Below, in pieces: positions 1 to 41,770 of a DNA stretch of 41,770 bases. The DNA comes from Bacillota bacterium (GTDB taxonomy: Bacteria > Bacillota > Bacilli > Alicyclobacillales > SLC66), in NCBI GenBank assembly GCA_026627345.1, contig JAPNUP010000047.1, positions 1 to 41,770 of the forward strand. Reading direction: 5' to 3'. The notes below the pieces were generated by a model. That model worked only from the letters and a program-made list of their open reading frames with translations. It was not told the origin of the DNA and searched no databases. The number at the start of each line of letters is the position of its first letter. Position 1 is the first letter of the stretch. The position numbers and the translations under genes were made by a program.

Positions 1-2
1 TG

Positions 3-656
3 GTAGGAGCTGGCCAAGGCGGGGAGATCGCGGCTACGCAGTTGTCTGCTACAGATGCGCAAGGTCGAAGGACTGGCCCTTATATGAAGCGTAAGCGACC
101 AGCTGTGTTGTACGGGGCTACCTATGAAAAAGAAACGCCTCTCGGTACGGCTTTTATCACAATTAACGATGATCCTGATGAGAATCTTGCCCGGGAAATC
201 TTCGTCAATATTGGCAAGGCTGGCTCAGATGTCTATGCGGCCAATGAAGCACTTGGCCGCGCTATTACCTTATATCTCATGGATTCGCAGAACCCAGATA
301 AAGAGGAAGTTCTGGTCAAGCACTTTAGCGGCATCGGTGGGCAAAGTTCCGTAGGTTTCGGCGAACGTCGCATCACCAGTGTGCCGGATGCGATTGCGAA
401 GTCTTTGATCCAGCATGCGGAAACTTTCCCTCTTAGGTCGCTTGGCGCCGATGAGATGACAGCGACGATGGAAGAGTGGAGACTACAATCGCAAAGTGCC
501 CGTGAGCAAGCGTCTGGGGAAAGTAGTGCAGACAAATCTAGCAAGATGCGAGCAGCTGAAATCGGCCGCGACCTGTGTCCGGCTTGCCATCAGCATACAT
601 TGGTCCGCCACGGTGGCTGTAATGAATGCGAGGCTTGCGGATATAGCAAGTGCTAA
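3..656 (+). CDS. nrdJ: Adenosylcobalamin-dependent ribonucleotide reductase (class II), C-terminal part, truncated by window edge
   Basis: The reading frame is open from base 3, so the gene starts outside the window and only about the last 217 residues are seen. Class II reductases reduce ribonucleotides to deoxyribonucleotides using vitamin B12. The visible part has the family's late region (TPLGTAFITIND, then the GQSSVGFGERRI segment) followed by a polar linker and a cysteine-rich tail: CPAC, then CNECEACGYSKC at the extreme C-terminus. This tail is typical of B12-type enzymes, in which C-terminal cysteines re-reduce the active site. The TTG at 42 is not a real start. A long hairpin with a T-rich tail follows the stop. 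Oxygen-independent dNTP supply together with ThyX (at 4.5 kb) fits a lineage using these variants. Confidence 0.9.
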   Translation, partial: VGAGQGGEIAATQLSATDAQGRRTGPYMKRKRPAVLYGATYEKETPLGTAFITINDDPDENLAREIFVNIGKAGSDVYAANEALGRAITLYLMDSQNPDKEEVLVKHFSGIGGQSSVGFGERRITSVPDAIAKSLIQHAETFPLRSLGADEMTATMEEWRLQSQSAREQASGESSADKSSKMRAAEIGRDLCPACHQHTLVRHGGCNECEACGYSKC

Positions 657-694
657 GACCACAGGGGTAACTGGGTGACTGCCTAGTGTGATTC

Positions 695-756
695 GTCCAT
701 TTGAGATATACTCTCCGTTCTGGAAGGGAGCTCTCAAGTGGACGTTTCTTTTTTAT
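695..756 (+). terminator. Rho-independent terminator after nrdJ
   Basis: Arms GTCCATTTGAGA (695-706) and TCTCAAGTGGAC (732-743) pair over 12 bp with one G-T wobble, with a smaller CTCTCC/GGGAG pairing inside, followed by the T-rich run GTTTCTTTTTTA. Confidence 0.75.
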
Positions 757-772
757 GGGGCAAACGTAGTGT

Positions 773-778
773 TACAAT
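773..778 (+). promoter_or_regulatory. Possible -10 element (TACAAT) for the creatininase-family gene
   Basis: TACAAT lies 33 bases upstream of the start at 811, after the nrdJ terminator. No good -35 hexamer is seen at 17 bp, so this is only a candidate. Confidence 0.35.
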
Positions 779-793
779 AGGAAGAAAGCAGAA

Positions 794-807
794 AGGTTCG
801 TGAACCT
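794..807. repeat. 14-bp palindrome over the start region of the creatininase-family gene
   Basis: AGGTTC-GT-GAACCT sits 3 bases before the ATG at 811. It could be an operator, or an RNA hairpin hiding the only SD-like bases (AAAGG). Confidence 0.45.
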
Positions 808-810
808 CTT

Positions 811-1539
811 ATGTACATGATGAATATGACGCAGCACGACTTCTTACAGGCTATGAAAGATGGAATCGACACGGTGCTCATTCCGATCGGCATGCTCGAA
901 GTCCACGGGGAACACTGTGCACTGGGTACAGATACGCTGATCCCGCGCGAATTTGTCCAGCGGCTAGAAAAGGTGATAGGCGAAAAGATCATGGTCGCAC
1001 CTGAGATCGCCTATGGTCATTCTTGGGCGCTGGCGCCATTTCGCGGCACGATCGACGTGTCGCATACCGCTTTTACCAGCTACGTGACAGAAGTGGCGGA
1101 GCAGTTTTTCCGCCAAGGATTTCGCCATATCATCCTATTTAACGGCCATGGTGGAAACATTTCATCCCTGACCGCCGTGGGTGAGCACCTCGCTGATCTT
1201 GGCGCGTACGTTCTGACGATCAACTGGTGGTTGGATTATCGCGATACGATCGTCAAGTATGCACCCAATACGGGGCACGCTGGAGAGGATGAGACATCCT
1301 GCGTACTTGCGATCGATGAGTCACTGGTGCAGATGGCCTACGCACATGATCATACCGATACGCTGTCGCGCAAAATCAAGTCGAAGCAAATGGGGTTGCG
1401 GATTTTTCCGAACGGAAACACTGGGAATGCGACAGAAGCAACAGTTGGTAAAGGCCTGCAGATCTATGAGGCACTTATTCCTGAGATTGTACAGGACATC
1501 CGATCCCTATGGGAGTTTGCCGCGGAGTCGAGTGAGTGA
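811..1539 (+). CDS. Creatininase/creatinine amidohydrolase family metal-dependent hydrolase
   Basis: 242 aa, the usual length of the creatininase superfamily, whose members hydrolyse cyclic or formamide C-N bonds (creatinine, FAPy compounds, the MftE peptide) with two metals. Visible metal-site motifs: IGMLEVHGEH with E30 and H32, followed by D41 in LGTDTL; the NGHGGN loop at residues 111-116; and a HAGEDETS segment carrying the late glutamate. The substrate cannot be read from sequence. The start is uncertain: ATG codons at 811, 820 and 829 are all possible and the ribosome binding site is weak, overlapping the palindrome at 794-807. The gene is flanked by a terminator upstream and a weak hairpin downstream, so it is probably a single transcription unit rather than part of panBC. 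Confidence 0.85.
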   Translation: MYMMNMTQHDFLQAMKDGIDTVLIPIGMLEVHGEHCALGTDTLIPREFVQRLEKVIGEKIMVAPEIAYGHSWALAPFRGTIDVSHTAFTSYVTEVAEQFFRQGFRHIILFNGHGGNISSLTAVGEHLADLGAYVLTINWWLDYRDTIVKYAPNTGHAGEDETSCVLAIDESLVQMAYAHDHTDTLSRKIKSKQMGLRIFPNGNTGNATEATVGKGLQIYEALIPEIVQDIRSLWEFAAESSE

Positions 1540-1559
1540 CCGATAAGTCATATGCGCCG

Positions 1560-1581
1560 AGAGGGGCCTCTTAGGCCCTTC
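1560..1581 (+). terminator. Weak hairpin after the creatininase-family gene
   Basis: GAGGGGCC/GGCCCTTC with a TCTTA loop, one G-T pair and no clear T-run. It could be a weak terminator. Confidence 0.4.
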
Positions 1582-1586
1582 TTGGT

Positions 1587-1622
1587 GACGGTGACACGGT
1601 GCTGTCGCAACACCGTTTTGCG
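1587..1622 (+). ncRNA. Hairpin leader element upstream of panB (copy A of a repeated motif)
   Basis: Stem ACGGTG (1596-1601) / CACCGT (1611-1616) around the 9-nt loop CTGTCGCAA, preceded by GACGGTGAC and followed by TTTGCG. A near copy (GGTGCTGTCGCA, then CACCGT and TGCG) lies at 10065-10100 ahead of an unrelated small gene. In copy B the stem changes C-G to U-G and keeps pairing, and the loop is the same in 8 of 9 bases. A conserved RNA motif named pan is known upstream of panB in some Firmicutes. I cannot confirm that this is it. Confidence 0.55.
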
Positions 1623-1650
1623 GGAAGAATAAGTTGAGAGGATCGTTGAC

Positions 1651-2520
1651 ATGAGTAAAACGGTCACGCTTCAAACACTGCTTAAGATGAAAGCCGCAGG
1701 TCGTAAGATAGCCATGATGACAGCGTACGACTATACGACTGCCAGCCTACTTTCAGCTTCAGGGATGCACGTGTTGCTAGTTGGAGACTCTTTGGGCATG
1801 GTGGTGCAAGGTCATAACTCCACATTGCCTGTCACCCTAGACGAGATGATTTACCATACCAAGATGGTTGTGCGTGGTAGCGATGGGTCTATGGTCGTGG
1901 CTGATCTGCCTTTCATGACTTATCAAGTATCGGTGGAAGACGCACTACGCAGCGCCGGGCGACTGATGAGTGAGGCGGGAGTCCACGCGGTCAAGTTAGA
2001 AGGCGGGCGTCAAATCGCACCGACTGTGCGCCGCCTCGTTGATTCTGGCGTTCCTGTAATGGGGCATATCGGCTTGACTCCGCAATCTGTACATGCCCTC
2101 GGCGGATTCTCTGTGCAAGGCAAGACGGCCGAATCCGCTCGCCGTTTGATCGAAGATGCCTTGACGCTACAGGAGGCAGGCGCTTTTGCAGTGGTGCTTG
2201 AGGTGGTGCCATCGCAAGTCTCACAGGCGGTCACGAAACGGTTGACCATACCGACGATCGGAATCGGCGCGGGGCCTCAGTGCGACGGACAAGTCTTAGT
2301 GTTTCACGACTTTGTTGGGCTGACTTCAGGATATATTCCCAAGCATAATAAACAATTCGCCGAGCTGGCGCCAATCGTGCGAAGTGCTGCCAGCCAGTAC
2401 ATACAAGAAGTCGCCGATGGCACGTTCCCTGGGAAGGAACAGACGATCTCGCTCTCGGAAGATGATCAAAAATGGCTGTCTGCCATACAGGAAGGTGACC
2501 CCTATGCAACAGGTCAGTAG
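1651..2520 (+). CDS. panB: 3-methyl-2-oxobutanoate hydroxymethyltransferase (ketopantoate synthesis)
   Basis: 289 aa, full length. Catalyses the first step of pantothenate (vitamin B5) synthesis, adding a hydroxymethyl group from methylene-tetrahydrofolate to 2-oxoisovalerate; a cytoplasmic, Mg-dependent TIM-barrel enzyme. Family motifs seen in order: MMTAYDYTTASLL, LLVGDSLGMVVQGH with the metal-binding Asp, LPVTLDEMIYH, VADLPFMTY, VKLEGG, VMGHIGLTPQSVH, VVLEVVP with the catalytic Glu, and TIGIGAGPQCDGQVLV. The ATG follows a GAGAGG site with 9-nt spacing. It overlaps panC by 17 bases, which implies translational coupling. A hairpin leader precedes it. No panD follows, so beta-alanine supply must be encoded elsewhere. 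Confidence 0.97.
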   Translation: MSKTVTLQTLLKMKAAGRKIAMMTAYDYTTASLLSASGMHVLLVGDSLGMVVQGHNSTLPVTLDEMIYHTKMVVRGSDGSMVVADLPFMTYQVSVEDALRSAGRLMSEAGVHAVKLEGGRQIAPTVRRLVDSGVPVMGHIGLTPQSVHALGGFSVQGKTAESARRLIEDALTLQEAGAFAVVLEVVPSQVSQAVTKRLTIPTIGIGAGPQCDGQVLVFHDFVGLTSGYIPKHNKQFAELAPIVRSAASQYIQEVADGTFPGKEQTISLSEDDQKWLSAIQEGDPYATGQ

Positions 2521-3376
2521 TATCCAAGAACTTCGCGACATCGTTGCACACGTTCGTCGAGCAGGCAAACGAGTCGGCTTCGTCCCTACTATGGGATATC
2601 TGCATGAAGGCCATTTGAGCCTCGTGGCTGAAGCACAAAAGCGGAGTGATTTTGTCGTCGTCAGCATTTTTGTCAATCCACTGCAGTTTGCGCCTACAGA
2701 GGACTTAGCTCAATACCCGAGGGATGTGGTTCGTGATCGGGGCTTATTGCAAGAGCAAGGACACTGTGACCTTTTATTTACACCGAGTGTCGAGGAAATG
2801 TACCCGACGCAGATGGAAACGTCCGTTACGTTTCCCGCCATGTCTGCGCTGCTTTGCGGGAAAAGTCGTCCGACGCATTTCGGCGGGGTGGCCACGGTCG
2901 TCACCAAACTGTTCAACATCGTGCAACCGAATTTGGCGTTTTTTGGCCAAAAGGATGGACAGCAACTGGCTGTCATCCGCCGGTTGGTGGCGGATTTGAA
3001 TGTTCCGATCCAAATCGTTGGCGTGCCTACAATCAGAGAAACGGATGGTTTGGCGAAAAGTTCGCGTAATATTTATCTCGGTGACGATGAACGACCACAT
3101 GCGACCGTATTATATCGCGCACTTACATCCGCCAAGGAACAGATCGCTGCAGGAAACCTCAGCGGCCCCGAGTTGGCCGATCATATGCGTCGGATCATTA
3201 CCAGTGATGAACTGGCCCAATTAGATTACGCTGAAGTGGTCAGCATGGATACCCTACAGCCGATTGTACGGTTAGACGGGCACGTGATGTTGGCCGTAGC
3301 TGTCCGTTTCCGGAAAGCTCGTTTGATCGACAACCTGCAACTCGTACTAAAAGACGGACGATTGACCAATGCGTGA
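2504..3376 (+). CDS. panC: Pantothenate synthetase (pantoate--beta-alanine ligase)
   Basis: 290 aa from the ATG at 2504. An upstream in-frame start at 2384 lies inside panB and is not used: the SD AGGAAGGTGA sits just before 2504, and the protein then begins right at the family N-terminus. It joins pantoate and beta-alanine using ATP. The nucleotidyl-transferase HIGH-type motif is PTMGYLHEGH with H34 and H37; the ligand loop is THFGGVATVVTKLFN; FFGQKDGQQ and the KSSRN ATP-binding loop (KMSKS counterpart) follow. It overlaps the end of panB by 17 nt and is the last gene of the two-gene operon. Confidence 0.97.
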   Translation: MQQVSSIQELRDIVAHVRRAGKRVGFVPTMGYLHEGHLSLVAEAQKRSDFVVVSIFVNPLQFAPTEDLAQYPRDVVRDRGLLQEQGHCDLLFTPSVEEMYPTQMETSVTFPAMSALLCGKSRPTHFGGVATVVTKLFNIVQPNLAFFGQKDGQQLAVIRRLVADLNVPIQIVGVPTIRETDGLAKSSRNIYLGDDERPHATVLYRALTSAKEQIAAGNLSGPELADHMRRIITSDELAQLDYAEVVSMDTLQPIVRLDGHVMLAVAVRFRKARLIDNLQLVLKDGRLTNA

Positions 3377-3476
3377 CTCATCGAGGGATGGCTGTTAGTC
3401 ATATCATAGGGAGTGGCTCGAGGGTGCACTTACTGACTGCCGTTTCAACGGGTATGTGAAGAGAACCTTGCGTAAA

Positions 3477-3550
3477 GTTAGTGTGCACTAACGATTGACA
3501 GTAGTCTATGGTAACTATATAATCGAGGCATAAAGTTGACTAGACTAGTC
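3477..3550 (+). promoter_or_regulatory. Consensus sigma-A promoter flanked by two palindromes, for the FTR1 permease
   Basis: TTGACA (3495-3500), exactly 17 bp, then TATAAT (3518-3523): a perfect vegetative promoter. GTTAGTG-TG-CACTAAC (3477-3492) abuts the -35 upstream, and GACTAG-A-CTAGTC (3538-3550) lies just past the expected start point. Both look like repressor operators. Neither resembles a Fur box. Confidence 0.8.
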
Positions 3551-3578
3551 GAGATTATATGGAGGTGGAGCTAGACCG

Positions 3579-4403
3579 ATGTTGGCATCCTTGTTAATCT
3601 TCTTTCGCGAGTCTTTAGAGGCTTCGATGATTTGCTCGATTATGTTGGCCTATCTGAAGCAGATCGGACGGCGAGATCGCTTTAAGGACGTTTGGATCGG
3701 CGTATGGGCTGCAGTGGCCGTTGCCGTAGTCGGCGGCGTGGTGGTTTTCTACACGTTGCGTCACTATGATGGGTCAGATCTGCAAAGCAAGATCGAAGGG
3801 ACGACTTATTTCATTGCCTGCGCTGTGCTGACCTACATGACGTTCTGGATGAAAAAGCAAGGGAAGAATCTAAAACAGGAGCTACATGCGAAGATGGATG
3901 CAGCCATGGATACGGGCTCCATTCTCGCGATCGGCTTGCTCGCTTTCATCACGGTCGGGCGCGAAGGGCTCGAAACAGTGGTATTCATGATCGCGATTGC
4001 TTTTCATACGAGTCCGCTGTTGCTGGCGATCGGCGCCGTCATCGGGGTCATGTTCGGCTTGACTGTCAGCTATGCGATCTATGTGCTCGGTAAGCGGATC
4101 AATCTCAAACATTTCTTTGATATTATGGGGACCTTGCTCATGCTGTTTGCCGCAGGACTGCTAGCGGACGGGATCGAAGACTTTCAACAACTAGGCTGGT
4201 TGCCAGGAGAACACGCACTGTGGAATACGACTGCGTTTCTCAGTGAAGACAGCACATTTGGAGACATCTTACACTCGTTTTTTGGCTATGCCGACAGTCC
4301 TACCGCATTACAGGTGATTTTCTATGTAGGTTTCTTGGTAATTGTGACACAACTGTTTTGGCGAACAGGAAGGAAGCCACGTTATTCTAAGCCAAGCGTT
4401 TAG
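3579..4403 (+). CDS. FTR1/EfeU-family iron permease
   Basis: 274 aa, polytopic membrane protein with about seven hydrophobic segments. The FTR1 family carries ferric (or oxidised ferrous) iron across the membrane through paired REXXE motifs; here these are RESLE at residues 10-14 in the first helix and REGLE at 128-132. The length matches bacterial EfeU. No EfeO or EfeB partner is adjacent, so it stands alone, as in several acidophilic and Gram-positive genomes. The start follows a GGAGGTGGAG ribosome binding site. Transcription comes from a consensus promoter flanked by palindromes and ends at the hairpin at 4424-4457, so it is a tightly controlled single-gene unit. Iron as substrate is inferred from the family. 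Confidence 0.9.
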   Translation: MLASLLIFFRESLEASMICSIMLAYLKQIGRRDRFKDVWIGVWAAVAVAVVGGVVVFYTLRHYDGSDLQSKIEGTTYFIACAVLTYMTFWMKKQGKNLKQELHAKMDAAMDTGSILAIGLLAFITVGREGLETVVFMIAIAFHTSPLLLAIGAVIGVMFGLTVSYAIYVLGKRINLKHFFDIMGTLLMLFAAGLLADGIEDFQQLGWLPGEHALWNTTAFLSEDSTFGDILHSFFGYADSPTALQVIFYVGFLVIVTQLFWRTGRKPRYSKPSV

Positions 4404-4423
4404 GACTGAGTAGATGGCCAGGG

Positions 4424-4459
4424 AGCAGTCGCAAAGGGGAGACTTTGCGACTGCTTCTT
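4424..4459 (+). terminator. Terminator after the FTR1 permease
   Basis: Stem GCAGTCGCAAAG (4425-4436) / CTTTGCGACTGC (4443-4454), 12 bp perfect, loop GGGAGA, short TTCTT tail. Confidence 0.8.
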
Positions 4460-4520
4460 GATGTATAAGTGTGATACACTCTTTGTGGAGCGTGAGCATT
4501 TAGGTGGGGGAGTTTCTATA

Positions 4521-5216
4521 ATGGTCGATCGTATCGATGTATTGGATCATGGATATGTGCGTCTGGTAAAGCCTTGGGGAACGGATCTTGACATTGTCAA
4601 TGCAGCGCGTGTCAGCTATGCCAAAGAGACCGCTCAGATGCGTCCGCAGGATGTCAAGTTGATTCAATTCTTGGCGAGAGAAGGACACACGAGTCCGTTT
4701 CGTCACGCCTTCTTGTCATTTGAGGTATATTGCCCGTTACTGGTCGCACGCCAGTGGTGGAAGTATGTGGTGGGTAGTGATCACTCCATGGATGCGTGGA
4801 ATGAAAGCAGTCGACGTTATGTGACCGAGGAGCCGACCTTTTATATCCCGGCAGAAGACCAGTGGCGCAGTGCGCCGGCGAGCGCCAAGCAAGGTTCGGG
4901 CATGGCGTTTTCTGCAGAGGAGGGTAGAGAGTGGACAGAAAAACTTCTCGCGTTCGTCGAGCAAGGCGAAGCTCTTTACAGCGCGGCCATGGAAGCCGGG
5001 ATTGCCGCAGAACAGGCGCGCCTGTTCTTACCTGCCTACGGGATTTACGTTCGCTTTCGTTGGTCGACATCAGTGCAGGCAGTGGCACACTTTCTGAATC
5101 AACGGATGGAACATGACGCGCAGTGGGAGATTCAACAATTCGCAGTGGCCGTTTACGACTTGGCTAAGCCGCTCTTTGAGCATTCGCTCGATGCGCTTGT
5201 GAGCCGCGAGTCGTAA
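4521..5216 (+). CDS. thyX: FAD-dependent thymidylate synthase
   Basis: 231 aa from the ATG at 4521, chosen because TAGGTGGGGGAG sits at the right distance; the longer frame from 4458 begins inside the preceding terminator. ThyX makes dTMP from dUMP using methylene-tetrahydrofolate and reduced flavin and replaces ThyA. The signature region is ARQWWKYVVGSDH followed by WNESSRRY: the second half of the ThyX motif (NExSxRY) is intact, while the first half has RQWW (R77) where the canonical family has RHR, with a short insertion between. Other family marks are the VNAARVSYAK start, FLAREGHTSPFRH, and QARLFLPAYGIY. It ends 75 bases before the convergent ABC-F gene. Confidence 0.93.
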   Translation: MVDRIDVLDHGYVRLVKPWGTDLDIVNAARVSYAKETAQMRPQDVKLIQFLAREGHTSPFRHAFLSFEVYCPLLVARQWWKYVVGSDHSMDAWNESSRRYVTEEPTFYIPAEDQWRSAPASAKQGSGMAFSAEEGREWTEKLLAFVEQGEALYSAAMEAGIAAEQARLFLPAYGIYVRFRWSTSVQAVAHFLNQRMEHDAQWEIQQFAVAVYDLAKPLFEHSLDALVSRES

Positions 5217-5247
5217 CTTTTGCCACACTGATGTGACATTTTGATGT

Positions 5248-5280
5248 GATCGGTTGGACAGCTCTGACCGCCAACCGATC
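5248..5280. terminator. Hairpin between convergent thyX and ABC-F gene
   Basis: GATCGGTTGG (5248-5257) / CCAACCGATC (5271-5280), 10 bp perfect with a 13-nt loop. There is no strong T-run on either side; probably a shared weak terminator. Confidence 0.55.
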
Positions 5281-5291
5281 CGCGGTGTTCA

Positions 5292-7076
<1,785 letters not shown>

Positions 7077-7211
7077 TGTCACCCTACCCGCAATTGAAGA
7101 GGCTTTATTTCTTGCAGTGTACCATACGGCGCCCCCTAGTGTTTTGACCCGCGGGGAATGCTTTCGCGCAGTGAAGCGCTGCTGTGACTCATCGCGATGC
7201 GAGAGCGGTAG

Positions 7212-7220
7212 TGGTACAAT
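7212..7220 (+). promoter_or_regulatory. Extended -10 promoter for rocA
   Basis: TGGTACAAT: a TGN extension plus TACAAT, 36 bases before the rocA ATG, with no good -35. On the opposite strand TGGTACACT (7124-7116) is the matching candidate for the divergent ABC-F gene. Confidence 0.5.
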
Positions 7221-7256
7221 ACGTGAGGATATGCATACGAAAGGATGGGACCTGCA

Positions 7257-8801
7257 ATGATTGAATATCAAAACGAGGCGTTGGTCGACTTTTCACGCCC
7301 CGAGAATAAAGATCGGATGCGTCAGGCACTTGCCCTCGTCAAAAGCCAGCTAGGCCGCAGCTATGATTTGGTGATAGGCGGACAGCACGTCAGTACCGAG
7401 GCGAAAATCAAGTCGGAAGATCCATCTGATGTGAGTCAAGTCGTCGGGTATGTCGCCAAAGCGAATCAAGCGCAGGCCGAGCAGGCGATGGCTGCCGCGC
7501 TTCAAGCATTTGAATCCTGGAAACACGTGGATGGCACCGTGCGTTCGCGCTACATGCTCAAAGTAGCTGCTTTGTTGCGTCGTCGTAAATTCGAGTTTTC
7601 TGCATGGATGTGCTATGAGGCGGGTAAAACCTGGGCGGAGGCCGATGCAGATGTCGCCGAGGCGATTGACTTTTTGGAGTTCTATTCGCGCGAGATGATT
7701 CGGCTCAACGAGCGCCAGCCCTTGATTCGCATCTCAGGGGAAGACAATGAACTGCAATACATACCCCTTGGCGTGGGGATTGTCATTCCACCTTGGAATT
7801 TTCCGCTCGCCATTCTCGTTGGCATGACTTCTGCGGCGATCGTTTCGGGAAACACGGTGATCGTTAAGCCTGCAAGCACGACGCCTGTGATCGCGGCCAA
7901 GTTTTGCGAACTGCTCGAAGAGGCAGGCGTGCCGGCGGGTGTGTTCAACTTCTTGCCGGGTAGCGGCGGGGAGATCGGCGACTTTCTGGTTGCTCATCCG
8001 AAAACGCGGTTTATCAACTTTACCGGATCACGTGACGTCGGCGTGCACATCAACCAGCTGGCTTCGCAAATTCAACCGGGACAGATCTGGATCAAGCGCG
8101 TTGTCGCGGAAATGGGCGGCAAGGATGCGATTGTCATCGACAACGGCGTAGATGTAGAGGATGCCGCACTGACGATTGTGAACAGTGCTTTTGGCTTTGG
8201 GGGACAGAAGTGTTCGGCTTGCTCGCGTGCGATTATCCACACGGACTTGTACGATGCAGTGGCTAAGCGTGTCGCCGAGTTGGCCAAGGCGCTCACGGTT
8301 ACGAAATCGTATGACGAGCATGCGCACGTCGGCCCGGTGGTTGACAAAAATGCGTATGAGAAGATTCTTGAATATATGGAGATTGGGAAACAAGAAGGTA
8401 AGCTGCTGTGCGGCGGAGAAAAGGCCGAGGGTAATGGACACTTCTTGCAACCAACGGTATTTGGTGATGTGCCGACAGAAGCCCGTTTGTCGCAAGAGGA
8501 GATTTTCGGACCTGTACTGGCGTTGACACGGGCGCAGACGTTCGAAGAGGCCATCGCTTCTGCGAACGCTACCGAGTACGGCTTGACTGGTTCTGTGTTC
8601 AGCCGAAATCGCGAGCACCTGGAATACGCGCGCAAGCACTTTCACGTAGGGAATCTCTACTTTAACCGTAAATGTACGGGTGCACTGGTAGGCGTACATC
8701 CGTTCGGCGGCTTTAACATGTCTGGAACGGATTCCAAGGCTGGTGGCCGCGACTACCTCTTACTGTTCATGCAAGCGAAAGTCATCTCTGAGAAGCTGTA
8801 A
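7257..8801 (+). CDS. rocA: 1-pyrroline-5-carboxylate / L-glutamate gamma-semialdehyde dehydrogenase
   Basis: 514 aa from the ATG at 7257, one residue from the usual Bacillus RocA length; an in-frame ATG at 7245 directly abuts the AAGG and is less likely. It oxidises glutamate semialdehyde to glutamate with NAD, the last step of proline and arginine breakdown. Aldehyde dehydrogenase marks: PWNFPLAILVGM, NTVIVKPAS, FTGSRDVG, catalytic Glu285 in AEMGGKDA, and the nucleophile Cys319 in GGQKCSACSR. The C-terminus GGRDYLLLFMQAKVI is typical of RocA/PruA. No proline dehydrogenase or arginase is adjacent. A strong terminator follows. Confidence 0.94.
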   Translation: MIEYQNEALVDFSRPENKDRMRQALALVKSQLGRSYDLVIGGQHVSTEAKIKSEDPSDVSQVVGYVAKANQAQAEQAMAAALQAFESWKHVDGTVRSRYMLKVAALLRRRKFEFSAWMCYEAGKTWAEADADVAEAIDFLEFYSREMIRLNERQPLIRISGEDNELQYIPLGVGIVIPPWNFPLAILVGMTSAAIVSGNTVIVKPASTTPVIAAKFCELLEEAGVPAGVFNFLPGSGGEIGDFLVAHPKTRFINFTGSRDVGVHINQLASQIQPGQIWIKRVVAEMGGKDAIVIDNGVDVEDAALTIVNSAFGFGGQKCSACSRAIIHTDLYDAVAKRVAELAKALTVTKSYDEHAHVGPVVDKNAYEKILEYMEIGKQEGKLLCGGEKAEGNGHFLQPTVFGDVPTEARLSQEEIFGPVLALTRAQTFEEAIASANATEYGLTGSVFSRNREHLEYARKHFHVGNLYFNRKCTGALVGVHPFGGFNMSGTDSKAGGRDYLLLFMQAKVISEKL

Positions 8802-8825
8802 TCCGTAACGGTTCACGCAAAAGAT

Positions 8826-8860
8826 AGAGGGCAGATCAGCGTTTCTGATCTGCCCTCTTA
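8826..8860. terminator. Terminator shared by rocA and the CDGSH gene
   Basis: Stem GAGGGCAGATCAG (8827-8839) / CTGATCTGCCCTC (8845-8857), 13 bp perfect, loop CGTTT, then TTA. It lies between two convergent genes. Confidence 0.85.
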
Positions 8861-8923
8861 TCAGACGGAAAGGGGCGGCCCCTTGCGGCTTCCCACTAGG
8901 CGGTTGCGTCTTTGCCTGATATC

Positions 8924-9124
8924 CTACTCGGCGTGCACCGTGGATTCAAATCCAATCTTGTTATGGGTGCCGTCGCAGTATGGCTTTTTGCTGGACTGGC
9001 CACAGCGGCAAAGAGAGAACTTTTCTTTCTTGGTAAATGTATTGCCTTCTGCATCGACCAGGGTCACATCACCTTCGACGCGCAGTGGTCCGTTGTTGAA
9101 CACAGTGATTTTAACGTCAGACAC
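8924..9124 (-). CDS. CDGSH-type [2Fe-2S] iron-sulfur protein
   Basis: 66 aa, a stand-alone CDGSH domain. Ligands are visible as C39-R-C41 and C50-D-G-T-H54 in CRCGQSSKKPYCDGTH, the three-Cys one-His set that holds a labile 2Fe-2S cluster (mitoNEET family). Role: redox or cluster transfer; the partner is unknown. I chose the GTG at 9124 because AGGAGG then lies 8 bases upstream; the GTG at 9133 would abut the AGGAGG. It is divergent from the PyrH-like kinase, with a 116-bp shared promoter region containing a palindrome built from two opposed TACAAT boxes. Confidence 0.92.
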   Translation of the reverse strand: MSDVKITVFNNGPLRVEGDVTLVDAEGNTFTKKEKFSLCRCGQSSKKPYCDGTHNKIGFESTVHAE

Positions 9125-9164
9125 TGATGTCACCTCCTCAAGTATGTAGTGTTTTATCTCTTAC

Positions 9165-9176
9165 ATTGTATACAAT
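9165..9176. promoter_or_regulatory. Back-to-back -10 palindrome between CDGSH and PyrH-like genes
   Basis: ATTGTATACAAT is a perfect 12-bp palindrome. Read either way it gives TACAAT, a -10 element for each divergent gene, so the two promoters should exclude each other or respond to one regulator. Confidence 0.5.
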
Positions 9177-9240
9177 AGCGTTTATACGCCGAGGAAGCCA
9201 ATCGGCCGCCAACTACACGTTAGACAAAGGAGTTGTAGAA

Positions 9241-9975
9241 GTGCGTTATAACCGAATTCTCGTCAAACTAAGCGGTGGTGCAATCGCCGGAGAAGAAGGT
9301 TTCGGCTTTGACCACGAGCGCTTGGGGCATATCGCGGATGAGCTTTTGTCCGTCACGGCTCTCGGCATTGAAGTATGTGTGGTCATCGGCGGTGGCAATA
9401 TTTTTCGCGGCAACATGGCAGATACTTGGGGCATTGAGCGTGTGGAAGCAGATAACATTGGCACACTCGCGACGGTCGTCAATAGCCTCATGTTGCGAGG
9501 TGTGCTCAAAGCTAAGACAGAACGCGAAGTTCGCGTGATGACCTCGGTGCCGATCAATGCAGTGGCCGAGCCTTATATTCGTCTACGCGCCATTCACCAC
9601 CTTGAAAAAGGGTATATCGTCATTTTTGCCGGTGGCAACGGGCAACCCTATGTGACCACTGACTATCCTTCTGTGCAACGGGCGCTCGAGACGCGCAGTG
9701 AGGCGATCTTCGTCGCCAAGCACGGTGTCGATGGCGTCTTTGATAGCGACCCGCGTCATGAGAAATCGGCGCGTATGTATGCCACACTCACCTATAACGA
9801 CGTTGTCCGAAACGATTTGCGCGTTATGGATCAATCCGCCATCATTCTAGCGCGAGACCATGGCCTCCCGTTGCACGTGTTTAACTTCGAGGAAAAAGGA
9901 ACGATGCGTAGAATCTGCGATGGAGAGAATGTCGGCACGATGATTGCGCCTGATGTATTGACCACGCATGCTTGA
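9241..9975 (+). CDS. Divergent PyrH-like uridylate kinase (amino acid kinase fold)
   Basis: 244 aa from the GTG at 9241 (AAAGGAG 9 bases upstream). It aligns along its whole length with bacterial UMP kinase: RILVKLSGG near the N-terminus, VVIGGGNIFRG, GTLATVVNSLML, AKHGVDGVFDSDPR, and MDQSAIILARDHGLPLHVFN. It differs at places that are nearly invariant in PyrH: KLSGE is KLSGG here, and the GTGNPFFTTDTAA UMP-binding loop reads GNGQPYVTTDYPSV. It is not in the usual rpsB-tsf-pyrH-frr cluster. It could be a second kinase beside the essential PyrH, with altered nucleotide or phosphate specificity, or an acidophile-lineage variant. Cytoplasmic. Confidence 0.85.
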   Translation: MRYNRILVKLSGGAIAGEEGFGFDHERLGHIADELLSVTALGIEVCVVIGGGNIFRGNMADTWGIERVEADNIGTLATVVNSLMLRGVLKAKTEREVRVMTSVPINAVAEPYIRLRAIHHLEKGYIVIFAGGNGQPYVTTDYPSVQRALETRSEAIFVAKHGVDGVFDSDPRHEKSARMYATLTYNDVVRNDLRVMDQSAIILARDHGLPLHVFNFEEKGTMRRICDGENVGTMIAPDVLTTHA

Positions 9976-10048
9976 GACCCATGACGCTTGGTCGTCATGT
10001 CCGCCTAAAATTCTGATAAATAGGCTTCTTTCTGACTCTCTGCCGGTG

Positions 10049-10054
10049 TATAAT
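10049..10054 (+). promoter_or_regulatory. -10 element (TATAAT) for the 55-aa zinc-ribbon gene
   Basis: TGTATAAT at 10047-10054 with a poor -35 (TTCTTT). A transcript starting near 10061 would begin with the hairpin element at 10065. Confidence 0.55.
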
Positions 10055-10064
10055 CAGTCTCATA

Positions 10065-10100
10065 GACGGTAAGCATGGTGCTGTCGCACCACCGTCTGCG
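10065..10100 (+). ncRNA. Hairpin leader element (copy B of the panB leader motif)
   Basis: Stem ATGGTG (10075-10080) / CACCGT (10090-10095), loop CTGTCGCAC, preceded by GACGGTAAGC and followed by CTGCG. It matches the panB leader element over about 35 nt. It lies at the very 5' end of the predicted transcript, ahead of an AAGGAGAGAG ribosome binding site. Confidence 0.55.
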
Positions 10101-10137
10101 CCGTTATTCTGAGATGGTTGCTTAAGGAGAGAGAACA

Positions 10138-10305
10138 ATGGAGAGAGAACGGCAGACCTGTGCCTTATGCGGCAAGGATTTGGTCACCCTAGAGAAAGAG
10201 ACGCCACCTCTGGCTGAGGCACTTGCAATCGAAGGCGCCGGCAGCGTTTGTTCGGACTGTTACGAGGAGCTTGCTCGCAACAAGGCCTGGCATAATTTAG
10301 CGTAA
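10138..10305 (+). CDS. 55-aa zinc-binding protein with two CxxC pairs
   Basis: ATG at 10138 after TTAAGGAGAGAGAACA, stop at 10303. The protein starts MERERQTCALCGKDL and contains CALC at 8-11 and CSDC at 38-41, a spacing expected of a small zinc ribbon, with acidic residues between. Function unknown; such proteins bind nucleic acid or act as small regulators. It has its own promoter, a structured leader and a strong terminator, so despite its size it looks like a genuine, regulated gene. Confidence 0.8.
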   Translation: MERERQTCALCGKDLVTLEKETPPLAEALAIEGAGSVCSDCYEELARNKAWHNLA

Positions 10306-10314
10306 ATGCAATGT

Positions 10315-10340
10315 TGGGCGCCCGAGTTGGGCGCCCATTT
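10315..10340 (+). terminator. Terminator after the 55-aa gene
   Basis: TGGGCGCCC (10315-10323) / GGGCGCCCA (10329-10337), loop GAGTT, TTT tail. It separates two convergent small genes. Confidence 0.85.
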
Positions 10341-10347
10341 GTCTGAC

Positions 10348-10461
10348 TTAGCAGGCAGTGGTCGTGTTAGCCACATAGCCGGGAACCAAGAGGAAGAACA
10401 ACACGAAGATGATTAAGAACACCACAGCCCAGCGAGTATAGCCTCCAAAAGCACCGTACAT
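10348..10461 (-). CDS. 37-aa single-span membrane protein, YjcZ/tiny-TM sporulation-protein-like
   Basis: ATG at 10461 with an excellent AAGGAGGG site on the minus strand, TAA at 10350-10348. The peptide begins MYGAFGGYTRW, then has one hydrophobic helix (AVVFLIIFVLFFLLV), and ends in a short NTTTAC tail. A glycine/tyrosine-rich start followed by a single helix resembles the tiny YjcZ-type proteins found in Bacillales spores, but the match is by composition and layout only. A spore role is an inference. Confidence 0.7.
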   Translation of the reverse strand: MYGAFGGYTRWAVVFLIIFVLFFLLVPGYVANTTTAC

Positions 10462-10661
10462 GAAAAGCCCTCCTTCTGTTCGTAGCCTCCACAGATGTGG
10501 TAGGCACTATTACATAATGCAGGCACATCGAAAAGTGTATGGACTCTTGCCCCGGGTTTTCCCAAATCATGTTTCGGACATTCTGTCATTTTGAACGGCG
10601 ATTCGTGATAAGATAGGCTAGTTCATATAGACGATTTTGCTCGTTGGAAGGGACGCTAGTC

Positions 10662-11426
10662 ATGCAGCATTTGTCATTCAGTCGCTTGTCTTTGTTGGAT
10701 ACGTGCGGACTCCGTTTTTACTTTGAATATGTACAGGAACTGCCTCCCGAGGATCCGGTGCCTATGTACCACGCTCGCTTTGGGACGTTACTTCACAGCT
10801 TGTACGAATCCCATGCGTTAAGCCAGGGTGGGGAGTCATACGAAGAACTGAAGATGCGCTACGATCAGGCTTATCCGGAACTCGTCGGGCTATTTCCAAG
10901 TCGCGAAGAGGCCGTGACTTTTTATAAGAATGGCCTGCGAGCAATCGCGCGTTTTAGCCGTTATGTCGTTTCTGATGTGGTCGCTTCCGAGCGCGAATTT
11001 ATTGTGGAAATCGCGCCAGGGGTACCGCCTGTAAAAGGCTTCATTGACCGCCTACTGCACACTGATGATCACGGGTATATGGTGGCCGACCTAAAGACTG
11101 GCAAAGTCTTTAACGGTCGCGACCGCCGTAAGTTTCGGCAATTGGCGATTTATTCGCTGGCTTGCGAGAATCTGTATGGGAAACCGGCTGCGAGTGGGTA
11201 TTTTGACTTTGTTGTGCACGGCGAACGCGCGTGGGTTGATATATCTGAACAAGATCGCGGTGAGGCTCGCGCATGGGTAACGCAAAAATGGGAACAGATT
11301 GACCGTGAAGATTTTCAGCCACACTATTCTCCCGGGTTTTGTCGAACCTATTGTCCGTTTCGCTCGCGCTGTCCAGAATTTGCGGCTCGCGAAGCACAGC
11401 GTCAAAGTGCGCCGACGCGTGCGTAG
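10662..11426 (+). CDS. PD-(D/E)XK superfamily nuclease, RecB/Cas4-like, with probable Fe-S cluster
   Basis: 254 aa from the ATG at 10662 (GGAAGGGA 9-10 bases upstream). Motifs: N-terminal FSRLSLLDTCGLRFYFEY with the single early Cys; FGTLLHSLYE; KGFIDRLL (motif II Asp); VADLKTGK (motif III D-x-K); QLAIYSLA; and the C-terminal triplet FCRTYCPFRSRC. One Cys at the start plus three at the end is the pattern that holds a 4Fe-4S cluster in AddB, Cas4 and related exonucleases. It is a free-standing nuclease domain without a helicase. No CRISPR array or cas genes are nearby, so general DNA repair or end processing is more likely than adaptation. It runs on into the NMO-family gene 26 bases later. 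Confidence 0.88.
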   Translation: MQHLSFSRLSLLDTCGLRFYFEYVQELPPEDPVPMYHARFGTLLHSLYESHALSQGGESYEELKMRYDQAYPELVGLFPSREEAVTFYKNGLRAIARFSRYVVSDVVASEREFIVEIAPGVPPVKGFIDRLLHTDDHGYMVADLKTGKVFNGRDRRKFRQLAIYSLACENLYGKPAASGYFDFVVHGERAWVDISEQDRGEARAWVTQKWEQIDREDFQPHYSPGFCRTYCPFRSRCPEFAAREAQRQSAPTRA

Positions 11427-11452
11427 ACAGTCGTTTTACAGGGAGGTTCCCT

Positions 11453-12418
11453 ATGCAACTGACAGATCTGCTTGGTTGTCGCTATCCGATTGTGCAAGGC
11501 GGGTTGGCTTATGTGGGTAACGGCCTTCTGGCAGGTGCCATCTCGGCCGCTGGTGGCTTTGGCCAGATTGGTAGCGCCGGTCGAAGTCTAGGGCAGCTCG
11601 CGCAAGAATTGACTGTGGCGAGGCGTCGAGCGAACGGTGCGCCGATTGGTGTGAACCTGCCGCTTAGCGAACATGCAGATAGAGAAGCGTACGTCAGGTT
11701 TATCGAAGAACATGCGTCCGAATTGCGGGCAGTGAGTCTTTCAGCCGGCAATCCGCGCCCCTATATCGAGCGTTTGCAGGCGTGTGGCTTGTGCGTGATG
11801 GTCCTCGTCTCGACCCCTGATCAGGCGCAAAAGGCGCAATCCGCAGGCGCTGACATCTTGGTTGCGGAAGGCTACGAAGCAGGCGGGCATAACGGGCCTT
11901 CAGAGATCACCACTTTTGCGCTCATCCCACAGGTGGCGCGTGCCGTCTCGATTCCGGTAGTGGCAGCCGGCGGTATCGCAAGTGGAGAAGGTATCGCGGC
12001 TGCCCTCAGTTTAGGCGCACAGGGCGTGCAGATGGGTACGCGTTTCGTGGCTACCATAGAGTGTGAGGCACACGATGCGTACAAGCGAGCGCTCATCGCT
12101 AGGGGGAGTGCAGACACGCGAATCATCGAGCGTAGCGTAGGCCGTGTCACCCGGGTGCTGCAGTCGCCATACGTCGAGCGTATTCTTGAGCTCGAGAGCC
12201 ATTCTCCAGACTGGGAAACGCTGTACCCGTATGTACGTGGAGAACGGAATCGGCTGGCGGCCATAGAAGGCGTGACTGATGAGGGGTGGCTCAACTGCGG
12301 TCAAGGGGTAGGGTTGATAGAAGACGTTGTGACTGTTGAGGAGCTCATGCAGCGTTTGGTCAAGCAAGCGACTAGCGCGCTCCGTGACGCTCAGATTCGC
12401 GGTGCGGCGTTTGCGTAG
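11453..12418 (+). CDS. Nitronate monooxygenase / FabK-like FMN enzyme
   Basis: 321 aa from the ATG at 11453 (GGGAGG 6 bases upstream). FMN-dependent TIM barrel of the nitronate monooxygenase (2-nitropropane dioxygenase) and FabK enoyl-ACP reductase group. Seen: YPIVQGGLAYVGNGLLAGAISAAGGFGQIGS, VLVSTPDQAQKAQSAGADILVAEGYEAGGH with the NMO His in EAGGHNG, IPVVAAGGIASGEGIAAALSLGAQGVQMGTRF for phosphate binding. The two activities cannot be separated safely from sequence. FabV at 33.5 kb already gives an enoyl reductase, which makes the nitronate role somewhat more likely. Probably co-transcribed with the nuclease upstream and the surface protein downstream. Confidence 0.85.
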   Translation: MQLTDLLGCRYPIVQGGLAYVGNGLLAGAISAAGGFGQIGSAGRSLGQLAQELTVARRRANGAPIGVNLPLSEHADREAYVRFIEEHASELRAVSLSAGNPRPYIERLQACGLCVMVLVSTPDQAQKAQSAGADILVAEGYEAGGHNGPSEITTFALIPQVARAVSIPVVAAGGIASGEGIAAALSLGAQGVQMGTRFVATIECEAHDAYKRALIARGSADTRIIERSVGRVTRVLQSPYVERILELESHSPDWETLYPYVRGERNRLAAIEGVTDEGWLNCGQGVGLIEDVVTVEELMQRLVKQATSALRDAQIRGAAFA

Positions 12419-12442
12419 GTGTGTCTGAGTCCTCCTTTTATC

Positions 12443-12466
12443 GGGGGTCGGGGGTCGGGGGTGAGG
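12443..12466 (+). repeat. G-rich heptamer array (GGGGGTC x3) over a ribosome binding site
   Basis: Three runs of five G separated by TC, then TGAGG. The last unit supplies the Shine-Dalgarno for the GTG start at 12469. Slippage would alter SD spacing, and the G-runs could fold in the mRNA. Confidence 0.7.
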
Positions 12467-12468
12467 CG

Positions 12469-13353
12469 GTGAAAAGCGGGTTAACACGCAGGCGCTCTAT
12501 CGTGCTTGTGCTGATCGGCATTTTTGTCATACTCGTAGGGGCCTTTTGCGCCGTACTGCTACAGGCTAGTCGGAGTTTGTCGCACCTTGCCCAGGAAGCC
12601 AAGTGGATGATTCACGTCAACGGCGTGGAGGTGAGTCCGTATCACGATTCACAAGGAGGGGAGCACAGCCCGTCAGCCAGTCGTTTGCTCGAAGGCCGTT
12701 ATACACTAAGACCTGGCCAATCACTTGCGGTCACTTTGCCGATCGGGGATTTGACGGTGGTTCCCGGGCGGGGAAGGCAAGTTCTGGTGTCCGTCACGCT
12801 TTCTGGCCATTCGGTAACAACTGACAAAGCGCAAGCCTATCTACGCAAAACGCTGCTCATGCCGACGACGACTGACAGTCAGCTCTTTGCGCTTGGACTC
12901 GGATTGCCAGGTATGGGCGGGTCACTCAGCGGGGTGCACATGATAGTCACAGTGCCGGCGGGACTGAAGGCCTCCTTCACGGATCATCTAGGCAGTGTGC
13001 GCATTGTCGGAGGGATATACGATTCGCTCGCGGTGACCGATCATGTAGGCAACGTCAATGTGACGGCTCAGGTCACGCATACGATGAGAGTATCCGACAA
13101 TTTGGGCAACATTCGAGTGCTATGTATCCCTGGGACGCAGACTCGGATAACGGATAATATGGGGAATATCGATATGACTTTCACGGCTGGCCGTACATGG
13201 CACATCCGGGCCCGCACGAATCTCGGTGAGATCGTCAATGACGACACACATGACCTTACGTTAGTGAAAAGTTCGGGAAGCCTCGCTGCAACGCCCGTCA
13301 CAGTTCTCGATAATATGGGTAATATCACGCTCAGACAGCTAACTCATCGGTGA
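12469..13353 (+). CDS. Membrane-anchored beta-repeat (DUF4097-like) surface protein
   Basis: 294 aa from the GTG at 12469; a longer frame from the GTG at 12421 has no ribosome binding site. One N-terminal helix (about residues 9-32, RRRSIVLVLIGIF...) with positive residues before it, and no lipobox, predicts an anchor with an extracellular body. The body ends in about six short repeats of the type (T/S/L)DxxGxI/V: TDHLGSVRI, TDHVGNVNV, SDNLGNIRV, TDNMGNIDM, TNLGEIV, LDNMGNITL. That spacing is expected of a stacked beta-strand (solenoid) domain as in DUF4097/adhesin-type proteins. Function unknown; it is probably the last gene of the nuclease-NMO unit. Confidence 0.75.
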   Translation: MKSGLTRRRSIVLVLIGIFVILVGAFCAVLLQASRSLSHLAQEAKWMIHVNGVEVSPYHDSQGGEHSPSASRLLEGRYTLRPGQSLAVTLPIGDLTVVPGRGRQVLVSVTLSGHSVTTDKAQAYLRKTLLMPTTTDSQLFALGLGLPGMGGSLSGVHMIVTVPAGLKASFTDHLGSVRIVGGIYDSLAVTDHVGNVNVTAQVTHTMRVSDNLGNIRVLCIPGTQTRITDNMGNIDMTFTAGRTWHIRARTNLGEIVNDDTHDLTLVKSSGSLAATPVTVLDNMGNITLRQLTHR

Positions 13354-13383
13354 GGGCGTGTCAGACAGAGGCTCTCACCGATG
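13345..13383. terminator. Hairpin between convergent genes
   Basis: CATCGGTGAG (13345-13354) / CTCACCGATG (13374-13383), 10 bp with a 19-nt loop and no T-run. The left arm overlaps the stop of the surface-protein gene. Confidence 0.45.
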
Positions 13384-13391
13384 GCTTGTGC

Positions 13392-13604
13392 CTAGTGCGC
13401 AGAGACGTGGCCATGTGTGAATTCTTCGTCAAGCACGGTGTTGCACCCCAGGCATACGTACTGGTAGAACACATGCAGGGGTTGGGCGGCTGTGGTCATG
13501 CCTTTACGGATCATGACAGTGTTGTCGAGTTCGAGAATCTTTTCTTCACGAAAGAGCGTGCCACCACAATGAGTGCAAACGACAGCTTCTGTTTTTCCGG
13601 CCAT
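13392..13604 (-). CDS. Small zinc-ribbon protein
   Basis: 70 aa from the ATG at 13604; AAGGAGG lies about 11 bases upstream. CTHCGG near the start and CLGCN about 36 residues later give a C-x2-C...C-x2-C zinc ribbon. The tail is acidic and His-rich (LDEEFTHGHVSAH). No enzymatic motif. Function unknown; this arrangement is common in uncharacterised Firmicute proteins. A TATACT-type -10 lies on the minus strand at 13659-13654. Confidence 0.7.
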   Translation of the reverse strand: MAGKTEAVVCTHCGGTLFREEKILELDNTVMIRKGMTTAAQPLHVFYQYVCLGCNTVLDEEFTHGHVSAH

Positions 13605-13784
13605 TGGGTACTGAACCTCCTTCACATACACGTTGCGCGTGCTGTATGTCCTTAGTATACCACGGATGAGATAGCCCTTCGAAAATAGCCTATACCGGCT
13701 CTAGGTCTATACAGGCAAATCATTGCATTGCAGGTGATTTTCAGCGCATGGCGAGCATGGGAGGCACAGTGTATACTAGAGTCT

Positions 13785-14858
13785 ATGAATACACCGCACG
13801 AGATGTGTCCACAGGGAAGAGACAGCGTACGGACGCGCATCGTCATCTTGTCTGCAGGCGTGGCGCAAATCGTGGACGAAGGTCGCTTGGGCTATGGACA
13901 GCAAGGAATACCGGAGGCCATGCCGTTCGATCTTTTCTCCGCGCGTTTGGCATGGAGTTTGCTCCCGTCTGTCCGTCAGGTACGTCCGTGGTGGATTGAA
14001 GTGGGCCTCACGCCGTCGTTTTCCTTCACAGCGGACAAGCCACTGTGGGTAAGTGTAGCCGGTGGGGCCAGAACGATTATGATCGGGAGTCACCAAGTGG
14101 CCAAGGGCGAACCTGTGCAGGCGGCGCGCTTTTACCTGACCGCTGGTACACCTTTGCTTCTTGGTCCGGCGCGCACAGGGACTTGTTCCTACGTAGCCGT
14201 GGCAGGTGCATGGGCTGGAGGATCTGTGCTCGGCAGCGTATCTACGATAGTGGGCGTAGGATTGTCTGGACTCGCGGGTCGCAGACTCGTGCCTCATGAT
14301 GAGATTTTTGTGCAGTCGGTGGCTACCGCGGCTGGGGCGCGCGTACGACATATCCGTTATGCACTGCGTGGTACTTGGTCTGATTTTTCTCAAGATGTGC
14401 GCGTACAGCCGCTTCTTCGCTATAGTAAAGGGCCGGAGCACGAGGCGATTGTGCGTGCCCAGGGCCTGTCGGAGCGGTCGCAAATGGTGGCCGAGGTGAC
14501 TAGTCAGCTTGATCGACAAGGTATTCGACTACGGACGCAAAGTGGTTTTCAAAAAGCTTGGCCTGAGTTGCCGGCATCCAGTCCTACTGCGCATGGTCTG
14601 ATTCAGTGGCCTGCAGGCGGCGACCCAATCATTTTGGGGCCAGACAGGCAAACCGTGGGCGGATATCCGCGATTAGGGACGATTATCGCGGCCGATCGCA
14701 TGCGTCTGGGCTCCTTGCGGCCAGGGCAAACTATTCATTTGGTTTGTGTCGAGCGAACAACAGCCGTACGAGCATACGAGGCTCTTTTGGCGCAGATGCG
14801 AAACTTTATCAGTATGTTTTATGCAAGTGGCGAGGCGGAGGGACAACATGGAACGTAA
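13785..14858 (+). CDS. Biotin-dependent carboxyltransferase-fold protein, KipA/PxpC-like (5-oxoprolinase subunit C)
   Basis: 357 aa if the ATG at 13785 is used; the first conserved strand (RIVILSAGVAQIVDEGRLGYGQQGIP) starts about 17 residues later, so the true start may be inside. KipA/PxpC proteins pair with KipI/PxpB to form part of ATP-dependent 5-oxoprolinase or the Kip sporulation-kinase system. Family marks are GYGQQGIPEAMPFDLFSARLA, VAGGARTIMIG, SYVAVAGAW, and the late GGDPIILGPDRQTVGGYPRLGTII. Neither PxpA nor PxpB is in the window, and the next gene is a small membrane protein, so the protein may have another role. A TATACT box at 13772-13777 is so close that the mRNA may be nearly leaderless. 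Confidence 0.83.
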   Translation: MNTPHEMCPQGRDSVRTRIVILSAGVAQIVDEGRLGYGQQGIPEAMPFDLFSARLAWSLLPSVRQVRPWWIEVGLTPSFSFTADKPLWVSVAGGARTIMIGSHQVAKGEPVQAARFYLTAGTPLLLGPARTGTCSYVAVAGAWAGGSVLGSVSTIVGVGLSGLAGRRLVPHDEIFVQSVATAAGARVRHIRYALRGTWSDFSQDVRVQPLLRYSKGPEHEAIVRAQGLSERSQMVAEVTSQLDRQGIRLRTQSGFQKAWPELPASSPTAHGLIQWPAGGDPIILGPDRQTVGGYPRLGTIIAADRMRLGSLRPGQTIHLVCVERTTAVRAYEALLAQMRNFISMFYASGEAEGQHGT

Positions 14859-15027
14859 AATCAAAGATTGGATGTTCGTCTCGATCGCGTTGTTATTCGC
14901 CGAGATTGGACGATTGCTAGGCGGAGACTTTCACTGGCATATGGCGGAGCACACGCTAGATGGTGTGGCGATCCTCTTGTTGCTTGTCATGATCGCTCGC
15001 TATATCGCCATCAAGTGGCGGCGCTAA
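14848..15027 (+). CDS. Small membrane protein coupled to the KipA/PxpC-like gene
   Basis: 59 aa, ATG at 14848 overlapping the upstream gene by 11 bases with GGAGGG just before it, so translation is coupled. Two hydrophobic stretches (WMFVSIALLFAEIGRLL and LDGVAILLLLVMIARYIAI) separated by a His-rich turn, with a basic C-terminus KWRR. No family recognised. The overlap suggests it works with the KipA/PxpC-like protein, perhaps tethering it to the membrane (inference). Confidence 0.7.
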   Translation: MERKIKDWMFVSIALLFAEIGRLLGGDFHWHMAEHTLDGVAILLLLVMIARYIAIKWRR

Positions 15028-15061
15028 GGATGTGCGTAGTCAACTCTTCGCCTTCTCGGTA

Positions 15062-15120
15062 GGGGCAGGGGCAGGGGTTGACTGGTTGTGGTACACTGAG
15101 GTTGACTGACTGGTCGGTCA
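15062..15120 (+). promoter_or_regulatory. FadR-like operator downstream of a G-rich array
   Basis: TGACTGACTGGTCGGTCA (15103-15120) is an 18-bp near-palindrome (14 of 18 positions symmetric). Its shape matches TetR-family FadR sites (TGAATGA...TCATTCA) that repress beta-oxidation genes in Bacillus. Three AGGGGC/T units precede it at 15061-15078. It sits 21 bases before an enoyl-CoA hydratase gene. Confidence 0.6.
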
Positions 15121-15141
15121 ATAACTTGAGGGGGACTCGTG

Positions 15142-15924
15142 ATGGGGCAATTAGTCGAAGTGACGATCGAATCTGGTGTCGCCGTAGTAGCGATCGCCAA
15201 TCCACCCATGAACGTTATGAACCAAGCTGTGGGTGCCGAGTTGCTCGATGCATTCCGTTCTTTGGAGCATGCGGATGACGTTGTGGTTGTCGTACTTTGT
15301 GGCAAAGGTGAACGCGCTTTCATGGCAGGGGCGGACATTAAGGAGTTTCCGCGTGCGCTTGGACAACCAGGCGCCGCTTTCGCGCTTGCCCAAGGGCTTC
15401 ACGCTTTGATGGATTGCATCGATCATTTCCCCAAACCGGTGATTGCGGCATTACACGGTTTTGTTCTCGGTGGCGGTATGGAGCTCGCTTTGGCGTGCGA
15501 CTTGCGCGTGTGTGAAGAAGGGACCAAACTTGGGCTTCCAGAGATAAACCTCGGCATTTTTCCTGGCGCAGGCGGGACGCAGCGCTTGCCGCGACTGATC
15601 GGTGAAGCGCGTGCCAAGGAAATGATGTTTACAGGCACGCCGGTGACTGCGCAGTGGGCGTTGCAAAGTGGCCTTGTCAATCGCGTCGTGCCGACAGGCC
15701 AAGCGCTTGTCGCGGCTCGCGAGTTGGCCAGTGAGATTGCGGGCAAGAGTTTGCCAGCGCTGTCTCGGATCAAGCAAGCGGTTGACGAAGGGTCTGAAGC
15801 TACACTCGCAGTCGGCACCTGGCTTGAAGCGCGTCTGTTTGACGAAGTGTTTCAAACCTCTGACAGTCGCGAAGGCGTGACAGCTTTCATAGAGAAGCGC
15901 CAAGCGCACTTTACGAATCGCTGA
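15142..15924 (+). CDS. Enoyl-CoA hydratase/isomerase family protein
   Basis: 260 aa; ATG at 15142, with GTG at 15139 as an alternative, after GAGGGGGA. Crotonase fold: NPPMNVMNQAVGAELLDAF, the oxyanion-hole segment AFMAGADIKEF, HGFVLGGGMELALACDLRV with the first catalytic Glu, and LGLPEINLGIFPGAGGTQRLPRLIG with the second. Both glutamates of true hydratases are present, so trans-enoyl-CoA hydration in beta-oxidation is likely. It lies behind a FadR-like operator and 18 bases before an acyl-CoA ligase, which supports a fatty-acid degradation operon. Confidence 0.92.
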   Translation: MGQLVEVTIESGVAVVAIANPPMNVMNQAVGAELLDAFRSLEHADDVVVVVLCGKGERAFMAGADIKEFPRALGQPGAAFALAQGLHALMDCIDHFPKPVIAALHGFVLGGGMELALACDLRVCEEGTKLGLPEINLGIFPGAGGTQRLPRLIGEARAKEMMFTGTPVTAQWALQSGLVNRVVPTGQALVAARELASEIAGKSLPALSRIKQAVDEGSEATLAVGTWLEARLFDEVFQTSDSREGVTAFIEKRQAHFTNR

Positions 15925-15942
15925 GGAAAGAAGGAGTTCATG

Positions 15943-17478
15943 ATGTCTGAAAAGCGACTCGATGAACATCTGCGGACGTCGGTTCGCCTGCATCCGGATC
16001 ACATCGCCTATCATTTCGATGGACGCGATGTGTCCTATCAGGAACTCGGCGAACAAGTAGAGCATGCAGCAGGGTACCTGAGTGCCCAAGGAGCGGTTAA
16101 AGGACAAGGACTGGCCATTCTTCTTCCCAACTCCGATGCCTTCGTTATCCTGTATGAAGCAGCGTTGCGACTCGGTATGTACGTTGTCCCCATGAATCCA
16201 CTATATACGCCTGAGGAACTGCAATACATGTTGATGGACAGCGATGTGCAGTGGATCGCAGGCGCACGTCCATTGATGCAATTTGCCCCGCTTTTGCAGG
16301 CGAAGGTGCCCGGCATCAACCTCATCGCGGTGGGCGACGGGGAAGAACCACTTGCCGCGGGCGTTGTTGACTATCGGGATATCATGTCGTCCACCTGGCC
16401 TGAAGCCAAGTTGCCCGGCGCCGTTTCAGAGGATGATACAGCCGTTATTTTATATACATCCGGCACGACAGGTAAGCCTAAGGGTGCTATGTTGACCCAT
16501 CGCAACCTTTGTACCAATGCTGAGATTATCGGCGACTATTTGAATTATTCAGGCACTGATCGGGTACTCGCGGTTTTGCCGATGTTTCACGTGTTTTGTC
16601 TGTCTGTGTGTCTACATGCTTCCATTTACCGTGGTGCGCAAGTCGTCATTCTTCCCCGATTCAGTCCTTCCGAAGTGTTGCGTGTGATTGAAGAGAAACG
16701 CATCACCATCTTTCTCGGTGTTCCGACGATGTACAATTTTCTCCTTCGCACAGCAGGTGAGCAAAAGGTCGATACGCGTTCCTTACGGCTTTGCATCTCC
16801 GGTGGCGCTGCGATGCCAGTGGCGCTTATGGAAGCGTTCGAGAAGCACTTTGCGGTGCGCATCTTGGAAGGCTACGGCTTGTCCGAAGCTTCTCCTGTGA
16901 CGGCATTTGCGCCAGTCGACGGTCGGGAACGGAAATCCGGTTCGATCGGCGTGACATTGCCCGGACTCGAACAGCGTGTGGTCGACGATCAGGACGAGGA
17001 ACTGCCTGTTGGGGAAGTCGGAGAGCTTGTCGTACGTGGGCCTAGCGTGATGAAAGGTTACTGGCGTCGCCCAGAAGAGACGGCAGCGACATTGCGCGGT
17101 GGTTGGCTTCATACTGGCGACCTTGCGCGGATGGACGAAGATGGTTACTTCTATATTGTCGATCGCAAGAAAGACATGATTATCGTCGGTGGATTCAATG
17201 TGTATCCGCGGGAAATCGAAGAGTTGCTGTATGCGCATCCGGGAATCGCGGAAGCCGCAGTAATCGGTATGCCTGATGAAGCCTACGGGGAGCAGGTTGT
17301 CGCCTGCGTCGTTGTGCGCGATGCAAATTTGACTGAAGAAAGCGTCAAAGCGTATTGCGAAGCGCATTTGGTCAAGTACAAACGCCCGGCGCAAGTTCGC
17401 TTTTTCGAGGAACTGCCAAAGAATCAGACAGGTAAGGTGTTGCACCGTGCCCTCCGCGAAAGGATACAAGCAGTCTGA
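15943..17478 (+). CDS. Long-chain fatty acid--CoA ligase (AMP-forming)
   Basis: 511 aa from the second of two tandem ATGs (15940, 15943), which has the better spacing from AAGGAG. ANL superfamily: the P-loop YTSGTTGKPKGAMLTHRN, VLPMFHVF, EGYGLSEASPV, GWLHTGDLARMDEDGYFYIVDRKKDMI (hinge), and the C-terminal catalytic Lys in PKNQTGKVLHR. It activates fatty acids to acyl-CoA in the cytoplasm at the membrane face. Chain length is not certain from sequence, but the length and motifs fit the FadD/LcfB group. Paired with the enoyl-CoA hydratase and ended by a T5 terminator. Confidence 0.92.
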   Translation: MSEKRLDEHLRTSVRLHPDHIAYHFDGRDVSYQELGEQVEHAAGYLSAQGAVKGQGLAILLPNSDAFVILYEAALRLGMYVVPMNPLYTPEELQYMLMDSDVQWIAGARPLMQFAPLLQAKVPGINLIAVGDGEEPLAAGVVDYRDIMSSTWPEAKLPGAVSEDDTAVILYTSGTTGKPKGAMLTHRNLCTNAEIIGDYLNYSGTDRVLAVLPMFHVFCLSVCLHASIYRGAQVVILPRFSPSEVLRVIEEKRITIFLGVPTMYNFLLRTAGEQKVDTRSLRLCISGGAAMPVALMEAFEKHFAVRILEGYGLSEASPVTAFAPVDGRERKSGSIGVTLPGLEQRVVDDQDEELPVGEVGELVVRGPSVMKGYWRRPEETAATLRGGWLHTGDLARMDEDGYFYIVDRKKDMIIVGGFNVYPREIEELLYAHPGIAEAAVIGMPDEAYGEQVVACVVVRDANLTEESVKAYCEAHLVKYKRPAQVRFFEELPKNQTGKVLHRALRERIQAV

Positions 17479-17552
17479 TCGAATTTTGCCATGACACGGG
17501 TATCAGCTCGTCTCGAATCGTCCCTGACGTCCGATCGAGACGTGGTCAAGGT

Positions 17553-17585
17553 GGTCGTCGCTTGCAGGGAGGCGACGACCTTTTT
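17553..17585 (+). terminator. Terminator after the fatty-acid operon
   Basis: GGTCGTCGC (17553-17561) / GCGACGACC (17572-17580), 10-nt loop, TTTTT tail. Confidence 0.9.
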
Positions 17586-17606
17586 CTGTGCGCTAGCCCT
17601 GTACTG

Positions 17607-17615
17607 TGGTATACT
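17607..17615 (+). promoter_or_regulatory. Extended -10 promoter (TGGTATACT) for the CNNM transporter
   Basis: TGN extension directly before TATACT, 22 bases past the upstream terminator; transcription would begin near 17622. Confidence 0.6.
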
Positions 17616-17621
17616 TGCTTT

Positions 17622-17792
17622 AAAGCAACATTTGGGTGTCTTTCTTGCTGGAGGTGAATTCCCGGCGAAATGCCGCGCGACGAACGAGACAGACGGTAGC
17701 ATGGCGTTGTTGCTTCACCATCTACGGGAAGAATCAACGCTGCGTCGTTATTCTGGCCATTGTTCGCAACGGATGCGGTTACCAGGGAACGT
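17622..17792 (+). ncRNA. Long structured 5' leader of the CNNM transporter gene
   Basis: This is most of the 314-base gap 17479-17792. AAGCAACA (17623-17630), right at the predicted 5' end, pairs with TGTTGCTT (17708-17715), closing an 85-90 nt domain that contains a CGGC-GAAAT-GCCG hairpin. This is a P1-helix layout as in riboswitch aptamers. GGTGAATTCCC recalls the start of FMN aptamers, but the rest of that consensus is absent. No known class is recognised. Confidence 0.4.
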
Positions 17793-19142
17793 GTGCAACT
17801 TACGACCAATGAGTTTCTTGATTTGATTTGGGCCTTATTGTTGGTACTGATTAACGGTTTTTTTGTAGCAGTTGAGTTTGCCATTGTGCGTGCCCGAAGA
17901 ACCCGGATCGAGCAGTATGTGCAGCAAGGGAGCAAGCGGGCTCGGTATGCGCTCATGGTGATTCAGTCCATAGACGGATACTTGTCGGCGACACAACTCG
18001 GCATCACCTTAGCCTCATTGGGCTTGGGTTGGACGGCGCAACGGTCGATTGCGCCACTTTTGTATACCCTTTTCACGACGAATCACGGTGGGAGCCATCC
18101 ATTTCTCGGCGCTTTGTCAGCGGTTCTGGCGTTTCTTCTCGTCACCTTTGTCCAGATTGTGTTTGGTGAGTTAGCGCCAAAGTCGTTGGCGATCGCCGGT
18201 GCTGAAGCGTGGCTGATGGCAACCGCCTTACCCTTGCGCACTTTTTACAAGGTGATGTTTCCGGCTATCTGGGTCTTGAATGTATCTGCCATCGGTGTCC
18301 TGAAGCTGATGCGAGTGCCGCTTTATTCCGGGCAAGATCTGGCCCATTCCGAAGAAGAACTGCGCATGCTCGTATCACAGAGTCACGAGAGTGGCGTAAT
18401 CGATGAGGCTGAGCGAGATCTGTTTGATAATGTCTTTACGTTCGGCGATCGCGTAGCTCGTGAGATTATGGTGCCACGAACCGATATGGTCTGTCTATTT
18501 ACGGATCAGACCCTCGCCGAGTGTCTGGAGATCATCGAGCAAGATCGGCACACGCGGTTTCCCTTCTGTGAAGATGATAAAGACCATGTGGTCGGTATGA
18601 TTCATAGCAAAGACTTATTTAGTTTTGCCCTTCGGGAAAGAGCGGATGGGAGCGTCTTACTCGGCTCTGTGGCAAGTGTCGCACGTAAGCTGGTATCTGT
18701 TCCAGAGGCTATGGGTATCGACGAGGTATTGAAGATGCTCCAGCGTGAACGTTCAGGGTTGGCTATTGTCATCGATGAATACGGTGGTACTGCCGGGATG
18801 GTCACGCTAGAAGATGTGCTGGAAGAATTAGTCGGAGAGATTCAAGATGAGTTTGATGAAGAGCGTCCTCCAGTGGAGGAACTGGATGGTTACCTCTCGA
18901 TCGATGCACGCCTTTTGATTGAGGAGGTCAACGAACAGTTCGGTTTTACCCTATCCGATGAAGAAGTGGACACCGTCGGCGGCTGGGTGTATGCGCAATT
19001 GACCGAGGGGCTTCGGACAGGGCTTACGGTTGAGCATCAAGGCGCGCGATTCGTCGTTGCGGAGACAGACAATTTGCGGATCACAAGGTTGCACTTGTAT
19101 CTTCCCGTCCTAGGGGAAGTCGGTGAAGAAAGTGCGGAGTAA
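17793..19142 (+). CDS. CNNM/CorC-HlyC family transporter with CBS pair
   Basis: About 449 aa. The start is uncertain: GTG 17793 has AGGGAA 3 bases upstream, while TTG 17760 has no ribosome binding site. Order of parts: CNNM membrane domain with about four helices (LIWALLLVLINGFFVAVEFAIV, LGITLASLGLGWT, LLVTFVQIVFGELAPKSLA), a CBS pair (from VPRTDMVCLFTDQ to IDEYGGTAGMVTLEDVLEELVGEIQDEFD), and a C-terminal CorC_HlyC domain (DEEVDTVGGWVYAQL). Members such as MpfA/YhdP export or regulate magnesium; the older name hemolysin is misleading. The substrate is inferred. It carries a long folded leader, which suggests regulation after transcription initiation. Confidence 0.9.
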   Translation: MQLTTNEFLDLIWALLLVLINGFFVAVEFAIVRARRTRIEQYVQQGSKRARYALMVIQSIDGYLSATQLGITLASLGLGWTAQRSIAPLLYTLFTTNHGGSHPFLGALSAVLAFLLVTFVQIVFGELAPKSLAIAGAEAWLMATALPLRTFYKVMFPAIWVLNVSAIGVLKLMRVPLYSGQDLAHSEEELRMLVSQSHESGVIDEAERDLFDNVFTFGDRVAREIMVPRTDMVCLFTDQTLAECLEIIEQDRHTRFPFCEDDKDHVVGMIHSKDLFSFALRERADGSVLLGSVASVARKLVSVPEAMGIDEVLKMLQRERSGLAIVIDEYGGTAGMVTLEDVLEELVGEIQDEFDEERPPVEELDGYLSIDARLLIEEVNEQFGFTLSDEEVDTVGGWVYAQLTEGLRTGLTVEHQGARFVVAETDNLRITRLHLYLPVLGEVGEESAE

Positions 19143-19177
19143 TTATGTTAGAATCAAAGGGATAAGCAAGGGTGGGG

Positions 19178-19591
19178 ATGGCGATGAGTGATAAGGTGGC
19201 GATTCGCTTCCAGCCCCAGCGTGCAGAGATTGCCGTTGAACGCGGACAAAGTGTACTAGATGCCGCTCTGAGTGGTAAAGTAATCATCTCCCATAAGTGT
19301 GGTGGACATGGTTCCTGTGGCACCTGCAAGGTGCACGTGGACAGCAAGACTAGCTTACATCCGCATACGAAATTGGAACTACGACACCTGACTGATGTCA
19401 GACTCGCACAAGGGTATCGACTGGCATGCCAGTGTGTATTGACTGGTCCTGCTACGGTAACCGTGCCTGAAGATCCGTTACGGCGCGTCGTACGCGAGTT
19501 GCTAGCTGCGGAGCGCAGTGAACGCACCACACCAGAGTTGGCGGTAGAGTGGGATCATGAGGAAAAGCCGGCACCCGATTTCTCTGTTTAG
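19178..19591 (+). CDS. Plant-type [2Fe-2S] ferredoxin domain protein
   Basis: 137 aa; ATG 19178 follows AAGGG by 5 bases, and the in-frame ATG at 19184 is also possible. Cluster ligands C41, C47, C50 in KCGGHGSCGTCK and C84 in RLACQC, the C-x5-C-x2-C...C pattern with one more residue than the classical plant loop, closer to the ferredoxin-like domain of corrinoid and activase proteins. It lacks any reductase domain. The C-terminal ~45 residues are charged and probably unstructured. It carries electrons to an unknown partner. It sits 35 bases after the CNNM gene, possibly read through. Confidence 0.85.
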   Translation: MAMSDKVAIRFQPQRAEIAVERGQSVLDAALSGKVIISHKCGGHGSCGTCKVHVDSKTSLHPHTKLELRHLTDVRLAQGYRLACQCVLTGPATVTVPEDPLRRVVRELLAAERSERTTPELAVEWDHEEKPAPDFSV

Positions 19592-19611
19592 TTGGGGTTA
19601 GAAGGATAGTG

Positions 19612-19661
19612 ACAAACGGATGGCCAGATGCGATGATCGTTGCATCTGGCCATCCGTTTGT
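19612..19661. terminator. Bidirectional terminator between ferredoxin and transglycosylase genes
   Basis: 20-bp perfect stem: ACAAACGGATGG...GATGC (19612-19631) and its complement (19642-19661), loop GATGATCGTT. Confidence 0.85.
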
Positions 19662-19665
19662 GCGA

Positions 19666-20658
19666 TCAGGACTCTGTCTGGGCAAGCGTGTTCATAATCG
19701 AGGAGACGTAAGACTGGGTCTCAGGGTAAGGAGGGATACCTCCGTAAGTCGTGACAGCACCGGGTCCTGCATTATAAGCGGCTAGCGCCAAAGGTACGTT
19801 ACCGTTGTACTGCTTGAGCATCTGGCTGAGATATGACATGCCGCCACGCAAGTTTTGCGCTGGATCATAAGGGTCAGTGACACCTAGCGACGACGCTGTT
19901 TCAGGCATCAACTGCATGAGGCCCATGGCTCCGGAGCTCGAGTGCGCCGTTGGCGAGAAGCCGGACTCTTGTTTGACGACTGCAGTGACTAATGCAGGAC
20001 TGAGTCCATAACTCGGTGCCATCGACTGAATCATCGACTGGATATTCGCAGGCGTTGCCGATAGCGTGTCGGTGGTCACATCAGGCGTTGACGGAGTTTG
20101 CGCGCCTGCATTAGCTGCTGCGATACTTTCCGTAGGAGTCGCTGACGCGTTGGTCAAGGCGGTCACTGGGCTCTGAGGGGATTGAAACCCCATCGCGGCG
20201 CTGATGTACGCGGACAAGGCAGCCAACGAGTTTCCGGTGGGAGATGTGGATGTCAGTGAACTGCCCGTAAGGTCGGACGGGAGCGCTGATAGACCGAGCG
20301 TATTTTCAGCGAGGGGGTCTAGTGCGCTAATGCTGTTTTCGCTAGAACTACCTCCGAGCAACGAATTGCTTGTCCCCAACGGATCGAGACTGTTCGCGGA
20401 TGAGTTGCTGCCAAGCAGACTGTCCAGAGCTGCCGATTCTTCGAGCTGTGCGTATGCCGCAAGTAGCTGTGCGGACGCGGTGGAGCTAGCTGTGCTCGGA
20501 GTAGTAGCCGGGGGTGTCGCGGCTTGTGTGGATTGGAGGACGCCGGCAAAAGTCGTAGGGTCTGTTGCAAGGCTTGCGCCCACTTGCCCTGGCTGCGTGG
20601 AAAAAGGCCGGGTCTGTGCCGGGGCTTGTCTTGCAATCGTCATATCAATAGGTTGCAC
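19666..20658 (-). CDS. Lytic transglycosylase (SLT/LysM-less, C-terminal domain) with long low-complexity N-terminus
   Basis: 330 aa from a GTG at 20658 (GTGAGG 8 bases upstream). The last ~130 residues are a Slt70-type catalytic domain: catalytic Glu231 in VKQESGFSP, SSGAMGLMQLMPETA, DPYDPAQNLRGGMSYL, LALAAYNAGPGAV, YVSSIM. It cleaves peptidoglycan between MurNAc and GlcNAc. The first ~200 residues are Ser/Thr/Ala-rich with SNSL- and STAS-like runs and no signal peptide or membrane helix, so secretion would need a non-Sec route such as flagellar export, or spore-cell localisation. Free of neighbours, between a terminator and the TetR gene. Confidence 0.88.
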   Translation of the reverse strand: MQPIDMTIARQAPAQTRPFSTQPGQVGASLATDPTTFAGVLQSTQAATPPATTPSTASSTASAQLLAAYAQLEESAALDSLLGSNSSANSLDPLGTSNSLLGGSSSENSISALDPLAENTLGLSALPSDLTGSSLTSTSPTGNSLAALSAYISAAMGFQSPQSPVTALTNASATPTESIAAANAGAQTPSTPDVTTDTLSATPANIQSMIQSMAPSYGLSPALVTAVVKQESGFSPTAHSSSGAMGLMQLMPETASSLGVTDPYDPAQNLRGGMSYLSQMLKQYNGNVPLALAAYNAGPGAVTTYGGIPPYPETQSYVSSIMNTLAQTES

Positions 20659-20738
20659 GCTAGAAACCTCACTTGTTGGTAGCTATCGATTTTCGCACTA
20701 GATGACGCTAACAGTGTAGCAGATTGTACGTGGATCCA

Positions 20739-21344
20739 CTAGTCACAGGCGTTGTCCACCGGACGCTTCAGGGACCGTACAAGCAGTTGGCAAAGTGGCG
20801 TTGCCAGTGTTTCCAAGCGCTTTTTACTATCGTCAATCAGCGTCATGTACAGGACCTCATGAATGGCGCCGAGCCATGCATAGGCGGTTAACTCCACATC
20901 GAGCGGACAGATCGATCCGTCGTCGACAGCTGCCTGCAAATGGCGGGCAATCACTTTCGCGAACGCCTGATGCGCAGCACGGACTTGACGATCAAACGCT
21001 CGCCCCAACCCGCTTGCCTCCACGAATAGCAATCGCGTGGCTTTTTCATGCTTCGACAACGTGGCGAGCACAGTCTGCAGTGCACTCTCTACCTTGTCAA
21101 GCGCACCTTCACTGCGATCAATCGCGCCTTCAGCATCATTGACAAGGCGCTCGACCAGCGTGTGCAGTAGCGACTCGAAGATCGCGTGTTTACTTGGGAA
21201 ATGGAAATAAAAGGCACCCTTTGAGGTGTCGGAGGTACGAGCGATGTCGTCCACAAGCGCGTCGTTATAGCCTTTATCGGCAAACACTTCTAGGGCCGCC
21301 TCAATGATGCGTTGCCGCGTTCCCTCCTTGTCCCGTGCGCGCAT
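20739..21344 (-). CDS. TetR-family transcriptional regulator
   Basis: 201 aa from the ATG at 21344, with AGGAGG 7 bases upstream. N-terminal TetR helix-turn-helix: RQRIIEAALEVFADKGYNDALVDDIARTSDTSKGAFYFHFPSKHAIFE. The C-terminal ligand domain is helical and not diagnostic. It begins 26 bases after ilvA on the same strand without a visible terminator, so it is probably co-transcribed with it. The ligand and targets are unknown. A FadR-like site exists at 15.1 kb, but I cannot tie this protein to it. Confidence 0.9.
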   Translation of the reverse strand: MRARDKEGTRQRIIEAALEVFADKGYNDALVDDIARTSDTSKGAFYFHFPSKHAIFESLLHTLVERLVNDAEGAIDRSEGALDKVESALQTVLATLSKHEKATRLLFVEASGLGRAFDRQVRAAHQAFAKVIARHLQAAVDDGSICPLDVELTAYAWLGAIHEVLYMTLIDDSKKRLETLATPLCQLLVRSLKRPVDNACD

Positions 21345-21369
21345 CCCCACACCTCCTTCTTTTGCCTAG

Positions 21370-22578
21370 CTAGCGTACGACGTATTCATATCCGCAACGT
21401 TCAAAGGCTGCGCACACTTCATCAATATGGGCTTGATTGCGTGTTTCAAGCGACAACTGCACTTCGACATTGCCGAGCACAAGCGCCTGACTGAGCCGAT
21501 GATGCTCGATCGACACGATATTGGCGCCGCACTCAGCGACCGTTTTCACTAGTCCGGATAATGCGCCTGGGCGATCCGGAAGCGTGGTGACAAACCGTAC
21601 ATGGCGGCCGGCTGCGACCAAGCCATGCTCGATAATGCGTGATAGCAGTCCCACATCGATATTGCCCCCTGACAGGACGACTGCCACTTTCTTGTCCGCA
21701 ATCGGAAGTCGTTTCGCAATCACAGCCGCCACCGCCGCGGCACTTGCGCCTTCGCTGACCATCTTGCAGCGCTCAAGCAAAATGACCATGGCGCGGGCGA
21801 TCTCTTCATCTTCGACAGTGATCACATCGTCAATGAGCGTAGACACCGTTTCCCATGTCAGCCGACCGGGGCGTTTGACCGCGATCCCGTCAGCAATCGT
21901 TGAGACAGACGGCAGTTCAGTGAGCACTTGCTGATCCAGGGAGGCCCGAAAGCAGGCTGCCCCTGCAGCCTCGACACCGTAAACGCGGATGTCCTTGCGT
22001 ATGCTTTTGGCGGCAATCGCGATGCCAGAGATCAGACCTCCGCCCCCAATGGGCGCGACGATCGCGTCGAGATCCGGCAACTGTTCGAGTAACTCAAGGC
22101 CGATCGTTCCTTGACCGGCGATGACTTGGGGATCGTCAAACGCATGGATAAAGGTCATGCCTGTCTGCGCTTGTAGCTCTTGTGCGCGATCAAAGGCGGC
22201 ATCGAAGTTTTCGCCGTATAGCAAAACATCGGCTCCGTAGCCTCGAGTCGCCTGCACTTTCGATAAAGAGGCGGCAGCGGGCATGACGATCTTGCAAGGA
22301 ATGCCGAGCATGCGCGCTGCATAAGCCACGCCTTGCGCGTGGTTGCCGGCTGAGGCTGCGATGACCCCCGCCGCCCGCGCTGCTGGATCGAGGGACGTCA
22401 ACTTCGTGTACGCTCCGCGAATCTTGAACGAACCCGTGCGTTGGAGATTCTCCATTTTCAAAAAAATCTCATTGCCCGCCAGTCGGCTGAGTGTAGTAGA
22501 GTGATCGAGCGGGGTGACTTCGCAGATCCCGCGAAGTGTTGTACGTGCGGTTTCGATGTCAGATAAGCTTGTAATCAC
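21370..22578 (-). CDS. ilvA: Threonine ammonia-lyase (catabolic-type with C-terminal ACT domain)
   Basis: 402 aa from the GTG at 22578 (GGAGG 7 bases upstream); the longer frame to 22722 runs across the divergent promoter. PLP enzyme making 2-oxobutanoate from threonine, the entry to isoleucine synthesis. Schiff-base Lys52 in [22 protein letters not shown], the phosphate loop GGGGL near residue 177, [12 protein letters not shown] single C-terminal ACT domain ([34 protein letters not shown]...) marks the ~400-aa TdcB-like class often found in Firmicutes; isoleucine feedback is plausible. The gene symbol could equally be tdcB by length. Confidence 0.92.
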
Positions 22579-22628
22579 GCATTTGCCTCCAAAGTGGTTA
22601 TGATGGTCTTTGCCTCCGACGTACTCTG

Positions 22629-22643
22629 TGTTACATTGTAACA
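22629..22643. promoter_or_regulatory. Palindromic operator overlapping divergent -10 boxes (ilvA / hisC)
   Basis: TGTTACA-T-TGTAACA, 7-bp perfect arms. Minus-strand TACAAT (22640-22635) and plus-strand TACATT (22632-22637) lie inside it, so a bound protein would block both promoters. It is two bases shorter than TnrA/GlnR sites. Confidence 0.5.
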
Positions 22644-22672
22644 AATACAAGCGTGGGAAGGGAGGGACGGCG

Positions 22673-23806
22673 GTGTCTGACAGCAAGAATCTGGATGATT
22701 TGCAGAAGATTCCAGGTGACAAGGTGCGCCGGCTTGTTCGACCGCATCTATTGGCGCTTCGTCCCTATGTGCCTGGGCGCCCGGCAGCGGATGTGATGAG
22801 GGAGTTTGGACTATCGGAAGTGGTAAAGCTTGCTTCCAATGAAAATCCAGCCGGCCCTTCACCTAAGGCGATTGCAGCGATTGAGCGTCTGCTGCCTGAA
22901 CTGCATCTGTATCCGGACGGCGCGGGTCAGGATGTGCGCGGCGCGATCGCCCAACACGTGGATCTGACAGCTGAGCACGTGTTTATCGGCAACGGCTCAG
23001 ATGAAGTGATCAAACTCATTATGGAGACCTTCCTTGATGCAGGAGACGAGCTACTGGTTCCGTTTCCATCCTTTATGTCCTACACGTCGAGCGCAGCCAT
23101 GGTGAATGCTAGGCTCGTACAGGTTCCACTTCAGGAAGATTTTCAGTATAATCTGAATGACATGGTGGAGCGTGTTACGCCGCGTACGAAAGTCATTGTC
23201 CTATGCACGCCAAACAATCCGACGGGTACTTGGCTAACGCATACGCAGGTTGCGGAATTTTTGCAACGCATACCGGACCGGGTCTTGGTGGTCATCGATG
23301 AGGCGTATCTAGAGTACGTGGATACAGCTGACCGGTTGGACAGTCTGCAGTTCATCCGCGAAGGGCGAGCTGTGATCAGTCTGCGCACGTTTTCGAAAAT
23401 GTACGGCTTGGCTGGACTGCGACTAGGCTACGCATTGGCTGATCCGTCCGTTTTGGCGTATTTGCAACAAGTGCGTTTACCATTCAATGTGAACGCCGTA
23501 GCACAAGCCGGCTGCGCGGCTGCTTTGGCAGACGACGAGCATGTCGCACGCTCGCGGGCGCTAAACGCTGCTGGTCGGGCACAATACCATGTCGGACTCG
23601 GGCGTCTTGGCATATCGTATATACCCACGCAAGGAAATTTTCTGCTAGCGCGAGTCGGTGACGGGCAGGCTGTATTTGAAGCGCTCATGCGGCGCGGTGT
23701 AATTGTTCGCGCAGGGTTTGCAGGGCTCACTGAATATATCCGTATCAGCATTGGCACCAAGGAGCAAAACGAGCGATGCCTTGAGGCGCTCGCTACGCTT
23801 TGCTGA
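22673..23806 (+). CDS. hisC: Histidinol-phosphate aminotransferase / aromatic aminotransferase
   Basis: 377 aa from the GTG at 22673 (GGGAGGG upstream); the frame continuing up to 22610 overlaps the promoter. Fold-type I PLP enzyme with VVKLASNENPAGPSPKAI, GNGSDEVIKLIMETFLDAGDELLVPFPSF, CTPNNPTGTW, VIDEAYLEY, and PLP-lysine K242 in RTFSKMYGLAGLRLGY. The N-terminus has about 25 extra residues (MSDSKNLDDLQKIPGDKV). Its neighbour downstream is the first enzyme of aromatic synthesis rather than his genes, so it may mainly transaminate prephenate or aromatic keto acids, a dual role known for Bacillus HisC. Confidence 0.9.
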   Translation: MSDSKNLDDLQKIPGDKVRRLVRPHLLALRPYVPGRPAADVMREFGLSEVVKLASNENPAGPSPKAIAAIERLLPELHLYPDGAGQDVRGAIAQHVDLTAEHVFIGNGSDEVIKLIMETFLDAGDELLVPFPSFMSYTSSAAMVNARLVQVPLQEDFQYNLNDMVERVTPRTKVIVLCTPNNPTGTWLTHTQVAEFLQRIPDRVLVVIDEAYLEYVDTADRLDSLQFIREGRAVISLRTFSKMYGLAGLRLGYALADPSVLAYLQQVRLPFNVNAVAQAGCAAALADDEHVARSRALNAAGRAQYHVGLGRLGISYIPTQGNFLLARVGDGQAVFEALMRRGVIVRAGFAGLTEYIRISIGTKEQNERCLEALATLC

Positions 23807-23870
23807 CGTTCACAAATTTGTCATACAGAGACGCCATAGGCGCTTAGACCAGTTTAGGGAGAGATAGAGG

Positions 23871-24959
23871 ATGGCTGAAGATCGCATGAATGAGTTGCGC
23901 GCAGAACTAGACATTATCAATAGTGAATTGTTGCAATTGCTCAGTCGCCGTGCTGATGTCGTGGAGCGCATTGGTCATATCAAACACGCGCGCGGGATCA
24001 CGATGTATGATCCGGAGCGCGAGAAAGAACAACTTGAGCGACTCGTGCAAGAAAATCCAGGGCCATTTCCGGATGCAGCGATTCGCCACTTGTTCAAACA
24101 GATTTTTCAAGCCTCTCTCGGATTGGAAGAGCAGCAGCGTAAACTGCTCGTGAGTCGCGCGCGTTCGACGACGGACACAGTCGTGACTATTCGCGGGATC
24201 GAAATCGGTGGCGGTAAACCGATCATTGTGGCTGGACCTTGCTCGGTGGAAACGCCGGAGCAGATGGAGAAAGTCGGCGCTGAGATGCGCGCGCAAGGTA
24301 TCACGCTTGTACGGGGTGGAGCGTTTAAACCGCGCACCTCGCCGTATGATTTCCAAGGTCTCGGTGAACCGGGCTTAAAGTTGCTGAAGCAAACGGCGCA
24401 GAAGTACGGTTTCTCGACGATTTCGGAGATTATGAATCCGGCTGATGTGGAGATGGCCATTCAGTACATCGACGTCATTCAAGTCGGTGCTCGCAACATG
24501 CAGAATTTTGACTTGTTAAAAGCGGTTGGTAGCACGCGCGTGCCTATTTTGCTGAAACGCGGCTTGGCCGCTACAATTGAAGAACTCATTTATGCGGCTG
24601 AGTATATTGCGGCAGCAGGTAACGAACGAATCATCTTGTGTGAGCGCGGTATTCGCACGTATGAGAAAGCGACTCGTAACACGCTCGATATCTCCGCCGT
24701 GCCGATTCTGAAGCAAGAAACCCATCTGCCGGTGTTAGTAGACGTCACGCATTCCACTGGACGCAAAGATATCATGATGCCCGTCGCCAAAGCGGCGCTG
24801 GCCGTTGGCGCAGACGGTGTGATGGTCGAAGTGCATCCAGAGCCGAGTGTGGCTCTGTCTGACAGCAAGCAGCAGATGAATTTTGCGGAATTCGAGTCCT
24901 TTATGAATGCGTTGCGCGTTTCTGGCTACATTCCGGCGCTTGAGTCAGTAGGCAAATAG
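23871..24959 (+). CDS. aroA: Bifunctional chorismate mutase / 3-deoxy-7-phosphoheptulonate synthase
   Basis: 362 aa, ATG after GGGAGAGATAGAGG. The N-terminal ~90 residues are an AroQ-type chorismate mutase (LRAELDIINSELLQLLSRRADVVERIGHIK, then YDPEREKEQLERL). Residues ~105-360 are the type I-beta (KDO8P-synthase-like) DAHP synthase: IVAGPCSVE, RGGAFKPRTSPYDFQGLG, DVIQVGARNMQNFDLL, PVLVDVTHSTGRKD, EVHPEPSVALSDSKQQM. This fusion is the Bacillus AroA(G) arrangement, in which chorismate/prephenate binding at the mutase part feedback-controls the synthase. Follows hisC at 64 bases and ends in a terminator. Confidence 0.96.
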   Translation: MAEDRMNELRAELDIINSELLQLLSRRADVVERIGHIKHARGITMYDPEREKEQLERLVQENPGPFPDAAIRHLFKQIFQASLGLEEQQRKLLVSRARSTTDTVVTIRGIEIGGGKPIIVAGPCSVETPEQMEKVGAEMRAQGITLVRGGAFKPRTSPYDFQGLGEPGLKLLKQTAQKYGFSTISEIMNPADVEMAIQYIDVIQVGARNMQNFDLLKAVGSTRVPILLKRGLAATIEELIYAAEYIAAAGNERIILCERGIRTYEKATRNTLDISAVPILKQETHLPVLVDVTHSTGRKDIMMPVAKAALAVGADGVMVEVHPEPSVALSDSKQQMNFAEFESFMNALRVSGYIPALESVGK

Positions 24960-24990
24960 GCGAGGTATTTCTACTGTAAGATGTGTAACG

Positions 24991-25030
24991 AAGCCAAGGG
25001 TCTTCCATTTGGAAGATCCTTGGCTTTGTT
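24991..25030 (+). terminator. Terminator after the DAHP synthase gene
   Basis: AAGCCAAGGGTCTTCC (24991-25006) / GGAAGATCCTTGGCTT (25011-25026), loop ATTT, one G-T pair, TTGTT tail. Confidence 0.9.
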
Positions 25031-25065
25031 GAGGTTTTGTAATGATTCGTGATTTCAAGCGATTC

Positions 25066-25097
25066 TTTACAGATCCTTAACAGAACATCGCTACACT
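25066..25097 (+). promoter_or_regulatory. PhoP-type box and -10 for pstB
   Basis: TTTACA (25066-25071), 5 bp, TTAACA (25077-25082): two PhoP half-sites with the 11-bp repeat of Bacillus Pho boxes. TACACT at 25092-25097 is the likely -10. This predicts induction on phosphate starvation. Confidence 0.65.
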
Positions 25098-25131
25098 TTA
25101 GAAAAGCAGAAAAAATGAGGAGGATGTTGTC

Positions 25132-26031
25132 GTGAGTGACAGTGCGTTGTCCGTTTTAGACAGACAGCCTGTGCGGTCGCAACAGAATCGGGCGGAGGCC
25201 GCCAAGGAGGAAATCCAAGAGATGCCTGTCTTGCGGAACTCCCGAGGGATGACGGCAGGGGATACCCGCGAAAAAGCGGAAACTTTATGCGCGGTGTCTG
25301 TCCGTGATCTATCGGCCTACTACGGCTCGAAGCAGGTCCTGCGCGGCGTGTCCGCACACTTTTCGCAAAACGCGATAACCGCACTGATTGGGCCATCCGG
25401 ATGTGGGAAGACGACCTTCTTGCGCACCCTCAATAAAATGAGCGACACAGTGCCCGGCTTTCGCGCCACTGGCCAGATCGAGGTGCTGGGCCAAAATGTG
25501 AATCGCATCAGTGATGTGGAAGGGTTTCGGCGATCAGTCGGGATGCTGTTTCAAAGACCGAACGTCTTTCCTATGTCGATCATGGATAATCTGACGCTGG
25601 CACTGAAATTATTCGGCGTCAAGCGGCGTGAGCGCGAAGAGATTGCAAAGGAAAAATTGCGTGAAGTGGGGCTTTGGGAGGATCTGAAAGACCGCTTGTC
25701 GCATGCTCCTTCTGCTTTGTCTGGAGGGCAACAGCAGCGGCTGTGTCTGGCGCGGGCACTGACTGTGGAACCGCAAGTGCTGTTGCTCGATGAACCAGCG
25801 TCCGCGCTTGACCCGAAATCTACGCGGTTGTTAGAGGATTTGTTTGTTCGGTTATCTTCGCGCATGAGTTTGGTACTTGTCACGCACAATTTGGCGCAAG
25901 CCAAGCGCATCGCCCATCAGACTGCGTTTTTAGAGGCTGGGGAACTAGTAGAATTTGCGGACACAGAGACGCTGTTTCACTTCCCTGTCGACGAACGCAC
26001 GCAAATCTATGTGCAAGAGCAAATTGGCTGA
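25132..26031 (+). CDS. pstB: Phosphate ABC transporter ATP-binding protein
   Basis: 299 aa, GTG start after TGAGGAGGATGTTGTC. Energises phosphate uptake. Walker A GPSGCGKTTFLRTLNKM (the LNRMND-like stretch after it is typical of PstB), MLFQRPNVFPMSIMDN (Q-loop), signature LSGGQQQRLCLARAL, LLLDEPASALDPKST, and the switch His in LVTHNLAQAKRIAHQTAFL. The first ~50 residues, rich in Gln, Arg and Glu, are an extra N-terminal extension compared with the usual ~250-aa PstB. The gene comes first in the set, unlike the common pstS-C-A-B order, and a strong hairpin separates it from pstS. Confidence 0.93.
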   Translation: MSDSALSVLDRQPVRSQQNRAEAAKEEIQEMPVLRNSRGMTAGDTREKAETLCAVSVRDLSAYYGSKQVLRGVSAHFSQNAITALIGPSGCGKTTFLRTLNKMSDTVPGFRATGQIEVLGQNVNRISDVEGFRRSVGMLFQRPNVFPMSIMDNLTLALKLFGVKRREREEIAKEKLREVGLWEDLKDRLSHAPSALSGGQQQRLCLARALTVEPQVLLLDEPASALDPKSTRLLEDLFVRLSSRMSLVLVTHNLAQAKRIAHQTAFLEAGELVEFADTETLFHFPVDERTQIYVQEQIG

Positions 26032-26040
26032 TCGCCTAAG

Positions 26041-26087
26041 AGAGCGAGAGGCCTGTGTCCGCTACTGGGACACAGGCCTCTCGCTCT
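26041..26087 (+). terminator. Strong hairpin after pstB
   Basis: 20-bp perfect stem (26041-26060 with 26068-26087), AGAGCGAGAGG...GTCC, loop GCTACTG, no T-run. Likely a terminator or an mRNA 3'-end stabiliser. Confidence 0.7.
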
Positions 26088-26099
26088 TGCGCAAACGAA

Positions 26100-26130
26100 C
26101 GAGCCAACCATTTACCAGATGGCTGGCTCG
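26100..26130 (+). terminator. Second hairpin between pstB and pstS
   Basis: CGAGCCAACCAT (26100-26111) / ATGGCTGGCTCG (26119-26130), one mismatch, loop TTACCAG. Together with the first hairpin it forms a tandem pair in the 372-base gap 26032-26403. Confidence 0.5.
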
Positions 26131-26266
26131 CGCTTATGGACGGGGAGGTCCTGCCATACAACAAGTTGGCTGTCATGATTGCTGTTTTTGTTGCATGTCG
26201 CAAAGTCATCATGGCAAACCAATCTTAAAATTATCTTGAGGTTTAGACATGGCTACGCAATTGAAC

Positions 26267-26350
26267 TGTAAAGAGAATGTAAAGATACATCTTCATACGA
26301 CCTTTACGCAAAGATCACGATGTTTACAATTGCGCCATATCACCTTTACA
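26267..26350 (+). promoter_or_regulatory. PhoP-type boxes upstream of pstS
   Basis: TGTAAA-5 bp-TGTAAA (26267-26283; on the minus strand TTTACA-N5-TTTACA), then TTTACA at 26323-26328 and 26345-26350, exactly 22 bp (two 11-bp periods) apart. Predicts separate phosphate control of pstSCA. Confidence 0.6.
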
Positions 26351-26403
26351 TGCGTCTAGTACCCTATGACTGTGATCAATAAAACTCTGGGGGTAAACCA
26401 CAA

Positions 26404-27537
26404 TTGAAGAAGACTACTAAAGGTGCACTGCTTGCAGTCGCAGCAACGCTTTCGGTTAGCGTCATCGCTCTCGGACAGGGGCAGGGGCAGAGTGCACATA
26501 CAATGGCGCAGTCAGCGGCCCACCAAGCGAAGTCGGCGAGCAAAGCGATTGATTTGCAAGAGACAGGATCGACGCTGCTTTGGCCGTTATTTCAGCTTTG
26601 GGTGCCGGCATACAAACACGTGGCGTCAAACGTTTTTCTCACACCATCGGGCACAGGCAGTGGCGTAGGCATCGCTGAAGCCACGCAAGGGGTGGTACAA
26701 ATCGGCGCTTCGGACGCCTATATGAGCAGTGGACAGTTGGCGCAAACGCCAGGCATGTTAAATATTCCACTGGCGATATCGGCGCAACAGATCATGTATA
26801 AGATTCCTGGCATTAAGGCGAGCACACACCTTCATCTCACCGGCAACGTGATCGCGCTCATGTACATGGGCAAAATCAAATACTGGAACGCACCTCAGGT
26901 TCAACGTTTGAATAAAGGCCTGAAGCTGCCACATCTGGCGATCGTGCCGATCCATCGACACGACGGCAGCGGAGACACCTTCTTATTCACACAGTTTATG
27001 ACTGACACGAATGCCGCATGGGCCAATCCCACCACGGGGGTCGGCTACGGGACTAGTGTCAGCTGGCCGGCAGTGCCAGGGGCGCTCGACGGCGTCGGTA
27101 ACAGTGGGGTGGTGCAGATCGCGGCACGTACGCCTGGGAGTATTGCGTATGTCGGAATCAGCTGGTTGAACAATGCCCTGAAAGACGGCATGGGTGAAGC
27201 CATGCTACAAAATCGGGCTGGTCGTTTTCTCCTTCCGGATCATGCCACGATCAGTGCAGCAGCGGATAAAATGACTGCTAAAACACCAAGAGACGAGCGC
27301 ATTTCTCTGATCTATGCGCCGGGGCCTAACTCCTATCCGATCATCAACTATGAGTACGCGATCGTCAAGGAAACGCAAGCGAATGTGCAGACAGCTTCAG
27401 CGGTGAAAAATCTCTTGCTGTGGGCAATTTCTCCGAAAGGCGGCAATCAGGCGTCTTTCATGGGGCAAGTGCATTTCTTGCCGCTTCCGGCTTCGATCTT
27501 CCCGCTTAGCAAAGCGCAAATCGAGAAAATTCACTGA
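26404..27537 (+). CDS. pstS: Phosphate-binding protein of the Pst transporter
   Basis: 377 aa from a TTG; an in-frame stop at 26380-26382 leaves no other start, and GGGGG lies 10 bases upstream. Sec signal peptide MKKTTKGALLAVAATLSVSVIALG followed by GQGQGQSA: there is no lipobox cysteine, unusual for a PstS of a one-membrane bacterium. Binding-site marks are ETGSTLLWPLF, TPSGTGSGVGIAEA, IGASDAYMS, and PIHRHDGSGDTFLFTQF. It captures phosphate outside the cell for PstCA. How it stays at the surface is open (ionic binding, uncleaved signal, or an S-layer contact). Confidence 0.92.
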   Translation: MKKTTKGALLAVAATLSVSVIALGQGQGQSAHTMAQSAAHQAKSASKAIDLQETGSTLLWPLFQLWVPAYKHVASNVFLTPSGTGSGVGIAEATQGVVQIGASDAYMSSGQLAQTPGMLNIPLAISAQQIMYKIPGIKASTHLHLTGNVIALMYMGKIKYWNAPQVQRLNKGLKLPHLAIVPIHRHDGSGDTFLFTQFMTDTNAAWANPTTGVGYGTSVSWPAVPGALDGVGNSGVVQIAARTPGSIAYVGISWLNNALKDGMGEAMLQNRAGRFLLPDHATISAAADKMTAKTPRDERISLIYAPGPNSYPIINYEYAIVKETQANVQTASAVKNLLLWAISPKGGNQASFMGQVHFLPLPASIFPLSKAQIEKIH

Positions 27538-27571
27538 GGCTTGGTCCAGTGCGATTAGAAGGAGAGATCAT

Positions 27572-28561
27572 GTGAAAATATCGCGCCTGTTTGGCCGAGT
27601 ATTTTACGGGACTACTGGCTTTGCTGCCAGTAGTCCTCTCCTGCTGTTGCTTCTCATCGGCGGGGTGCTTCTCTATGATGCATGGCCGGCGTGGGAGTAC
27701 CAAGGCTGGTCGTTTTTCACAGGTATCAGTTGGAACATGGGTAACATGTACGCGAGTGGAGCGGTCACGCATCATGGTGTACAGGCGGCTCCGGGAGCCA
27801 GTTTCGGTATCCTGCCTTTTATAGTCGGGACGCTGGGTTCCTCTTTGATCGCGCTTGTGATCGCTGTTCCGATCGCTGTTCTGACAGCTTTCGGCCTTGT
27901 CTACAAAGTACCTGTGCGTGCGTCAGCTATCCTTTCACCCGTCATCGAACTTCTAGCAGGCATCCCTAGCGTCGTCTATGGGCTGTGGGGTTTGGCAGTG
28001 CTCGCCCCTTTTGTACAAAATGGGCTAGGGCCCTTGCTTGCGCACCTAGGTCGCATCATACCGTATCTGGCAGGTCCTGTTGGCACTGGCCTCGGCATGT
28101 TGACCAGTGGCTTGGTGCTAGCTGTGATGATCACCCCAGTCATGATAGCGGCCACCCGTGACCTGCTTATGCAGGTGCCGCGACTTCCTGTGGAGGGAGC
28201 GCTCGCACTCGGGCTGACCTCTGCCGAGAGCGTACGATACGTCAGTCTGCCTTATGTGCGCCGTGGCGTCTTTGGCGCAATCATCTTGGCTTGGGGTCGA
28301 GCACTTGGGGAAACGATGGCTGTGCTCATGATAAGCGGCAACGCCAATAACTATCTCCCGCCGAATCTCTATAGTCCGATTTCGACGATGGCATCGACGA
28401 TTGCAGCTTTACTCGATAGTGCGTTGACTGATTTTACAGGCATGGCTGTACACGCGCTGGCCCTTATTGCCTTTACACTCTTGCTCATAGCCATCATAAC
28501 CAATCTGCTGGCGCGTGTATTGTTGCAGTTTGGACACAGTGAAGCTTCGGTGGAGGTGTAG
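27572..28561 (+). CDS. pstC: Phosphate ABC transporter permease
   Basis: 329 aa, GTG start after AGAAGGAGAG. About six helices; the EAA-type loop for contact with PstB is EGALALGLTSAESVRYVSLPYVRRGVFGAIILAWGRALGETMAVLM. The periplasm-side loop after the first helix (WSFFTGISWNMG...YGILPF-like) matches PstC. Two bases separate it from pstA, so they are translationally coupled. Confidence 0.95.
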   Translation: MKISRLFGRVFYGTTGFAASSPLLLLLLIGGVLLYDAWPAWEYQGWSFFTGISWNMGNMYASGAVTHHGVQAAPGASFGILPFIVGTLGSSLIALVIAVPIAVLTAFGLVYKVPVRASAILSPVIELLAGIPSVVYGLWGLAVLAPFVQNGLGPLLAHLGRIIPYLAGPVGTGLGMLTSGLVLAVMITPVMIAATRDLLMQVPRLPVEGALALGLTSAESVRYVSLPYVRRGVFGAIILAWGRALGETMAVLMISGNANNYLPPNLYSPISTMASTIAALLDSALTDFTGMAVHALALIAFTLLLIAIITNLLARVLLQFGHSEASVEV

Positions 28562-28563
28562 AG

Positions 28564-29460
28564 ATGGCCATGCAAAGCATGATGCAACCAGGATCCAGTT
28601 CACCGTATGTCGTCTCTAACAGGCGCGCCAAGATGCGCCAACTTCAGTCGCGGCTGCTTTGGGCCGCTACTTGGGTGGCACTTTCGCTCGTCGTGCTAGT
28701 GATCGGCGACATCCTTTGGCTTGTGGTATCGAAAGGGATGCACGGGCTATCTGTAACGACCTTTACGACGGATACTGCTGGTGTGGCAGGAGGGTTGCAA
28801 AACGCCATACTAGGCACACTTTCTCTGATTGGGCTTAGTCTGCTCATCGCAGGACCGCTCGGTATATTTGCCGGGATCTACCTTGCGCTTTTTGCGCGTG
28901 CAAGAGTGGCCACGGCTATGCGGTTTGCTAACGACGTACTCGCGGGCGTCCCCTCGATTGTACTGGGTTACTGTGGATACACGATGATGGTAGAAAAGTG
29001 GGGCTGGGGATTCTCTGTTCTGGCAGGCGCTATTACACTATCTGTGCTGACACTACCGTACATTGTCAGGATGACGGAAGCTAGCTTGCGCCAGTTGCCG
29101 AAGGCGTATATGGAAGGGGCGCTGGCCTTGGGACTGTCACCTGCCAGTGCGCTTCGAACGATTCTGTTTCGACCTGCGCTACCGGGAATTCTGACAGGCT
29201 TGCTGTTGGCTGTGTCGATCGGCGTGGGCGAGACTGCACCGCTCATTTATACAGCGGGTTGGTCCAATTTCAATCCGGCTATGCATCTGTTGAAAAGTCC
29301 GATTGGTTATCTCACTTATGTCGTTTGGACATATCTGAACGAACCGTATGCTGCGGCTCACCAACTCGCTTATACAGCGGCCTTTCTGTTAATTCTGCTC
29401 GTACTGTTGCTGCACATTGGCGTGCGCTTCTTGCAACGTGGTACACGGACATCAGAATAA
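28564..29460 (+). CDS. pstA: Phosphate ABC transporter permease
   Basis: 298 aa, ATG after GGTGGAGGTGTAGAG within the end of pstC. Six predicted helices; the coupling loop is EGALALGLSPASALRTILFRPALPGILTGLLLAVSIGVGETAPLIYTAG, typical of PstA. Partner of PstC in the membrane channel. Its stop codon abuts the stop codon of the convergent membrane-protein gene with no gap. Confidence 0.95.
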   Translation: MAMQSMMQPGSSSPYVVSNRRAKMRQLQSRLLWAATWVALSLVVLVIGDILWLVVSKGMHGLSVTTFTTDTAGVAGGLQNAILGTLSLIGLSLLIAGPLGIFAGIYLALFARARVATAMRFANDVLAGVPSIVLGYCGYTMMVEKWGWGFSVLAGAITLSVLTLPYIVRMTEASLRQLPKAYMEGALALGLSPASALRTILFRPALPGILTGLLLAVSIGVGETAPLIYTAGWSNFNPAMHLLKSPIGYLTYVVWTYLNEPYAAAHQLAYTAAFLLILLVLLLHIGVRFLQRGTRTSE

Positions 29461-29877
29461 TTATGGTTTATTCACCATCATATAGCCGATCGCGCCGAGC
29501 AGGCCGAGTACGACGACTACAACACAGGCGGTCTCTACGCGAAACAGTTTCAGCTCGTCATGCGCCAGCACTTTCTGGCTGTCTGCGATGAGTTTCAGGC
29601 GTCTGACGAGTACCATGCGAATCGCTAAAAAAACGACGATGTAGAGCAGAATCGAAAGTAGCAGCCACATTTGCAACAACAGTCTCCATGATGTGACAGC
29701 TACCAAAAGAAAGCCCGTGATCCATAGTACCCAGTTGGAGATGCGATCTAAAGGCCGATACCAAGTGTAAAAAGCGCGTACACTTTTGACATCGCGAAGT
29801 CGCGGCACAAACGGGAACAAAACCAGCTTGGCTGTCACGGCCAGAAGGTGTACGATGAGTATAGGCATAAATAACAA
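29461..29877 (-). CDS. Predicted four-helix integral membrane protein of unknown function
   Basis: 138 aa if the TTG at 29877 is used (GGAGGG 8 bases upstream); the ATG at 29868 is too far from that site. Hydrophobic segments: MPILIVHLLAVTAKLVLFPFV, WVLWITGFLLVAVTSWRLLLQMWLLLSILLYIVVFLAIRMV (two spans), VETACVVVVVLGLLGAIGYMMV. It recalls DUF2269-type small membrane proteins but I cannot confirm a family. Divergent from pspA, convergent with pstA. Confidence 0.7.
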   Translation of the reverse strand: MLFMPILIVHLLAVTAKLVLFPFVPRLRDVKSVRAFYTWYRPLDRISNWVLWITGFLLVAVTSWRLLLQMWLLLSILLYIVVFLAIRMVLVRRLKLIADSQKVLAHDELKLFRVETACVVVVVLGLLGAIGYMMVNKP

Positions 29878-29950
29878 CGAGATGGCCCTCCTTCCCAAGG
29901 TGACTGTACCAATTAGTCGTCTCGGACGCAAATCAGTCACAGGCGTAAGC

Positions 29951-29975
29951 GAAACCTTTTGCTCGACGTTTCGTA
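29951..29975 (+). promoter_or_regulatory. Sigma-W type ECF promoter for pspA
   Basis: GAAAC (29951-29955), exactly 16 bp, CGTA (29972-29975). The stretch GAAACCTTTT matches the extended -35 of B. subtilis sigma-W promoters (TGAAAC-N16-CGTA). B. subtilis pspA is itself a sigma-W gene. Confidence 0.75.
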
Positions 29976-30011
29976 AATACAGTAGAACCACATTATGAGG
30001 AGGCTCATTAC

Positions 30012-30683
30012 ATGGCACTGTTCAAACGGATACGCGACATTACGGCAGCGTCGGTGAACGATATGTTGGATAAGGCCGAAGATCCTGTCAAGATGATCAA
30101 TCAGTTTTTGCGCGATATGGAGTCTGATATTGCTGACGCTGAACTTTCTGTCTCAAAGCAGATCGCGATGGAAAAGCGCTTTAAAGAGCAGCGCGATGAA
30201 GCTGCCGCACTGGTGGAAAAACGCCAAGAACAAGCGGTCAAGGCGCTTGAGCTGGGCAATGAAGAACTCGCTCGCAAGGCCTTGCAAGACAAGAAAGAGC
30301 AGCAAGAGCGCCTGGATACCTTTACCCAAGAACACGATAAAGCACTGGTGCTTTCAGAGAGCCTGCGCCAGAAGTTGGACGAGATGAAAGATGAATATAC
30401 GAAGATGAAGGGCCGCCGCGAGATGTTGGTGGCGCGTGCCGATGCGGCTAAAGTGCAGACACAGATCAACCATGCTATGGGCAGTTTCAACAGTGACAGC
30501 GCGTCGCGGGGTTTTGCGCGCATGGAAGAGAAAGTGATGCAGATGGAAGCGCAAGCTGAAGCGAGCAACGAACTGCACGGTGGTCATCAGTCTATCGACG
30601 ATGAGCTACGCTCCTTGGATAGCGGCGTCGATGACGAACTGGCAGCGCTAAAAGCAAAACTGGCGCAAAAGTCAGAAGCCTGA
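30012..30683 (+). CDS. pspA: Phage shock protein A / IM30 membrane-protecting protein
   Basis: 223 aa, ATG after ATGAGGAGG. Nearly all helical and coiled: starts MALFKRIRDITAASVNDMLDKAEDPVKMINQFLRDME, which includes the amphipathic membrane-binding helix and the conserved EDP turn. ESCRT-III-related proteins of this family polymerise on damaged membranes. It is served by a sigma-W type promoter, so it is a cell-envelope stress gene. Behind the stop lies an inserted palindromic element, then the terminator. Confidence 0.95.
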   Translation: MALFKRIRDITAASVNDMLDKAEDPVKMINQFLRDMESDIADAELSVSKQIAMEKRFKEQRDEAAALVEKRQEQAVKALELGNEELARKALQDKKEQQERLDTFTQEHDKALVLSESLRQKLDEMKDEYTKMKGRREMLVARADAAKVQTQINHAMGSFNSDSASRGFARMEEKVMQMEAQAEASNELHGGHQSIDDELRSLDSGVDDELAALKAKLAQKSEA

Positions 30684-30698
30684 TGCACCAAGACTTCG

Positions 30699-30890
30699 CT
30701 ATCAGTAACTGTTCAAAAAGTGTCGAGGTAAGACGTGCGTGGGAGAGGCGGCAGGCCGTTTTCAGCGCGCGGAGTGTACGTAGTCGGTACATGAGCACGT
30801 TGGAAACGGCCTGCCGCCTCTCCGGCGCTACGGAGTTCACGGGCGCATACCTGCGCCATTGGACACGTTTTGAACAACCTCTATCAGTAA
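30699..30890. mobile_element. 172-bp MITE-like nested inverted-repeat element with 10-bp flanking direct repeat
   Basis: CTATCAGTAA occurs at 30699-30708 and again at 30881-30890. Between them: outer inverted repeat TGTTCAAAAAGTGTC (30710-30724) versus GACACGTTTTGAACA (30862-30876), 14 of 15 paired; inner arms of 22 bp at 30742-30763 and 30802-30823 with one mismatch; central loop with TGTAC/GTACA. No coding frame of its own. This is the structure of a non-autonomous insertion with target-site duplication. Reconstructing the empty site puts the pspA stop about 15 bases from its terminator. Confidence 0.7.
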
Positions 30891-30935
30891 GGGTCAGAGA
30901 CAGCGAGTGTGCTGTCTCTGACCCTTACTTTGTTT
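30886..30935 (+). terminator. pspA terminator, displaced by the inserted element
   Basis: 19-bp perfect stem, AGTAAGGGTCAGAG...C (30886-30904) with its complement (30911-30929), loop GAGTGT, TTGTTT tail. Its left arm contains the end of the flanking direct repeat. Confidence 0.85.
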
Positions 30936-31197
30936 ACAACTGTGATCCGTGCGGCTGACTGCCGGGGGGCGGCATAAGTCCCTCGGAGAAGGCGGGATTT
31001 TCGTCCTTAAAGGGCGTGACGACTTGCTGGTTGTCCTCCCACGGCGTTACCTTACCCGGCTTGTCATGCGGGTATAGGGTTGCACCATAGGGACCTTCGG
31101 GAAACTCCTCACTTTGAATCGTTTCCCACACGCTAGTCAGATAAGCTAGCTCGGTGCTATGCCTAGTGACGCTCTGATGCAAAGAACGTTCCCCCAT
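30934..31197 (-). CDS. Small hydrophilic protein of unknown function
   Basis: 87 aa from the ATG at 31197 with AAAGGAGGAGA 7-8 bases upstream, a strong site that makes this a real gene. Sequence is Pro/Glu/Gly-rich with no helix or signal: MGERSLHQSVTRH at the start, then FPEGPYGATLYP, DKPGKVTPWEDNQQ, and a proline-rich end. It resembles small cytosolic proteins of spore formers only in general character. No family recognised. Confidence 0.65.
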   Translation of the reverse strand: MGERSLHQSVTRHSTELAYLTSVWETIQSEEFPEGPYGATLYPHDKPGKVTPWEDNQQVVTPFKDENPAFSEGLMPPPGSQPHGSQL

Positions 31198-31315
31198 GTG
31201 CAAATCTCCTCCTTTAACTGGCTCGGCATCCCCGTAGTCAATAAGCTATAATAACCATCAGGACACAGCACTTATTCCGACATTTTCATGACGGTGCCAT
31301 TGAGGAGGTTCGCAT

Positions 31316-31609
31316 GTGGGAAACATTCTTCTTGTCATCATCGTTTTGATCGTCATGCTGGTACTCTGGCCGATGTGGCGCAAGCGTCTCAACGGGCCCA
31401 AGTACGTCTCGGAACTCAGCTACTTGGTGGGTGAAAAAGGCTGGGTCGTCTCGAGTGTGGCTGTGGATAAGACAGGCATGGTGCGCGTCGGCACAGATAT
31501 CTGGAGTGCACGAGCTGCATTTGGATCGGATGCGCTAGAACCAGGGCAGTGGGTAGACATCACCGAAGCGAAGAAGGACATCTTGATCGTCAAGGCAAAG
31601 CCCATGTGA
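31316..31609 (+). CDS. NfeD-domain membrane protein (short form)
   Basis: 97 aa, GTG start after GAGGAGG. One N-terminal helix (ILLVIIVLIVMLVLWPMW) and a C-terminal OB-fold NfeD domain (VGEKGWVVSSVAVDKTGMVRVGTDIWSARA...EPGQWVDITEAKKDILIVKA). Short NfeD proteins work with flotillin/SPFH proteins at membrane microdomains; no flotillin gene is adjacent. Its closeness to pspA fits an envelope-stress setting. It lies 31 bases before uvrC, probably in one transcript. Confidence 0.8.
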   Translation: MGNILLVIIVLIVMLVLWPMWRKRLNGPKYVSELSYLVGEKGWVVSSVAVDKTGMVRVGTDIWSARAAFGSDALEPGQWVDITEAKKDILIVKAKPM

Positions 31610-31640
31610 ATGGGTGTCATCGCCGATAGGAGGTACAGCC

Positions 31641-33419
31641 ATGGACTGGGAGACACTGCGTGCGAAGCTCGCGCTGCTTCCTGAGAAGCCGGGATGCTAC
31701 CGCATGCTCGACGATCGCGGAACCGTCATCTACGTCGGCAAAGCCAAGGTCCTTCGCAATCGGGTGCGTTCTTACTTTAGCGGCAGTCATGATGGGAAAA
31801 CACAGTTGATGGTTTCGCGGATCGCTGATTTTGAGTATATCGTGACCGATTCGGTAGCGGAAGCCTTAGTTCTCGAGTGCAATTTGATCAAGCATCACAT
31901 GCCTTATTACAACATCATGTTGCGCGACGACAAGACGTATCCATACATCAAGATCACGAAAGAAGAGCATCCGCGACTCGAAATAGTACGGCGTGTGCAA
32001 AAGGATCGGGCGGCCTATTTTGGACCCTATCCAAACGGTTCCGCGGCAGCTGAGACCAAGCAGTTGCTCGATCGCCTGTATCCACTGCGCAAATGCAAGC
32101 GCCTTAAACCTAAAGTCTGTCTTTATTATCACATTGGGCAGTGCTTGGCGCCTTGCGAGTTTGCGGTCGATGAGCGGGATTATGAACGCATCACTAAGGA
32201 GATCAGCGATTTTCTTCACGGTGGTCACCAACAGATTACGGCCGAGCTTACGCGCAAGATGGAACGAGAAGCGGAACAGCTGAATTTTGAACGCGCCGGG
32301 GAATTGCGCGATTTGATTCAGCAGATCGGCAAGGTCATGGAGACCCAGAAAGTGACCGTAGCCGATCAAGTGGATCGCGATGTTTTCGGTTCGTATGCAG
32401 ACAAAGGGTACCTGAGTATTCAGGTTTTTATGATACGCCAAGGCAAAATGGTCGAGCGCTCCGCGACAGTAGTACCGCACCACAACGCTGAGGCAGAAGA
32501 TCTCGGCTCTTATATCGCGCAGTTTTACTTTGACAACCCGGATATCCCTAAGGAGATTTTTACGCCCGAGGGGACCGATGTCGAAGGGCTCAAGGAGTTT
32601 CTGGGCGGCGTTAAGGTGGTGACGCCTAAGCGTGGCAAGAAACACGAGTTGCTCGAACTGGCGACTCATAACGCACGCTTGGCGCTTGAAGAGAAATTTC
32701 GCCTCATGGAGCAAGATGTGCGGCGCACGGTCAGTGCCGCACAAGAGTTGGCAGACGCACTTGGACTGCCTTCTGTACAACGCATCGAGGCGTTTGACAA
32801 CTCGAACACCCAAGGGGTTGATCCGGTAGCGGCGATGGTCGTTTTTGTCGATGGGCAACCAGTGCGTCGCGAATACCGCAAATATAAGATCAAGACGGTA
32901 CAAGGCCCGGACGATTACGCATCGATGCGCGAAGTGATTCGCCGGCGGTATACGCGCCTGCTCAAAGAAGGTCACCGTCTACCTCAGCTCGTATTGGTCG
33001 ACGGTGGGCGGGGGCAAATTGCGGCCGCACTCGACGTGCTGGAAAATGAATTGTCGCTGGATCTGCCTGTCTGCGGTTTGGCCAAAGATGATCGTCATCG
33101 TACGAGTCAACTTTTCTTTGGTGAAGAATCAGTTCCTGTTGCACTGGATCGGTTGTCACCTGCGTTTCACCTACTGACCCGTATCCAAGACGAGGTCCAT
33201 CGTTTCGCGATTACGTTTCATCGCGATCTGAGAAATAAAGGAACGATTCAGAGCCTGCTCGATGACATTCCAGGGGTGGGTGAAACCCGTCGCAAGCAGC
33301 TGTTGCGTCATTTTGGTTCACTGGCTGATATGCGTGGCGCGCCGCTCGAGGAGTTTCGCAAGGCAGGAATTGGCGATCAGTTGGCGAAAAAGATCATGGC
33401 GCACTTATCTAGTCTGTAG
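31641..33419 (+). CDS. uvrC: Excinuclease ABC subunit C
   Basis: 592 aa from the ATG at 31641 (GATAGGAGG upstream). Makes both incisions in nucleotide excision repair with UvrA and UvrB. Parts in order: GIY-YIG nuclease (PGCYRMLDDRGTVIYVGKAK, then SYFSG), a Cys-rich stretch (KCKRLKPKVCLYYHIGQCLAPCEF), UVR motif for UvrB (KMEREAEQLNFERAGELRDLI), RNase H-like 5' nuclease (EAFDNSNTQG, LVDGGRGQI), and C-terminal helix-hairpin-helix (DIPGVGETRRKQLLRHFGS). Complete and of normal length. Confidence 0.97.
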   Translation: MDWETLRAKLALLPEKPGCYRMLDDRGTVIYVGKAKVLRNRVRSYFSGSHDGKTQLMVSRIADFEYIVTDSVAEALVLECNLIKHHMPYYNIMLRDDKTYPYIKITKEEHPRLEIVRRVQKDRAAYFGPYPNGSAAAETKQLLDRLYPLRKCKRLKPKVCLYYHIGQCLAPCEFAVDERDYERITKEISDFLHGGHQQITAELTRKMEREAEQLNFERAGELRDLIQQIGKVMETQKVTVADQVDRDVFGSYADKGYLSIQVFMIRQGKMVERSATVVPHHNAEAEDLGSYIAQFYFDNPDIPKEIFTPEGTDVEGLKEFLGGVKVVTPKRGKKHELLELATHNARLALEEKFRLMEQDVRRTVSAAQELADALGLPSVQRIEAFDNSNTQGVDPVAAMVVFVDGQPVRREYRKYKIKTVQGPDDYASMREVIRRRYTRLLKEGHRLPQLVLVDGGRGQIAAALDVLENELSLDLPVCGLAKDDRHRTSQLFFGEESVPVALDRLSPAFHLLTRIQDEVHRFAITFHRDLRNKGTIQSLLDDIPGVGETRRKQLLRHFGSLADMRGAPLEEFRKAGIGDQLAKKIMAHLSSL

Positions 33420-33466
33420 GAGCGGATAAACTGAAAGATCATAGGTACAAAGAGAGGATGTTTCAC

Positions 33467-34648
33467 ATGTTGGTTCAACCGAGAATTCGCGGTTTCATCT
33501 GTACGACGGCGCATCCGCAGGGATGTGCAGGTCAGGTGCGCGAGCAGATCGCTCATGTCCGTGCACAGGCGCCCATCACAGGCCCGAAGAATGTGCTTGT
33601 CATTGGCAGCTCTACTGGCTATGGTCTAGCGACGAGAATAGCGGCTGCGTTTGGCGGCGGTGCATCGACGCTCGGCGTGTGCTTCGAGCGAGCAGCGGAG
33701 GACGGTCGTACGGCTACAGCTGGTTGGTATAATACCGCAGCCTTTGAGCAAGAGGCGGCTAGTGCGGGACTGTACGCGCAGACGATTGTGGGTGATGCAT
33801 TCAGTCGTGCGATCAAAGATGAAGTGTGTGATCGCATTCGGCGCGATCTTGGGCAAGTAGACCTCGTCATTTACAGTTTGGCGTCACCACGGCGGACCGA
33901 TCCGTTAACAGGGGTAACACATGTGTCTGCGATCAAGCCGATCGGTAACACGTTTGCCAATAAGACGGTCGATGTGCAACAAGGTGTCGTCAAGCCAGTT
34001 TCGATCGAGCCTGCGACCGAAGATGAGATTGCGGGTACTATAGCTGTGATGGGCGGCGAGGACTGGGCGTTGTGGATGAACGCTTTGCGCAGTGCCGGGG
34101 TCTTGGCGCCAGACGCGGTGACAGTCGCATACTCTTATATTGGCCCTGCTTTGACGAGAGCCATTTATCGAGAAGGTACTATTGGCCGCGCGAAAGACCA
34201 TTTGGAGGCGACCGCTCACGCGCTGACGGCTGATGGTCTGCGGGCTTACGTTGCCGTCAACAAGGCAGTGGTGACGCAGTCTAGCTCGGCCATCCCTGTG
34301 GTGCCGCTGTATATCTCGCTGCTCTTTGGTGTCATGAAAGAAAAAGGGTTGCATGAAGGATGTATCGAACAGATGTACCGGTTATTGGCCGAACGGCTCT
34401 ATGCAGGCGGCTCCGTACCCGTGGATGAGGCCGGAAGAATCCGGTTGGATGAACGAGAGATGCAGGCAGACGTACAGGCCCAGGTAGCGGCGCTTTGGGA
34501 CCTTGTCGACACGGACAATCTGGAGCAACTGGCCGATCTCAAAGGCTATAGGGAAGACTTCCTGCAGCTCTTTGGTTTTGCGACAGAGGGCGTGGATTAC
34601 GGGACGGAAGTGGAGCCTGTCGTGCCTATCAGGTCACTCGAGGATTGA
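33467..34648 (+). CDS. fabV: Trans-2-enoyl-CoA / enoyl-ACP reductase, FabV family
   Basis: 393 aa from the ATG at 33467; AGAGAGG spacing and the family N-terminus (MLVQPRIRGFICTTAHPQGC) exclude the ATG at 33458. NADH-dependent reductase of the last fatty-acid elongation step or of crotonyl-CoA. Nucleotide-binding VLVIGSSTGYGLATR, VDLVIYSLASPRR, VYSY-like segment, and the FabV Y-x8-K pair: Y234 and K243 in YREGTIGRAK. FabV lends triclosan resistance in other bacteria (established for the family). Single-gene unit; the next promoter overlaps its stop. Confidence 0.95.
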   Translation: MLVQPRIRGFICTTAHPQGCAGQVREQIAHVRAQAPITGPKNVLVIGSSTGYGLATRIAAAFGGGASTLGVCFERAAEDGRTATAGWYNTAAFEQEAASAGLYAQTIVGDAFSRAIKDEVCDRIRRDLGQVDLVIYSLASPRRTDPLTGVTHVSAIKPIGNTFANKTVDVQQGVVKPVSIEPATEDEIAGTIAVMGGEDWALWMNALRSAGVLAPDAVTVAYSYIGPALTRAIYREGTIGRAKDHLEATAHALTADGLRAYVAVNKAVVTQSSSAIPVVPLYISLLFGVMKEKGLHEGCIEQMYRLLAERLYAGGSVPVDEAGRIRLDEREMQADVQAQVAALWDLVDTDNLEQLADLKGYREDFLQLFGFATEGVDYGTEVEPVVPIRSLED

Positions 34649-34674
34649 CGAAACTCACGCATCTGTGGTAAATT
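34645..34674 (+). promoter_or_regulatory. Promoter of the SAM-riboswitch metX-hom unit
   Basis: TTGACG (34645-34650), 18 bp, TGG plus TAAATT (34669-34674), an extended -10. It overlaps the fabV stop codon and lies 22 bases before the aptamer. Confidence 0.65.
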
Positions 34675-34696
34675 GCGTACAACTTCATATCGGATG

Positions 34697-34860
34697 AACT
34701 CTTATCGAGAGTGGCGGAGGGACTGGCCCTTTGAAGCCCGGCAACCGTCTTTGCAGATGCAAAGATAGGTGCTAATTCCAGCAAAAGCGCGTGCGCTTTT
34801 GGGAGATGAGAGGGGTGCTTTGCTATATTTGTGTAACCCCCTCTCTGCGAGGGGGTTTTT
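34697..34860 (+). promoter_or_regulatory. SAM-I (S-box) riboswitch with terminator, upstream of metX
   Basis: Canonical aptamer: P1 strand CTCTTATC (34699-34706), then GAGAG, GGAGGGACTGGCCC, TGAAGCCCGGCAACC, GGTGCTAATTCC, and closing GATGAGAG (34805-34812). The expression platform has terminator AACCCCCTC (34835-34843) / GAGGGGGTT (34849-34857) plus T5. GAGAGGGGT at the aptamer end can pair with ACCCCCTCTC as antiterminator. SAM binding should stop transcription of metX and hom. The GAGGGGG arm also serves as the metX Shine-Dalgarno. Confidence 0.97.
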
Positions 34861-34863
34861 ACT

Positions 34864-35955
34864 TTGAGTGTGCAACTACGGAAACCGCAAGATGATGACC
34901 GTTGTCACGTCGTGCTGCCTGCTTTTGTACCGGAATTTGGAGATGTTATTCCTGAGGTGCGCGTGCGCTATGAAACCTACGGGCGACTGAATGCGGCGGG
35001 AGATAACGCTATTTTACTGTGCCACGCATTGACTGGTGACGCGCACGCAGGGGACAGTGAGGGCGCACCTGGCTGGTGGGGACCGCTGATCGGTCCGGGT
35101 CGGGCGCTCGACACGGAACGCTATTTTGTTGTTTGCAGTAATGTGCTTGGCGGGTGTGCCGGGACTACGGGACCAGCGAGTTTTGTGCCCGGGACGACGC
35201 GAGCCTACGGTGCCTTGTTTCCTGAGATCAGTATCCGCGATATGGTGCGCGTGCAACGCCAGTGGCTAGAGATGCTTGGCGTCACGCGTTTGGAGGCTGT
35301 GATCGGCGGATCTATGGGTGGTATGCAAGCGCTAGAATGGGCGGTCATGTACCCGGAGTTGTGCGCGCGCACGGGTGTGTTGGCGGCGACACCTGTATTC
35401 TCGGCGATGGGCCTCGCGTATAACCAAGTCATGCGCGAGGCGATTACGTCTGACCCCGCCTATCATGGCGGTGACTATGCTGCCCATGGTGTAGCGCCAG
35501 AGGCGGGTTTGCGCATCGCCCGGATGCTAGGCATGATCACCTATCGCACGGCAGATCTGTTTGAAGAACGTTTCGGTCGGACGACAAGCGATGAGTTGCG
35601 ACCTGAGTATCAGGTCGGCCGCTACCTGCGACATCACGGCGACAAATTGGTCGCTCGTTTTGATGCCAATGCGTATCTGACGCTCATGCGCGCTATGGAT
35701 GGCCACGACATTGGCCGCGCACGTGACGGCGTGGCAAACGCTTATGCACGAGTGCGCGGGCACTTGTCGTTTGTCGGGATCGACGACGATCTTCTGTATC
35801 CAGCGAAGGCCATGCAAGCGGCAACGGCGAAAGCCCAAGCGTGTGGTGTGCATGCCACATATACCCACATTCACAGTTCGTACGGCCACGATGCATTCTT
35901 ATTGGAGTTTGCGCAACTGACGCACTGGCTTCACCAATTTCTGAGTGCGTGTTGA
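34864..35955 (+). CDS. metX: Homoserine O-acetyltransferase
   Basis: 363 aa from a TTG at 34864 with GAGGGGG 8 bases upstream (a GTG at 34870 is also in frame). Alpha/beta-hydrolase fold: VRYETYGRLNAAGDNAILLCHALTGD, nucleophile Ser150 in GGSMGGMQALEW, Asp307/309 region GIDDDLLYP, and His342 in YGHDAF. It acylates homoserine for methionine synthesis; acetyl versus succinyl specificity cannot be read safely. Controlled by the SAM riboswitch directly upstream. Confidence 0.95.
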   Translation: MSVQLRKPQDDDRCHVVLPAFVPEFGDVIPEVRVRYETYGRLNAAGDNAILLCHALTGDAHAGDSEGAPGWWGPLIGPGRALDTERYFVVCSNVLGGCAGTTGPASFVPGTTRAYGALFPEISIRDMVRVQRQWLEMLGVTRLEAVIGGSMGGMQALEWAVMYPELCARTGVLAATPVFSAMGLAYNQVMREAITSDPAYHGGDYAAHGVAPEAGLRIARMLGMITYRTADLFEERFGRTTSDELRPEYQVGRYLRHHGDKLVARFDANAYLTLMRAMDGHDIGRARDGVANAYARVRGHLSFVGIDDDLLYPAKAMQAATAKAQACGVHATYTHIHSSYGHDAFLLEFAQLTHWLHQFLSAC

Positions 35956-35999
35956 CCATTGAGTCGACTAATCGAGAGAAGAATGGGTGAGTGATAAGC

Positions 36000-37370
36000 G
36001 TGGAGGCAGTGCACAGTCACAGGTCTTTACATGTCGAGCCGCGCGTGATGGGCCTTGGTATACTGGGCCTCGGCACCGTCGGTTGCGGCGTAGTCAAGGC
36101 GCTACGCACGCAGGCAGAGAGTATCGCGCATACAGGGTGGCGCCCAGAGATCAAACGCATTTTGGTGCGCGATATCGAAAAGCCACGTCAGGTGCAGGTC
36201 GATCGAACGTTACTGACCCATGATGCGCAAGTGGTCGTCCATGACCCGGATATTCAGGTGCTCATAGAGGTGATCGGCGGCATTGAACCCGCGCGTACGT
36301 GTATCACAGAGGCGCTGCTGGCTGGCAAACACGTGATTACAGCTAATAAAGAACTACTGGCTAAACACGGGGATGAACTGATGACTCTCGCTCGCAGGCA
36401 AGGCGTACGCTTGCTGTTTGAAGCCAGTGTAGCCGGAGGTATCCCCATTGTTCACATGGTAGAGGCCTATTTGACTGCCAATCGCATTTTGGCGATCCGT
36501 GGGATTCTCAATGGGACGTGCAATTACATCTTGACCAAAATGGAGGAGCAAGGGCTGACTTTTGCGGAGGCTTTGTACAATGCACAGGAGTTGGGATATG
36601 CAGAGGCCGACCCGGAAAGCGATATCGAAGGCTATGACGCCGCCTACAAACTCTGTATCCTCGCCAATCTCGCCTTTTCCCAGCAGACGCCGATCACGGC
36701 CGTCAAGCGCTCGGGTATCACTACGCTCGCACCGATTGATCTGCGCATGGCTAAGCAGTTTGGCACGGCACTTAAACTGATTGGCATTGCACGACTGGTC
36801 GACGGACGCCCAGAGCTAGAGGTAGGGCTCCGGTTTCTTGCGCAAGGCGATGCACTGGCTTCTGTACGCGACGTATTTAACGCAGTAACGCTTACAGCGG
36901 ACGTGGTCGGAGATCTGACGTTCATCGGTCGCGGGGCAGGTGAACTTCCGACTGCCAGCGCGGTGATCGAAGACCTGATGGAAGTCCTGCGCGCACCGAA
37001 CGTACCTGTGCGCAGCGCAGTGCAGTCGCGGCATGACACGGACCGGGCAGACGCGCCGGGCGTTATCCGTGCTCCACACCAGGATACTACGCGCACGCCG
37101 CTTTTGTACGTTCGACTTCGGGTGAAGGGGAACGAGCCGACCGCTGAGCACGATGCGTTGCAGGCCCTCTGGCGAGAAGAGGTGCGGTGCGGTTTTTTGG
37201 AAACGCATGCGACGGGTGCGGAGGTATGCGACGTGATTGCCATTTTGCAGGATGCAGACGCGTACTCGGCCGAACGCCTGGCCCACGTGGTGGGCGGTAA
37301 GGTGGAATTTACAGCGCCTTTTGACGCGCCTTTGCCCTCAGTACGCTCGCGGGTCACGATGATGTCATAA
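36000..37370 (+). CDS. hom: Homoserine dehydrogenase
   Basis: 456 aa if GTG 36000 is used (GGTGAGTGAT upstream); GTG 35991 is possible. Makes homoserine from aspartate semialdehyde. NAD(P)-binding GLGILGLGTVGCGVVKAL, then ANKELLAKHG, VAGGIPIV, LNGTCNYILTKM, GYAEADPESDIEGYDAAYKLCILA (active-site Asp and Lys region). The C-terminus (YVRLRVKGNEPTAEHDALQAL...) sits where most Firmicute enzymes have an ACT domain, but lacks the usual DRPGVLA start, so feedback control may differ. It follows metX by about 40 bases and so shares the SAM riboswitch, which would also limit homoserine for threonine. Confidence 0.94.
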   Translation: MEAVHSHRSLHVEPRVMGLGILGLGTVGCGVVKALRTQAESIAHTGWRPEIKRILVRDIEKPRQVQVDRTLLTHDAQVVVHDPDIQVLIEVIGGIEPARTCITEALLAGKHVITANKELLAKHGDELMTLARRQGVRLLFEASVAGGIPIVHMVEAYLTANRILAIRGILNGTCNYILTKMEEQGLTFAEALYNAQELGYAEADPESDIEGYDAAYKLCILANLAFSQQTPITAVKRSGITTLAPIDLRMAKQFGTALKLIGIARLVDGRPELEVGLRFLAQGDALASVRDVFNAVTLTADVVGDLTFIGRGAGELPTASAVIEDLMEVLRAPNVPVRSAVQSRHDTDRADAPGVIRAPHQDTTRTPLLYVRLRVKGNEPTAEHDALQALWREEVRCGFLETHATGAEVCDVIAILQDADAYSAERLAHVVGGKVEFTAPFDAPLPSVRSRVTMMS

Positions 37371-37404
37371 CTTTCCGAGTATGAGGTGCGGTGATTGCGC
37401 TTCC

Positions 37405-37433
37405 TTGACACGAGCTATCCCCAGTCTTACAAT
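37405..37433 (+). promoter_or_regulatory. Promoter of sdhCAB
   Basis: TTGACA (37405-37410), exactly 17 bp, TACAAT (37428-37433): a near-consensus sigma-A promoter, with a leader of about 50 nt. Confidence 0.85.
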
Positions 37434-37491
37434 CTTCTCTGGGTATGCGGACACCGTTTCATAAAGGTTCCGTGAGGAAGGAGGAGCGTCT

Positions 37492-38115
37492 GTGGCAGTA
37501 GCGTCAACGACGGTCAACCGCGATTTTCTATTTCGCCGGCTTCATACGCTTGCAGGTGTCATACCGGTCGGGTTGTTCTTGATCGAGCATTTGTTTACCA
37601 ATGTGACGGTCACTATGGGGCCAAGTGTATACAATGCTGCGGTGAACACCATCCAACACATTCCCTTTTTGCATGTGGTGGAATTCGTGTTCATCTTTTT
37701 GCCACTTTTGTACCATGGGGTTTTCGGCCTGTATGTCGCGTATACCGCAGGCTATAACAATAGGCAGTTCAGCTGGTTTCGCAACCAACTGTTCGTTTGG
37801 CAGCGGGTGACCGGCGTCTTTACGTTTGTTTTCATCATTTATCACCTCTGGACGACGCGATTTAGCGGTCAGGAACCAAATTTCACCTTTGTACATAACC
37901 TCGTGAGCAACAATTTCAATTTTATTTTCATTTTGTTAGGGGTTATAGCAGCAACGTTTCACTTCTCTAATGGACTATGGTCGTTCATGGTACACTGGGG
38001 AATCACGGTCGGACCCCGTGCGCAACGGATTTCTGGTGTCGTGATGTTAGCCTTGTTTGTCATCCTTGCCTTCGTCGGAGTGGACGCGTTGATCACTTTC
38101 CGGGTTACGGCTTAA
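37492..38115 (+). CDS. sdhC: Succinate dehydrogenase cytochrome b558 subunit
   Basis: 207 aa, GTG start after GGAAGGAGGAG. Single membrane subunit with five helices of the Bacillus type that binds two hemes and replaces SdhC plus SdhD; candidate heme ligands are the histidines in RRLHTLAGVIPVGLFLIEHLF, LLYHGVFGLY, FIIYHLW and TFHFSNGLW. It passes electrons from SdhA/B to menaquinone. First gene of the operon. Confidence 0.95.
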   Translation: MAVASTTVNRDFLFRRLHTLAGVIPVGLFLIEHLFTNVTVTMGPSVYNAAVNTIQHIPFLHVVEFVFIFLPLLYHGVFGLYVAYTAGYNNRQFSWFRNQLFVWQRVTGVFTFVFIIYHLWTTRFSGQEPNFTFVHNLVSNNFNFIFILLGVIAATFHFSNGLWSFMVHWGITVGPRAQRISGVVMLALFVILAFVGVDALITFRVTA

Positions 38116-38163
38116 GTGAGCAAGGCGACATACGTTTCTGTCTAGATTGGAGGGTTCAGTGCG

Positions 38164-39897
38164 ATGGCTTCGCAAAAGATCATTATTGTGGGCGGCGGAT
38201 TGGCTGGGCTGATGGCTACCATCAAAGTGGCGGAAGCAGGAACGCCAGTTGACTTGTTTTCATTGGTACCAGTCAAGCGCTCGCACTCCGTTTGTGCGCA
38301 AGGCGGTATCAACGGTGCAGTCAACACGAAAGGTGAAGGAGACTCACCTTGGACTCACTTCGATGACACGATCTACGGTGGCGACTTTCTGGCCAACCAG
38401 CCTCCTGTGCTAGGCATGTGCGAGGCGGCGCCAGGCATTATCCACCTGATGGACCGGATGGGTGTCATGTTTAATCGCACGCCAGAAGGGTTGCTGGACT
38501 TTAGGCGTTTTGGCGGCACTAAACACCACCGGACTGCGTTTGCGGGTGCAACCACAGGGCAACAGTTGCTGTACGCGTTGGACGAGCAGGTCAGGCGCTA
38601 TGAGGCTGCAGGCTTGGTGCAAAAGTACGAGGGGTGGGAATTTACCCGCGCGATCATCGATGACGACAACACATGTCGCGGTATCGTCGCACAAGATCTG
38701 CGCACCATGGAAATCAAGGCGTTCGCAGCAGACGCGGTGATTCTGGCGACAGGTGGGCCTGGGATTATCTTCGGAAAAAGTACGAATTCGGTGATTAATA
38801 CAGGGACTGCAGCGTCGGCTGTGTATCAGCAGGGCGTCACCTATGCCAACGGCGAGTTTATCCAAATTCATCCAACAGCGATTCCGGGGGACGACAAGTT
38901 GCGTCTCATGTCTGAATCGGCACGCGGTGAAGGTGGAAGGGTATGGACCTATAAGGACGGAAAACCATGGTATTTTCTCGAGGAGAAGTATCCGGAGTAC
39001 GGCAATCTGGTACCGCGCGATATTGCCACTCGTGAGATTTTTAATGTTTGTGTGGACCAGAAGCTCGGCATTGATGGAGAGAATATGGTCTACCTCGACG
39101 TTTCGCACATCCCTGCGTCAGTACTTAACGTTAAGCTCGGTGGGATTCTCGAGATCTACGAAAAATTCGTGGGTGACGATCCGCGCAAAGTCCCTATGCG
39201 CATTTTCCCGGCAGTACACTACTCGATGGGCGGAATCTGGGTAGACTACGACCAGATGACGCACGTACCGGGGTTATTTGCCTGTGGCGAATGCGACTAC
39301 CAGTATCATGGAGCAAACCGCTTGGGCGCCAACTCGCTTTTGTCATCCATTTACGGTGGCATGATTACGGGACCGTCGGCTCTGCGGTATGTGTCTGGGC
39401 AGCGTAAAGGCAGTGATGCCGTTTCACCGAGCCTGCTTGAACAGGCGCAACGCGAGGAACAGGCGCGCTACGATGGAATCTTGCGCATGGACGGCACGGA
39501 GAATCCTTATCTGATCGGGCGGGAGCTTGGTCAGTGGATGACGGACAACGTGACAGTGGTGCGCTACAATGATAGACTACAAAAGACGGATGAAAAGATT
39601 CAAGAACTGATGCAACGTTGGCACCGGATCGGCATGTCCGATACGTCTAAATGGCAGAATCAGATGGCCCCTTACACACGACAGTTATGGAACATGTTAG
39701 AGCTGGCGCGTGTGATCACGATTGGCGCGCTGTTGCGCAATGAGAGTCGCGGTGCTCACTATAAGCCGGACTATCCGGAGCGAGACGACGAGAATTTCCT
39801 TAAGACGACCCTTGCATCCTGGACCCCAGATGGTCCATCCATCTCGTACGAGGATGTCGATGTGTCCTTGATCCGTCCTCGAATCCGTAAGTATTGA
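38164..39897 (+). CDS. sdhA: Succinate dehydrogenase flavoprotein subunit
   Basis: 577 aa, ATG after TTGGAGGG. FAD dinucleotide fold IIVGGGLAGLMA (residues 7-18); covalent FAD ligand His41 in RSHSVCAQGGINGAVNTKG; active-site region IQIHPTAIPGDDKLRLMSESARGEGG; and late HYSMGGIWVDYDQMT, GANRLGANSLLS. Oxidises succinate to fumarate in the TCA cycle on the inner face of the membrane. Very close to the B. subtilis subunit by eye. Confidence 0.98.
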   Translation: MASQKIIIVGGGLAGLMATIKVAEAGTPVDLFSLVPVKRSHSVCAQGGINGAVNTKGEGDSPWTHFDDTIYGGDFLANQPPVLGMCEAAPGIIHLMDRMGVMFNRTPEGLLDFRRFGGTKHHRTAFAGATTGQQLLYALDEQVRRYEAAGLVQKYEGWEFTRAIIDDDNTCRGIVAQDLRTMEIKAFAADAVILATGGPGIIFGKSTNSVINTGTAASAVYQQGVTYANGEFIQIHPTAIPGDDKLRLMSESARGEGGRVWTYKDGKPWYFLEEKYPEYGNLVPRDIATREIFNVCVDQKLGIDGENMVYLDVSHIPASVLNVKLGGILEIYEKFVGDDPRKVPMRIFPAVHYSMGGIWVDYDQMTHVPGLFACGECDYQYHGANRLGANSLLSSIYGGMITGPSALRYVSGQRKGSDAVSPSLLEQAQREEQARYDGILRMDGTENPYLIGRELGQWMTDNVTVVRYNDRLQKTDEKIQELMQRWHRIGMSDTSKWQNQMAPYTRQLWNMLELARVITIGALLRNESRGAHYKPDYPERDDENFLKTTLASWTPDGPSISYEDVDVSLIRPRIRKY

Positions 39898-39928
39898 GCA
39901 GATCATTCAAGGCAGGAGGCGATGGGCA

Positions 39929-40705
39929 ATGGCCTTGATGGAAAATGAAGCAAGAGATCAACAGCGCATGGTTCATCTGGTGATTGAGCGGCAAGAAGAC
40001 GCACAGAGCGAACCGTATACAGAAGAGTTTCGTGTGCCGTGGCGTCCGGGTATGAACGTCATTGCGGCGCTTATGGAGATCCAACGCAATCCTGTGAATG
40101 CGCGCGGTGAGGCTGTCCGGCCAGTGACTTGGGAGATGAATTGCCTCGAGGAAGTGTGCGGGGCGTGTATGATGGTGATCAACGACAAACCGCGCCAAGC
40201 TTGTTCGGCTTTGATCGATCAACTCGCGCAGCCGATTCGCTTGCGTCCCGCGCGCACCTTTCCGGTGGTGCGTGACTTGGTTGTTAATCGTACTCGGATG
40301 TTCGATGCACTCAAGCGCGTAAAAGCGTGGGTTCCCATTGACGGTACGTATGATCTCGGGCCAGGTCCGCGGATGGCCGAGGCAGAGCGGCAGTGGGCCT
40401 ATGAGTTATCCAAGTGTTTCACGTGTGGCGCATGCGTGGAAGCTTGTCCGAATGTCAACGAAAAGACATCTTTTATCGGTCCTTTCGCGATCTCCCAAGC
40501 ACGCCTATTTAATACCCACCCGACGGGTTCCATGCACAAAGAGGAGCGATATGAGTCGCTGCTCGGCGAAGGGGGCATCCATGAATGTGGAAACTCCCAG
40601 AACTGTGTTCAGGTCTGCCCTAAAGGGATTCCGCTGACGACATCCATTGCAGCGATGAACAGAGACGTGAACCGGTATGCGTTCTCCAGCTGGTTACGGA
40701 ACTGA
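39929..40705 (+). CDS. sdhB: Succinate dehydrogenase iron-sulfur subunit
   Basis: 258 aa, ATG after GGCAGGAGGCGAT. N-terminal plant-type [2Fe-2S] site NCLEEVCGACMMVINDKPRQAC; C-terminal ferredoxin domain CFTCGACVEACPNV and CGNSQNCVQVCPKGIP for the 4Fe-4S and 3Fe-4S clusters. It links SdhA to SdhC. Last gene of the operon; the next element is a 25-bp hairpin terminator. Confidence 0.97.
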   Translation: MALMENEARDQQRMVHLVIERQEDAQSEPYTEEFRVPWRPGMNVIAALMEIQRNPVNARGEAVRPVTWEMNCLEEVCGACMMVINDKPRQACSALIDQLAQPIRLRPARTFPVVRDLVVNRTRMFDALKRVKAWVPIDGTYDLGPGPRMAEAERQWAYELSKCFTCGACVEACPNVNEKTSFIGPFAISQARLFNTHPTGSMHKEERYESLLGEGGIHECGNSQNCVQVCPKGIPLTTSIAAMNRDVNRYAFSSWLRN

Positions 40706-40712
40706 TCGTACA

Positions 40713-40768
40713 GATAGAATCAAAAAAGCTGCTCATCCATGCTGATGGGCGGCTTTTTTGATTCTATC
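40713..40768. terminator. Terminator after sdhB
   Basis: 25-bp stem, GATAGAATCAAAAAAGC... (40713-40737) with its complement (40744-40768), loop CATGCT, G-T wobbles near the top. An internal T6 on each strand makes it usable in both directions. Confidence 0.9.
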
Positions 40769-40885
40769 TTGGCCGCCCATATGCGGAACTTATCTGCACA
40801 CCCAATTTGCACACCTCATACAATACGGTAACTGTATCCCGATCCCTTGTGGCAGCAGGATTTCAAACAAGGAGGGATAGCTAAA

Positions 40886-41179
40886 GTGACAGCGGGTAGG
40901 GAAGTCCGCATGAAATCACTCCTTACGAGCCGTGAGAGAGAGGTCTTTGAGCTCTTGGTTCAGGATCGCACGACCAGAGAAATAGCCGAATCGCTCTTTA
41001 TCAGTGAAAAGACTGTCCGAAACCATATCAGTAATGTGATGTGTTCAGTAGTGTGGCAATTGGAGCGCCGTGATGAGGCAAAGCCTGGTTGCAGTTTACC
41101 GCACCTATCATTGGACCGAATTCGTTTCACAAAGGTGCTTTCTTGTTGTCCAAGTTTGGGACAAGCCGTACAACCTTAA
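40886..41179 (+). pseudogene. gerE: gerE-like LuxR-family spore regulator, 3' end apparently disrupted
   Basis: GTG at 40886 after AAGGAGGG; frame closes at 41179. The first 52 codons are a strong match to GerE, the mother-cell regulator of late spore-coat genes: SLLTSREREVFELLVQD, TTREIAESLFISEKTVRNHISNVM. GerE then continues about 23 residues (QKLGVKGRSQAVVELL-like), forming the last helix and dimer contacts. Here the frame runs into unrelated residues (CSVVWQLERRDEAKPG...). Fragments that could be the old tail appear in two frames (QLERRDEA in frame; SLVAVYRTYHW shifted), consistent with one or more frameshifts. Position right after sdhCAB equals B. subtilis gerE. A sequencing error, or a working gene elsewhere, is possible. 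Confidence 0.6.
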
Positions 41180-41301
41180 CAAGCTTGAAAACCTTATCCT
41201 ATCAGCGATTTGACGCGGGGATTGGGACTAGCATGGAACTTCCAGTTTTCCAAGAACTCTTTTGGCGAGCGGGCGGTAATTGGGTGGACAAGGTTCGGTA
41301 A
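41089..41301 (+). other. Open frame of unclear origin downstream of gerE
   Basis: A protein-like frame ends at 41301 (FHKGAFLLSKFGTSRTTL, later MELPVFQELFWRAGGNW) directly before a perfect hairpin. No ribosome binding site is seen and no family is recognised. It could be the end of an inserted or decayed gene, or chance. Confidence 0.25.
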
Positions 41302-41304
41302 AAG

Positions 41305-41330
41305 GGTAGGCGAGGGATCCCTCGCCTACC
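41305..41330. terminator. Perfect 26-bp palindrome, terminator-like
   Basis: GGTAGGCGAGG (41305-41315), GATC, CCTCGCCTACC (41320-41330), then TAATTA. It marks the end of the gerE-side transcript. Confidence 0.65.
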
Positions 41331-41397
41331 TAATTATCGATCCCTGTCCCTTAAAAAGTGGGCTCATACGCCGCCGATCTTGAGCTCGAGTACGTTC

Positions 41398-41697
41398 TTA
41401 GGTTGCCCCTATCGCTCCACGGGTCTTACCTGTGACGGTTTTTAGGTAGGGAAGCTCCGGCAATTGGGTAAACTTTTCTGGAGCACCTTTTCCATCGCTG
41501 GAATGCCTCTTGCATCGTATTACGTCTACGTGAATGCCACCGCTTACGTACCGTAAGTCTTCCTCGTACACGTGTACAAAATCAGATACGTATACGCCTT
41601 TATCATCGAAAACGCTGTTGCATTCGTTTCCGTACACGTTCGAAAGTGTGAAGGAGATGGACAAGAGCGACGGGCATAACCCTTGTCCGCGTTTCAT
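41398..41697 (-). CDS. Hypothetical protein (doubtful)
   Basis: 99-aa frame from the ATG at 41697 without a clear ribosome binding site. The middle alternates Val, Tyr, His and Asp like beta strands (GVYVSDFVHVYEEDLRYV, GGIHVDVIRCK). GTA and TAC codons are heavily used, unlike the neighbours. It may be an orphan or acquired gene, or non-coding; see the palindrome cluster in the findings. Confidence 0.3.
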   Translation of the reverse strand: MKRGQGLCPSLLSISFTLSNVYGNECNSVFDDKGVYVSDFVHVYEEDLRYVSGGIHVDVIRCKRHSSDGKGAPEKFTQLPELPYLKTVTGKTRGAIGAT

Positions 41698-41739
41698 ACG
41701 TTACGTACAACCCAAGTGAAAAGGGCGGTGCAATAGTAA

Positions 41740-41770
41740 ATGGCAAAACATACTAATACCAATTTTAACG
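41740..41770 (+). CDS. Possible gene start cut by the right edge
   Basis: ATG at 41740 after AAAAGGGCGG; the ten codons visible read MAKHTNTNFN and stay open to the edge. Too short to identify. Confidence 0.25.
   Translation, partial: MAKHTNTNFN

Follow-up and report, generated by a model that had tools for sequence, protein, structure and literature searches.

The pspA locus and the inserted palindrome

The window analysed here, a DNA stretch of 41,770 nucleotides, carries the stress gene pspA, followed by an intrinsic terminator and, beyond the terminator, a convergent 89-aa ORF that has no Pfam match. A long palindrome lies between the pspA stop codon and the terminator stem. Comparison with other copies, described below, defines it as an element with terminal inverted repeats and an inner hairpin, inserted about 20 nt 3′ of the stop codon at the AT-rich site C-TATCA-G. 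Elsewhere in the window, a SAM riboswitch is found at 34699–34812 (RF00162, 88.5 bits). The features of the locus are as follows.

30012–30683, plus strand: pspA, PspA/IM30 family, 223 aa (Pfam PF04012, E = 8e-47), the upstream neighbour of the element
30700–30704, no strand: left target-site duplication TATCA, from copy comparison (a 5-bp duplication is the rule, 73/96 copies)
30705–30881, plus strand: the complete 177-bp mobile element, read from its left end, from alignment with the five other copies of its own genome and with relatives
30705–30727, plus strand: left terminal inverted repeat GTAACTGTTCAAAAAGTGTCGAG (GTGAC start in most other copies of this genome)
30737–30828, plus strand: inner hairpin with 34-nt arms, from covariation across copies
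30765–30798, plus strand: conserved asymmetric core GCGCGCGGAGTGTACGTAGTCGGTACATGAGCAC at the hairpin tip, near-invariant in three genera and recognisable order-wide
30839–30859, plus strand: 21-bp extra stretch, from alignment, confined to this genome's long form (4/6 copies)
30860–30881, minus strand: right terminal inverted repeat, GAGGTTGTTCAAAACGTGTCCA on the minus strand
30882–30886, no strand: right target-site duplication TATCA, from copy comparison
30886–30929, plus strand: intrinsic terminator of pspA, perfect 19-bp stem with T-rich tail, intact

The original prediction of a palindromic element between pspA and its terminator, flanked by direct repeats, proved real. The outer arms, TGTTCAAAAAGTGTC and GACACGTTTTGAACA, are present as claimed, and the inner arms (30737–30770 and 30795–30828) are 85% complementary. 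Folding of positions 30680–30910 gave −118.6 kcal/mol (z = −9.0 against shuffled sequences). The exact 10-bp direct repeat CTATCAGTAA is found at 30699–30708 and 30881–30890; 3000 positions drawn at random from the window yielded no such repeat at equal spacing. As proposed, the right repeat is part of the pspA terminator in that it runs into the stem. The target site lies outside the terminator except for one stem base.

Two of the earlier figures had to be corrected. The element measures 177 bp rather than 172 bp, and the target duplication is the 5-bp TATCA instead of 10 bp, both as judged from the other copies. The match is longer than the duplication because the last base of the element, C, equals the C of the left flank, and because its left end reads GTAA, identical to the first bases of the GTAAGG found just after the target site. 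In most other copies of the same genome, this left end reads GTGA.

Copies in the host genome and the unfilled site

The search for further copies that the prediction called for brought the total in the host genome to at least six, each at a different site. They share 95–97% identity and occur in both orientations. All are intergenic, none of the six interrupts an ORF, and in three cases a stop codon is no more than about 30 nt away. Four copies have the long form (177/173 bp), while the other two, of 156 bp, lack the 21-bp internal stretch; one copy (C101) has no clear target duplication. In addition, a solo right end is located between argG and argH (G000:C16:11437-11457, L014).

The pspA region of a relative, also suggested for comparison, was inspected in one congener (G001). 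There, the order of pspA, terminator and convergent gene is unchanged and the element is absent, leaving an unfilled gap between pspA and its terminator; the same matched points are 96 bp apart, compared with 258 bp when the element is present.

Distribution and conservation in the order

A covariance model trained on 16 copies detected the family in 14 of the 59 genomes of the order, covering 8 of 25 genera and both families. Because the palindrome scores on both strands, match counts exceed the number of elements, as in the host genome, where nine matches correspond to the six known elements. A search with the end pattern yielded 143 hits in genome G016, with zero for reversed-pattern controls, and others in G012, G013 and G014. 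None of the copies contains a transposase reading frame, and element sizes range from 154 to 177 bp, with terminal inverted repeats of about 23 bp (87% complementary in one G016 copy). A 1.6-Mb portion of genome G015 carries 27 elements, all of 154–158 bp, of which 25 interrupt no ORF of at least 100 aa. The ends of the close subfamilies were found in none of 397 other genomes of the phylum.

Distant members, with ends of the GAGGTTGTCCGGAAAGGGGTCAG type, keep the same layout with inverted ends and 5-bp duplications. Conserved inside their left and right ends are GGTAAGA and GGAGTTCT, respectively, and the core at their hairpin tip resembles AGCGTACG...GGTACGTGAGGGAGC. In the close subfamilies, the asymmetric core GCGCGCGGAGTGTAC...GGTACATGAGCAC is nearly invariant. 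Their alignment shows double-sided changes in 20 of 54 pairs, with 97.7% of cells pairing; none of 500 shuffles was as good, and slid controls reached 28–49%. Order-wide, double changes occur at 30 of 44 predicted pairs. Such covariation is not proof of RNA function, since palindromes can also be preserved by template-switch correction.

Several variants of this layout were observed. Two paired copies in G012 (L217:8245-8524 and L220:4954-5233) are 280 bp long and contain a nested second palindrome of about 122 bp, GGGACATGTGATAA...TTATCACATGTCCC. Six others (L219:4818, L230:458, L216:4647, L227:4824, L229:5017 and L228:5105-5178) are remnants that kept both ends and lost the hairpin. Short repeats (CTT or CC) are present at the junction of these remnants, as expected from slippage at a palindrome.

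Target duplication and asymmetry of the ends

Among 96 pooled copies, 73 are flanked by an exact 5-bp duplication with the consensus T-W-W-W-A, preferentially preceded by C and followed by G (C-TWWWA-G). The two ends are not equally conserved: terminal bases deviate at 43 of 576 positions on the left and at only 5 of 576 on the right, and the five leftmost positions of G016-type copies are about tenfold more variable than the interior. This asymmetry is not predicted by a simple symmetric cut-and-paste model and bears on the mechanism. Copying of the deviant left-end bases from the target is only marginally supported, with 11 of 25 equal to the target base against 6.8 expected (p = 0.047). Long matches between left end and target are seen in two copies (L182:2033 and L041). 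Solo ends also occur in this material: an 18-bp solo right end, GAGGTTGTTCAAAAAGG, has CTATAA on both sides (G015:C1:870641, L335), and a similar 34-bp case (L213:4829) is flanked by TATAT.

Search for an autonomous partner and for prior records

The transposase with matching ends that the original prediction suggested looking for was not found. In the host genome, ends outside the six copies are either the solo end or lie in or next to non-transposase genes, giving no autonomous partner. In the G016 regions that were read, every end pair was MITE-sized and unpaired good matches lay at contig ends, and the 1.6 Mb of G015 yielded no insertion sequence (IS) with matching ends. Solo ends in G012, G013 and G014 were considered as possible autonomous copies and turned out to be remnants without the hairpin, copies in decay or copies truncated by a contig end. 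G016 also contains a decayed transposon of the Tn3 family (L208:4363-8237, G016:C55), which carries a tyrosine recombinase and a TnpA with a frameshift; its tnpA was rejected as a partner, no element-like inverted repeat being present around it. Searches for Tn3 TnpA gave no match in the host genome (G000) or in G012, G015 and G017. A parent IS could be missing from these fragmented draft assemblies as a collapsed repeat; candidates for the source of mobility are a known DDE IS, a Tn3-type element or an unlinked enzyme.

Plasmid sequences gave no useful match to the window element or to a distant subfamily member, the element end producing chance matches only, and IMG/VR viral contigs gave no match with two end patterns. 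In Rfam, the only matches of the region were miRNA-type or sRNA chance matches below threshold, and the literature on MITEs in Alicyclobacillus held no match to the family. As far as Rfam, plasmids, viral contigs and the literature were searched, the family seems to have no earlier record.

Nature of the element

The copies are scattered members of one family: their ends are inverted, they duplicate 5 bp of the target, they sit between genes, and compensating changes preserve their fold. The sequence behind pspA is very probably a non-autonomous, MITE-like DNA element that entered C-TATCA-G and was moved in trans by a putative transposase, and the family is best read as a new and unusually long-lived MITE family. 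The MITE-like half of the original description is upheld by the multiple copies at differing sites, the duplications and the unfilled site of the congener. Its REP-like half does not hold, given the true terminal inverted repeats and the fixed duplication. In the mechanism we envisage, a transposase acting in trans would bind the TGTTCAAAAAG-type ends and make 5-bp staggered cuts at C-TWWWA-G, after which the gaps would be filled. Preservation of the hairpin and its invariant core may reflect a requirement of the mobilising machinery or, in part, self-correction of the palindrome.

The alternatives concern both mobility and origin. The view of the sequence as an immobile, ancestral RNA structure or pspA attenuator is scarcely credible despite the very strong fold and the covariation, since the element is absent behind pspA in G001 and other relatives and five further copies, with target duplications, stand at unrelated genes. 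A weak, decayed similarity directly behind pspA in Alicyclobacillus sp. SP_1 (L061:4676-4754; blastn 74% over 81 nt) would favour this explanation; however, the covariance model does not confirm it, and it is possibly an independent insertion. A RAYT-mobilised repeat of the REP or REPIN type would likewise be palindromic, intergenic and without a linked transposase, but inverted ends with a constant 5-bp target duplication, and a size of 154–177 bp, far above the 20–40 bp of REPs, make this very improbable. Tn3-derived miniature elements (TIMEs) are non-coding and have inverted ends and AT-rich 5- or 6-bp duplications such as TTTATT (PMC4133298), all of which resemble the present element and its TWWWA sites. 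The decayed Tn3 TnpA in copy-rich G016 also points this way. Nevertheless, the inverted repeats described here begin with GAG or GTG and lose similarity after about 23 bp, compared with 38-bp Tn3 repeats, and the elements are shorter than the 262 bp of the TIME; together with the lack of TnpA matches in four genomes and of a flanking element-like inverted repeat around the G016 tnpA, this renders mobilisation by a Tn3-family TnpA in trans unlikely.

With regard to origin, and as a special case of the MITE reading, the element may have arisen by deletion within an IS of an existing DDE family that makes 5-bp duplications, the intact IS being absent from the assemblies. We regard this as a real possibility to be held tentatively: IS deletion is the usual origin of MITEs, and repeats break these assemblies, whereas one would not expect a recent deletion product to show the same 155-bp core and structure through eight genera and two families, and no IS bearing these ends was found in the 1.6 Mb of G015. 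A more speculative and rather doubtful proposal is that the family persists in the order as a non-coding mobile element in its own right, instead of being a set of fresh IS deletion products. Its fold and tip core would then be recognised by an unlinked, possibly host-resident enzyme, with the right end cut exactly and the left joined loosely, sometimes taking up target bases.

Comparison with known repeat systems

The bcr1 repeat of the Bacillus cereus group is about 155 bp long and strongly folded. Together with other B. cereus group A repeats, it is described as non-coding, MITE-like, associated with TTTAT, present in high copy number and often found in UTRs (PMC6542083, PMC3446304). Compared by description only, these repeats resemble the present element in being non-coding and MITE-like and in the TTTAT motif, but they differ in host range, which is reportedly confined to the B. 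cereus group. NEMIS or Correia elements of Neisseria have a 155-bp form and are largely intergenic and folded (PMC2229807); they share size, placement and fold with the present element, while their ends are different and the 5-bp duplication contrasts with the TA motif usual in bacterial repeats. The Yersinia YPAL or RU-2 element is a 168-bp palindrome that is not AT-rich, produces target duplications and is mobile as judged by empty and filled sites (PMC2229807). All these traits recur here; however, the duplications made by YPAL range between 3 and 26 bp and its inverted repeats lie internally, in contrast to the constant 5 bp and terminal repeats of the present family.

Consequences for pspA and significance

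The pspA terminator survived the insertion intact, and we do not expect termination to be lost. The predicted pspA 3′ UTR would gain some 180 nt of strongly folded RNA, which may plausibly have a mild effect on how stable the mRNA is or how it is processed. Repeats of a comparable kind are frequently transcribed as part of UTRs. In B. cereus, mRNA decay correlated with bcr3 and not with bcr1 (PMC3446304), while NEMIS transcripts in Neisseria are proposed RNase III targets, which would affect the neighbouring mRNA (PMC2229807).

MITEs usually have no preserved interior. The single insertion at pspA is ordinary; what is unusual is the family, with a fold and core kept order-wide and an autonomous partner not found in the drafts examined. 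The locus illustrates how the 3′ UTR of a stress gene can gain a large hairpin with its terminator kept. More broadly, a gene-less element of about 155 bp has held its fold and core motif constant through at least eight genera, and the family thus offers a test case for structure-recognising enzymes as opposed to dependence on a parent IS.
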